Shown here: in pieces, positions 1-64,000 of the stretch
Layout of the letters: every line of letters starts with the position of its first letter
How positions within the stretch are numbered: the first letter of the stretch is position 1
Assembly (NCBI GenBank): GCA_018287875.1
Contig: JAGVVL010000022.1
Span: 1,302,001 to 1,366,000, forward strand
DNA from: Nigrospora sphaerica
Taxonomy: Eukaryota > Ascomycota > Sordariomycetes > Amphisphaeriales > Apiosporaceae
Reading direction: 5' to 3'
DNA: 64,000 nucleotides
Made by a program: the position numbers and the translations under genes
Notes under the pieces: generated by a model
What the model was told of the DNA's origin: nothing
What the model saw: only the letters and a program-made list of their open reading frames with translations
Database searches by the model: none

Positions 1-89
1 CCACTCGCTTGTCATCTACGTTATACTTACTTCTCATCTTTATCTTCTTCCACCAATTACCAAACTTATTCGGCCTTGTGCTATCCATA

Positions 90-875
90 ATGATTTCTGT
101 TTATATTTTTATCGCCGCCCTTTTGTTTACAAGCCACTTAGTTTCGATTGCGGTACCGGCACCCTTCCCAGAGCCTGTCTTTCTCTTCAACCTAACGCAG
201 GAAGAATCCATGTTCAAGCGGTCAGAACATAGGGTTGCCAAGCGCGCCCGCGTTGAACATGAATCCCTGAACAATTTAAAACCGGGTGCCCAAGCAGTAG
301 TGGAAGCCCGCTCAGAGGATTGCGCCCAAAACCACGGTTCGGGTTACCGTGCTATACGTGGCCGCTGCTTGTTACAGGAAGGCGTTCACGGGATGGATAT
401 TTCGTGTAACAAACCTCCCCGTCGACGACGCAACGGTGCAGCATCAACAACGAGGATTTGCAAGAAGAGCCAAGACTGCGCAAATAGGGATGCCTTCAAC
501 TACCAAGGCAAGCTTTCAAAATTCCCATACTGCAAGGACAATATCTCTATCAACAAAAAACCGGGCGCCGAAGTCGAAATCCCTCCCAGGTACGAAGGCT
601 GGAAGTTTATACCTGAGGGCTGGTTCTTAAATAGCGACTTGCCGTCGCCGGGGACGTTCGACGCTTTCTACCAGATGGCCGGCCAGTATCCCGGCCTGAA
701 AGCGAGTTGGGAATACCGCGCCCACTGGGCGAACGGGTGGGGCTTTCTCGCTGGCAGCCGTGGTTTAGCTACCTCTTTCAGTTGTCTAGGATGTCCAGCC
801 GGGACCCTGTACGCCGAAACTGTTGGCTTCAAGAGCCAGGCCGAGGGCTTCGCTATTCCGCACGTCGAACTCTAG
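90..875 (+). CDS. Candidate secreted cysteine-containing protein
   Basis: A 261-residue protein of unknown function. I start it at the ATG at 90 because this gives a clear signal peptide: a hydrophobic run from residue 2 to about 20, ending near AVPAP. The frame stays open upstream to the window edge but has no ATG there. Two Lys-Arg sites (about residues 43-44 and 51-52) lie just after the signal and could release a kexin-processed propeptide. The mature part has eight cysteines, including a CxxxxxxC pair, a terminal CLGC motif, and a basic RRRR stretch. No known domain is recognised. No intron is needed. It could be an effector-like or structural secreted protein; the secretion call is inference from the N-terminus. 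Confidence 0.55.
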   Translation: MISVYIFIAALLFTSHLVSIAVPAPFPEPVFLFNLTQEESMFKRSEHRVAKRARVEHESLNNLKPGAQAVVEARSEDCAQNHGSGYRAIRGRCLLQEGVHGMDISCNKPPRRRRNGAASTTRICKKSQDCANRDAFNYQGKLSKFPYCKDNISINKKPGAEVEIPPRYEGWKFIPEGWFLNSDLPSPGTFDAFYQMAGQYPGLKASWEYRAHWANGWGFLAGSRGLATSFSCLGCPAGTLYAETVGFKSQAEGFAIPHVEL

Positions 876-1809
876 GGGGGCGGAGAGCTTTCCTCGTTGG
901 TGGGCTTCACTTTGGGGTATAGAAGGCAGGCCCAGGGGCACATTTTCTGATGACGATATTCTACTATCTTTTCAGAGATTGACATGTTCTGTCCACCAGC
1001 ACATTTCCCACGGCGTGTTACCTCAATTCCCCAGACTTGTCACTTACACCACGAGCATCTGAGCAGCATGGCCTGCACTAACAGAAGCAGGCACCGGTAA
1101 GCGTTAACAGCTTTGAACACTGGCGCATCTTATGTGGGTTCTTTCATATACTAAATCTTTCTCAGGCATTACTTTGCACAATATGTGAGACCTTCGATTT
1201 CAATTTTGTTACCGTGTAGGCGTAGAACCGTTGTGGAGACCTGCTCAAGGGAACGAGGGGCCCCGCATAGCCACTGTCACCCACCAGCTAGACTAGAGGC
1301 GAATATTCTGCTATGTAAACAGGTCCTCCAATGAAGACTTAGTGTCATGCGCGGTTTTCAAGATAATTAATGAGCAAGCGTTTTTTAGGAGGCACTGGTG
1401 GTGGTTGGTCGGTAAGGAGAAGCAGCTGAAGGGGAAGAAGATGAATGTCTGGCACAGGGGGTCCCATAGCGGGGACCAGCGCGAGGTACATGGCAGCTGG
1501 GTACTTGGTGAAGATCCAAAACAACTCGATAAGGAAGATGCCTCTGAAGGTGTCAAGGTGTCATTTACCTCCGCTGGATGGGATTGTAGAACAACAGCTG
1601 TAACTTGCCGTGAGTACTCGAGTAGAATTTATCAGTACCACCATGCTTTCTACAGTTCCCGTTTAGCAGGGTAACCCTTTCCAGAGAGCTGCCAACATTG
1701 GGTTTTTAAAATGAAAGGCCCGCCAAAAATCCGCATGTTGATAAGCACTTCGTAGCAGCTGCCGTATTGTAATCAATAAAGAGGGTCACTTAAGACGGTA
1801 TTCCCTCCG
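876..1809. other. Intergenic, no gene seen
   Basis: Lower-GC DNA between the secreted protein gene and the 3' end of the P450. Short open frames occur on both strands, but none has a recognisable domain, a signal peptide or usable splice sites. Confidence 0.5.
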
Positions 1810-3567
1810 TCACCTAAGGAGAACCCGGACGCCCTTACTGCCGACGACGGGGCGGGGCCCGAAACGATCGCGCGCGAAGTCGACGTCAGCCCGGCCCGTC
1901 TTATATAGCTCAATATCAAAGCGGCGGAAGAAGGCGGCGAGTCCGACATAGAGCTCGGCGTAGGCAAGCTGCATGCCGGCGCACGAGCGGGGGCCGCGCG
2001 CGAAGGCCACGAGGTAGCGCGACAACTTCCGGCCATCGGGCGCGCGGGGCTCGTCGTCGTCGCCAACGCCGCCGCCGCCAAGCCATCGCGTCGGCTGATA
2101 GGCGAAGCTGTCAGGGAACACGGCCTCGTCGTGTGATACGCCGTAGATGTCCATGCTAATGACGGTCTTCGGTGGGAGGACGTGCTGCTTGTACGCGATG
2201 GCCTCGCCGTCGAAAACGCGCGGAAGGCGCTGGCTTACACCGTAGCTGAGGCGAAGAGCTGCGGCAAGTGGCGGAAACCACGGGTGAGCGAGAAGTCGCC
2301 TGAGCGGCGCGTATCCGAAAACGTACCTTCGTTGATGCATGCCGTTAAAAACGGCAGCTGTTCGAGGACCTCCCAAGAAGGCATCTGGTCCGGGTCAGGA
2401 ATGGCGCTTTCGAGCTCGGCCCGTAACCGCCGGTGAATCCCGAGGTTGGCGACAACGTGGAAGACGGTCACGCTCAAGACTCGCATGGTCGTCTCAAGGC
2501 CAGCGCCCACGACCGCGATGGCCTCGTCGTGAAGCCGCTGCACTGTGACTTCGGACCGCGGGATGTCGGACTGGATGATGGCTGTGAAGATGGTGTCGGG
2601 CTGCTCCTTGGCCTCGGCCTCCAGAAGCGCCTCCTGGACTTGATCCCTCATTTCCTATCATGAATAGGTGCTTAGTCAGCCGACGGTTTCAGGAATCGAA
2701 GGGGGTGCGTGTTCCCTACATTGGTGTAGTCCACCACTAGCTTCGCATCGGGATTCAGCCACACCAATAGCCTGTCCGGCAGGCTGAACATGACGGCGAG
2801 CCAAGAGAACTGCGTCATCCAGTGCACAGGCTCGGTCAGGGCGGTAACGGAGTTTACAAATGGCGCATTGAAATCTGCGGCGTAGATAGAGTTGTAGCGA
2901 CGCCCGAACGCGTACTCGGCGACGTTGTCGAGCGCGAAGCATCCCCACATGTTGTTCACGCCCAAAACGCGATCACAGCCCTGCCACTCGGCCTTCAGCC
3001 GACGGCAGAGCTCGTCCATGTGCGCCTGGATCCGCACCGCGCGCTCGGCAATTCTGCGCTTAGAGAAGAAGGGGTTCAGGGCGCCCCGGCGCACACGGTG
3101 GAGGCTCGGGTCCGGCGTGGAGAAGGCGGCTAACGTGTTGTTGAAGCGGCGCTCCAGCTCCTTTAGCTTCTTACCCGACTTGTTGGAATACAGGATTTCG
3201 AAGAAAGACGAGTCCCGGATGTGCACCTCACGAGGGCTGATTCGGACGATGGGCCCTATCATCTTGCGAGTAAGTACATGGGCTACAACGCCGGGACAAC
3301 GGGTTTCCCACCATATTTCTCGTGCCATTCGTGGTATTTAAACAGGAATTGACCTCCGTCGCCGTGGAATAGCTCGTAGTAGGCCTCCACCCAGCCCGTC
3401 GCGGCAGCTAGTTTTGGCCCCGGGATCGACGCCAACGGGTGGAAGTGAAGACGATAGATGACCAGCACAAGCCCATACAGAAATAGAGAGGCAAGAAAGA
3501 GAAGGAAGGCATTGCCTACGCTTCTCGGCATCACCGCCAAATCGAGAATATGGTTGGACAGCGCCAT
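1810..3567 (-). CDS. Cytochrome P450 monooxygenase
   Basis: Heme-thiolate monooxygenase, ER-anchored, 522 residues. Exons on the minus strand are 3567-3312, 3255-2720, 2654-2327 and 2258-1810; introns are 56, 65 and 68 bp and all phases fit. An N-terminal membrane helix (about residues 18-36) is followed by the hinge HFHPLASIPGPK. The I-helix reads GAGLETT (314-320), the K-helix ExxR is E373-R376, the PERF-like motif is FAYQPTRW (425-432), and the heme loop is FARGPRSCAG with the Cys ligand at 466. The hinge and the KYGPIVRISP segment resemble the trichodiene-oxygenase/benzoate-hydroxylase-like fungal P450s. The substrate is unknown. The neighbours are not a biosynthetic cluster, so a lone detoxification or modification role is as likely as a secondary-metabolism role. 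Confidence 0.92.
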
Positions 3568-5269
3568 AGTGTTGTTAGGTCGATAAGAAAGGGTTGGCTT
3601 CTTGACACTCATAAATGGGGACGAAATGGTGGGAGAGGCGGGGAAAGCTGACGCCCGGACTATTAAAGTAAGGATTTTCTGCAGGGTTACAAGTACATGC
3701 ACAGTAACGGAAGAAGACCCGAAGCAGTTACATCGTACATTCTCAGCGGCGAGTGTGGATGCGCGCCTCGGAGCTCGTAGCCTACACGGCACAACTACTG
3801 GCCATTGCTGTGACTTCCGTGGGGTTAACTGCATGCCAAGACACGCTTAATCGGACCTTCTGGGATGTGAGGCCAATGCTTACTATGCTATCAGGTCATT
3901 ACACGAAGAGGGGAAGACATGGCCAATGAAGAGGCTGAGAGTGTTAGGGGTGCAGCTTTGTACTCAGCCTTGCCTTCCAGGCGTCTCTAGTCTCTTTTAC
4001 ATATATGGATCTGATGAATTTCAGGGCGTAATCCCGTACGTTCCATTTCGTCTCATTTTGTAGTAAAGTATTTGTGCTAAATCCTTGAAGCCGGATGGTG
4101 TGCGGTCACGCCTGGTCGATGCATGACAAGTTCAGGGTGGCTGCTGTTCTGCGCCGCAACATGGAGATCAATAATTTCGTCATTCGATTCAAAGGGACGG
4201 CCTACGGGAGTGGCGCCATGTACAATTGAACGCCCATAGGGCCGAGCAGCTGCTACAAACAAAGGGCCGTCTCCATACAGCAGTATTATGAGACTATTGG
4301 GAGTGGCGAATAATATGGATAGAGGAAACTCGTTGGTCTCGGGACTAAGGTCGGCAGTATATCAACAACTTTAGCGCCTTGCGACATGGCCTCAGACAAG
4401 GCCAGCCCGATGTCGTTATTTTTCGATTTTGGGGTTTCAATTTTAAATGACTTAGGCTAGGCAGTCCATATCCGGACCTGAGCGGGCTCCGCCTTCGTCA
4501 TTGTAGTCGAGAAGAGTCAGAAGTTGGCAAAGTCACCATCATGGTATAGATTGCTTTCCGCTCTCCACCGTGGGGCTGAATGGTTGGTTAATGGCCACAG
4601 TAAAAGTAGCAGGTGATTGTGAGGAAATGATGAGGAAAGACGAAAGGGGCGACGAGACAATTCAAATAGGAGTAATCGATTTCCAGGCTTTCCAGATAAC
4701 AGACCTCATCTCATCATGTGTGGCAGAAGATGATGGGTGGCGAGGGGCAATCAACGATATGAGTCCAGCAGTATGAGTAGGTGGATTCCCGAATTTATGA
4801 GTTATTTACTTAACGGGTTGACTAAAGAAGTAAATGAATGAGAACAGTATGTATCTGAGCCTCCAGACAGGGTAACACATGATGATGTCGCCGTTGGGTA
4901 ACTCTGCAATGGGTATGGCGACATATAGTACATTTGCGTTGCACCTTGCCGGAAGACGTACAAGCGTCGAAATCCTATGACCTTCTACATGCGTAGTCAT
5001 AGCAGAATTTTCGAAGATAGACTCCAGGATGCCAGAGCGCAGAAGGCAGAGTCAGTGATGAGAAAAGAGTCCTATGGGAAGGCCGAGGAGCTGCGCTCTT
5101 CTTATCCTTGTTCTCGACATCCTCAATAATCTTAACGCAGGTCATTTGGGGTGCTGGTGGTATGGTTATTCGCAAAGAGCATGATCAGGATGAGTGCCAC
5201 TCCAAACATGATGTTGCGAAGGGTTTCGTAATCGTAATACCGAACTGGATTGAGAACAACTACAATAGG
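3568..5269. other. Intergenic, no gene seen
   Basis: About 1.7 kb of AT-richer DNA upstream of the P450. It should contain the P450 promoter, but I cannot point to a convincing TATA element. Small open frames here show no domain or splice logic. Confidence 0.5.
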
Positions 5270-6047
5270 CTAATCAATAAAGAGAACAGGGCGGCGCTGG
5301 GGCAAGCAGCTAGCATCTACCTCCACTGCGGAGTTGGTAACCTCAGATAGGCTGTCCGTCTTGGGGCGGACAAACCAGCAGTTGAACGAGCTGTTCTGGG
5401 CTTCGGTGGTAGGCGAGAGGTCTGACAGCATTGTAATGCTGTAGCGACCAAGGCCTTGGTCATTCTCGAATATCTCGGCGCAGCTTGTCACAAGGGGCTC
5501 CTGCAGCGCGTTATCGAGATTTACACAAGAGGTGTCGGCGCTACCAAGGGTACGCAAGCGCTCAGTGAAGCTGTCTATATAGCCGCGGCTGAGCGTGTCT
5601 GCGCATGTGCCTTGGGTTGTCTTTAGGTTCCTGTCGGCGCGTAAGGGCGGTACTGGCCCCTGAAACATTATGGCACAGCCGTTCGACACGTCGAGCTGCA
5701 TATTTACGGGCGTGCCTAGGTATCAAGCCGACTTCAACTGACGGTCTCGGCCGTCGTCGGCGTCATTGCCGGGTCCCTTCGAGCTGTACGTGTACACCCT
5801 TTACCAGAGTGAAGCCCTCGGGGGCATTGGGGACGTCATCAATGCAGATGAGGTCCACGCCGCTGAATTCCGTGCCTTCCACGGTATAGCTGTAATTCTG
5901 ACCGGCGTTCATGAGGCACAATACGTCCTCGCAACCAGCCAGGGTGGACGGCAGCGCTTGGGCGGCGGCGGCGACGGCGACGACGGGCAAAAGCGCCGCG
6001 GGGAGGCAGCCGAGGCCCATGAAAGAAGCAAAATTGGACTGATACAT
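5270..6047 (-). CDS. Secreted cysteine-rich protein, unknown function
   Basis: Two exons, 6047-5798 and 5715-5270. They are joined across an 82-bp intron with donor GTGTAC and acceptor CCTAG, giving 231 residues. The N-terminus has an alanine/valine-rich signal sequence; the start may be Met1 or Met10, both in frame. The mature protein holds about ten cysteines spread along its length and several N-glycosylation sequons (for example NYS and NSS). The splice joins FTLVK to GTPVNMQLDV without a break in protein-like composition. No known domain is recognised. It resembles the large class of lineage-restricted fungal secreted proteins. A role in host or substrate interaction would be inference only. 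Confidence 0.65.
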
Positions 6048-6613
6048 GATGGTTAATAGAGACCGTGGTGTGATGTGCGAGTGCTTTGAGGATTAGTTTG
6101 AAGCAATGCTTGCACGGTGGTCAAACTTTGGTTGAGATGGGCTTTGGGTCTATTCCCGTCAATTTTGCACATTTGGAGCCTGGCACCCTTCGTGTTGACA
6201 TACAACAGACAAGGCTGAATTCGTGCTCAACAATAACATATCAATCTTCCTCATGTCTCGGGTCTCAATATTTCAAGCGGCAGAAGCTGGCGCTAAGTCA
6301 GCAGCAAGCATGAACCTCGACGTGGTGTTCAACCGAGGTTTTTGTGCGACCGCAGGGATTCCCCCTATTGACATCGGTAGAAGCAGATCGATGATGACTG
6401 TCCGTACTACGGTGTGCGGTTGGGAGCGATGCTCAAGCTACTTCAAATTGCCGGACTGTGTCAAACGAGAGAACCATCTGCATTTTTAGGCACGCATATC
6501 GTTAAATATTAGGGACGGTTGGTGTCTCGATCAGTCCTTGGCGGTGACTTTCGACTACGCCCCTTCGGGTTTTACTCATGGTGGTTTTCAACCGTGCTAG
6601 AATCGCTCATGTA
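6048..6613. other. Intergenic, transposon flank
   Basis: Promoter-side DNA of the secreted protein gene, running to the TA target site of the transposon at 6612-6613. No gene is supported. Confidence 0.5.
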
Positions 6614-6656
6614 AGCTTGGACCCCCCTCAAGACGCCAACCCATCAACACGCCACC
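6614..6656 (+). repeat. Left terminal inverted repeat of the pogo-type element
   Basis: The 43-bp end begins AGCTTGGACCCCCC and is matched in reverse complement at 8503-8545 with a single A/G difference. Confidence 0.95.
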
Positions 6657-6787
6657 GTTTCAACCACCAAGATGAGATGGCAGAAGTCAACAAAAGGGCA
6701 AATAGATAAATAACCAGACATCTTGAGGTCTTAGTGTTAAGGTCAATAGAATCTTCATCTTCTGCTCTTTCTTTTAGGGTCCACTAG

Positions 6788-8415
6788 ATGGATGACGAGC
6801 AACTGCTGGAGGCCCTCGCCATCGTGAAGAAGGGCACCCCTATCCGAGAGGTCGCCAGACAGTTCCATGTCTCTAGACACTATTTGACACGCCGCTTCGA
6901 AGGGAAGTCCTTGAAAACACACGCTCAGGAGCACCGTCAGGCCCTTTCTAAAGATTTGGAGCGCGCGTTAGCAGACTGGGCCCTCACGCAGGCTCGTCTA
7001 GGCTGGTCACCACTGCACGCGCGCTTTCGTATATATGCTCAATCGCTACTGGCGGCGTCTGGCAGCTAACACCACCTTAGAAAACGCTGTCATCTCCGGT
7101 TCCTTAAGCGCTGGCCGCAGTTAAAGACCGTGAGGTCCAAGGGAATAGATTTCCAGTGCGTTAACGGCGCCTCACGAGAAAATCTAAAGGAGTTCTTCTC
7201 TAGTTTGGAGGACCAGAGGCTGGCAGAAGTCCCTTTAGAGCACAGTTAGAATATAGACGAGGTTGGCTGCCAAATAGGCCTTGGAGACAGTCCGCTAGTG
7301 ATCGGCCTGTCTGCCCTTAAAGAGGTCTTCACTATGGATCCAGGCTGTGGCGAGTGGGCGACTTCAATTGAGGCCATCTCTGCTAGCGGACGCGCTTTAC
7401 CTCCTCTCGTTATCTTCAAGGGGAAATCGGTCTAACAGCTGTGGTATAACTGCTAGTCAAACAAAGATGACTTTAACGACTAGTCTTTTAAGGCCTCGCC
7501 AGCTAGCTGGACGAGCAATTCAATTAGCCTGCGCTGGCTAATGGAGGTGTTCCTCCCCTTGACTGCTCCAGAGGACCCCTACCAGTGGCGACATCTTATT
7601 CTGGGTGGCCATGCCTCATACTGTAGCGAGGACTTCATGTTTAGCTGTTTTGAGGCCAAAGTCTAGCTTAACTTCCTTCCGGCGCACACATCGCAGGTCC
7701 TCCAGCCTCTGGACCTAGGACCATTCTCGGTGTTAAAGCGCGTGTACCGAAAAAAGCTTCGTGAGGCCTACACGTCCAGTCTCACGATGACGCCAAAGAA
7801 ACCGGAGTTCCTAGAGGCCTGGAATAAGGCTCGGAAGGAGGCCCTAACGCCGGAGTATATAGCCACTAGCTGGCGAGCAACTGGAATCTATCCTAGGGAC
7901 CCCAGTAAGGTCTTCAATAGCAGACTGGCTCGCCAGCGACTGGTCGACTAACCGGAGAGCGCAGCTTAGTGCGTTCCACCCCCTAGAGAGACTCCTCTGC
8001 TGGCAGAGATGTCTGCTCTAGATATCAATACTTTAAGGAGCGCTCGCAGGTCCAGGATTTACATCGCGACCTACGTGGCGTCGATTTAGTGTATAATAAC
8101 GCGACGCTACGATAAGTGTTTCGGAAGACTGGTAAGGCCTTGGACCAAGCAACGGCCGAGATCGTCAGCCTTAAACGCGAACGAGACCAACTAGTGGCTG
8201 CACTACATCAACAAAGGCCTGAAAAGCGTCGCAGAGTCAATCCCTCTGCCCAGGAGCGTTTTGTGACGATGCTGGAGGTCAGGGAGGTGAAGCAAGCCAT
8301 GGGGACAGGTCCTCATGCAGGGGGCGCAGCCACTGCCTCATCTCAAGCACCTTCCACGGTCACGTCCGAAGATGAATCGTCCTCGGATGTAGAGGAGTGT
8401 ATCGTGATCTCTTGA
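6788..8415 (+). pseudogene. Degenerate DDE transposase (pogo/Fot1 family)
   Basis: Translation from the ATG at 6788 gives a clear helix-turn-helix of the psq type (LLEALAIVKKGTPIREVARQ, then a second helix). The same frame continues to about 7950 through at least six stop codons. These include TAG at 7247-7249, TAA near 7433, and TAG codons where the family usually has Trp. The first catalytic Asp survives in NIDEVGCQIG and the third in LQPLDLGPF. The second catalytic Asp appears replaced by Gly (GGT at 7604-7606 in LILGGHASY, where the family has DGH). The C-terminal part (about 8110-8415, Lys/Arg-rich then acidic) lies in another frame, so there is also a frameshift. Domain identity comes from family knowledge; the breaks are read directly. 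Confidence 0.9.
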
Positions 8416-8502
8416 GGCCAAACCGTTTATTTGTATCTATTGTTATTGTTGAGATATTGAATTGTTTATATTAATTGACATGTGGCGATGTCTTCTTTTT
8501 TT

Positions 8503-8545
8503 GGTGGCGTGCTGATGGGTTGGCGTCTTGAGGGGGGTCCAAGCT
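8503..8545 (-). repeat. Right terminal inverted repeat of the pogo-type element
   Basis: Reverse complement of the left end with one mismatch, followed immediately by the TA target duplication. Confidence 0.95.
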
Positions 8546-8762
8546 TAACAGTCTCTTTGTTCAGGATATAGTAGTTTCAAGGAATGGTCACATCTTTTAT
8601 AAAAGTACGTGCTGGATGGCTTACTAGTCCTCTTTACCTAGGGTGGCCTGGTACTGTCCACTCTCACTCAAACTAGGCTCAAATGCATGCTATTCACAGT
8701 CCTAAAACATACGTCTAGGAGAGTAATGAGCGGGGTCGACATTTTATTTCCATATCTCATGC

Positions 8763-9937
8763 TTATTCCGTCGCCGTGGCCTCGAGGACGTAACGATACC
8801 TCGGCTTTCCATTTTCCAAGTCAATCACAGCTTTGTTGGCGTCTGAAAGGGGACGTTTTTCAACCCAAGGCTTGATTCCCTTGTCGACCGCAAACTGCAG
8901 CATCTCTTGTATCTCGGCTGGAGAACCGATGCCGCTTCCACCCACACTGATACCATTCATTAGAAGAGTAAAGGCGCTGATCGCCGGGAGCTCGCCTCCA
9001 TCCGGCGCGCCGACCTGAATAAACCTGCCGTCAACCTTTAGAAGACCAAGGTACTCCGTCAGGGGCATTTTTGCACTTGACACGGTGCAGATGATCAGAT
9101 CCAGGCTCCTGGAATTCTTGGCGGCCCAGTCCTGGTCTTCGTCCGTAGCGATGTACAGATCCGCGCCCAGCTTGAGAGAATCCGCTTGCTTATCCGCCTT
9201 GCGCGAAATAGCAACGACTTTGTCGGCGCCCAGAGCCTTGGCGAACAAAACGCCAAAGTGGCCGAGGCCCCCGACGCCCACGATGCCGACCGTCTTGCCG
9301 GGTCCGCAGCCGTTTTTCTTGAGCGGAGAATAGACGGTGATACCGCCGCACAACATGGGCGCGGCGTCGGTTGACTCGAGGCCGGTCGGGATGGGGAAGA
9401 CGAAGTGCGCGTTGGTCCGGTTATGGGTGGCATAGCCGCCATAGGACTTGCCCTGGCCTTTAGGGTAGACGGATCCGTAGGTGCCGATGTTGCCTCGGCC
9501 ACAGTAGTTCTCTCTCCCGGCGCTGCACTCGGCACAGTCGGCCTCGAGGCACGAGCGTGCCTGGGCACCCACGCCCACTCGGTCTCCAACTTTTATGTGC
9601 TTGACGTTGTTGCCCACGCGGATGGCCTTGCCCACGATTTCGTGGCCGACAACACATGCTTCAAGGTGATAGTGTCAGCAAAGTGAAGGAACGCCAATGG
9701 TGGCCATCCTCCTTGTATCTGGAAAGGGCAAGGGATTTTTCACGTACGGTAAGGTGTGCTGCCCCAACCCGAGCGCAGGGTATGGAGATCAGAGCCGCAC
9801 ATGCCGCAGCAAATGACTTCGATATCGACATCGTCCTCTTCCCACTTCTTCGGCTCAAACTCGCTCCATTGCATCTTCCCCTGGACCGAATCCGGACCAA
9901 GACCCTTCCAGCCTTCGAACTTGACGGGGTGGTCCAT
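8763..9937 (-). CDS. Zinc-dependent alcohol dehydrogenase (cinnamyl-alcohol/ADH6-7 type)
   Basis: Medium-chain dehydrogenase/reductase of 361 residues, probably an NADP-linked aldehyde reductase/alcohol dehydrogenase of the cytosol. Exons are 9937-9748 and 9658-8763, separated by an 89-bp intron (donor GTACGT, branch CTGAC, acceptor GAAG). Zinc ligands are visible: catalytic Cys47 in CGMCGSD, His69-Glu70 in VGHE and Cys167. The structural-zinc cysteines are at 100, 105, 108 and 116. The Rossmann loop reads GVGGLG (191-196). Length and motif order match the fungal cinnamyl-alcohol-dehydrogenase-like family. A TATA-like element lies about 100 bp upstream of the start. The physiological substrate cannot be told from sequence. 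Confidence 0.93.
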
Positions 9938-11489
9938 TGTCGTGTTGTTTCGAAGATGCGAGTCTGGGGTGATGGAGGGGATTAGTAATGATGGCAACCA
10001 TGGTGAATGGAGTTTAGGTGGTCGCCACAGGCCAATATATAACCGGGCTACGGTAGCATGTGCTCGTCCGTGCGCTATGGTGACGTCAAACTTTAACTCA
10101 TAACCGAACAAGTCCGTGTTTCAGTCTCGATAACAGTACCTAAAGCCCGTTAAGGCCGTTGCGGCGTTAGGGGTTGATAGGCAGCGTTGCAGCAAAAAGA
10201 GTGACTTACCTAGAAAGGTAACTGGCTCAGCACACTAAGAGCACCCTTTTAGTTGAGTCATTTATTTCGTGGCCCCACTTGATAGGGGGACCGTATCTGC
10301 TCGCCATCCACCGATTGTTGAAGCAAGCATTTCAGGCGGACTTTGGGACGAAAAGGGATTCCATCTCTGTATACTCTGAGGTAGACCAGGATTTAGCCAT
10401 ACAAAGTAGACACCGTGTTGGCATCCTATTGCTACGGCGGGCTTGCCAGTAGGGACGGCTCTTCGGAAGCTGGACTTTGGACAGCGGGGAATGGGCTGTC
10501 GCATGATGAACAGGGGTAGAAGGCCCGCCATCGGCAACATGTGTTGGGGTAACAATAAAGAGTGGGTCTGATTGTCGGAGCCGGAAGCAAACAGGGAATG
10601 GAATCATGTCCGTGTACACGGTAAGATGCAGCACGTGGCGCTGCGTCGCTTCGCCACCTTCCACAACCTCGGAAATATTTGGCGCTACTGTGTACTTACT
10701 TATGTGGGGTTGGCGATGACAGCCGTGCTGCCATGCCAACCGAATCTCTGGCAAACCTAAAAAATAAAAATTATAGTGTAGCATACACAAATGATCTTTT
10801 TGAACACGATGCAAGTCTGAGGTTAGTTTTCTCTGCGTGGCTGAAGAGCTACTAAATCGGCATCCATCGCCGCACACTACCCCGCTCTCCTTCACCATAA
10901 TGACGATTATACGGCGATAGCCATAGCGTGAAGTAGACCACTCTCAACGCGTCGCAGGCCCACCAGGCTGGCCCTGTCATTGATGCTCGCATGATAGCCA
11001 CCAGTGAAATAGCACGCCAGATCAACACAAAGGTCTTCCATCCGACTTACTAATACCCTGAGTAGATAGAAGCACTGGCCTTGGGCGAGATGGCCCTAAC
11101 TTTCATCACGCTTGGCGATAAGGAGAATGTACTCAATCGACCACGCCATCTTTGAGTACTTCTTTGGTATGTGTTACGTCCAATTAACTACGGGGCGACC
11201 GGGCTCTACGTGGGACAAATCTCGTTCTGAAAATTCAACCCTATTTTGGTTGCTTTGTCGCCTAGAGTATGGACGTCCTCCTACCGAACTCGGACGGAAG
11301 CGGGCGAACGCAGAGATCACGACATCAGATGTTGGGCACGTCGCGGACATCAAGGTAGCTCATATCCGCTCACAGTTGACTATGAGAAAACGAACACTGC
11401 GGAAGGCAAAGCGACATAGAACTTTTGTTTGCAATTCTGCCCGGAAATGTGCCTTAACAGTGCATAATGAAGAATTGCGGCTTCCAAGA
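9938..11489. other. Intergenic, no gene seen
   Basis: Apart from the dehydrogenase promoter, no gene is supported. A 188-codon open frame on the minus strand (10332-10898) has no domain, no signal sequence and unconvincing composition. Confidence 0.45.
10036..10041 (-). promoter_or_regulatory. TATA-like element of the alcohol dehydrogenase
   Basis: TATATA on the minus strand about 100 bp upstream of the ATG at 9937. Confidence 0.4.
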
Positions 11490-12864
11490 TTATCGAGAAG
11501 AAGGCCAATCAGATTCGGGGCCACACCACGTAGGCACTCCAACTTTCCGCAAAAGGCAGGCCATGGACCCTTGTCCCTCCTTCAGAATCAGTTCATACAT
11601 GCCGGCCAAATCGTGGATATAGTTTCCAGGATAGTGACCGAGGAGTAGCTCCACCAAGTGAATGGACTGGGCGCGGAGAGCGCCGAGCACTGCCCCGGCA
11701 GTGACAAGGGCCCCGTGCGCGAGGAGCGCACGCACAATCTCCATGTCTCCATTATTTGCGGCCTGGACCAGCACCGCCCTAGAGCCCTCGCCCCTGAGGT
11801 TCGAGTCCATACCCGTGGCCAGCAGTAGTTCTACCAGGTCGGCCTGGGGCGCGCCGGGCAGTCAGTTCTAGTAGGTCGCCGGTCCCAGTCGCCCATACGC
11901 CGCTTTCAAGGAGGTGTTGTACCATGCCTAAGTTTCCGCCGCTGGCGTACTGTTGTAGATGCCTCCTAGCGACGCGCTGCGAGCTCCTGAAGAAATCTCC
12001 GAGGTGGCTGGCTGGATCAAAAAAGCGTGCGATATAAAGGTAGACATGCCAATCCGTCGTGTATTCCTGAGCAACCTCGAGCGCCTGGCCGAGGAAGGTC
12101 TGGTTCCGCCAGCTGGTCCCGCAAGGCCCGCTTACCACGGGTCCTTGGCCCTGGGGCTCTTCCCCGGAGTGGGGGAACATAGCGAGCCTCAGCATCTCGA
12201 TATCACCCCTGGCGGCAGCCCCCACGATAGCCGTCGTGTCTGGCTTACCGACCCAGTTCATCTGCAGGTAGTTCACCCCCCTGGGACGGCGTGAAGCCTC
12301 GGGAAGATGGTCCTGGAAGAGGCGGAGCATGTCGGCGTGCCCGGCCCAGGCGGCTAGCATCATGGCGGGCGGCAAGATGTTGTCGTCGGCGGTGGGGTCG
12401 AACCCGGCGCGCAAGAGGCGCTTCGCCAACGGCACAAGGTTCCAGTAAGCGGCAGCGCTCAGGAGGGTGACGCCCAGCAGCCACGACGTGGGCATCGGGC
12501 TACGTCGGCTCGCGTAGAAAACCGAGTGCCCGTCGGGGTCCAACCAACGCACGCCGTCGGGCATGAGCCGCCACGGGTCGCGTTTCGCTTGGCGAAATTT
12601 CAGCCACGGGTGCCTGTCGGCCAACGCCTCGGCGTCGGAAATAAGTCGGCAGAGAGCATCGATGGTCGGGCAGTACCCGGTCCCTATCTCTTTGGCAATA
12701 CGGCTTGCAATTTCGTCGATCTTTGGCCATGCCGTCCTGTTAAAGACGCTTTCATGGATATTCGACTCGCCGTGTATCTTACAGGGCCCGTGGGGTTGGG
12801 GAGTTTGCCCTGGGGCGGGCTTCACGCTCCAGTCGCATGTTGCCCATTGCCGTATGATGCCCAT
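11490..12864 (-). pseudogene. Ankyrin-repeat protein, frameshifted
   Basis: From the ATG at 12864 the frame runs about 330 codons into ankyrin-like units (a stretch ending GNLGMVQHLLESGV, and an earlier GHADMLRLFQDHL). It then leaves protein-like sequence near 11862. The next frame picks up exactly at ADLVELLLATGMDSN and continues through further units (GDMEIVRALLAHGA, SIHLVELLLGHY) to a stop at 11490. Removing one base (the T at about 11862 on the plus strand) would restore continuity, so this is a one-base insertion or a sequence error. Families with this layout often carry an N-terminal F-box; an F-box-like start lies at 13230 but does not connect cleanly. The ankyrin assignment is moderate, because the repeats are divergent. 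Confidence 0.6.
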
Positions 12865-12954
12865 TTTTTGGCCCTCCGATAGTACGGATGGTATGGCGTG
12901 ATAAAACCGGGCTAAGAGGCAAGCGTGTTTAGTGTATCCTCCCGTCGGCCGCCA

Positions 12955-13230
12955 TCAACATGACTTACAACTCACGAGCTTTAAGCTCAGCATTTTTTTT
13001 AGTACTTGGAGGTCGCCGTCGAGATATTTGTAGCTCCACGACTGGGTCCACATGGTTGAGAAGGTCCAAAAGCGGCCTGGCGCTCTCGTTGCGGCATGAA
13101 CTTTTGCATTCTGTGTTTCATGGGACAGGGAATCCGTTGTTGAGTGCAGCAACAACAAGATGTTTACTAGGATTTGTTGCATGATCTCGGCCGGCATCTG
13201 CACAAGCGTCAAGGCCGCTTCGCATGCCAT
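12955..13230 (-). pseudogene. Possible F-box-like N-terminal remnant
   Basis: From an ATG at 13230 the sequence reads ALTLVQMPAEIMQQIL, like the first helix of an F-box. Composition then loses protein-like character. Its position just upstream of the broken ankyrin gene and on the same strand suggests it was that gene's first exon. I cannot find a splice solution that joins them. Low confidence. Confidence 0.25.
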
Positions 13231-13308
13231 GACCCCAGTCGATATTTTGACCTGGGCGAGTCCAGACCGGAAACGAAATGGACAGCGTAGCTGAAAGTCG
13301 CAAGTCAC

Positions 13309-14342
13309 GCAGGTGCAGCGTGCATGTTAGAGAGCGACATTGAAGCTCCTGATCTTGAACACGCCATGTGTGTTTTTATTCAGCAACAGGAGCTATGTAC
13401 CTTCCATTTGGGGGCATGAGTCATTGCGAGGCGCAGGCCCCTTCCCCAGTATAAGCGTTAGCGCAGGTGCCGAGTTCATACACGGCAGTACGCATGGAAT
13501 GATAGCGTATTGGCCCCAAGGACGTGGGACGTGTGAATAGCATGTCTTTCTTGCGAATCTGAGCAAAGTATGACCGTGATAAAAACTGTTCGAGTGTTTA
13601 CTTGTGGTTGGCTGCAGATAAGAGGATGAAAACCATGTAAGATTCAACGTGGCGAACATGCATCATGGTGGACAATGATAGTAGGGCGGCTGATGCACTG
13701 CGCTCCAAGGGCTGCTTAATGGGGGGGCTTAGAACTACAGGGTACATACCCCAGTACTTGGTGTGTGGATGGACTAGAACCTAGCGGTGTGTAGGTGGGG
13801 ATGAGAGGCGCTACGCGTGTGGGGCTCTCTTCTGCAGCCTGTGCCACAGGCTTTCTTCGTAACCCAACGCTACCGGACCGTAGACAATGGGCGGCCACGT
13901 GCAGGCTTCTACGACTGTGCATTCGTCCGCATCTAACAACAACTCATTGCGTCTTGTCTAGTCGGTAGTTATAGCTACTTATCAAGAAGCATTGGCGCAG
14001 TGTCTCTGTACCTCGATACCATATGCGATCGGTGGCAACTCTGGGCGCCCTTCGGACGACATCCGCCCGATTCGCTGACATTGGAGGGCGTATCTAAGCA
14101 GCGACATCAGGCTCAGCGGGCCAGTCTCGTCCGGAACGTCAGCGACTAGCACGCTGGGGTTTTTTCCCCCTTACTCACTGCACGGATACGACCCCGCAAT
14201 CACCGTCAACAAGCCGGAGCGTCCCACGGGGTATTACCACGAAGGCCCATCACAGGTCGATAGCTTAAGAGCAGCGCCAGCCCTGGGCCCTTTTCCAATA
14301 TTCTCTCCATTTCCCCCTCAAGCACTTATCCGGGACTCTCTG
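13309..14342. other. Intergenic, no gene seen
   Basis: About 1 kb upstream of the sugar transporter, presumably holding its promoter. No gene or clear TATA box is seen. Confidence 0.45.
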
Positions 14343-15905
14343 ATGATGAAGCTCGCCGTACCACTCCAAAAGCCCCCAGGCTATGTCCTGGCCAGCATCA
14401 TCTGCTCCTTCGGGGGCTTCCTCTTCGGCATCGATACGGGCATCATTGGGCCCGTGACCGTCATGGACGACTTTGAGCGCTACGTCGGCCACCCGTCGCC
14501 GACGGTGCACGGGCTGGTGGTATCGTCGATTCTGATCCCAGCCGCACTGTCGTCGTGTTTGGCGGGCCGGCTGGCAGATGCACAGGGGCGCCCACGCGGC
14601 ATCGCCTTGGGCGCCCTCATTTTCGGAGTGGGGGCGGCGCTCGAGGCCGCGGCGGCGCACGTGGCCATGTTCGTCGTGGGCCGCGTCATCGAGGGCCTCG
14701 GCGAGGGCCTGTACCTGGGCACCCTCGTCGTCTACATTTGCGAGATCGCGCCGCCGCGCGCCCGCGGGCCTTTGACCACAGCACCGCAGCTCCTGACCAC
14801 GCTGGGCCTCGTCACCGGCTTCTTCACCTGCTACGTCACCGGCAACCTCTCCGGCTCGCTGTCCTGGCGTCTACCCTTTGCCCTGCTGGCCACCTACGCC
14901 GGCCTCTTCGCCACCGCCGTCCTGCTCTGGCTGCCGCCGTCGCCGCGCTGGCTCACGCTGCGCGGTCGCGCCGACGAGGCCGCCCTCGCCTGGGAGGCCC
15001 TGGGCGTGCCCGCCGCTGACCGCGAGAAGATCTTCGACCAGGTCGAAGAGGCCATCGTCGACCACGTCGCCGCGCCCGTCGACTCCGCCGGGTCCATGGT
15101 CATGGCGACGGCGCCGGTGCCCCGCGACGGCGAGGCCGTTTTCGCCACGAGATTGCCCAAGGCGGGCCGCGAGGGGCGCTTCGCCGTCTTCGCGCCTGAT
15201 GCGCGGCCGCGTCTGTTCCTCGCCGTCTTCCTCATGTCCATGCAGCAGCTCAGCGGCATCGACGGTGTCCTGTACTATGCACCGCTGCTATTCCGCCAGG
15301 CCGGCCTCTCGTCCCAGTCGGCCGCCTTCCTGGCCTCGGGCGTGTCGGCCCTTGTCATCTTCGCCGTCACCATCCCGGCGACGTTGCTAGCGGACCGCTG
15401 GGGTCGGCGTGCCAACACGGTGCTGGGCGGGTTCGGTATGGCGACCACCATGTTCCTCATGGGCGGACTCTACGCTGGCGGCGCCGTGCATGCCGAACGG
15501 GGCGCTGGCCGCTGGGTCGTCATCGTGGCCATCTATGTCTTCGCCGTCCTCTACTGCGTCTCGTGGGCCGTGGGCATCAAGCTGTACGCCGCCGAAATTC
15601 AGCCGGCACATACGCGGGCCACGGCCACCTCTATCGCTCACGGCGGCAACTGGATCGCCAACTTTCTCGTCGCCCTCGTGACCCCGCCCCTCCTAGCACG
15701 GTCCGCTTACGGCGCCTACTTCCTCTTCGGTGGCTGTTCCCTCGCCACCGCCCTCGTCTGTTGCATCGCCATGCCCGAAACGCGTGGCCGTAGCCTCGAC
15801 GACATCGACGCTGCTTTTCGTGCTAAGCGCCTGGCGCGCCACAGCAAAAAGCCCACGGTTGGTCTGCTGGGAAACACTCTGGGACGGCTCTTTGCCCGTG
15901 TATAG
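14343..15905 (+). CDS. MFS sugar transporter
   Basis: Plasma-membrane carrier of the sugar porter family, 520 residues and intronless, with about twelve membrane helices. The family signature motifs are present: GRLADAQGRPRG after helix 2, PPSPRWL (from residue 198), QQLSGIDGVLYYAP starting at residue 301, DRWGRR later in the second half, and PETRGRSLDDID from residue 478. The Asp in SGIDG replaces the Asn usual in hexose carriers, which may affect substrate choice. The start is one of two adjacent ATG codons. Coding GC is very high, so the opposite strand carries long shadow frames that are not genes. Substrate (hexose, pentose or disaccharide) is not predictable. Confidence 0.93.
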   Translation: MMKLAVPLQKPPGYVLASIICSFGGFLFGIDTGIIGPVTVMDDFERYVGHPSPTVHGLVVSSILIPAALSSCLAGRLADAQGRPRGIALGALIFGVGAALEAAAAHVAMFVVGRVIEGLGEGLYLGTLVVYICEIAPPRARGPLTTAPQLLTTLGLVTGFFTCYVTGNLSGSLSWRLPFALLATYAGLFATAVLLWLPPSPRWLTLRGRADEAALAWEALGVPAADREKIFDQVEEAIVDHVAAPVDSAGSMVMATAPVPRDGEAVFATRLPKAGREGRFAVFAPDARPRLFLAVFLMSMQQLSGIDGVLYYAPLLFRQAGLSSQSAAFLASGVSALVIFAVTIPATLLADRWGRRANTVLGGFGMATTMFLMGGLYAGGAVHAERGAGRWVVIVAIYVFAVLYCVSWAVGIKLYAAEIQPAHTRATATSIAHGGNWIANFLVALVTPPLLARSAYGAYFLFGGCSLATALVCCIAMPETRGRSLDDIDAAFRAKRLARHSKKPTVGLLGNTLGRLFARV

Positions 15906-16888
15906 TCCGAGTGATATAGCTTAAAGCCGATGGCAGATGTTTGGGACTGCCGTATGGCGTTTCTCCTGTTACTCCTTTCAAGTCTTCATGATGGAGCAGC
16001 CTAGGGCTGGTTCTGCTTATCAGCGGCCTTCCCGTTCATCTTTGCAACATTCCTCGGGCTTTAGAGGAGGGCGGCGTGATATTGCTTCAAGTCTGGAAAG
16101 ATAGCAATTGCTTTACTGGCCTAAAGGCCGAACTTGAGATGGGACTTCGGTAGGCTTATACACAACAGGGTTGAAGATGATTGTTCGAGGATTGAAAGTA
16201 TGACTGTTCATACCATTATCCGAGCATACCCATTGTTGATTGTGGGCAGGAAGATAACAACTATCGACCCCAACGGTGGGAGACGTGTAACCTGTTGAAA
16301 GGAATCCCTCACAAACATATATGTTTTCGCCGGACGGCGGTTTGAAAGCCATCCTGCTACCAATGGTCCTGCTGGGATCAAGGAGCACCACATCGCCATT
16401 TATCAAATCATTCAATATATGCAAACGGTCGTTTGCTTCGTCGACGGCCTGAATTTCTGGACGCTAAGAGAAAACTCCTTTATGGTCGACACAAATACAG
16501 CCATCGTTGGTGAATGCACCAGACCGCGGATGGAAGCAGACGACAGTCTGCATCAAATCTACAGCGCACTCGCCTTGTTGCTACAGCGTGCCACTGAAAT
16601 GAGCAAAGAAGGGACGTGGTACAGCCGGCAGAGGCCATTGGAATTCAACCCAAACTGGAAGATGTTGCAGGACAACCTTTTTTTTACATACGGTAGCCCG
16701 ATTCGTCAACCGCACCTGGCCTTTCTTATAGACCTATGCCATCTGAAGCCGGTTAGGAGGATCACACATGCATGCCTGCTTGCAGCCACCCACCTCGGGT
16801 GCAGCCTGGTGGTGACTCGGGCCGACAATACGAGGTAATGGGGTGAGAACAAGTGATCGGGACTCTCCGAGTTATAGATAGCAACCAA
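15906..16888. other. Intergenic with unresolved open frames on both strands
   Basis: A 139-codon frame with a real ATG lies on the plus strand (16419-16838). A minus-strand frame (about 16113-16460) has protein-like composition (GENIYVCEGFLSTGY, HNQQWVCSDNG) but a TAG just upstream and no ATG. Neither is recognised. The minus frame may be the relic of a small protein. Confidence 0.3.
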
Positions 16889-17519
16889 TTACATAAGGGC
16901 AGGGAGTCGAGGGCGGTCGTGCCGCTGCCACTGTAGCAGGTCCGACGAGTGGAAGTTGATCGCGCCGCTATAGAGGAATGTCCCGCCAGGCTCTCCCAGG
17001 ACCACAGCCCGACCATCGACGGGGTCCACGGCTAAGCATACGTTCCCTGCGACAGGCTTCTCTTCCGGGCACCAGATGCTCCGCCAATGGCTCCACGGGA
17101 ACCGCCGACGCCGCCGCGACCCAGTCCGTGTCTTTTCACGGCCGATATAGGTAGAGTGGTAGACGCAGCCAGAGTCCGACGCGTGCGCATACAGACCGGG
17201 TGGCCCACCGCTGCCCTGCCTACCCCGAGCCAGGCTGTGGGTGTCGAGCCGCACGCCCTGGGGCCCCGTATCGAGGGCCTCCTAGCTTCCTGACCACTCC
17301 CCGTCCCACCCGTACATCTTGTACTAGATGCTGCCGCCACAGGCCACGACAAAGTCGAATTTGCCGCGGGTCAAGTCCACGAGGACCGGCCAGCCGAGCT
17401 CGGCGCCGCCACGGCAGCTGTCGGGCACGCAGAGCGGCTGCCACACGCCGTTCCACGGCCGCGGGCTGACGGCGAAAGCGGCGGACTAGCTCCTCAAATT
17501 GGCTCACTCCAAAGTCCAC
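16889..17519 (-). pseudogene. Beta-propeller (lectin/BNR-like) remnant with in-frame TAGs
   Basis: One minus-strand frame reads through TAG codons at 17486-17488, 17324-17326 and 17282-17284. It contains repeated blades: RPWNGVWQPLCVPDSC then FDFVVACGGSI; YKMYGWDGEWSGS then EALDTGPQGVRL; GGPPGLYAHASDSGCVYHS; and a last blade around VCLAVDPVDGRAVV ending in LLQW. The pattern of a hydrophobic strand, then a residue run such as GWDGEWSGS, is typical of secreted fungal beta-propeller lectins or PLL-like proteins. At two of the TAGs a Trp would fit the blade pattern (TGG to TAG). No start codon or signal sequence is found, so the N-terminus is lost. Family assignment is tentative; the broken frame is certain. 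Confidence 0.42.
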
Positions 17520-18034
17520 TGATCCATGAAGGGCAACTTAATGTCGATCCCGACAAACTGGCCGCAACACTATGAGCGCTTGGGCGGGACGGGCGACACA
17601 CACACCTTCGGGCTGACGAGCAACTACCTCTACAACACGGCCGGCTTCTGGCGCGGTTGGCTGGATGTGTGGATGTGCTCTCTTTGCTGTTTCAAGGACC
17701 AGCCCCCACGAAGAGGTTGTAGACTCGCACTAAGTTATGTGTTCAGTGGCAATATGAGGCTATCACCAGTTTCGCCTATCAGGTCAAGTCAGGAGCTACA
17801 GGGACCTGCTGTAAATCCTGTGGAGCACGTGGGGAGTGATCCACAGCTACGAGTATATAGACTGCCATCTCTAACTCCTCATTTTGTCCTCTCTAACGGA
17901 TAACCTTGAACCTCTCGCTTGTCACTCCTCCTCGAGTGCAACATGTTCCAATTTACATGACTAAAGATAGTCTGCGTTAACTAACATAGTCTTGACCCTA
18001 ACAGGGGGCCCAATCGCTGGTTCTTAACGAATCC
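17520..18034. other. Intergenic, one unresolved open frame
   Basis: A plus-strand frame at 17526-17903 begins MKGNLMSIPTNWPQHYERLG with protein-like composition for about 55 codons and then degrades. It is not recognised and may be a fragment of a lost gene. Confidence 0.3.
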
Positions 18035-19242
18035 TTAGTCTTCCTCAACCAGCCGAGACCAGTCACGCTTTCCGACAATGTCGCCTTCGTAACCCACGGC
18101 CTTGGCAAAATCGCTCAGGAACTTCCACCTCGCTTGCCGCACCCAGCCCTTTTCGACAAAGTCGTCGGCAGTCTTGGGAAATAAGTCGACAACGTCCAGC
18201 AAGAACTCGTCATGGGCGGCGACGACGAGGAAGTTGTCGTAGGCGTCAAGCTCCTGCAGCTTGCGGATGGACTCGGCGGCCGCCACGGCGTCGTTGTGGA
18301 CGCCGCTCGCGGTGGGGACGAAGAGGGGCTGGTCGCGGTGGCCGTCGCGCAGGACGCCGTCGAACATGGCGCCGGGGCAGGCCGACGCGCCCGTAAAGGG
18401 GCTGGGCGCGATGAAGTCGGGCAGCGGGTGCCAGGGGTGCGGCCGCAACTCACCGCCGTGGTGGATGACGTCGCCGCCCATGAGAATGAAGTGATCCGCG
18501 CCGCCGTCGCCGCCGCCGCTGCTCTTGACGCGCGCCAGCCCACACATGTGGCCCTCGAAGTGGCCTGGCGTATCGAGGAGGTAGAAGGACCCGTCGCCAA
18601 AGTAGTCGAAGGCGTCGAAGCGGCCGATCTTCAGCCCCGCCGCGCCCATGTCGATCTCCCGGACCTCCCGGCCCGCGACGTCAATCTCGCAGAAATGCGA
18701 GGCCGGGTTTGTCGGGTACCCCGGGAAGTGGGCGGCTTTAGTGCCGGGCCCGACGACTAAGGCCGTTTCCGGCGGAAAGGTGGCCGGGTTCCCCGTGTGG
18801 TCAAAGTGCGTATGGGACCATATGACGGCCGTTATGGAGTGAAGATCAACGCCCCCGTCGGCGAGGATGTCAGCCACGTCCTTTTCCGCCTGTGCGGTGG
18901 CGTTCAACGACCTGAGCCGTTCGATGAGATGCGGCGGTATATTTTTGCCGTCTTTCCGGACACCCAGGTCAAAGACGATGGTCTGGTTTAGTTGCCGGTT
19001 TCGCACCAGGAATGAGAAACATGACCCGCCGATCCAGTCGTGGCCGTCAATGTGTGGCTCGAAGAAGAGATTCTGTTCAATGTATCCATCCTGAGTGCTG
19101 CTCTATCGTCCCACAAGACATCTTACGGGGCACGTACAGGAGCCAAACCCCGCAAACTTGCCTCAGTATTGATGATCGAGACGCTCACGGTCGAGGTCGA
19201 GGTTGGAATTTTCAGCTTGGGGAGATGGGTAGGGGCCGCCAT
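18035..19242 (-). CDS. Metallo-beta-lactamase-fold hydrolase (lactonase-like)
   Basis: A 386-residue enzyme of the metallo-beta-lactamase superfamily. Exon 1 is 19242-19138 and exon 2 is 19090-18035. The intron is only 47 bp (donor GTACGT, acceptor ACTCAG). A longer-exon alternative using the nearby GTAAGA donor needs a weak GAG acceptor. The metal-binding HxHxDH motif is HTHFDH at 128-133, with further likely ligands in DTPGHFEGH, in GGDVIHHGG and in the C-terminal AAHDE. The N-terminus (STSTVSVSIINTEASL) matches fungal proteins annotated as metallo-beta-lactamase or N-acyl-homoserine-lactonase-like. Likely a cytosolic hydrolase of a lactone or ester; the substrate is unknown. A TATA box lies about 130 bp upstream. 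Confidence 0.88.
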
Positions 19243-19372
19243 GGTATGTATATTCCAGTGCCTGTCGTATAGACACGGACGTTCAAAGCGTTGTTTGCGG
19301 CCCTTAGACACGGCCGCTGATGACACTGTAGGAGCCATACGAGCTGTTGCCCCAATGGCAAGTTCATGGTCC

Positions 19373-19378
19373 TTTATA
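19373..19378 (-). promoter_or_regulatory. TATA box of the metallo-beta-lactamase-fold gene
   Basis: TATAAA on the minus strand, about 130 bp upstream of the ATG at 19242. Confidence 0.5.
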
Positions 19379-22300
19379 AGCTAGATACAACCTTTTCTAT
19401 CAGCCGGCTGAGGCATGCTAGGCCCCGCGTTATCCCCGAGGCCCCGCGCCATCGCCGAGGTGCCGCGTCATCCAGGGGTTCCTGCGCATACACCACCTGA
19501 CATTTCTACGGACTACCGGGCCGAAGTGAGGGACCCCTTAGCGTTTATCCCTTCTCCATTCACCCTACCCATCTTCCACCTCAAAGTACTCACGGTAACG
19601 CCCTCACTTAGGAAGGAAGGCGGTGGGAGGGGGGGGCTTAGTAAGCATCTCGCTCCTATGTCACGGCGACGAGAGCATTGCCCCGCTCCTCCTCCACGCA
19701 GAGCATTCGTTCCCTTTTGTTTGCAAATGAAGCTATTCTCGAAGCTTGACAGCTTTGGCAGTCGACGTGCGTCTCCCCCCAGGCTAGGTGGCATTCGCAC
19801 GAGGATAGGATTCTGCCATGACTAGAATACTTGATTACTGCAACTACAGACGGTCTTCTTTGGTTCCGGTTCCACCAAATTCCTGGCTCTGTAAACCTTA
19901 ATCACCCAAGTTCGATGTCGACTTTTAGCGGGGCCGGCAAAACTAATGCTGCTATCAGTGCTTCAGGTACACAGTTGCACAAGCGCTAAGGCGGTTCATC
20001 TTTGCATTATGGAGGTACAGCAAGTTGTTGTCAGCTGACGGTGCATTCGGGCAGTCAGGGAGGTGGTGAAGAGTGACTGCCCATGTGTCAGCATCTGTCA
20101 GCGAAGAGTGCTTTCCCGGTGCGTAAGCGACTGTCAGAGGAGCATGCGTGAGACTCCGGACCTCTCGGAGGTCCGAGGGGTCTGGCGGAAGGCCCGAGTG
20201 TGATAAATGACCTGCATATACGCTGACAGCAGGACCCGGGAGAAGGAAAGCAGACGGAAAGACCACGGGACCATCCATGGGGCCCTGGACAGCAGAACGG
20301 AGACAAGTTCCCTTGTTCTTTCGTACGTCGGCTCCTAACCGTCTGACACTGGCTCGCTTGGCATGGCCACATGCCCACCTACCAAATTCCTACCATTTTG
20401 GGTTCCGAGGACGAATCGGCATTGTGGATCCAAGTTTGTGAGGGTGGGAAAGCATTGGCAAACCCGATCATGGTGATTGGGATTTAAGCTAAAGAAGGCC
20501 TGACCATGTTGCCTCCTGGTTATGCAATTACCATTTAGTTAAGTTGTTAGTTAGGCAACTAGAGACAAGATACACAAAAAAGAGTGTAAATAATTCCTCA
20601 ATCATTAGTAGCAGTTCCTCGAACTGCAAATGCCTCCCTCGAAAGTATACGAGAGAGAAATTTTGTGCAAGACGAGACACCGCCAAGGTCCCGTAGGCGA
20701 ACGTTTTCCCGGCCAAATCAGTTTTGACTGAAAGACAACCGTCAGGTCAATGGTAATTGAGTACGGCGATGTTTCTCAAGATTTGATTGCTCGGCCTTAT
20801 TTTCCTTTCAAGAAGCAGTGTGGCACTCACTTTGCCAAACAAATGCAGGAGTCTTGGGCGAGTGGCAGCCCTTGGCAAGCCAGTACGTTACTTTTAAAGT
20901 TGGCGCTGCTTTCGTTAGACATTTGGTCAGTCACTTGCCCTTTCCGGGTTTAAGTTTGGAAAATACCACTCAACTGAACGTAGCTGGACAGTCTTGGCTC
21001 AACTGCCACCCTCAACCGCCCTTCTTCTGCAAACACGCGCCAATGGACAAACCCTCCACGGCCAGTGAGGCCTGCGGGCTTGCGACATTCGTCGGCCACA
21101 TAAATAGTATTCACCGATTGGGAAGTTCATCGTGCCGGTAAAAAGCTCGTTCCAGGCAATATCATTGACTCCAGCTCTCTACTTCCCTACCGATCAAGAA
21201 ACGCAAAGTTGGGCATGACGTGGACTCTGCGATATCTCACGAATCATGGTTGCCCTGTCGATCGTGGTCTGCCTGACCAAGACGAGGCACAAGGGACACA
21301 ACTAGTACCGGACATTCTCGTCTCAACGGGAGGGTCAAGTGTTGACGGCGGCCCCTGCACTCCTTCCTGTGGATGCCTGTGTGACCATCAGCGCGTCTGA
21401 CGTCGGGGCAAGCCGGCGGGTGCGGTAGTCGCAGGATTACTCGAGTATCCGAAGCATAGCGCCCAATTGGCGCGTTCGGGGAGGGGGGGGGGGCGCTTGT
21501 AGAGCCTGTGAGGGCGTGATCAGGGAGAGCTAGAGAGGAAAGCTATGTTGGACAGAATAATATGACGCATGTGTTGTTTGCCGCGGACAGAACAGATGGC
21601 GATGCGAGGGACTGACCATTGTGTGTGCTCGCATGTCATCCTAATGCTATGGTCAAAAACCCCCGTGTTCGGTGCCACCGGCGGTTTCGTCATGTCTTGG
21701 CAGCAGTTTGTGAATCGTATCGGTTTCAGTCTCGGTCGTTTTGCACGATGACGAGGTGTGCGGGCAGGACGGCACAGCGCGGCTACGGCGTCGTCGCATG
21801 CGCGCATGCGATGAATGCCGTATTGCAGTTTTCACGCGGCATCGCGATCGCACAAAAGCCGAGCCCAACCTACGGGCGCGGAGAGGTGGGAATCAGAAGC
21901 CGAACAAAGGCCGTGGCGGCAATGGAAGCATGGGCCCGATGCCGCACGCTGTATTTCAGAGGTGCAGCAGATTCAACCAGAGGAAAGACGTGTGATTGGC
22001 CCGACCGACAGAAACAGGAGAATTAGGTGCAGGGCGACATGGAGATGGGCGGGCATTCAGAGGCAGAGCCCCCGCAGCTTGTGACGATGGCGACACGGAG
22101 GTCGGTCCTCCATTCATGGCGTGCTTGGTGGCTGCTTACATGGCGGGTGGGGGGGGGGGTGGTGTCGCGGGTAAAATTCCCGGTCCCCACCGCATCCTCA
22201 TATAGCAGCGCGATTTCTGACGTCGCTAGGCTCGTTCACTGCTTGTTGAGGCACTTTTCTCCTTTCCTCATTTTGCCCCGGTGATCCCCAAGAACAGGCC

Positions 22301-22402
22301 GATTTACGTGAGCTGCCAGTGCCACGCCGCCCTGGTGCTGACCGCCCATCATTCCGGATCGACAAAACGACCGAGCCATTCCCACCCAGGCAAGCCAGCG
22401 CC
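19379..22402. other. Intergenic, no gene seen
   Basis: Three kilobases between the hydrolase promoter and the GrpB gene. There are G homopolymers near 21483-21493 and 22148-22157. Open frames are short and unrecognised. The proximal promoter of the GrpB gene should lie at the right end. Confidence 0.5.
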
Positions 22403-23032
22403 ATGCCGGCGGCCACGTCCGAGATCATCAAGCACCAAGAGGCGGACCCCGCCGACGCCACATGGCTGTCGAAGCGGGGGCCCCAGGCGATGGAGGTGGT
22501 GGAGGCCAAGATGGAGTGGGCGTCGAGGTTCGGGCTGATGGCGCAGGAGCTGCGGGTGACGCTGGACTCGGGGGTGCTAGTGGCGGTCGAGCACGTGGGG
22601 TCGACGTCGGTGCCGGGGCTCGCGGGGCGGGACGTGCTGGATGTCGACGTCGTCGTTGCGGACCCGGCCGACGAGGGCGCCTACGCCGGCCGGCTCGAGG
22701 ACGCCGGCTTCCGCTTCCTGCTGCGCGAGCCGGCCTGGCAGGAGCACCGCCTCTTCGTCCGCGATCCGTCCCCGGGCCCGGACCGCGGCCCGCCCGTCAA
22801 CCTGCACGTCTTCGGCCCCGACGCCCCCGAGCTCGTCCGCCACCGCCTCTTCCGCAACCACCTGCGCACCCACGACGCCGACCGTGCCCGCTACGAGGCC
22901 GTGAAGCGCGACGCCATGCGCACCGCCTGCGAGGCCGGCCGCGGCCTGGCCGACTACGACGAGCGGAAGCGGGACGTTATTCGCGACATCCTCGACCGCG
23001 CCTACCGGGAAAACGGGCTGGTGATGCCGTGA
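22403..23032 (+). CDS. GrpB family protein (UPF0157, nucleotidyltransferase fold)
   Basis: A 209-residue intronless protein. The signature of the GrpB/UPF0157 family is clear: VEHVGSTSVPGLAGRDVLDV (from about residue 61) followed by a hydrophobic strand, then EHRLFVRD, VNLHVFGPDAPE and the helical segment LFRNHLRTHDADRARYEAVK. The fold is that of nucleotidyltransferases; the cellular role is not established. I chose the ATG at 22403 because the family begins close to it. An in-frame ATG at 22319 would add 28 residues of low-complexity sequence. The family is common in bacteria and scattered in fungi, so horizontal origin is possible, but codon use here matches the neighbouring GC-rich fungal genes. 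Confidence 0.9.
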   Translation: MPAATSEIIKHQEADPADATWLSKRGPQAMEVVEAKMEWASRFGLMAQELRVTLDSGVLVAVEHVGSTSVPGLAGRDVLDVDVVVADPADEGAYAGRLEDAGFRFLLREPAWQEHRLFVRDPSPGPDRGPPVNLHVFGPDAPELVRHRLFRNHLRTHDADRARYEAVKRDAMRTACEAGRGLADYDERKRDVIRDILDRAYRENGLVMP

Positions 23033-23994
23033 GGAGATGAGCTGGTGATGCCGTAAGGTGATCGAACTTGGAAGCTGACGAGGGTTTGGCTGACAAGCCC
23101 CGGCTGACGTGGGGAAAGAGCGCCCATGCGCGCCAGGTGGGCCAAGTAAAGTGTGGGGAGTGTCGTAACTGGGGACAAAACTACCTAGAAAGGTACCTGT
23201 CATGTAGCACTGTAGCGCGCTGTCTCATCCCAATCCCATTCTCCTCCCACTCGGCCCTCTTCTACCGACGCCATGGTCGCCCCGCTCGCGGCCCGAGAGT
23301 CCGCCATTTCTCAAATACACTGCCAGAGCGTACCCAGGTAGAACAGATAATACGAGGCGAATGTCGGCCGTCGGTCCGTGTGTGCGTGTGCGTGCGTGTG
23401 CGTATGTGTGTGTGAAGTTGTATGTGCGTGTGCGCACGCACAAGCCAGGCCATACTCGGGAACAGGGTCAGCCACGGGGCGCCAACACGCATGGCTGTTC
23501 AGGCCATTGTTATCGGGGCGTCCCAGCGTGCGACGACACAGGGGAGGGGACAGTTGAGCCGTATTTCTCGTTAGCGCCAGGAACCGATCGAATGATGAAT
23601 AGAATCGCCATAGCGGGAGCAGGCCAAGGCGACCCGCCTGCGTTGTCATGGCCGCTTCGCGCTTGTACCCCCTTCCCTTGGTCGACGGCGCATAAACACG
23701 ACGGCCATCCCAGGCGCGCGTGCGTCTTGGCCTGTTGACTTCTGCGCTCCTTTCCGCTCCGGTTTTCTCTTCCGGTTCACACTGGTCCGGCTGTGACCAC
23801 CCGTACTGCCCGCCATCGCTGTTACTGTATACAAGCGTCGTCGCCACTCAAACCTCCAACCCCCACTGCAGACCAAAACACCAACACAGAATCCTTAGCC
23901 GCCTAGACGCCGGCCAACTTGCGCATTCCCAGAGGTGCCAGAGGTATACACCCCGGGGCCGTCCCGTGTCTCTTTGGGCTCGGCAAGAAGCGCC
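23033..23994. other. Intergenic with TG-rich microsatellite
   Basis: Contains an imperfect (TG/CG)n tract at about 23377-23440 and the promoter of the downstream monooxygenase. Frames crossing the repeat are artefacts of it. Confidence 0.55.
23377..23440. repeat. Imperfect GT/GC dinucleotide tract
   Basis: Alternating purine-pyrimidine run made of GTGTGC and GTGCGT units with a few interruptions. Confidence 0.8.
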
Positions 23995-25625
23995 ATGGCC
24001 GACGTCTACGACTTCATCGTGGTGGGCGCGGGGCTCAGCGGCATCAACTCGGCATACCGGCTGCAGACGGAACTGCCGGGGGCGCGCTTCACCGTGCTCG
24101 AGGGGCGGGCGCGCCTGGGCGGCACCTGGTCCTTCTTCCGCTTCCCGGGCATCCGGTCCGACTCGAACCTAGCCGTCTTCGGCTTCCCGTGGCGGCCGTG
24201 GCGCCATGACCGCGACATGGCCGGCGCCGACCTCATCCTCGCCTACATCGAGGACGCCGCGCGCGAGCAGGGCATCAACCGCCGCATCCGCTTCCGCCGC
24301 CGCGTCGTGGCCGCCGCGTGGTCCACGCCCGACCAGATGTGGACGCTGCGCGTCGTCGAGCCGGCGGGGGGCGGCGACGGCGACGGCGACGGCGAGACCA
24401 CCACCGTCGAGTACCGCACCCGCTTCCTGCTCAACTGCACCGGCTACTACAGCTACGAGCGGGCGCGCGCGGCGGTGATCCCGGGGCTCGAAGGCTTCGG
24501 CGGGCGCGTGGCGCACCCGCAGTTCTGGCCGGCGGACCTCGACTGGGCGGGGCGGCGCGTTGTCGTCGTGGGCTCGGGCGCGACGGCCGTGACCATGGTG
24601 CCGGTGCTGGCGAAGACGGCGGCGCGCGTCACCATGTTGCAGCGCAGCCCGTCGTACGTCATGAGCCTGCCTTCGGTGAGCGCGGCGCACGCCTGGCTCA
24701 AGCGCCGGCTGCCGGCGCGCCTCGCCCACGCCGTCAACTGGTGGCGCGCCTTCGCCGCCGAGCAGCTCTTCGTCCTCTTCAGCCTCGCCTTCCCCGCCGC
24801 CAGCCGCCGCCTCCTCCTCGCCGGCGCCCGGAAGCAGCTGCCCGCCCGCGTCAGCGTGGCCGAGCACTTCACCCCCCGCTATCCCCCCTTCGACCAGCGC
24901 CTCTGCCTCACCCCCGACAACGAGTTCTTCGGCGCCTTCCACCGCGACAACTGCGACGTCGTGACCGACACCATCGACACCGTCACCGAGGACGCCGTGC
25001 TGACCCGGTCTGGCAAGCGAATCGAGGCTGACATCATCGTGACGGCCACCGGTGAGTTCCTCCCTTTTCTTTCCTTCTTTGCCCTCAGGTTAGGGCTTGT
25101 CCTCTATTTCGGCCTCTCCGTCCCTCAAAACCTCATATCTAAACCCAACCTCCCCTCTCCCCCATAGGTCTCCACGTCGAAATCCTGGGTGGCCTAGCGC
25201 CCCTCGTCGACGGCGTCCCTGTCGACATCTCGCGCGAGTTCGTGTGGCGTGGCGCCATGCTGACGGGGCTGCCCAACGCGGGGTCCGTGACGGGCTACAC
25301 GACGTCATCGTGGACGCTGGGCGCCGACGCCTGCGTCAAACTGCTGATCCGCGTCTACCGGCACATGCAGCGTCTCGGCGCCACCTCGGTCGTGCCCGTG
25401 CTCGATGCCGACGTTGCCGCCGGCCCCGACGGGAAGCCGCCGTCGAAACCCGTCATCGGCCACAGCTCCACCTACTTCCGCGACGCCGAGGGCCGCCTGC
25501 CCCGCATCACCGGCGTCGCGCCCTGGTACGGCCGCGTGAGCCCCCTCTACGACACGTGGCAGCGCTGGTTTGGCGGTTTGGAGAATGGCTTGAGTTATAC
25601 GATCCCGGAGAAAAAGGAGCTGTGA
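23995..25625 (+). CDS. FAD-dependent monooxygenase (Baeyer-Villiger/flavin-containing type)
   Basis: A 504-residue flavoprotein. Exons are 23995-25051 and 25168-25625, split by a 116-bp intron (GTGAGT to CATAG, phase 1). The N-terminal dinucleotide fold reads VVGAGLSG (residues 11-16 for GAGLSG). GGTWSFFRFPGIRSDSN follows, the hallmark of Baeyer-Villiger and related monooxygenases. A second nucleotide fold reads VVVVGSGATA, preceded by a fingerprint-like stretch GFGGRVAHPQFWP. The enzyme would use NADPH and O2 to oxygenate a ketone or a soft nucleophile. It faces a Zn2Cys6 regulator gene tail to tail, with only 320 bp between them. The glycine/aspartate-rich insert near residues 123-130 looks like a surface loop. 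Confidence 0.93.
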
Positions 25626-25945
25626 AGCCCCCCGGTGGTCGTGTTTTTTCCACGTCGTGTGATGTCAACCCCGGTATTGGATACGTACCAGGTGGCAGCC
25701 GTGGTCCCACGCCATCATTGGTCAAGGCAAACATAGCATCGCGTAATGGCCAGATATTAGATATTGCGGTATAATCCGAGCATGCATATAATCAGCATCA
25801 CCGAGCAGCGCCTTTGTGAAGTAGCCCGTGACATGCACTTCCCCGTACTTTATTGACTTCGGCCCTGCTAGCATCGGACGAGCCTCCCCACGACCTCGCC
25901 ATGGCCTCGCCCCTGCTGTCCTGCCAGCCGCCGTGGTAGATTTCG
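25626..25945. other. Convergent 3' intergenic region
   Basis: The shared 3' region of the monooxygenase and the Zn2Cys6 factor genes. No gene is seen. Confidence 0.5.
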
Positions 25946-27993
25946 CTATACCAACAGTGCCGCGTGGCCCAAAGCGCCCAAACATTCGGCCAGGCCCCAG
26001 CCGACGGCGTCCACGGACCCGCGGTGCTCCCAGACGACCGTCATGACCTGCAGGGCCTCGCGGATGGTGCCGAAGACGCGGAGGCCCTCGTCCATGGCGG
26101 CCACAAGCCCGCGGAAGAAGGGCTCCTGCTCGGCGCTCGCCAGGCACCCCGCCACGGCGAAGGGCCACACGAGCGTGCGCAGGGCCAAGGGCCCCGGCAG
26201 CGCGCCGAGCAAGGCCACGAGGCCCGCGTGGTGCCGCCGCACCGTCGGGTGGGAGGCTTTCCACCCTTGCGTGACCGTCGTCAGGTAGACGAGGGTCGCG
26301 CGCACGTAGACGAGCGTGTGGAAGGCGTGGGCGGGCGTGGTTGAGGCGGTGCCCGAGTTGGAGATGGGCAGTGGTGGCGCCAAGGGTTGCGAGCCGGGAG
26401 CCAGCGCCGACGGGTCGGCGTAGGCGAGACGGGGGTCCCCGGCAGACGGAAGCGACCGCTCGAGCGCCTCCGCGCCATCCCCGAGGCGCCTCTCGAGGTC
26501 GCGGGCCCGGCACGCGAGCTCTTCGGCCGGCGGGGGCCGCATCGGATCCGTCTTTACCCAAGCCGCCAAGGCTGCCACCTCGCCGAGAAGGGCCACGGCC
26601 CAGCTCTGCACGCCGACAAACTCGTGCATGGGCAAGCTCGGGTCGGGCCCCTCGAGCAGCTCGGCGTGTAGGGCCTGGAGGCGCGGTGGACGGGCCAGCG
26701 CCGTCGAGGCCAGCACATCGGTCCACAGCAACTGGGCCGTGACGAAGCGGAAGGCGGCCTCGTCGCCCAGCCAGGGCCGCTGGTTTCCAGGCCACGTCAC
26801 ACCGACCGGCACGTCCTGCGGGCCCAGACGCCCAAGGATGTCATGCCACGGGGTGGTGGCCGTACTGGCATGGGTGACGAGCTGATCGAGGAGGCCGGCG
26901 GCCGCGGCGAGGTGAGCAGGTCCGCTGGCGGCGTTGCCAACGGCGAGCTCGAAAGAGAGCATGTGGGCCAAGGTATTGAGGCAGGCGACGGCAGCGCGCA
27001 GGTTCGCCGTGCAGCCGAGATGCTGTCCCCCCTGCACTTGGTTGAGGCTAGCCAAGCCGAGGGCGGCGAGATCCGCGTGCAGGGCGGAGGCGGCGAGCCC
27101 TTGTTGTTGGATCAGCGTTTCCCAGTTGTGCGCGCGGCAGCTCTCGTGTCCCTCCGAGACGTTCTCGAGTACGACGGCAAAGAAGTACGAGGCCAGGCTC
27201 AACGCCGTGTGGAACAGCGCTCGGTTCCGTGTCAGCAGGACCAGCAACCAGCCACGTCCGTGTGCGAGCAGCGCCGGCTGGTAGAAAGGGTTGAGGAACG
27301 GGAATACGTAGTCGAGATACAGCATCGCCTGCATCAGCTCATGCTCTTGGGTGCTGTCGGCCAGCCAGGACGTGGGTGGTTGCGCCATGGCGGCAGCGCC
27401 GAACTGTGCTGGTGCACATGAAGGGGACAACTCATGAGCATCGATGAGCTTCGCGTCGCTGAATGGGCGACTCCCACCGCCGGCAGTGGCCCTCAAGTCC
27501 TTCGGGCTCTTGTCGTCCATCTCACCCTTGCCTTGGCCGTGGCCGTCTCCATGGTCGTCTCCCGTGGCGGCGTTCAAGGCCATGCCGCCCGCCATGCTGC
27601 GCGATAGCATGCCGTCCAGGTCGTCGACCGCAAACCCCCCCTTCCCCTCGAGTTCGTGCGTCCATTTCCTGTCCCGTCGCTCGCCCGCTTTGGCCTTGAC
27701 CATGGAGCGCAGCTCGGCCGCCTTGGCCTTCTCGCGCGGGCCACCGTCCATCCAGGCCGGCTTCTGGTCGCTATAGACACAAGTGATCTCAAGGGCGCCG
27801 CAGACGCCGCACAACGGCTTGGCCTCGTCGCATTTCTTGCGCCGCAGGCGGCACGTCCAGCAGCCCTCTGTACGGGGGAAGAGATACAGCGGGGTCAAGG
27901 TCAGCGGCCGAGACGTCAGGGCCACGGTGGGAAACAGGCACGGCTGGGCGACTCACGCGAGCTCCTGATGCGGCCCGTCATAGCGGCAGGCAT
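25946..27993 (-). CDS. Zn2Cys6 fungal transcription factor
   Basis: Nuclear regulator of 652 residues. The start is in a tiny first exon (27993-27957, 12 codons plus one base), followed by an 89-bp intron (GTGAGT to TACAG) and a long second exon (27867-25946). This places the zinc cluster at residues 15-42 as C-x2-C-x6-C-x6-C-x2-C-x6-C, beginning CWTCRLRRKKCDE. Without the small exon the protein has no ATG before the cluster. The C-terminal half resembles the fungal-specific transcription factor domain (Fungal_trans_2 type). The protein has a typical acidic/serine linker. The convergent monooxygenase gene next to it is a reasonable candidate target, but that is inference from position only. 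Confidence 0.92.
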
Positions 27994-28548
27994 GCTGGCG
28001 ACGTCTCGGTTTGGTCGTGGGCGACGGTGCGACAGCCGCGGGCTACACGATCCTATGGTTATGGGACTTGTAGGTGAATTCGGAGATGAGTAATGTTAAA
28101 GACGAGGATGGATGATTGTCTAGGCGACGAAACGAAAAGACACCAGCAACGGCGGGGGGACAAAGCGGTCCAATGAGAGCAAGCACCACCACCCTCACCT
28201 TCGCCATCGCCTCAAGGCTTCGCGTCACAGCCGCCTTGTCGCGAAGTGCCCTCTGCGAAAACCGTTGTACGAGGGTGAGTAGGCTTCCTCTTCCCGCAGT
28301 CTCAGTTTCGAAGGTTCCCTACGAGACTTCTATGCCTGGGTCAGCCCACGCAAGCCGCCTACCACGACAAGAGCCTGGCTGAATCCGGCGGGATGCGCAT
28401 CGACACTAAGCGCTCACTGGTCTTCTGCAGAGACAAAGAAGAATACAGAACTACTGTAGATGTTTTCGCCGTGTTGCCTGCTGGTAGCTAACTACTTGTG
28501 TGAGCGGCAGCACTGAGCCAGCTGCAAAACCTTGATTGCGCCTCACAG
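27994..28548. other. Intergenic, no gene seen
   Basis: Between the 5' end of the Zn2Cys6 factor and the 3' end of the copper transporter. No supported gene. Confidence 0.5.
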
Positions 28549-29349
28549 TCATCCACAGCACCCCATCGCCTCGGTTACCTCATTGCCCGAAGAGTCGATT
28601 TGATGACCCCCAAGCCTCTCCCACCTAAACACAAAAGCGCCCAGAAAGGCGCCGAGAAGGATACAAATCAAAATGTACCCGTTGCAATACCTGCACCGTG
28701 TCAGTATGCACCCCTTCGTCAATCGAGCATCGGCAACAAGGGCCACTGACATGGCTAACAACATGATCCAGTACGCGACGGCGAACTGGACCGTATGCAG
28801 GAGGGCACGGATACCCTGCTGGATGAAGGTGGGTCGGAAGTCGACCGTGGGCGAGACAATGTGCGTCTTTTCGGCCAACAACCGCCGGGCCGACGACGAC
28901 GACGCGCTAGCCGACGACGACGTGGCGCGGGGGCCGGCTATGCTCCGGCGAGTGGCGGCACGCGCGGCGACCGAAATGACCCGTTGGCGGTGGGTGCGCA
29001 CGATGTTTTGGTCATAGAACTTGGCCATGCGCCGTAGGGCTTCGAGGAGCACGACCAGCAACACCACGCCGATGCAGAACGCCGCGAAACCGTCCCCCGA
29101 GCGAATTTGCCATGACTGACTGAGGAAGCAGGCGTCGATTGTATGCCAGTTCCATAGCATCTGAAGTCCCCCGTCCTCGGCGTGTTAGCCTGCGCCCCGG
29201 GCTGGGAGGAGAGAAGAAGCAGGGTATTCTTGACTTGCCGTTACTTTGCAATCCGCGTCGGCCGGCACAGAACTATTCCAGGGCGGCGAGGGCGCAGGTG
29301 CAACTGGCATATCCATGCCAGCCATTTTGGGACTCATAGCGTCATCCAT
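28549..29349 (-). CDS. Ctr-family copper transporter
   Basis: High-affinity copper importer of 218 residues. Exons are 29349-29245, 29160-28751 and 28690-28549. Introns are 84 bp (GTAACG to TTCAG) and 60 bp (GTCAGT to GTGCAG, with a perfect CTGAC branch). The extracellular N-terminus is Met-rich (MSPKMAGMDMP). Membrane helix 1 follows MLWNWHTIDACFLS. Helix 2 carries the copper-binding MxxxM (MLLAM), and the second splice restores MLLAMYCNGYI. Helix 3 carries GxxxG (GAFLG). The C-terminus ends in a Cys-Cys pair. All of these are Ctr hallmarks. The long Ser/Ala-rich loop between helices 1 and 2 is typical of fungal CTR2/CTR3-like proteins; plasma-membrane versus vacuolar location is open. Confidence 0.93.
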
Positions 29350-30448
29350 CTTGGCTCGGCCGGACTGGTAGTACGGGATACGGCCGTGGCGGTCGTTTGA
29401 CGCCGTTAAGTGCGATGGAAGCAATACTCGGGGTCACGGATAGCGTAGACAGCGGCCAAGAGAGGCTACAGAGAGACGTAAAGGCAGCGCTTTGTCGCGA
29501 TGGTGTTTGGTATCAAGATGACATGACTGGCGAGAACAAATCCTCATGGCTCAACGTCGTCGTGGTTATGAGCGCGAGACATAGCATCAGTGGCAGTAGG
29601 AACTACGAATTGCAACTAGATCGTTGCGAAGAATAGATGCAGCAGGCGCGTTCGTGGGTTCGCATCATCGTTCCCCCCAGACAAGACGAAGGCAGGAAGG
29701 TGTCACCATGTGCGGAAAAGAGCTTGAGGAAGATCTCGGCGGGAACGTCGACAGAGGTTGGCACGTTGGGTTGGACCTACCTTCCATATCCACCCATTGT
29801 TGTAGATGGGCGCAACCACTGGGTCCTTTGGGGGGATGGGTTGCAATGCATCGTAGGCGAGCACTGGCACGATACCTACTTACAGAGGATTTTAGCGGTG
29901 CACTTTATTGCAATGGCAGCAGGTTGAGGTAGATAGATCACATGGATATCCCATGGCTCGAATGTGATGCGGCGTGTCATTACCTTATTACTGCCATTTA
30001 GGTACCGCCTTACGAAGGGTGGATCTCACGTGGGCTTCAACTGCCATTGAGCCCCTCGGACGGTCGGGTCGCGTAAGTTGTCCGAATACCGATCAGTGGG
30101 GTCAACCCTAAAAGCCCGGGAAAGACCCCTGGGACGGCAAGCTAGTGCTGCCGTTGGCCCAATCAAGCCCCGCGATTTACTCAGCAACAGCCGCCCGCAC
30201 GCCGCTCCACGGCATGAGAAGGCGCTGGAGCTGTCGAGAATGAGCTGATGTCGCATGTTTGGGGGGGGGGGCCGCGACGAAGCTCTACCGCTGGGGGAAG
30301 CTTCGCCGGCTGCACACACAAGCATTGATCAATCACAGGCACTGGTCACCCTACTCACGGGACGCAGAGGAAAGGGATCGACTCCCTCCCCCGCGATATA
30401 ACCACCACTGCTTGCCCTTCCCGTCTCTCCACGACCGTCATCACCACA
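29350..30448. other. Intergenic, no gene seen
   Basis: Divergent promoter region between the copper transporter and the hemerythrin-like gene. It holds a run of ten G near 30258. No copper-response element was identified with confidence. Confidence 0.45.
30397..30401 (+). promoter_or_regulatory. TATA-like element of the hemerythrin-like gene
   Basis: TATAA about 50 bp upstream of the ATG at 30449; the spacing would leave a very short leader. Confidence 0.3.
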
Positions 30449-31354
30449 ATGGCCCCTCCCGCCACGAAACCGCCCAAGAAAGGAGGCATCCTCAGCAACC
30501 TGCTGTTCCTCGCCGTTCCCGTTCTCGTCGCCCTGTTTCTGACGCGCTCCCCCTACATGATGACGGCCGTGTCCCCCTCGTCCGCCCGACCCTGGGCCGA
30601 TGCCCCCATCAAGCTCGTGACGACGCCGCAGTACGAGACCAAGAAGACCGACATCTTCACCACGGGCGCCACCCACATGGCCCTCGTGCACAATGCCATC
30701 CTGCGCGGCTACAACTCCATCTACCAGCAGGCGCCCCACGTCAAGGACGCCGACAAGGCCGACTTTATCGGCTACTGCCAGACCTGGCACAAGTTTGTCG
30801 TCTCACACCACGACGACGAGGAGGAGACGCTGTTCGCCGCCGTGGCCAAGGTGCTGGACGACCAGACCGTCTGGGAGGGCACTCTGAAGGAGCACGAGGC
30901 CTTCCTGGGCGGCCTCGCAGCCTTCCACAAGTACCTGGCCGAGCTGGCCTCCCCGCAGGCCCTCTCGGGCGCTGAACTGCAGCGCATCATGGCCGATTTC
31001 CAGGACGCCTTTGAGGCCCACTTCCACTCGGAGATCTCGACCATCGCAGCGCTCGCCGACCACCCCAAGGCGCCCAAGCCTGGCACGCCCGAGGAAGCTG
31101 AGACGCGTGCCCTCTTCAAGAGCTGGGGCAAGAACACCGTCACCAAAGCCGGCACCCTCGACGTTGTCCCCTTCTTCCTGCTCAATCTCGACGGCACCGT
31201 CGAGGACGGCATGTGGGCCAATTGGCCGCCAATGCCCGCCCCCATCAGATGGGGCCTGACCAACCTGGCCGGCGCCTACCACGGTGGCTGGTGGAAGTTC
31301 AGCAGCTGTGCCGGCGGCCGGCCCAAGGAGTTGTATGCCCTGAAGGCGGAGTAG
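30449..31354 (+). CDS. Membrane-anchored hemerythrin/HHE-domain protein
   Basis: A 301-residue intronless protein. A basic N-terminus (PPKKGG) leads into one hydrophobic helix at about residues 15-34, so a signal anchor is likely. A four-helix hemerythrin HHE domain follows, with candidate iron ligands in GATHMALVHNAI, in WHKFVVSHHDDEEE, in LKEHEAFLGGLAAFHKYL and in FEAHFHSEIS. The C-terminal 90 residues form a conserved fungal tail with WANWPPMP and WWKFSSC. Such proteins bind non-heme diiron and are linked to oxygen, iron or nitric-oxide handling in other organisms. The role in fungi is not settled. The neighbouring copper transporter hints at metal handling but is not proof. Confidence 0.87.
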   Translation: MAPPATKPPKKGGILSNLLFLAVPVLVALFLTRSPYMMTAVSPSSARPWADAPIKLVTTPQYETKKTDIFTTGATHMALVHNAILRGYNSIYQQAPHVKDADKADFIGYCQTWHKFVVSHHDDEEETLFAAVAKVLDDQTVWEGTLKEHEAFLGGLAAFHKYLAELASPQALSGAELQRIMADFQDAFEAHFHSEISTIAALADHPKAPKPGTPEEAETRALFKSWGKNTVTKAGTLDVVPFFLLNLDGTVEDGMWANWPPMPAPIRWGLTNLAGAYHGGWWKFSSCAGGRPKELYALKAE

Positions 31355-32280
31355 CGTCGTGTTTTCGTAGCAAACCAGACATGCTAGCAACCCGAGTTTC
31401 CCGTCCTGTGTATTGATTATTGCGGCGTTCAATTCGGGAGTTTCAGGATATGGCTGGGGATCGAAAAGGCGAACCTGCATGTTACCCTTTTCTTATTAGC
31501 ATGGATGTGTGGGCACGGTTTTGCAGCCGGAACCCATGACTTGATTAGTAGCTGATCCAAGCAGCTGTCAAGCCCCTACAATACATGTGCGTCAAATCAC
31601 TAGGATGACGACGGTGACGCGAGAAGATACCGGGAAAGGTAGCTTTAAATATATGGATTCGTTTATCCCTCCGCAAAACCGCCGCAATTTGCCGGCCTGT
31701 TCGAACCCCGGACTGGACGAATAGGCTGCCGCCGAGAAGCATGCGTTCCAACACAGTAACGTCATGATGCAACTTACGTGTGACCGGCCACGACTATCGG
31801 AACGCGGCACGGAAGTCGGTTTCAGTTGCGGAGCATATGTTTTCTGGACACGAAAAGCGCCTGGCGAACATGGTATCCTGAATCTAACAGATAACATGAT
31901 CCGAGCTAGGCTTTCTATACGTTCACCCGCCGGGGGTCCATCAATGCGCGACCAGCGGCGGGCCCAATCGAACACATGCCGATTTCACCTCCCGCGCCCG
32001 TTACCCACCCTACGACGCACACACATACTTGATGTTTGTCGGCCATGAACAGAGCGGCCAAGGCGCCGATGGCAAGCACGGCGGTTAAAGCCCCAACTCT
32101 TGGCCGATCAGAGGCCTGACGTCTCTTGTATGAGGACACCGTGGTTTCTCGCGGCTTGGTGGCCAGCCTGTGTGCCGCGGGGCGGGCGCCCAAAGAAACC
32201 TCGCAACCTCGGGGGCACTTGGACCGCTCGACCCGGCAACCCGGCGACCGGCTCGTCGGGTGTAGTAGCTATACGCGCTG
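31355..32280. other. Intergenic, no gene seen
   Basis: No supported gene. A GTTCGAA palindrome near 31690 was checked for tRNA structure and does not pair into a T-arm. Confidence 0.45.
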
Positions 32281-32319
32281 CGACTCGCCATCCGGCAGGC
32301 GGCATCCTTTAGCCGCAGC

Positions 32320-33221
32320 AGCGGGCGACGGCCGCAGGGCACCAAATTCAGGGTCATTGGGGCGGGAAAGTAAGTATCGCCACTCTTTTTCCGATTTCTG
32401 CCTTGCATTGCACTCTCCTCGCTCCTTTCTCGTGTTCTCTTGCTCCTCCTCTCTGGTTAAACCCCCCCTCCCGCCCTCCCAACCCGTCTTCACCGCTGCC
32501 TTCCTGGCCATGCTGAACTTGCCCATAGGTCGCGGACGGGCACGAAGACTCTTAACGAGGCGCTCACAATCCTCCTGAGCGGGCCGGTGCACGATCCGGG
32601 GATCCAGTCGCTCAGGGGGTCGCACGAGGAAATTTCGCACTGGCTGGAGATCTTGGAGCTGGCGCCGCGGCAGAGCGAGTCGCTGGCGACGCGCAAGAAG
32701 GTCGAGTACCTGCTGACGCCGGAGCTGCTGCTGGTGCACCCGGCAGCGGTCGTGGTGGCGACGACGCGCGACGCCACGGCGTGTTGGCGCAGCATGCGCT
32801 GCCTCAACGGCCTCGTGGGCATGTGGTACCTGCCGCTCGTTGTGCTCTGGCTCACCAAGGCCCAGACCTACGGCCGCTGGCGCACCCGCCTCGGCGACGC
32901 CACCATCGCCGAGCGCACCCTCGCCCGCCACGAGGCCCACCCGCACCGCGTCGTGCCCCCGAATGCCTCTTCTGGTACGGCTTCAGCGACGGCTGGGATC
33001 CCCTATGCCGTTTCCTCGACATCCCCGTCCCCGACCGCCCCTTCCCCCACAACGACGACCAAGCCGGCGCTCGCCAGGTGTACCTCGACCATCTCATCGC
33101 CGGCCGCCTGAGCTGGGCCTTCGTGCTCGTTTTCTTGGGCATGGCCATATACGCGGCTGTGGCGCGGGTGCGGCGGACGGAGCAATGGGGCGATGTCGCT
33201 GCTCGGGCTCGACGTGTGTGA
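32320..33221 (+). pseudogene. Sulfotransferase-family (P-loop) gene, decayed
   Basis: An upstream piece reads TKFRVIGAGK and ends at a GTAAGT donor (32370). It splices over 159 bp to SRTGTKTLNEALTILL (from 32529), giving the P-loop-like GAGKSRTGTKTL. The frame runs on through PVHDPGIQSLRGSHEE and VVVATTRDATACW to about 32957. There one C is missing from a C-run and the protein resumes one frame over (ECLFWYGFSDGW, PVPDRPFPHNDD), ending with a membrane helix at 33221. No ATG exists in frame before the P-loop. The segment between EYLLTPELL and VHPAAVVV looks shorter than in relatives. The layout matches fungal P-loop sulfotransferase-like proteins with a C-terminal helix. Missing start plus frameshift imply a pseudogene. 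Confidence 0.72.
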
Positions 33222-33747
33222 CGGTGGGGTTCACTTCATCACATGGGGCCAGCACACTGACCCCTGATAGACGGTATAAGGAAGATGGTCTATATTTCCT
33301 GAGATCACGCCAAACAAGGTGGATACGAAAGAATATGTCACAAGTCCAGTGGCCTTCGTCAGACTCTACCATACAATACCCGCCCTCAAATGCTGTGTGG
33401 ATCATCGAGTTTCCCTAGGGCTCCTACCAGAGGTGTTCCATTCATCTCACACGTAATTTACCTTGTTAGCGGGTTGTGTCATGCCACAGGTAGGCGTCTT
33501 GGCCGGACGAAACAAAAGGAAGGAACCCCATGGGAGAAAGATAGAGGCAACCTGGGGGTGGAACCTAGATCCATCTGGACCCATCGACAGGAATAATTTT
33601 CAGTCTTTTACTGTGTCCATCTCCGGGGCAATCATTGCATCCGCCGTATTACGTCTACATAGACAACCGAATGCCCCATCGTGAAAATTGGCCGCCTTGT
33701 CAGTCCCTGCACTGCACCCCATCATGTCGAGCCACACCACCAAGCAT
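33222..33747. other. Intergenic, no gene seen
   Basis: Between the sulfotransferase remnant and the 3' end of the small secreted peptide gene. Confidence 0.5.
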
Positions 33748-34119
33748 CTAGCAGAAGTGCGTCGGGGAGTTGGAGTTGCATATGCAGTCGAGATAACCAC
33801 AGTACGTCATACCGCATGGGCAACCCGTGTCGCAAGTTTTGACGGTCTTGTGCGTGCCGGCGTCCAGCTACGGTTGCTACCCGTCAGCGCGCGTGTTCTT
33901 GTTTCCCGGCCGGCGGGCGAGGGGGGCACCGGGTTTGCCACTTACCACAGCATCGAAACCGTTGGAGCTACTGCAATACTCGCAATAGCCGTTGTAGGGG
34001 TTGAGGTAGCAGGCGAAGGCCTCGGGGCTGCCATCGGCAGCCTCGGCGGGCACGGCCGCACCATACACGCCGGCGGCCGCGACGACAAGAAGTATCAGGA
34101 GATGGGGTACGGAGACCAT
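33748..34119 (-). CDS. Small ten-cysteine secreted peptide
   Basis: A 97-residue predicted secreted protein. Exon 1 is 34119-33946 and exon 2 is 33867-33748, joined over a 78-bp intron (donor GTAAGT, branch GCTGAC, acceptor CCGTAG, phase 0). An earlier acceptor nine bases upstream would run into a stop. The signal peptide is a clean hydrophobic run (residues 6-20) ending near GAAVP. The mature peptide has ten cysteines: three in ACYLNPYNGYCEYC and seven in the second exon, in the order C-x3-C-x-C-x4-C-x4-C-x-C, with a last C at the C-terminus. The even cysteine count, small size and a TATAAAA box about 110 bp upstream support a real gene. It resembles fungal effector or antimicrobial-type peptides in general layout; no family is recognised. 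Confidence 0.72.
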
Positions 34120-34230
34120 GGTGTGAGAGTAGGCAAGGGGATTTCTTATGTGAATTGATCGTGGCGGTTCTGGTGGAAGCTGGCGGGTGGCCTGGGAGTT
34201 CCAACCACAGAGACGGGGACGAAACCGCAC

Positions 34231-34237
34231 TTTTATA
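34231..34237 (-). promoter_or_regulatory. TATA box of the small secreted peptide gene
   Basis: TATAAAA on the minus strand about 112 bp upstream of the ATG at 34119. Confidence 0.55.
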
Positions 34238-37200
34238 CGTGAGGGGGCTATAGCCTGGGCAAGTTCAAGAGCCTGGAAACCCCATCCCGACACCGCTGTG
34301 AGCTAGAAACCATCACATCGTGCCGCCTCAGCCGCACAGCGTCGGCCCTCGGCCGCTTGAAATCAACGCCATGCAATGAAGCAAACTGCGCTCTCCCTAA
34401 TTATCCAGGGGGCTCCTCCGCGGCTTGGCGGTCACTGTGGGGAGGAGATTCCGTCGCAAGGGATGGATGGCTTCTGACCACCCCAGCGGTTCTCCAGCAG
34501 CGAGCCATACGCCCGTGATAGCCTAGCCATGGGTAGTTGGCTGAGCCGAAGTCGTGGTCGCAGACCAGGCTTGAATGGAAGCGTCCTCTGGCTACAATAA
34601 CGACACAACAGTAGTTACAGGTGGCGCACACTCACTACCGCAGAGCGCTACCGTAGCTAAGTAGTCAAGCCTGTCCGTGTACCCGATAACAATTCACGTG
34701 CCTTGCAAGCTTGGCATGCAGATATGTACCTATCTGAGTGTTACCGGCACTCCGGTTCATCCTGCAGTTGGTCGGCTTCCCGTGTGACCACCCTTGCCTG
34801 ATTCAATTCCAGTGGGACTGGGGAAAGTGAGGGCGGACATGTACCAGAAAGCGCCTGGCGCTGGACGCGGTTTCTCCATGTTCGAACGCACGTAGGTACC
34901 TTAGTAAGTACCTCATCCACATTGAAGTAAGTAAAGTACTTTACATAAAGGAGCCCCTCGCATGCGGTAGCAAACTCGACTAGCCCTGCGACATCCGAGT
35001 CTGCAATGAAGCAACGGGCATCGTGGCTGCCTCGTCGTTCGTCCTTTGAGGAAAGGGCGACGGACTACTCTCACACCACAAACGTGCGCCTGCCAGCCTC
35101 TTCCCTTTCCAAGCCTTTTTCGATCAAGATTATCGCAATCTGCAGATACTACAACTATTTTCCCCGTTCGATCCTGCTTTCTTGACCATGATCACTGAGC
35201 GAGACCTGGCCATCATATCTGTTCTTCCGGTCGCCGTTCTCACCTTGTGCGGCGAGCGGCGTCGATTCCTCCCGCCAATCACACAGCGGGTATCCGGGGA
35301 GGCGCTTGTAGCCACGGATTACGTCCCACAGAACGTCTGCAGGACATGAGGCCGCTCTTGGCAGTTGGGATGGGCCCTGGGGCATTCCATGTCTGTGTCG
35401 GTGTCGACGGCCATCTTCACCGCCGACGGACTCGGGTTATTTCGTCATGTCCGGGGACGTCGGGAACCAAACCCCCGATCCGTCGCACTAAACACCGGCT
35501 CGCAGTCTTATCAGCCCCGTCCTGCCCAACCTCGGTTCCACCGAGCGGCTTCCTGTCCGATGCGGCTGTTACAATGCCGGGTTGGCACGGCGCCCCCCGG
35601 TGGTGCGTGCCGGCCCGCGAGTCATGGACCGAATGCGTTTCCACTTCTCCCGGCTTCTATCAATAAGACGGGCGTTGCCCGCCTGGGCAGGGAGCCATTC
35701 ATGACCTTACCGTTGGTCTCGGCGTGCGCGTGCCTGGTGCCTGGCAATTTGGCGGCAATCCTGGGGCTGGGCTCGCTGGCAGCGCCCCCAAGCAAGCAGA
35801 CAAACAAGCGCTGGCGCGGGGGGGCTTTCAGCCTGCCCAGTGGACCAGGGCCACAGCAGCTCATCGACATGACAGACACAACAATGTTCTTTCAGTTCTT
35901 GCCACGATCAGCGATCTCTGACGCCACTCGAGATCCTGAAAATCGTTGACGACCAGTGTCAAGCGCGACCAACCGTCCCCGCGGTCTTCCCAGAAGCTTG
36001 TTCCCTGCCCGTTTGCTGCGACAGGGTCTTCTCCACAGCCACAGTTGCGCTCGGATGACAAGAATAGACCAGGCAGATACAAATAGGGCTAGGTGGTCCG
36101 CCCCCTGAGAATCCCGCAACCATGACTGCCCGGTTCGGCCGCCCATCATTGCTTTCCGCAGCCTCGCGAGCCTCGGATACATCAGAAGGAGCACAAAAAA
36201 CAATGCTAGCCCCTGCCGACGATGGTCATGGCACCTTGGTCTTTATTCGTGAGTTCCATCCTCAGCATTCGCCCGCTTCCTCGAGGAAGCTGGCCGGCGG
36301 GCAATTGGTGGGCACCAGAGCATGCTGGTCCACCCGGCGTTCCGTGCGGCGAAGGACCCGTGGGTGGCTATCGCGTCACACTGCGCAGGGGTTCGGATCC
36401 TTCATCGTGCCACCGCTGTTCTAGGCGTCAACATTGGCCCATGGCCCCTCCGCATCCGGTGACTGACGCTCGCGAGAGCCCCGCGATGCCGAGCTTCCCA
36501 ATTGCGAGTCATTGGCCCCGTGAATACACGTTCTTTCGGGCCACCCATGGGGGCGGGAGATCGGGAGCCTAAATCCCAGCGCTAGGGCCCCGCACTCCCA
36601 GCGCGCACAGCCAGCTTCGCCAAAAGATGACGGTTGAGTAAGGAGGCCGACGATGGTGATGAGCACTAAAAAGTACACACGCAAATAGCCACCTGTGTCT
36701 GCCTTGCGAAGGCGCCTTTCCGTACGTAACGATCATCTCACGCCCCAAGCAATCATCGCATCCTCAAGCGAACAGCCTTCAGTCCACGACTACGGAAGAG
36801 AGGGACCACCCGGAATCCTAGAGGCTGTACCGAAACATTAAGCGAAATGCGCACGGGGGCCGCTAGCTGCCCGTGGTCGTGAGCAGTTTGGTATTCTCGA
36901 CAAAAAGAGCAGAAGCGCCGGCCGGCCGAATGGCATACAGCGAGCGACGGCTGCTATGAAACGTAGTGGCTGCTGGCGAGGACGGCTTCATTGGTGAGGA
37001 TTCGCGATCCTTCGGCCTGCTCATCTACGGCTCCTGGCGCTCCCGGCCCCCGGATGCCTGTCGCGCAAGCAGACGGACGACCAGGCCAGTCCGTGGGCGC
37101 AGCCTAAGCAAGACCAGGACCCTGAAGATGTTTGGGGCAATAAGGCAGGCTTGCTGGGTGGGTGCAAATGACTGCGTCCTCCGGTTGCACTACAGTTACT

Positions 37201-38350
37201 GTAGCGGCTACCAGCCTCCGACCCTCCCTGTCTGCTCGCCTTCCCCTCTTGGCTCCTGGCCTGGCAGCACAGCACGGCACAGCACGGCTTGGCGGCTCTG
37301 GCATCCTCCGCAAAGGGCAAGATGTTCGCCTTTTTGGCCAGAGGCCTGTTTTCGCGCCAATGGCAGTGGTGCAACAGCGGGCCTTGGCCAGCCCTTTTCA
37401 GCGTTGGCAACAAAGGTCCTTTTGCACTGGCTGACTTTGGATGGATAGCCATCGTTGGCCAATAGCTGCACCAATCGATTCCGCGTCCTGGCCCCAGTGG
37501 ACCCCAAATGGTTGTCGAGCTAACACTCTGGCTCAATACCTGCGCGGTCCTTTGCGATCACACCTTGCACACCGCAGAGACAGCAAGCCGCAGCCAGGCA
37601 CACGTGCTGGCCTGCGCGCCCAGCCCGGCCTGCCGTAGCTGCTTCATCTCGCAAGACGGTCTCGCGCTTTCGGCTGGCCAGTTGGACTCGAGCCCACGCT
37701 GGGCGGACGGCCGACTTCTCTCGGGACCGTTCCGACTTGCCTCCAGTTGACCAGCCCAAAACCGACCAGCGCGGCAGGCAGACCAACAGACCTGGAGGTC
37801 GCAGCTCAATGTCGACCAGTCGCACATTGTCCCAGCTGCCCATCGCCCTGCGCAGGCTCAGGGGGCCGGCAACCGGGGGCTGCTCGTCGACTTCTTCCTC
37901 GATCGGCCTCCAGTGTTTCTCCTTGTCAACCCAAGCCCTGACGGTGGAGCCCACGGCTTGGCCTCCCCCACCCTGGAATGGGCCCCCGACAGCTTAGCCC
38001 GTGGCCGCAATCTATTGTGCTGCTATTCTCGGTACACAGCTCGACCTGTTCGTCCCCCGGTTACCGTGTGATTTGCTGCGCAGGCAGGCCTGGCCCGTCT
38101 TCCCGCGGTCTGGCGCTGCCACTGGCCGCCCTATGCCGTGTCAGCCCCGCCGTGGTGTCTTCCGGAGCCCGCAACATATATCAGGGCCGGGCGGCAACCT
38201 CTTGCCGCCGTCTCGTGTCGATATCACCTCGTTACCACCTCTTTGGATTCTGCTGCAGATCATCGAAGGCAGCAACTCGACTCATCACCCACCTGCCCGA
38301 TCTATCTTACAAGTCCCACCATCCACCGCACATTGTCGCCAGCCACCGTC
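34238..38350. other. Long intergenic region, no gene seen
   Basis: About 4.1 kb without a gene I can support. It includes GGTACCTTAGTAAGTACC-type palindromic motifs near 34895-34912. The right end must hold the promoter and leader of the bZIP gene. Confidence 0.45.
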
Positions 38351-39666
38351 ATGGCGAGTACCTATCAGCCAGCCCCCGCCCCGGTACGGAGTAGCCGTTC
38401 GCAGACCGTCACCTACGCCGACCTCATGAAACCTGATGAGGATTGGCGGACACTCGCGGATGCTTCGGAGCGGAGGAAGATTCAGAACCGGCTGGCCCAA
38501 CGGGCCTACAGTGAGTTATGCCAGTCATAGGCTAGGCCGCCGCCGTGTGGCTAACCCGACAACCAGGGCGAAACATGCGCGACCGCACCAAAGAGGTCGA
38601 GAAATTGAAGAAGCAGCTGCAGAAACTGCAGGGTGACAAAGAACAGCGAGGCAGCCGCGACGTGACGCCCTCGTCGGACCTAGACGCCGCCGCACACTCG
38701 CCGGGCCCAAGACCCGAGTCGACAGCCATGATGGGATCGACGACGCCCATGATCACGACGTCGGACTGGACAGGCGGTGTCTATGTTCCCGCCTGGTCCG
38801 GGCAGACGCCCGAGCCCGAGCAGCAGCAGCAGCAACTCCACAACCTCACTCTCCGGGACGCCGAACAGCCCCTCAACTATGACGGGCCGTCCTTCTTCCC
38901 CGCGCTGCCGGGCACGCACGAATTCCCCGCCGTGGCTTCGCCGCCTGCACTGGCGGCGCCGGCGGGCGGGCGGAGCCGCGCCGTTTCGGCCTGCAGCCTC
39001 TCGTCGCCTCCGATGCAGCACCAGCACCTTCGCAGCAACAGCAATCCCCCACCTTGCTTCGCACCCCGGGGCGTCAGCCCGGCTCCGGGTTCTTGGGTGC
39101 ACCAGCCGGTCGAAAGCCACGAGGGTTACGATACCCTCCAGCTGCCCGTCTCGGCACCGTCCATGCTGGCGGCGTCACCGGCTGGCTACGAGCTGTACCA
39201 GGATGATGCTGCCATGGGCCTCCCGCAGCCCGACTCCTTCTCGCTCGACGACGGCCAGCATGCGCGCCCCATGGCGTACCCGTCGCCTCCTGACACGTCG
39301 GACCTGCACCACAGCTGGACAGGCTACGAAAGCACCAAGGCCGAGCGCGCACGCAGCGCCTCAGCAGCATCGGTCGCGTTGCTTTTGGAGCAGCAACAGG
39401 CTCCCAGCGAGGCTGCGCCAGCGCGGGTCCTTCCCGACACCAATGCACCCCTCCTCCACCTCGCCGTCTCGGGCGGCCACCTCGACACGCTGCGCTTCCT
39501 GCTTCAGCGGTACGACATCAACATCAACGGCCGCAATAACCAGGGCTACACGGCTATTCAGCTGGCCGTCATGGGCGGACGCACCGACATGGTGGCCCTG
39601 CTCCTCGAGCACGGCGCCGATGTGAACACGGAGGACATGGGCGAGGGCGACTCCCGGTTGGGCTGA
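38351..39666 (+). CDS. bZIP transcription factor with C-terminal ankyrin repeats
   Basis: A 419-residue protein. Exons are 38351-38510 and 38567-39666, split by a 56-bp intron (GTGAGT, branch CTAAC, acceptor CCAG) inside the basic region. Splicing restores ERRKIQNRLAQRAYRRNMRD, with the bZIP basic signature N46-x-x-A-Q-R. A short leucine-zipper-like coil (EVEKLKKQLQKLQ) follows. The middle is Gln/Ser/Pro-rich and disordered. The C-terminus carries two ankyrin repeats (APLLHLAVSGGHLDTLRFLL and GYTAIQLAVMGGRTDMVALLLEHGADVN). This bZIP-ankyrin architecture is typical of a filamentous-fungal regulator family. It acts in the nucleus, with ankyrin repeats as a likely protein-binding or retention module. 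Targets are unknown. Confidence 0.93.
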
Positions 39667-41898
39667 TGGCGGGACCTGTTTGCTCTTTTTTTTCGGGTTT
39701 CTCACTTTTCACGATGAATACGCATAAGCGGGCCGGCGTTGCAGACGTGCTTACCACGGGGTTTGGGCCTCATCGTACAGGAGAGCCAGGCGGGTTTGCT
39801 GTAGGTTTACGGAAGGGGACTGTTTCACGGGTCGGGCGTTACGGGCGCATTTGTTTAGACAGCATTGCATACCTGCATCAGTATCACACGATATCAGGAT
39901 GGCGGGCGGTTAGAGGAGAGGGAATATACCCAAAAGCCAGACACATACATACACACGCACAATTACATACACACAATACATACGGACTACATGTTGCACA
40001 CACACGCACACACCACACACCACACAAAATCTTCCGTACAGCCTTGGACTCTTCAAGACACACAGTGGGTGGCGATATACCCTGCCTGTGGGTTCGGGAA
40101 GACGTACCGACGTGGCCCACGATGCAGCACTGGGGCGTTGCACATGTGTGTCATGGAGGCATGCGTCGGGTAGCTGCGAAGGTGCGAGCCAAGCCCAGCA
40201 CCGACTGCTTGGGTTCTGGATTCTGGACGGCCCCAGCCGTGGGATGCAAGGCCGCAACATCTGTACAGCGTTGCCACTGGCCTTTTTTTTTCTTCCCCTT
40301 CTGCTCCTCCTTTGCCGGGGCAGGCTGGGAAATGGCATGATTTTGGGACGAGGGCCCCGAGCGCTCTCCCCTCCTCCCCCATCTGGGTTTGCGCCCGCTT
40401 CTCCGGCCCCCAGGGGAGAGGGGTTTTCACGTAGTAGACGAGGGCGGGTAACGGGCCGGCTCTCGCAAACCAGCCAGCCAGAAGAGGCGGTACAGGGGGA
40501 CGGGGGGGGAGGGCAAGCGGATACCCGCAACTGGCGGGAGACCCTTTAATCCCTGTGCGAGATGAAGAGGGGGGTCCGCTTTTCCATTTTTTCCCACTGG
40601 GTTTCCCGCGGCCCCCAACAGCCATGCATGGCTGGGAGGTTTTTGTGGTGACGATGTTGAAGAAAGCGGGGGGGCTTACAATTTCAGGAAATGTCACTTG
40701 GAATAAACAAAGGGTGCCCTTCCCCCCAAGCGCCCCGATCGGGAGGGCTGAGCCGAGAAACTGGGCCCGTCGCGCCAACGGACGGGCGTGGAAGGAGAAC
40801 GGGAGGGGGCGTAGGGGGAACGGCAGATGACGAAGGGCGCGCCGCACCGGTCGGTCGTCTAGCCCAGATGCGGCTATCAGGTCGCGCCAGGGGCCGCGTG
40901 CCGAATCACATGCAGCCCCGGGCGACCGTGGCATCTGTCCCGGCGGAAAGGATGCGAGAAGGGTAAGATGCCTTCCTGCCGCCGACGGGTTGCGCCATGG
41001 GCACGAGGGGCATGCGCATCAAGGGACTTTGGCTGGTGGTCGGCGACCCTCTTCCCCCATGTCCCGGGGCGGACTTTGGGGCGAGCGTTGCCGGCCGGGC
41101 GCACCAGCGGTTGTACGAATCACTGTAAGTACGGGGAGGGGAGCTGTACACTGATTGTGCAGGCCACGACCGAGGAGGCCGGGCAGGGTTCTGGGGCCTG
41201 CTCGGGTCAAGAAAGCGGTTCGTTCGGTAGGTCGCCGTCCTGTAGGGTTACCCCCCCCCCCTTTTTCCTCGTTTTTCTTGTCTTGCCCTCCCATGACAAA
41301 TGCTCTTGACCCAAAAGTGTTCGCCGACCTCCCTTCCCACAGAAAAAGAGGGGGAAGACCGGTGGAACCCCTCGCGGGGTCCACAACAAAAGCCCTTGCA
41401 TGACCGGGGGGTCCTAAGTCGAAAACGACTTGCTCTTCCTCCCCACCGGCCCACGAAATCGAGAGGCCAGGAGATGCGCACCCAGGCCCAAGGCCCCGGG
41501 TTCCGTCATCCGATGGCTCCGCCGTATGGGCAGTCGCCGGGATCGTGGGGGGACTATTGGGAAACGTTGCACGGCCAAACCAGGGGGAGACGGACGAACA
41601 TGGACAAAAAGAGCAAACCCCCCTCCACCTTCCTCCCGTTTTCCGCTGGACAACGACGGCCCGCCCTGTCCGGCCAGCAGTAACGTTGCTATTTTGGACA
41701 CCCAGCCACGACGGGGCTGGGCCTTTCCCTTGTCTTATCTGACGCTCTGTTCTCTGGTTCGGGGGTATCCGCCTTCCGGCCGCTGTGGCGCGGCTGTGGC
41801 ACGGCTTTCTTCACCCATGAAAGAGAGTCGCACCCCAGGAATCCACAAACAAGCCGGCGAGACGCCCTCACTGTCCGATTTCGCAGCGCAGCAGCGCT
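39667..41898. other. Intergenic with CA/TA microsatellite
   Basis: Contains an imperfect ACACAT/CACA tract at about 39943-40024, then GC-rich low-complexity DNA. The long minus-strand frames here (for example 40053-40934) have biased composition and no domain. Confidence 0.5.
39943..40024. repeat. Imperfect CA-rich microsatellite
   Basis: Alternating ACACAT, ACACAC and CACACC units over about 80 bp. Confidence 0.8.
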
Positions 41899-42328
41899 GG
41901 TTAAAAGCCGATCTGATATTTCGACAAGGACAGGGCCGCGCAGTTCACGAACGTCGACTTGCCTGTGCCCTGCCGGCCATGATTCCCAAGACACACCCCA
42001 ATGGCCCAGCAACTTGAATACCGCTGTCTCCGAAAGTGACTACGTTCCTTTCCAGGAATTTTGTAACGCTGGAATTCCTGTTCGACGGGATACCGAGGTC
42101 CGGTAAAGGCTTGGGGTTCGTCAGAAACAAGGGATCGAGGCCGAGCGAGGCCAGAGGCGGCGGGTTGAACGTAGAGGCCCCCCGGTTGAGCGTAGAGGCG
42201 CCCGCTGGTAAAAAACCCGCATACCCCAGCTCTGTCTTCCATGACGTTGCCCCCGTTGGGAGTTTCCCGTCGTTTTTAGAAGAGCCTCGGGTTCTTGAGT
42301 AGTCGACATCGGCTTTCTCGCCCGTCAT
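41899..42328 (-). pseudogene. P-loop (G-domain-like) gene fragment, frameshifted and truncated
   Basis: From an ATG at 42328 about 125 protein-like codons lead to VTFGDSGIQVAGPLGCVLGIM. The next frame reads GRQGTGKSTFVNCAALSLSK, a convincing Walker A loop (GxxxxGKST). Adding one base at the GGCC after ATG would join them as LGIMGRQGTGKSTF. After that only about ten codons remain before a stop, so switch motifs and the rest of a GTPase or ATPase domain are absent. A TATA-like stretch lies about 125 bp upstream. I read this as the 5' remnant of a P-loop NTPase gene, possibly an AIG1/G-domain type. The family is uncertain. Confidence 0.38.
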
Positions 42329-42862
42329 GGTTGCCTGTGCCGCGGGCCGAGTAGGGTTCACAGTCAACAGTGGCAGAATTCGGCAATCCTGGAAGGGGAC
42401 GAAGTCGATGAACTTCCATTCGATATCACGACTTTCGTCTTTTCGTTTTCATAATATATGGAACTGATTGGATGGCCAGAGATCAGGTGATGACTCATCC
42501 AAACTTGGACTTTAAGATCACGGCCTGAATACCCAGAATCCTCCAGCCATGCGGCGGTAGTAAGCGATTGGGCAATCCCTTCTGCCTTCCTCTCCGCTTC
42601 TCCCTCCTTTAAGCTACATTTCCCTCTATTCTAGTCTCGGCTCCCGAGGACGGCTTATGTTTCAACAGTCGGTAAGCGAGCTACGCCTACAGTCTACTTT
42701 AGTTTCTACCTCAGACTGGCTGCTTCCTACCATATTCCTATGGATGATCTCTTATCCCAAAGTTCTCAAATTTGAAAGCATATCTACCGAGCCAGGGTGG
42801 GGAATTTATAGGCGATCCTACTCGACCCTCGCCTCCCATGAAACTTGAAGCGAGCTTACAGT
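42329..42862. other. Intergenic, no gene seen
   Basis: No supported gene. A minus-strand TATA-like stretch occurs at about 42451-42459. Confidence 0.45.
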
Positions 42863-43905
42863 TCAAAGAAGTTCAGAGCGGCGCCGGTAATCGCCCTCCA
42901 TCTCGTGGTGGCCCGGTACGACGGGGTGCGGGGGATAAGACGACGGCGCCGCAGCATAGGGGGGGTGGTGGGCGAGCTCGGCGCGCATCTCCTCGGGGCC
43001 TTGGCGGGCGGCGGCCCGAGGACCCGGTGGCTTCCGCCTGCGCCGCCGCAACACGAGGAAGACGGCCGTGGCCGCGAGGAGGACACCGACGCCGACGCCG
43101 ACGCCGACGCCGATGCGCACGCCCGTCGACAGGCCGTCCGAGGGCCGCCCGGCGTCCGGAAGCGCGCCGCCGGAGGATCCGGGGTTCCCGTCTGGGGATG
43201 CGGGATCGGAGGGAGGGCTGGTCTGCGGCGGGGGGTCAGCGAACGTCCTAGGGTTGGTGCGAGGTGGTGGAACGGAAAAGCCAGATAAAAGGGGGGCCGG
43301 GCCGCGTTGGCGCAGGCGGGGGATAGGGGTTGCGTACCGGCGTCGCGTAGACGAAAGCGACGGCAAAAAGGTGGGCGGGCGTCCCTATGTCGGCCCGCCC
43401 TACGCTCGCTGTTGATGATACCATGTCAGTCCAGGTAGCATCAACACCCACGCGGCTGCTAAACATGGAGGCGCATCGGTAGTAGGAATGCCCCGAAAAC
43501 GGGTCCGCCTCGGAGTTGTAGCAGGAGAAGGCCAACGCCCTGCGTTTGCTTGTGAGCCGGCTTGCCTCGGTGACCCAAAGGGGGGAAACCGAATAAGGAA
43601 CTTACTTACGTGGGGCAGCAGACCACGGCCTCGGGCGCCCAGCGGCAGCCCGTCGGAACCGGTGTATAGGCGGATGGGCACCCGGTGGCTGCAAACGTGG
43701 CGTCGGTAGCCCAGCCGGGCGGAAGACATTCGCTGGTTTGCGCAGGGCCGCCGAGGACGAGGCGCCGCTGGTTTGCGCCCCATTGCCAGACATAGTATCC
43801 GGCTTCGTTCAGATCGCAGGCCGGTTGGGACGGACTCCAGTTCAGCGGTATCGTCGGCGTGCTGGCGCCGGTGGGGCCGCCGGCGCTGGTCGGGCCTGAC
43901 GCCAT
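42863..43905 (-). CDS. Single-pass membrane protein with cysteine-rich ectodomain
   Basis: A 285-residue protein from three exons: 43905-43610, 43539-43338 and 43222-42863. Introns are 70 bp (GTAAGT, branch CTCAC, CGCAG) and 115 bp (GTACGC, branch CTGAC, CGCAG), and phases agree. The N-terminal half carries Cys motifs in the order CDLNEAG, ECLPPGW, GCPSAYTPV and VVCCPT, a pattern seen in many fungal cell-surface proteins of unknown function. A Pro/Ser/Gly-rich stalk follows, then a membrane helix with a striking GVGVGVGVGV start, a RRRRR stop-transfer signal and a short cytoplasmic tail. The layout is that of a cell-wall sensor-like protein. No N-terminal signal peptide is visible, so an upstream exon may be missing or the protein inserts by its internal helix. 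Confidence 0.72.
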
Positions 43906-44683
43906 CGCGGGACTGGCCGGTGCCGTCCTTGCCGTTTCGATGCAATGTGGTTTCCCCAGAAGGAGGATTAGCGGGAGGGGGGAGGTGGGATGAAACGCAA
44001 GATAGAATGCAAAGTGCCCTTGATGTAGCGACGCCCAAGGGATGGATACGTATGCGAAGCGAAGGCCAAGAGGTCACCTGGTCATCGTATATCCTCGGCG
44101 GGCCTTGCCGTTGGTGCTGTGGCACTTACGGGCCATCATCTGGGACGTTTTCTTCCTCGGCGCTCACTGTCATAGGCTGAAGGCCCGCAACTTCGCCATT
44201 CAGCTGAACAACCCCCGCTTAGTATGCCTTGGCGAGCCAGCACGCGGAGCCGCCCCATCCTATACTACTTCCGTTTCTCATACTTGAGTCGCGCTCTTCT
44301 AGCTTGAATTACACTCTCGTCTTGTAGACTTATTGCCTTCACTCTTCAGTGCGGTGCCAGTTTCGCCAAAACTTACTTCGTGTTTTCTTGGCTATGGGGA
44401 TAGTGATACAAATAAAAACAAAAGGCTACTCCTTCCTTCCATGCGAAAAAATGCCCAAGGGTGCCGGGCCCAGCGCTATGCGATGTAATGCCGTAAATAA
44501 GATCTCCCAGAACCGGAAAATGTGAATCCCAACGCGCCGATATGTACCAGAATTCAAAACGCCGTCTGTGCCCCCTTTTCTCTCATGAACGTCGGCCCTT
44601 CTGGGCAAATACAATCCTCGTCTTTGCAGACTCGTATATATATATATCACCACACAGCCCCGCCCCCTTAGAGGTATAGAGGC
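43906..44683. other. Intergenic, short TA microsatellite
   Basis: Between the membrane protein's 5' end and the 3' end of the repeat precursor gene. It includes a TA dinucleotide run at about 44635-44647. No gene is seen. Confidence 0.5.
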
Positions 44684-45745
44684 TTACAGCATGCCGCGCT
44701 GCGCCATGGCGCGTCGCTGCCATCCGCGCTTCACGCTCGTAGCTTGGATGGGCTTGTCGGTGTTGCTGCGCTTGTTCCAGCCACGCTGATCCTCTGGCTG
44801 CAGGGCGGCATCGTCGGCGCGCTTGTTCCAGCCGCGCTGGTCTTCGGGCTCGACGGCGGCGGCTTCAGCACGCTTGTTCCAGCCACGCTGGTCCTCAGGC
44901 TGAATAGTGGTGGCTTCGGACCGCTTGTTCCAGCCGCGCTGGTCTTCGGGCTCGACGGCGGCGGCTTCAGCACGCTTGTTCCAGCCACGCTGGTCCTCAG
45001 GCTGAACAGTGGTGGCTTCGGCGCGCTTGTTCCAGCCACGCTGATCTTCGGGCTCCAGAGCGGCGGCTTCAGTACGCTTGTTCCAGCCGCGCTGGTCTTC
45101 GGGCTCTAGAGTGGCGGCCCCGGCGGAGACACGGTTCCAGCCGCGCTGGTCATCGGCATGGCGCTTGTTCCAGCCGCGCTGGTCCTCGGGCTCCAGGGTG
45201 GCGGCTTCGGCTCTCTTATTCCAACCGCGCTGGGCGTCGTCGTCACCCCTCTTGTTCCAGCCACGTTGGGCGTCGTCGTCGCCGCGCTTGTTCCAACCGC
45301 GCTGGGCGTCGTCGTCGCCGCGCTTGTTCCAGCCGCGTTGGACACCAGTGGCGGTCATCTGCTCGGTGCCGTCGTCCTCGCTGGCGCCACAGTAGCAGGC
45401 GAAGGCGATGCCGCTGTCCTTCATGGAGACGAGCAGACCGCCGGGGCCGGCGCCGTCACAGCGGCGGGCGACGCCGTCATCGGCGGCATCGCGGACGTCG
45501 GCTGGGCGGCACGCGGCCGGACTCGCCCCGCTCGTCGCCGGCGCCTCGACGGCCCAGACTCCGACGGGATCGGCGACGCGGATGGGCGCCCCGTAGGCCA
45601 GGCGGCCCGGCACCGTTCGCGCCGACGTCGACACGGGGAAGAAGTAGACGCCCGCCCCCAGCGAGGGCAGCGAGAGCGGCAGGTGGGCGGCGAGCTCGGC
45701 CATGGCGGGCGAGGCGGCGAGCAGGAGGTTGACCGTGGTCTTCAT
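44684..45745 (-). CDS. Kexin-processed repeat peptide precursor (RiPP/KEP-like)
   Basis: A 353-residue intronless precursor. The N-terminus (MKTTVNLLLAASPAMA) is a plausible but short signal peptide. Residues 17-135 are a leader with no recognised domain. Residues 136-326 hold 13 copies of QRGWN; 12 are followed by Lys-Arg, the Kex2 site. Copy 6 has only Arg (QRGWNRV), so it would stay joined to copy 7. Two spacer types occur: GDDDA (three identical 12-residue units) and acidic ten-residue spacers of the form AEAAAVEPED, giving 17-residue units. A degenerate RGWQRR closes the array. Kexin cleavage would give peptides ending in QRGWN after Lys/Arg trimming. The layout matches fungal KEP/dikaritin-type precursors such as those of ustiloxin or epichloecyclins, but the core is not one I know. 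No DUF3328 (UstYa-like) tailoring gene is seen in the window. A TATATAA box lies about 276 bp upstream. Confidence 0.85.
   Translation of the reverse strand: MKTTVNLLLAASPAMAELAAHLPLSLPSLGAGVYFFPVSTSARTVPGRLAYGAPIRVADPVGVWAVEAPATSGASPAACRPADVRDAADDGVARRCDGAGPGGLLVSMKDSGIAFACYCGASEDDGTEQMTATGVQRGWNKRGDDDAQRGWNKRGDDDAQRGWNKRGDDDAQRGWNKRAEAATLEPEDQRGWNKRHADDQRGWNRVSAGAATLEPEDQRGWNKRTEAAALEPEDQRGWNKRAEATTVQPEDQRGWNKRAEAAAVEPEDQRGWNKRSEATTIQPEDQRGWNKRAEAAAVEPEDQRGWNKRADDAALQPEDQRGWNKRSNTDKPIQATSVKRGWQRRAMAQRGML
44768..45340 (-). repeat. Coding tandem repeats of the peptide precursor
   Basis: Three 36-bp units (GDDDAQRGWNKR) are followed by mainly 51-bp units (ten-residue acidic spacer plus QRGWNKR). 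The 36-bp units differ only at a few mostly silent bases, which implies recent duplication. Confidence 0.93.
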
Positions 45746-46020
45746 AGGGGGCTGGTTTTTAGCGGGAGATCCCAGGCTGCAGGTGGTGGTGGTGCGTAGC
45801 TGGCGAGGGGCAAGAAAGGAGGTGGAAGCGGAGGACGAGACGGATAAGGAAAAGGTGCGCTTTACAGTGCGGTGTGTATCAGTATCGTGATGATGGTCTG
45901 TGGTGCCCTTGCGAGTTGAGTGGTGGTGGCTTGCTGGAGGTCGAGAGCGATGAGGGTTGTTTGTTGTTCGATGATCTGATGGTAAGGTTAGAATCCTTCC
46001 TCGACGGACTATAAGAAAGG

Positions 46021-46027
46021 TTATATA
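46021..46027 (-). promoter_or_regulatory. TATA-like element of the repeat precursor
   Basis: TATATAA on the minus strand about 276 bp upstream of the ATG at 45745, implying a long leader if used. Confidence 0.4.
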
Positions 46028-49000
46028 CAGGATGCGTCGACCATGCTGGGCGAAGCGGTCCGAGATGGCATCATGGTTTTGCTCGGATTGGGGGTTGACA
46101 CCGGCTCAGAAACGGGAGGCTATGTCGACGGCTTACTGGGCACCGTAACGGAAACGGGGTGGTGAATCCTTCGCCAGGGCGGAGGGATCACGGGACGGGA
46201 GTGGCTTGGGAAGATTTGGGGGGGTCTCTTCCAAAGGGGTGCGCAGCAATGGTAAAGAGATAGGTCTGCTTGTGTGCGTATCGGGTTGCTTAGTCGTAAA
46301 TAGCCTATACCAATCTCACCGAGAGCCGGGTTCCAAAAGTAGCAAAATGTGCCCTAGGGGTGGTGGTGGCTGCCTCGAGGGGGGGGACCTTGGGAAACAG
46401 GGGCGTTTTGAGGCTCCCCTATGCCTCGCTCGCAGCGGGCCGAGGGGTCGGGACGCATACGATTGGTGCAGGAAGATTGCAGTCATGGTGGTGTTAATGA
46501 CCCCTGTCCGCAGCCGCATCCTTCGCTTAGACCCTGCTGGGTACCTATAAACAGCAAACCCTGGTGGAATGGGCGTGATGGGGCATGGGACCCCACAGGG
46601 CTGACCGGGGAGGCTCAACCGACGCAGGCTGTGAAAGAAAAGTAAGCGACAGGCATCTGCAGTTCCCGGTATAGCATCTTTTGGGGGGCACGGTCAAGAG
46701 CCACATTGGCTGCGCTAAGCGCGAGGGACATCCCGCAGCCGCGAGGCCGTACCGGTGACGAGATGGCCAGCAGAGAGCGTGCGATGCCCAAGGCTGTAGA
46801 GGTAGGCCGCTGTATGCGGAGACTGGAGTGACTGCATGCTTACCTCTGTCCTCCCTAGGTGTAGTCGCTATGGCAGCAAGCCCGAGCCTGAGCCCGAGTC
46901 CGGTCGAGGGCGCATCGTAGTTGCATAGGCGAGAACTTGGTAGGCGAGCCTACGATACCACCCTCCATGGGCCGAGGGTGAAGGCTGGTTGGGCCGATAG
47001 ACGCACCAAGTCAGGTTTGAAAGGATGCTGCAGAATAGACGCACAGGGTTGGGATTGGGACACATGGTTTCTCAGCCAGGACTCTGCACCACGTCTAGGT
47101 AGCGTGGCTGGTGCGCTAAGGGATCCCGAGGACCTGGTTAGTGCTTACGCGGTTGCCATTTCGGTGGTCCGCCAGTAAGCAAAAAAGTACAAAAAAAGAA
47201 ACCCAGCATTTGGAAAGCACAACTGGCCAATGGATGCGCCGCTGCGGCACGTCTAGTGCTGACAGAACCCGACATGGGAGTCGACAGGTCCATAAAGAAA
47301 AGAGTAGAAGCAGCGTGGAAATGGACAACGCCAATTGAACGCACATCTCTACCCATACGTGTTCTACGCACACGCACACACACACACACACACACACATG
47401 TTTACCTACACGTGTTCTACACTAACAAACACACTTTTTGCGCATAGCCCTATGCATGCGGGCATGCGGATGCCCCCTGCAGAAAATCCCCTGCACATGG
47501 TAGAGCCGCAGTGTGCACAGTCATTGGGATGCATGGACGAGGTGAGAGCAGGTGCCATGACGGTGTAGGCACGTCTCCCCAATTTAGGCACTGCCGTCAG
47601 ATGGGAAACCGGCAATTTGCAACCGCCGTTCCCTTTGACCGTGAGAGTAGGAGAATGAGAAACAGGGGGGGAGAGAGGGAGGAAGCGAGAAAGGGAGGGA
47701 GTGAACTGTCTCTTCCTCCAGTCGCCCGCTTGCCAAGAGGAATGGCACGGTGGCGTGCGGCCCGCACCGACGAACTTGTTCGTCTGGTTTTCCTCGAATC
47801 CTCCTTCCTTCGTCTCTTCTCCAAACAGATTACTACGCCGTCGCCTCTCACATGGAGCCTATGGTGTCGCGCTTAAGGGCCAGGATCGCTAGCTGCTAGT
47901 TCCCTTCCCTTCGGCTGGGAACGAGAGTAGGGGTATCCATTCGTTGCATGATCTAAGTACCACCCCATTCCATGGGCCCTTTTCCCCCCACGCCGGCCGA
48001 CAAGGCAGAAACGCTGTGGTACCACGCAGCCCTACCGTCCAGCCCCGTCAGCGGGTGGGGAAAGACAGGAAGAAAGTGCTCGGAGATTGAGCTTCGATGC
48101 AATTCTCGCCCACGCCGGGCGCAGCCACGGGGAAAAGAGGATTTGCTGCTGACTGGACGGTCCGGACGAGGCGGATGGTAACCTGGTGCCTGAGACCCGC
48201 TACCAAAGGTCGGCTACATTCTATGCGACCTCTTTCAACCTGCATCTGACAGGGAGCGCCACCCGAATGCCCGGATGGGAGATCAGTGTAAAAGGCGCCC
48301 GGTGCGCCCTGTGCCGTTTCGTCATACGGCTCCGTCATACCGGACGCGGCTGGGCTGGGGACATGGCCGCTGATGGTTGTACCCGTGGACGGGCTTGCCG
48401 GTACCCTGTGTAACGCCCATCCATCTCTACCCGAACGCCCCCACGTACACCCCTTTGACGTCTTGCCAATCGACATAGATCAACTGGGACGTGAGTAAGT
48501 CCGAATCCGCAAAGGGCCCCCACTGTTGCGAGCTGTTCGCCTTGCCCTCGGACTTGGAGGGGTCAGGTGCAGATGATCCTGACTCTCTCCTCCCGAGGCG
48601 AACGCTTGCCCCAAGTTCCTGAATGCTGCCGTGCCATTGCCGCCGGCTTCAGACATCAGATTGATAGGCTCCAATACCATGGGTGAGAATATGGCTCCTG
48701 TTCCATCTCCAGAAGCTTCGTGCGTGCCCGTAGGAGGCACGCATCTCGTCGGTCTTCCGACCCTTGAACAGACGGATCCGGTGACCAGTGCGAGAGGGGC
48801 CGACGGCCTGCACCTTGCGCGTGCTGCCTGACCTTCCCACTCTGTTCTCCCTCTTTCTCGCGGCTGCATGGGGCTCTCGGCGGCTGGGTACGGCAATAGG
48901 GACGACCGATGGAAACAGCAGAACAGAACCAGACACCGATATCCGGACCTGCTGGGCTCCTATGATGCAGCCGGTGCCTGACATGGCGCATCGGGATCCC

Positions 49001-50694
49001 TGCTCTGGCGTTGGTTGGCGGGAACCCGCAAGTGCCGGGCTTCGAAGGTTCATACAGGCCATGTTCTTTGTCGGTTGCGTCTTCAGAGGTGCGTCTGGTC
49101 AAAACCGCCGGCATGGCACCGCAACAGGAATTGCGGTCGGGGCTGGCGACCTTGAATTGACGGCGCGTTCTCTCTGTTAAAGTTGCACCGCTTAAATTGG
49201 CAGACAAACCTTGGAGAACCTGGTTGGCGTTAGCCACGTCCAGCACCGTCTCATCGCGTACCCACGGCTCGGCCGGGATCCCCGGATCGTCAGGCAAACG
49301 ACAGCTTGCCAATACCTACTCCATCTCACCGACATCTAGGCGAACCTGAGGATGGCGGGAGACGCCCGGCGCTCTACCCCTTCAGGGAAAAGTCGGGCGC
49401 TCATGATTTATGAAGTGGCACCATTCTCCTTCGGGCCGGGCAGTGAGGCGGGAAACAACCAGCCGCTCCTCTCTGCCATGGTCGAATAGGCCCCGCATTT
49501 GCAGACAAGCAATTCCACAAGACGGGCCAGCCCGGGATGCCGAGTCAAGGGGCCCGGTAGCGCTACTGCTGAGTTCCATAGCAGCAGCAGCTTCAGCATT
49601 GTGCGCTCCGTCGTTTTGCGTCTTCCCCCTCGTCCCCGCACCGAAGGGCGACGGTAAGCAGTGGCCCCCAGCTGGGCGAGGCAGACAAAGAAACACGCAT
49701 CACGAGGCTCTGGGGCAGTGACTTCTTGTTGCTGCGCCCCGGGGATGAGGTGAAGAAAACCACAGCTGCGGCTTTCATACTCGTCTTTTGCCAGCTGCAA
49801 AAAGTCTATTACCCGTCACCGGGCCCAAAAGCAGGCATGTTGACCGGCGATCGCCATTTCTCCGCAGGAAGAAAACCCCACACCGCCTACATCTCCGCAT
49901 TTCCATATCGTCGATGTTTGCTCACGCCCCCGCGCCGTAGCCTACTCCGGGGAAAGGGGAGAAATCAATGGGTAATGATGGGCGGTGATGGGCTACGTGA
50001 GCTCCTCACGGCCCAAGACTTCAGGCTAAATAGGCTTTCGCCCTCCCTTACCCCTCTGGCCCGGTGTTCTAGCTCGCACCGTCTCGTCTGAGGAGGGAAA
50101 CATGGACCCGATATGAGCGTCATCAAACATGCCGCCCGTCTGCGGCGTGGCAGGCCTAACGGCGGACTATCCGGGAAATCTGGCGCGGGGATCGCACGTT
50201 CTGTATGTGTATGCATGTGGGCGATTACTAGCGATACGACCATCGGGTGAGGAGGCGATCCGGCCATTGGCTCCTCGTCTTCGGCCCCTGGGCAGGTCTC
50301 AACGACCGGCAGGGACAAGGCCTGCTTGCTGGCATCATCTGAGGGGCCGCGGGGGCGCACGCGCGCGCCCGATTGGCGCTGCTATCGAGCAAGCAACTTC
50401 GGATGCGCGGAGCTCTGCTGTGTTAGCTCCAGGGTGCGAAAAGTCGGGGAAAGCTCGCGCTGTTTCGTTGCTTGTGGCTCTAGCATGAGGTGCTTTCGTT
50501 TGTAGCTTGCTAAGCTTTCTACCTCCCTCGTATCGGTCCCCTCTCGAACGACAATGCGCCGGCAACATAGCTATCCGCCGCCCCTCCCCTCGCAGTATGG
50601 TTGACTTGTCCGGCCATGGCCCGGGTCAATACTCGCGCGAGAAAGCCCCGTGGGGACCGAGGCCGAGCCATGATGTCCCTCGAAAGCCTCAGGG
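46028..50694. other. Long intergenic region, no gene seen
   Basis: About 4.7 kb upstream of the peptide precursor and of the GH3 gene. It contains a perfect CA repeat. Open frames of up to 218 codons on the minus strand (48480-49312) overlap each other in several frames and show no domain. Confidence 0.45.
47369..47398. repeat. (CA)n microsatellite
   Basis: Near-perfect CA dinucleotide run of about 30 bp with a single G interruption near the start. Confidence 0.9.
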
Positions 50695-50700
50695 TATAAA
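50695..50700 (+). promoter_or_regulatory. TATA box of the GH3 xylosidase
   Basis: TATAAA about 95 bp upstream of the ATG at 50794. Confidence 0.6.
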
Positions 50701-50793
50701 GAGGCAGCAGCCGCCGGCGTCAGCGCATCAAGTCGAAGGCGCTCAGTACAGCACGGCAGCTCCGTTGTCTCCCTCCTTCCCATACTGCCCCCC

Positions 50794-53219
50794 ATGGCGC
50801 TGCCCCTTCTGACGACGCTGGGCCTCCTGGTCACCGGGGCCACGGCCGCGCCCGCGAGCCATCTGTTCCCTGACTGCCAAAACGGACCGCTGGCCAGCAA
50901 CGGCGTCTGCGACACCAAGTTGTCGCCGACGGAGCGCGCCCAGGCCCTCGTCAAGGCCTTCACGAACGAGGAGAAGTTCAACCTCGTCGGCAACACATCG
51001 CCGGGCGTGCCGCGGCTGGGGCTGCCCAGCTACGAGTGGTGGCGTGAGTGCTCCCTCCGTCTTCCCCCTTTCCCCTTCACCCCCTTATCCTAGCGTGTCT
51101 CCCTCTACCGCCCCGGGTGAGGCGTCGAGAAGGCCACCGTGAGGCTGACGGGATGTCGTTTCGTTCAGAGGAGGCCTTGCACGGCGTCGCGGCGTCGCCG
51201 GGCGTCAGTTTCAACAAGAGCGGCGAGTATTCGTACGCCACGTCATTCCCGCAGCCCATCCTCATGGGCGCGGCCTTTGACGACAAGCTCATCCGGGCGG
51301 TGGCGACCGTCATCAGCACCGAGGCGCGGGCCTTCAACAACGCCAACCGGGCCGGGCTCGACTACTGGACGCCCAACATCAACCCGTACCGCGACCCGCG
51401 CTGGGGCCGCGGGCAGGAGACGCCCGGCGAGGACCCCTTCCACCTCCAGTCGTACGTCAAGGCCCTCATCGGAGGCCTGCAGGGCGACGACCCGGCGCAC
51501 CTCAAGATCGTGGCCACGTGCAAGCACTTTGCCGGCTACGACCTCGAGAACTGGGGGGGCAACGACCGGTACGAGTTCGACGCGCGCATCTCGCCGCAGG
51601 AGCTGAGCGAGTACTTCATGGCGCCCTTCGAGGCATGCGCGCGCGACGCCAAGGTGGCCTCCATCATGTGCACCTACAGCGCGCTCAACGGCGTGCCGAC
51701 GTGCGCCGACCCATGGCTGCTGCAGGACGTGCTGCGCGACCACTGGAACTGGACCGACGCCGGCCACTACGTCACGTCCGACTGCGACTCGATCCAGAAC
51801 ATCTACCTGCCGCACGCGTATAAGCCGACGCGCGAGGCCGCCGCCGCGAGCGCCCTCGTCGCTGGCACCGACCTCGACTGCGGCACCTACTACTCCATGC
51901 ACCTGCCGGCCGCCTTCGCCCAGGGGCTGTTCAACGAGACCGTCATCGACCAGGCCCTCGTGCGCCTGTACGCGGCCCAGGTGCGCCTCGGCATGTTCGA
52001 CCCGGCCGCCGGCCAGCCGTACCGCGCCCTCGGCTGGAACAGCGTCAACACCGAGGCCTCGCAGGCCCTGGCCCTCAAGTCCGCCGAGGAGGGCATCGTG
52101 CTGCTCAAGAACGATGGCACGCTGCCCCTCCGCCTCCCCGACGCCGCCAACCTGACCATCGCCGTCATCGGCCCGTGGGCCAACGCCACCACCGACATGC
52201 AGGGCAACTACGCCGGCATCGCCCCCTACCTCGTCTCGCCCTACATGGCGGCGGCCAAGCTGCCCAACGTGCGCGCCGTCTACTCGGGCTCGCCCGGCGA
52301 CCCCACGACCGAGGGCTACCCGCGCGCGCTCGCGGCCGCCGCCCAGGCCGACGTCATCATCTACGTCGACGGCTCCAACAGCGGCGAGAGCAACGACCGC
52401 AACGTCATCAAGTGGCCCACGGAGCGCCTCGACATCACGACGCAGCTGGCCGGCATGGGCAAGCCCTTCATCCTTGTGTCCATGGGCGACCAGCTAGACC
52501 AGACGCCCTTCCTGCAGCACGAGAACGTCTCGGCCATCATCTGGGCCGGCTTCCCCGGCCAGTCGGGCGGCGACGCCCTCCTCAACATCATCACCGGCAA
52601 GACGGCGCCCGCCGGCCGCCTGCCCGTTACCCAGTACCCGGGCCAGTACGCGCGTGACGTGCCCATGACCGACATGGCCCTGCGCCCCAACGCCACAAGC
52701 GGCCACCCGGGCCGGACGTATATGTGGTACGACGGCGCCGTCGTGCCCTTCGGCACGGGGCTACACTACACGACTTTCGCGCCGTCGGTGACGGCCCCGT
52801 CGACGGCGAGCTTCGACGTCCAGGCGCTGGTGCGGGACTGCCACGATGCCTACAAGGACCTGTGCGCGTTCCAGAGCTTGGCCGTTCCCGTCCACAACAC
52901 GGGCAAGGCCGCGTCCGACTACGTGACCCTGGGCTTCGTGGCCGGCGAGTTCGGGCCTGCGCCGCAGCCGCTCAAGCAGCTCGTCGCCTACGAGCGCCTC
53001 TCCGCCGTCGCCCCCGGCGCCACCGCCACCGCCCACCTCAACCTGACGCTCGGCAGCCTCGCCCGCCGCGACGCCCACGGCAACCTTGTGCTCTATCCCG
53101 GCAGCTACAGCCTGCTCGTTGACGTGCCCACACAGGCTTCCTGGAACTTCACCCTCACCGGTGACGCGGCGACGCTCGAGGAGTGGCCCGAGTACCGGAC
53201 GGAAGGTCGGGGCGTCTGA
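50794..53219 (+). CDS. Secreted GH3 beta-xylosidase
   Basis: Glycoside hydrolase family 3 enzyme of 766 residues, predicted extracellular, releasing xylose from xylo-oligosaccharides. Exons are 50794-51043 and 51169-53219, separated by a 125-bp intron (GTGAGT, branch CTGAC, TTCAG). Splicing restores LPSYEWWQEALHGVA. The signal peptide ends near ATAAPAS. The N-terminal barrel carries RGQETPGEDP, CKHFAGYDLENW and VTSDCDSIQ, with Asp288 as the predicted nucleophile. The central sandwich has EEGIVLLKNDGTLPL and IWAGFPGQSGGDALL. The C-terminal fibronectin-III-like domain starts near residue 650. The SDCD context and the SNSGESNDR loop fit the fungal beta-xylosidase branch rather than the beta-glucosidases. 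Many N-glycosylation sequons support secretion. Length is normal for the group. Confidence 0.95.
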
Positions 53220-54405
53220 GGGCGGAGAAGGCGTGGTCGCGAGATACCGTAGTTTGATTGTGATGACCCGGGAAATGCAATATAATCCACCTGTTTGTAC
53301 CGTTGACGGGCTCCTGTTTTCCCAGTAGACAACTTGTGCATGATGTTGGATCTTTCTTGATGTGCCCGTCCAGTGGCATATCGTGGCGTGCTTCTGGCCG
53401 TTCCGTCGAATTGCAAACATGCAGAGCCCCCTTCCGAAAAGCATCTGAAAAGCAGCAAAAGTGGCCGACGAGCAGGCAGTGGCTCAACTGAACCTACCAG
53501 TTCAGAGGTCGTGACGCGCCGTGCAGCAGCAGACCACCAGCAGAACACTGAAGGCCAGGCTGCAATTCGATACCACGGCCAGCATACGATCCGGCGCACG
53601 ACCGTTCAATGGTAACCTTACCGCGCCGCCGGACGGCTTCTCCAAGACGCTGTGACGACACAGGAGATTCTTTCCGACGAGGGACTGCAAGAACAAAACT
53701 TCAGCTGCTTCGAAAGCGGTAGGAGAAGATGGAGCTCGCTTACTGTGGGCCTCACCGTCGGTACTGTCTTCGTGGTGAATGTCTAAGTCAGGTACTTAGA
53801 GAAGCTGTCAATCGAAACTCAACTCCATATTATAGCTCCATCATAGCTTGAAGCTGCACTACTGGAGCTCCTCCCACCTGGACAGGCAGGCACCTCCGCT
53901 ACCCGAACGAGGGCTCCACTTACGGTCGCTTCCAGCTCGAGCTGAAAGACCCACCTGCATTTAGGTACTTGAGTACCTACTGCAAGCAGCCTGTGATCCA
54001 AGTATTCAAGTATCGTGACAGCTGTGGCGGCACGGAGAAATACTGTTGCGGCCCGACAGGCGCAGGGATGTCGCCTGGTCCCTGAAGCGCCTCCCATTCC
54101 AAAAATGTGGCCTCAACGCGGCGGCCAATTGACACATGGACAGCACGAGACGTGGATCCCAACTTGATTGAACGAGCGAATTGGCGATAAACCCCAGATT
54201 CCTTCTTGCTGGCCTGGACCGCACGCACGCACGCAGACGCCCAGCTAATCTACCACCCATCTATCTAACCCTCACATCTGTCATCTGCTCCAAGCCAATT
54301 CGCTTGCTCATTCCTTCCCCCTCTCTCGATCTTCCGCTTTCTGTCGTCTTCTTTCGCCTCTTCGCCTCTACGTGGTCTCTTCTGGTTCCTCTACCCGCAC
54401 GCATC
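53220..54405. other. Intergenic, no gene seen
   Basis: Between GH3 and SEC61 beta. Pyrimidine-rich DNA just before 54406 looks like the core promoter and leader of the SEC61 beta gene. Inverted GTACTTGAGTAC motifs occur at about 53966-53979. Confidence 0.5.
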
Positions 54406-54996
54406 ATGGTACGTTTCCCCGAAGGCGGTGGTGTTGCGCGACGACACCATCGCCCGCCGGCGCGTGGACACATGGCCCGACCGAGCGAGCGGCGGCCATA
54501 TCACCGAAAACTCACGATCCTGGATGAACCCTGCTGACACGATGATTCCGCGTAGTCTTCTCCTCGTGCCTCTTCGCCTGTCGGCACCCCCGGCGCCAGC
54601 ACCGGCGTCAGCACCGGGCGGCCCTCGTCGCCGCCTCCTCCCGGCGGTGCCCGAACTGCCATCCGCCGCCGCGCCGCCGCCGACCAGAAGGAGAAGATTG
54701 CCAATGCCCGCCCTAGCAGCACGCGCGCCGCCGGCGCTGGCGGCAGCAGCAGCACCATGCTGCGCCTCTACACGGACGAGTCGCCCGGCCTCAAGGTCGA
54801 CCCCGTCGTTGTCCTGGTTCTGTCCCTGGTCTTCATCTTCAGCGTCGTCGCCCTGCATGGTACGTGTGCCTCTCTTTTTTCTCTCTCTCTTTCTCTACCC
54901 AGTGGGGGTCTGGCCCTCCGTCTCTTTCGCCCAACTAGTAGCTAACACCCGCCCGCTCCAGTCATCGCCAAGATCACGCGACGATTCTCGAGCTAA
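54406..54996 (+). CDS. SBH1: SEC61 beta subunit of the ER translocon
   Basis: Small tail-anchored subunit of the Sec61 protein-conducting channel, 113 residues. Exon 1 is only the ATG (54406-54408). It is followed by a 147-bp intron (GTACGT, branch CTGAC, CGTAG), exon 2 (54556-54859), a 102-bp intron (GTACGT, branch CTAAC, CCAG) and exon 3 (54962-54996). The product begins [13 protein letters not shown]. It has a Ser/Pro/Gly-rich cytosolic part, the conserved motif [20 protein letters not shown], then the tail-anchor helix, and ends KITRRFSS. The [16 protein letters not shown] motif is diagnostic of the family. The symbol is the yeast name for the ortholog. It is essential secretory machinery and so should be constitutive. 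Confidence 0.92.
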
Positions 54997-57980
54997 GCCA
55001 GCGATACGAACGATGGACGAACGGCAATGAGGAGCGAGTTTGCGGCTTAATACGACGATCTTTGGAGCTCCGGACCCGCACGAGAGCAGCATTCCCCGCA
55101 CGGAAATGTGGTCGTAAAACGCAAGTTGGAGGAGGTGGGAAAACCACGCGAAACGAGGGGCCATATCAGCGGCATAGGCCACCGCTCCACCTGGGAATCA
55201 AGGCGCGGCGACAGCTCGCGGCCGAGGGACCTCTGTATCATAGGGACGATTTTACCGCAGGAATATCCCGCCTGCTACCAATGACACGATTCAAACCCCC
55301 ACCTTCGTTCGCTGCCGCGAGATTGTAGGCTGCAGCTGGGCGTGTTGAAAGTGATGAGAAGCTAGCGGGCTTATCCGTGACTTGGTTTCGAGGCGGCACG
55401 GAGGTTTCTCGACCCGGCACCTCATGGGAGGACTGAGTGGGAAAGAAAAGTACAGAGCTGCGCAATTTCGGGAGGGCGAATAACATGCCATGGCAATCGT
55501 CCTTCGAAAGCGCCTAGATCACGTTGGGGATTTGGCGTCAAGGGTCCTGGCAGTCGAGCAGTAAACTTGCCAGCGTATCACCCTTACCCCAGACTCCCCA
55601 AGTATACTCAGACTAACTACGGCTAGGTATTCGCCGATTGCGTATTATATTACGCTATCACGAACCTGCCGAATTGGATGGAGCCAAGGATATGCGGTGT
55701 CCTGCCACAAACACGGCGGCGCGCAGTTGATGTCGACAGCTCGGCGTGTCGACGCGTCAAATTGGTCGCGGGCGTAGGCGCATGTCCAAGGAACCAACCG
55801 TTCCAGCGTTGAGACGGATACGCGACGAGCCTACGGGCACCCACGACGCGCTTTTTTCCAGCCAAGTTCTTCGGCATGGAAGTCGCCGGGATCGCCTTAC
55901 CACATCCTCATGGCTTTGCTCCTCGATACAACCGAGAAGACGCCGCATGGTGGTCAATGTCGCGGCCCGCATCCGTTTCATCATGAGCGCCGTGGACGCC
56001 GTGTCGTCCCCTCGACGCCTTGGCTCGGGTGCCTTCGCCTTCATGACCTGCGTCGCGACTTCACACGGGGGCTTTGAACCTGGCATCCAGGAACGGGGCC
56101 GTGCCGCCACTGTGTGACTTGGTGTGAGCTTCTTTCGTCTCTTGTGACGCCAGGAATTGGCCACCTCGCGAGAGCCAGCGGCTAAACCGAGACGGTCCCA
56201 AGCGAGTACGGACAGCAAGAAGACGCTGGCCCAATCCCTATCTACACCAAAAGGGGGACCACCAACCGTGGCCTTCCACCCACGTGCCGCTGGCGGAGCC
56301 GGGTTCCCGGACGCCCGCATCTACTTGCCGGCTGCCGACCGCCGTGGCATCGGGCCCCAACAACGCTCCCCCAACTGCGAGATTGTAGATTACTCCCCGT
56401 GGTGCGGCAGGGTCCGTCCTAGCCACCGAGCGCGGGTTCTCCGCGCGGTGGCGGACCAAGGGCTGGACGGACGTGCTTGCCCGGGGCACCTATCGCTGAT
56501 GCAAGCAAAATGGGATGAGGAACAAAAGGCAAAAACGAGCCGGTGTGTAGGCCTGGGCCGGCGGCATGAGACGGTGGGAAGCACAAGCACATCAGTTGCC
56601 CCGTCTCACGGGGTGGATCAGACCCCGGATCGCCATTCGGCTCTAACTCAATGCGGTCTGACGTGACCGCTGGGCGGTTCGTGTGAGCCAGGCACCCGAA
56701 TATGGAGAGAAGAAGCAGCAGCTGGTGCCGTGGCAGTCGGGCCATGCGTCATGGCTATTTTGCTGAGATGCCCAGTCAGCCAGTGTGTGTTCGTTAATTT
56801 AGGGGGCCCAAACGGGGGCATTCGCGGAACCGAGATGGGGGGCTCCGCTGGAGCTCCAGGGAAAAGCGAAACATGGCGCGAGTCATGAACATGACAGGGC
56901 GGCCCCGAACCCCGACGGGATGCGCAGAGTACGGCGCGTCCGCAGTATTTTGAGCAAGCAATTGTGTCTCGACGATGATGTAACGAGAATGACAAAGATA
57001 GCAACCAGGTCGGGCACCGCCAACACGGTGGGGAGGAATTCGGCGAGCCTCCTGCGATCTCCTCCCGCCAAGGGACACATCCCGTCCCATGCTCCCCGCA
57101 AACCACGAGTGTCTTCATTTTATGCATGGCCATTATCGGGGGTCGTAATTGGCCTCGTGCCCTGGACAGACATTCTCATTACGATGGCCCGTGATAGGAC
57201 TACGGTGGTGGCGGCAACCTGGCCTCCGTCTCATCTTCTCCTCCCCCAATTCACCTGTCGCCCGCCTTGCCCAGTCTGCGCACTCTACACGATACAGACT
57301 CTCCAGCCCTCCCAGACCTAGTGCCCAGTCTGGCATGATAAGGTGAGCCCTATACAGACGAGTGTACAGACGAACCGTTCGGTCCACATACTCAGCCCTC
57401 GCGAACCATAAGTCTGTTGTCCTGGAGTGGGGGGTTTCCAAGCCCGCTTGCTTCATCCCCACCGGATGCCCCCCCTGCGGCCCGTTTCACACGCGAATGC
57501 CCCATCCCCCGTTCCGAGTCGCCGCCATCCCTATAGGTGACCCTCTTCTTCTGCAGGGCTCAGCCCAGGAGCGCGGGCGTCAAAATTAAAGTTTCCCGCA
57601 GCTCGGCCGACCACTGTCGCAAGCGAGAAGGGCCTTCCTTTTTGGGCCGTCTGATCGGCGTGCGGGTTCAGTGTGACAGTTGCGCCCTCGCACGCCCTCG
57701 GCCGCGGGTGAAGGGGGGAAACATGCGTCCTTCTCATTCCCCCATGCCCTCGCCCTGGACCCGGGGCCAGACCACAAAAGGCTCCGGCCATCGGTCGTTC
57801 TGGCCTAGGCAAACCGTTTCCCTTCCTCGCGCGTCCAACTTATTTGAGGAAGGGTGCCTCCTCGGCCGTCCGTTACTGCTGCGCCCCGGTTTTCCTGTGT
57901 TTCCCTTCTTGTCCGCCCTGGGCTTTGCTTCCCCGGGATTCTCCTTGAAGCTTTCTCGCCCGCACTCGTCTCTGTCTGCC
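54997..57980. other. Long intergenic region, no gene seen
   Basis: Three kilobases with no supported gene. The right end is pyrimidine-rich and should hold the receptor promoter and leader. Confidence 0.45.
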
Positions 57981-59481
57981 ATGGGGAGCTGGATCGACGA
58001 AATCGCCGGGCCGACGCTCGTCGTCAGCCTGTTGTCGGCCGTGGCCACCGGTCTGGTACTGGTAGTATGGTCGACGTCGACGCCGAACCCGGCGCGGGTG
58101 GCTGAGAGAAACTCGCTGCGTGAGGCCCTGGTGCTGAATCTCATGATTGCCGGTGCGTCTCCTCTCTCCCTCCCTCGCGTGTGGCCCAGGTGGCACTCCC
58201 TCGGCGGCATGGCGCTGGTGTGACTAACTTGAGGCGCTACGCTGCAGAGTTCATCAACTCGGTCAACAACAGCATATCCGGTAGCTTCGTCGTCATCTCG
58301 AGGGCAAAGCCGCCGCCGGGCCCCTCGTGCAACTTGAACGGCTGGCTTGGCCAAGTCTCGGTGCAGGTAAGGAGGCAGCGACCCTTTCAGCCACATCGTC
58401 CACTCGGTACGCCCTGCTCACCAGTGTCCAGGCTTCCGACTTTTCCCTCCTGGCCATGGCTCTGGTGACGCTGTTCACCTTCAACTACCAGTCGAGTCTT
58501 ATCAAACCGCCGCCCACGGTCGTGCGCCTCACCTGCGTCTCCCTCTGGGTTGTCCCTCTCATCACCGGTGCGTCTGGCGCCCTTGCCCCCCTGGACGGCC
58601 CCCGATTGGGTCTTGGAGTCTCGCGGATGGCTCTCTAACACAATTCGCACAGGTACGGTGGCCCTGGGCCTCAACAAGATCTCGCCGGCGTCGGGGAACT
58701 GGTGCTGGATCGCCGAGGAACCGCGGTACCTGCGCTACGTCCTGGGCCACGGCTGGCGCTTTGCTATTTTCTTTGTCATCATTGTCATCTACGCCTACAT
58801 TTTCACTCGCGTCGCCAGCCGCGTACGTTCCCGGCGCCGCACCAACAGCAACGCCGCGCGCGACGCCAGGCCCGACCTCCCGCCTCCCTTCTCGCCCAAC
58901 GTGCAGCGCTTCAACGTCGAGCAGGGCGACGGGCTGCAGAAGCTCGAGAGTGAGTCACTCGTCACCCCCCACCCTTGGACTCCTGCCTCAGGCCCAGAAG
59001 GGGTGTGGCTGGCTGTGTCCAGGGACCCATTTAGTACAAGGACGAAGTGCTGACGCGGGTGGACCTCACAGAGGAGCTCTGCTTCTTCCCGTCCAACTCG
59101 GAAAAGCCCCAGCCGTCGCCGTCGCAGGACGAGTTCGGCGAGCGGTTCCGGAGCGGGCAGGGGACCAAGCTGGCAGCGCAGCGGCCGTCGTCGCTGCGGC
59201 GGGGGCGGGCCGGGACGCCGCGCGTCGACGAGGAGTTCCGGCACTGGCTGCTGCTCGCCATCTACCCGGCCACGTACATGGTGGTGTGGACGCCGGGCCT
59301 CGCGAACCGCATCGTCGAGCTCAGCGGCGGCTCCTCGCACATCCTCACCGTCCTCCAGGCCACCACCCAGAGCACCGGCCTCGTCAACGCCCTCGCCTAC
59401 GGCTTCAAGGAGCTGCACGGCCGCGTCGAGCGCCGTGAGCGCGGTTGGGGCTTCCAGGTCTACAGCGAGCTGTACAAGTGA
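57981..59481 (+). CDS. cAMP-receptor-like/Git3-type seven-helix receptor (GPCR)
   Basis: A 377-residue plasma-membrane receptor from five exons: 57981-58152, 58248-58366, 58432-58567, 58653-58949 and 59072-59481. Introns are 95, 65, 85 and 122 bp. All phases agree, and branch sites (CTAAC, CTCAC, CTAAC, CTGAC) are visible. Seven hydrophobic helices can be counted. Helix 2 into the loop reads EFINSVNNSISG; helix 3 follows CNLNGWLGQVSVQ; helix 5 follows GNWCWI and LGHGWRFAIFF; helix 6 is LLLAIYPATYMVVW; helix 7 ends in NALAYGF. The Cys before helix 3 and the CW after helix 4 could form the usual disulfide. A long cytoplasmic third loop is rich in Arg/Ser. The pattern fits fungal cAMP-receptor-like/Git3-related GPCRs that signal through G-alpha. 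The ligand is unknown. Confidence 0.85.
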
Positions 59482-62400
59482 GCCCCGGTCCCCCGTGGGA
59501 AGGGCTGGGGGAAGAGGGAGCCTACCGAATTGGAAAAAGGGAGGGGGTAAATGAATCATGACGGATATTGATACCCGGTTGCCCGACAGCTGGCCCCGTG
59601 GCTTTACGACAAGGCCGCGATACGAAGTCAGCTGAAGAACCCCAGTAATAACCACCCAGTTTACGATAAACGACATCAAATAACCTAATTCATTCGTTCC
59701 CCTCCGAGTTGGTTTCGAGCTTTCCACACCCTTCTTGACACCGAAGCTGTTTTAGGTTACCCTACCGGTTTCCAACCCCGATTGCAGAGCGAGATCTCTA
59801 GTTTTTCCGCGACGCTATGTAGCAGCACGCTTTTAGGGTAGAGCGCGAGACACTGGAAGGCCCTGGCTGCTATGCCTTGTCCGAGGCCCCTCTGCAGCTT
59901 GATCTCGTCCTTCACTTGGCCAGCCATGTGGCCAAGTTTATGGCCGGCTCAGGTATCATATATTTCCTAAAACTGCCGAGAAGCCCACGCTCCCCGGCGT
60001 GCTAGGTTCGGCAAGTCAGTTTATGTTCCTGGTGGATTTGTGAGGGTCCTGCCTAATCTGTTTCTCGGCTCAGCCCTCTTTTAGAAACTCCTGCAAAAGG
60101 GTCACTGCCGGGACAGAAAGGAACGGTCCGGAAGCGTGACTGCATCATGGCCACCTTCTACATTGTTATGATTCAAGCTGGAAATGACCGACTGACCCGT
60201 TTCGTTTGGCGGGCAGTCTAGATTACCGGGCTTCAAGACGCCGATGGAACGGGAAAACAACCCACTCATGGAGGAACAGGGGAGCCTTTAGCTGGTTCGC
60301 TCAAACCGGCAATTCAGGGCTGAGGCAGATCATGACAGGGTCGGATATTTTGGAAGAACTCCGGGACTTCAGAAACAATCCCGCCAATACGACACTAAAA
60401 GTATATAGATGCGGTACTTGAATGATGTGATATAGTAGAAATTACCTGAAGAGACGGAAAGGTCTCAGCAGTATCTGAAAATTTCAATTACGGAATTTTG
60501 CCAAAAGTCTTCTATACCAACATTTTCACCTGGCCATGGTCTCGCCAACACCCACTGCCGGGCCGGAGCGTGCGCAGGCTATACGTGATGCCGAACCACG
60601 CTACATTCCTTCCTTATACGACAAAAAAGCCCGTTTGAACGGTTCGGGACATATATCAGTACCGCGATATCTTGCAACTCATGCCAACACATATCACTCT
60701 AGGAATTGAAACATAGAAGATTTCCATCTCCATTGGAAGCAACACAAGCAAGGGAAGTCGGATGTTCCTATGAGGAGCAGGTAGACAAAAAGGGGTTGCT
60801 GGGGCCACCCTTGCTACACTACCACTTATCATCCGTGGCCACCAACGAACAGCGGAAACTAGAAAAGCGATTACGGTCCCTTCAAGGGTCAACCTAGAGA
60901 CCGTGGTCCCATTTCCAGCTGTCCGGTGGCTCGCATTCGCTACAAACGGCCTCGGGAGACGCATTGAAAGAGGTTCTTCATATGACCATTTCTGGGTGCT
61001 TGACAGAGAAGCACCAAGGGAGGTCGGTATTCCCTAAGATAGGTCCTCCAGGTTGAGACGAGAGATTACATCATACACAGAAAGGCTGCCGAGTGCGTGC
61101 CGAAAGGGATATGGGACAAGAACCACGGGGATCCGGAGCAGGTTGTTCTTGGCTAATCGTTATTCTATTATCACGGAGGTTTTCATTCTTCAAACAAGCC
61201 TACCTATAGAAAGAGCCTATTTCTGGTCTAGCTATGGACAGGGTCGCAGGCGTGCAATACGGCGTTGGAGAGGAGACCTACGTCCGAGGAGCGACACCAA
61301 CTTCTTGGCTGAGCTGCAGTCGAAAAAGTACCTATGTTCGAAAGGACGGAGTAGCAGCAACGTACGAGGTTGCTTTTTCAAGTAGGAGCTGTGAAAAGCC
61401 CCCAAGATCGTAGGCACACCATGCTCGTATTTCTGTGGAGGTGTTTGTGCGGAGCGATGGGGGTAAGGGGAGGTTCAACCCAAACAACACTTTCGTCAAT
61501 CACGACTGAAAATAACATAGGGAAGCATTGGGCGAGGGCGGATGTACCAATTTTCTTACCCACTTGAGGACCATGAAGAGAAACGACTGCATCGTCGACA
61601 CACGGTGGAGCGCGGACGACCGTAGTGGATATCGAAGGATGAAGGCTACATGAATGGTCCAAATGACGATGGAGGCAAGGCTACTCTCCCAGGCCAAGCA
61701 CGCCCCGGAGCAGTTTAAAAGACCCAACTTTATGTATGCCGGAAGTGTTTGGCCCTTTGTTACATTCCGAAGTGCTCCAGAAGTTCAAGAGGGATTTCTG
61801 CGGCAGTTGGGTGGTGTTGCTAGCAACGTATCACAAAGGCGTATCTTTCACACTGAGAAAGGGTTTTGTCCATATACACGTCTACACGAACCAAGGGGCC
61901 AACAAGTATGTCTGCCGAGAGCAACACGGCTCATGGCAAGATAACAAACCGAACGATCAACGCCCAGCCCTTGAATGATTAGGGCAAAGAAAAGAGACAT
62001 CCGATCGTCCTTCTTCTGAGTACTTGAGTACAGTGCATGGATGAGGACGGTATCTTCCCCTCGGCTGAGTTGAGGCGAGGTCGTCGAGGAAAAGCCCGAG
62101 GGACCGAGGCCTAGGGCAAAGAGTTCCTTGGAAAACGGCAACCCAAAATCATGGAGAGCAGGCCAGCGCCCAAACAAGGACCGGGGGTTGCCGGTGGGTG
62201 GTCCTTCGACGTCCTCAGCCAAAGTGCCGATGGGGGGAGCCAAAGGATGGCCTCAGATCATGACGACGACCGTTGCTGACCACGCGGCTGCCGTGAAGCC
62301 TCATGGCCGTCGTTGCCGCGCTCGTGGTGCGCGGGGGTGAACCCACGTGCCACCGAGCGATGACGCGGCCCCGGGCAGGCAGGAGGAAAGGGAGAGGCGT

Positions 62401-64000
62401 CGTTGGGCGCCCATCACTGCAATCAAGCCTATCAATCGCCTGTTCCATGGCCCAGCGCGCGCACCTTCATATCCTTCCCATGCCTGAGGAATTATGGGTA
62501 TTGAAGGTTAGCAGTTAGTCAGTAGGTCATCGGGGATGAGAAACGATGGGGTTCCCCGCGCTATTGACCTGCGCGCGATTTCACCTCGATCGCCGTTTCT
62601 TTCCCACAGAATCAGATTGTCAAAGTTGTGAGCAAAAAGCCGCGCCCGGGGCGAGCATGATGGATGGGAGAGGCGATTGGAGAGGGGGAAACTAGGCCGA
62701 TCAGGTCGGATGGAATATTGCCCGCCGGGTGCGTTGGCTATGTTGTCATTCGCGGCCTCGCGTCCGCCCAGGCCCCTTGTGATCTGTTCGCCCTCCGTAC
62801 CCGCTATTCCTCTGCTCCGCGACGGGCGCTGCCCTGGCGCGGTGACGACATCGATTCGCACGCGTGCGGCCGCGCGACGCGTACCAAAGAAAAAAACAAC
62901 GGCCGGCGCCGGGACGAGGGGGCCAACGGCGAAAGTTTTGGGGACCCGCGGCGGATCCGATGGAAAGATCTTCCTGCCTCATCGTGATTCCGCAGCCACC
63001 ACCCCTTCCTCACCTCCCCCTTCCGCGTTCGGGAGGGAGAGCGAGCGGGCGTCTTGCGTCGTCGTCGTCGTCGTCGCGTGCTCTCTTATCCCGCGGCAAC
63101 AGATGGGCGGGGATGGGATGCGACAACGCGGCCCAGAGAGCCCAGAGCTGCCCGAAGAATCAAGGGATGGCTCCGTGCTTGGCCGGGATAGCCCTTCACG
63201 CTCCCAGGATGCCATCCCGTCCAGGAAGCGGAACAACATCGAACCTCCAGCCCCGCCCCCCTTCTCTAAAAGCCCGCCATCAGCACGGACGCGCGTCCAG
63301 ACTTTGTCGTCACTTCTCAATTAGTCGGTCCCGGTTTCCCCCTCCCCTTCCCCTGCCCCGGCCGCGTTGGGGACCGGGTTTCGCCGTGGGATAATCCCAA
63401 GAAACAGAATCCGGGGGCGGAGATGGGACACCACGACGGCACGCAAGGGAGGGCGCAAATACGGGAGAGAGACAGGAAAAGGGGGGCCGCGCGGAAGGGT
63501 GACTTCAGCATGACGAGTCGCGGATCTTTGTAGATCGACGCCGGGGCTGGGGCAAGCCCGAGCAAGCCGCCACGCGATTCGACCCGGGATTAAGGTTGGG
63601 CAGAAGAAGAGTCGTTGCCTCGGGAGTTGCCTAACAAGGTTTCCTGTCATCGCAACATCTCGCCCACGCCCCATCCATGACAAGCTTATGGGGCCATCAC
63701 ACGCGCGGCGCTCGGGACGAATCGAGCGAGGCCGAAGCAGAGAGACGGAGAAGGGACGAGAGAAAGAGAGAAGGGGGGGGAGAGTGGGTAGGTGTGAAGT
63801 ACAGGGCACGTTGAATTTCGGTGGGCCGGAGGACGAACAGATGGTGGGACAGGCCGAATGTGCGGTGATTGCGGAGGGCAGCGACGGCCTGATGATGCGG
63901 TCCACGTCGGAGTCGCAGTAGGTCCTTCCTCGCTATACTTCCTGCCGAGCCGACGATGGTGGGTATGTAGCTCTCTCTCTATCATTCTCCCCTCTCCCTC
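59482..64000. other. Long terminal region, no gene seen
   Basis: About 4.5 kb to the window end without a supported gene. The part at 59.7-62 kb is AT-richer. The part at 62.6-64 kb is GC- and pyrimidine-rich and could be the promoter or leader of a gene beyond the window. Small open frames show no domain. Confidence 0.45.

Follow-up and report, generated by a model that had tools for sequence, protein, structure and literature searches.

A putative Kex2-processed repeat protein with an invariant QRGWN core in Nigrospora sphaerica

A single-exon coding frame on the minus strand (44684..45745) of the Nigrospora sphaerica DNA stretch analyzed here, 64,000 nucleotides long and referred to as the window, is predicted from its sequence to encode a precursor that is probably a Kex2-processed repeat protein (KEP), yielding linear peptides that end in QRGWN. 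A precursor of the KEP type had been proposed in the sequence-only reading, and it is supported both by the anatomy of the protein and by the finding that the changes in its core codons are exclusively silent. The coordinates, strand, and counts of that reading were reproduced: QRGWN occurs 13 times and is followed by Lys-Arg in 12 of the 13 copies. KEPs have been defined by a signal peptide and at least three repeats of at least 8 amino acids between dibasic sites (PMC7329392). The precursor has more than the minimum of three tandem repeats between dibasic sites, each at least 8 amino acids long and none exceeding 100 amino acids.

The frame encodes 353 amino acids plus a stop codon and is supported by its GC3 profile and by pN/pS values in the six frames. 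GC3 is 0.27 to 0.67 in the four 30-codon blocks upstream of the ATG, 1.0 in the first 30-codon block downstream, and 0.67 to 0.93 in the next ten, and this sharp rise at the ATG (45745) supports that start as well as a single exon. A possible TATA box (TATATAA; 46021..46027, minus strand) was noticed by eye ~280 bp upstream of the ATG and could be a chance occurrence. Residues 1 to 16 (45698..45745) form a likely signal peptide, MKTTVNLLLAASPAMA, judged by eye from an early Lys, a subsequent hydrophobic stretch, and an A-x-A preceding Glu17, with Ala at positions -3 and -1. This is followed by a pro-region of 119 residues (residues 17 to 135; 45341..45697), which contains four Cys residues and one internal Arg-Arg site, and by the repeat array with the 13 cores (44768..45340). 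In the C-terminal tail, the sequence KRGWQRR (44711..44731) appears by eye to be a decayed repeat copy. All of these elements lie on the minus strand. No Pfam family scored above its cut-off in the precursor, including the pro-region, and a single-sequence structure model had a mean pLDDT of 45, a quality too low for use.

The array has periods of 51 and 36 bases. The first QRGWN core directly follows the pro-region, and the spacers that follow KR are 4, 5, or 10 amino acids long. Copy 6 is followed by Arg-Val instead of KR, and copies 6 and 7 are separated by 13 amino acids, with KR missing there. The short spacers are GDDDA, present in three identical copies, and HADD, present once. In an alignment, the eight long spacers each span ten residues and end in PED; Arg-Val-Ser precedes one of them, at copy 6, which lacks KR. 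In 8 of the 13 copies, the invariant block is longer than QRGWN itself and reads PED-QRGWN-KR.

Across all 13 copies, variation among the core codons is exclusively silent (pS, 0.462; pN, 0), whereas residues 1 to 8 of the eight long spacers also carry replacements (pN, 0.201; pS, 0.436; pN/pS, 0.46). Since the PED of these eight copies likewise varies only silently, PED-QRGWN-KR can be regarded as the conserved block of the long copies. For the 51-base unit of the long copies, pN/pS was 0.25 in the sense frame, the lowest value of the six frames and the only one accompanied by zero stops; the other five frames gave values of 0.39 to 6.91 and at least one stop each. The probability that all of the minimum of four core changes would be silent by chance under random mutation is roughly ~0.001 to 0.0024, a modest test, as the figure depends on four distinct codon changes, and homogenization among the copies could add to the silent-only pattern. 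The sequence-only reading described an invariant core with variable spacers, a mark of selection on the released peptide; this observation was reproduced, with the refinement that the three GDDDA spacers are identical. As no relative was found, the constraint on the core is visible within the array alone.

The following processing route is proposed. The precursor would enter the secretory pathway, a kexin would cleave on the C-terminal side of Lys-Arg, and Kex1 would then trim off the Lys-Arg, in line with the published model of a Kex2 cut after KR and removal of KR by Kex1 (PMC9769878). One kexin-type P_proprotein match was identified in the genome (positions 1 to 57 of 86; 67.6 bits, above the cut-off), and in Aspergillus oryzae lacking the kexin KexB, ustiloxin B was barely detectable (PMC4740483). 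The predicted Kex2 fragments, including KR, comprise ten of 12 or 17 amino acids, one of 29 amino acids spanning copies 6 and 7, and one of 47 amino acids with copy 1. Twelve linear products would result, each with QRGWN as its last five residues. Ten of these would measure 10 or 15 residues and be acidic at the front and basic-aromatic at the end; the others would be a double product of copies 6 and 7 and a long one that retains a portion of the pro-region. In this proposal, QRGWN would be the active part and the acidic spacer a pro-segment, which is perhaps trimmed further.

In Coprinopsis cinerea, a KEP peptide derived from the nonrepetitive C terminus of the KEP has been detected both with and without an acidic DDDPE front (PMC9769878). 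For the precursor described here, an additional cut at the acidic spacer, exposing QRGWN, is possible by analogy. An N-terminal pyroglutamate, also raised in the sequence-only reading, is not expected directly: the predicted Kex2 products all carry spacer or pro-region sequence at their N termini, which would first have to be trimmed away. Trimming by STE13 is unexpected, as XA or XP is found at only 1 of the 12 KR sites. The clear core and its silent-only variation make both the products and the expected masses predictable, the computed [M+H]+ values being 660.32 for QRGWN, 643.29 for pyro-QRGWN, 1133.46 for GDDDAQRGWN, and 1642.75 for AEAAAVEPEDQRGWN; HADDQRGWN (1098.47) would be a product only if the copy 6-7 product were split.

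A homologue search with the whole protein gave nothing at an E value of ≤1 among the 7996 candidates scored, which were those sharing the most words with the query; such a search may drop a relative having only the core words in common. Residues 1 to 135 likewise gave nothing at an E value of ≤1 (1999 candidates). As a control, a 262-residue piece of Ste2 searched against the same collection retrieved six Apiospora species (59% to 64% identity) and two further records (91% to 92% identity), which shows that the collection includes proteins from related fungi. The source fungus probably belongs to Apiospora or is closely related to it, and its ITS resembles that of Apiosporaceae. Conservation of the core in relatives, the check proposed in the sequence-only reading, was not found at this threshold with either the whole protein or residues 1 to 135. 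Orphan status is common in the KEP class, given that 2560 of the 7878 KEPs in the Umemura survey had no homologue (PMC7329392), and by sequence the precursor would be an orphan within a class of secreted peptides that is widespread among fungi and still largely unexplained. It shares with stand-alone KEPs (Umemura 2020; Le Marquer 2019) a likely signal peptide, near-identical units, and dibasic sites, and resembles them also in having no detected relative. The conserved motifs named in the Results text of Le Marquer (PMC6339444) do not include QRGWN, and no mention of QRGWN or EDYAIG was found in the main texts of open-licence papers. A short resemblance to the end of an arthropod neuropeptide was set aside, being too brief to carry weight.

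The 51.6-Mb genome (33 contigs) was also searched with the precursor, which gave five rows, one for the gene itself and the other four for weak matches. The best N-terminal match (L021) covered 63 residues at 43%, with an E value of 0.0097 in the own-genome search and 2e-9 in a four-locus search run without low-complexity filtering or composition correction; because the stretch that holds it is A/G/P rich and has a 603-codon frame opposite, the match was taken, without proof, as due to chance. The match at L020 falls on the antisense of another repeat precursor, that at L023 is the Tyr-repeat locus, and L022 is the fourth. Elsewhere in the genome, a second likely secreted repeat precursor was observed on contig C10 near 406.3 kb (L065, from 2157, plus strand); its units read APGPSPG-GHGR, and Arg-Arg occurs at some sites.

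The precursor could instead be that of a dikaritin-like ribosomally synthesized peptide, cut in the same way but with its core cross-linked through Trp, the UstYa-type enzyme responsible having its gene elsewhere in the genome; we consider this unlikely. With the dikaritin precursors UstA and PhomA it has in common a likely signal peptide, repeats, and cores with ED directly before and KR directly after them, the last in 8 of the 13 copies. According to a published description, ED and KR flank the UstA cores and are likely recognition motifs (PMC6514808), and the PED-QRGWN-KR arrangement of the eight copies corresponds to the flanks reported for the precursor of ustiloxin. Five copies, however, lack ED, and, unlike in UstA and PhomA, there is no Tyr in the core for an ether cross-link, Trp being its sole aromatic residue. 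The genome contains 52 matches to the UstYa HMM, counted as pieces of exons rather than as genes, but the nearest one on the contig is 109,881 bp from the gene and the second nearest is 121 kb away, whereas in KEPs with a nearby UstYa gene (22% of 7878) the mean distance is 3.09 genes (PMC7329392). The HxxHC motif was found only twice in the unspliced frames of the window, once in a 127-codon frame 32 kb from the gene and once in a 15-codon frame 14 kb from it. Of the dikaritin-type assignment suggested earlier, the ED-core-KR flanks of eight copies therefore stand, but a core Tyr and a UstYa match within 109 kb were not found; with no core Tyr and the nearest UstYa match ~110 kb off, we do not class the precursor as a dikaritin. 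A possible dikaritin-type locus was observed on contig C5 near 4261150-4261422 (L066, from 3139, minus strand), where Tyr-containing repeats, AELDADLAYNKPAAVAR, whose units lack KR, are located 1.8 kb from a UstYa match.

No UstYa domain was identified in the 10 window frames scanned against Pfam, out of 49 listed long frames. The Pfam neighbors are a GH3 glycosidase, an ankyrin protein, a Zn2Cys6 factor, a flavoprotein, a metallo-beta-lactamase-fold protein, a sugar transporter, a hemerythrin-domain protein, a sulfotransferase-domain protein, and an alcohol dehydrogenase; a P450 fragment that scored under its Pfam cut-off was also seen among the window frames. In the ~10 kb around the gene (window positions 40300-50600), the only other frames of at least 70 codons with coding-like GC3 are short. 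They are an 80-codon frame (45648-45887, plus strand) that overlaps the precursor start on the opposite strand and a 73-codon frame at 48430-48648 (minus strand).

It is less likely still, indeed highly improbable, that the gene encodes an alpha-type mating pheromone that has diverged in sequence and is recognized by Ste2. The genome has one Ste2 match (L018, 1501-2286), and ascomycete alpha-pheromone precursors have the same architecture: a secretory layout, a repeated peptide, and KR sites. In addition, three alpha-pheromone DNA patterns gave no clustered repeats but 1, 10, and 17 scattered hits (controls with reversed patterns, 0, 8, and 13), and a second motif copy was absent at all 27 inspected hit loci; in this search, a canonical gene that is single copy, differently spaced, or intron bearing would be missed or look like chance. 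Single pheromone-like copies were nevertheless seen, namely, CRTRGQSCWRR in L051 and WCIGVGEQCWRR in L055. The MAT1-1-1 HMM had no match in the genome, which by itself does not show absence. Sordariomycete alpha pheromones have two conserved cysteines (PMC6339444), whereas QRGWN, an invariant core of five residues, has none, and the XA/XP signature of STE13 follows one KR site only (HA; counted by eye). By sequence, then, the earlier judgment that this is not an alpha-type pheromone holds, on the basis of the missing core Cys and also because 11 of the 12 sites lack the STE13 signature.

A repeat protein that is secreted uncut, or a neutral minisatellite within a frame, would fit the 51- and 36-base periods and the lack of detected relatives, but the retention of KR in 12 of 13 copies and the exclusively silent changes in the core and PED make either exceedingly improbable.

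A KEP releasing linear QRGWN-ending peptides thus remains the preferred reading. On a more speculative level, a short peptide that lacks Cys and has QRGWN at its end may, in this lineage, have replaced the Cys-pair alpha pheromone as the Ste2 ligand, or QRGWN may form the backbone of a Trp-cross-linked dikaritin made with an unclustered UstYa-type enzyme; we regard this pair of ideas as rather doubtful. KEP peptides are widespread in fungi, and their function is for the most part without explanation. With a Ste2 present and no canonical ligand precursor recognized by the three patterns, N. sphaerica would offer a simple ligand test.
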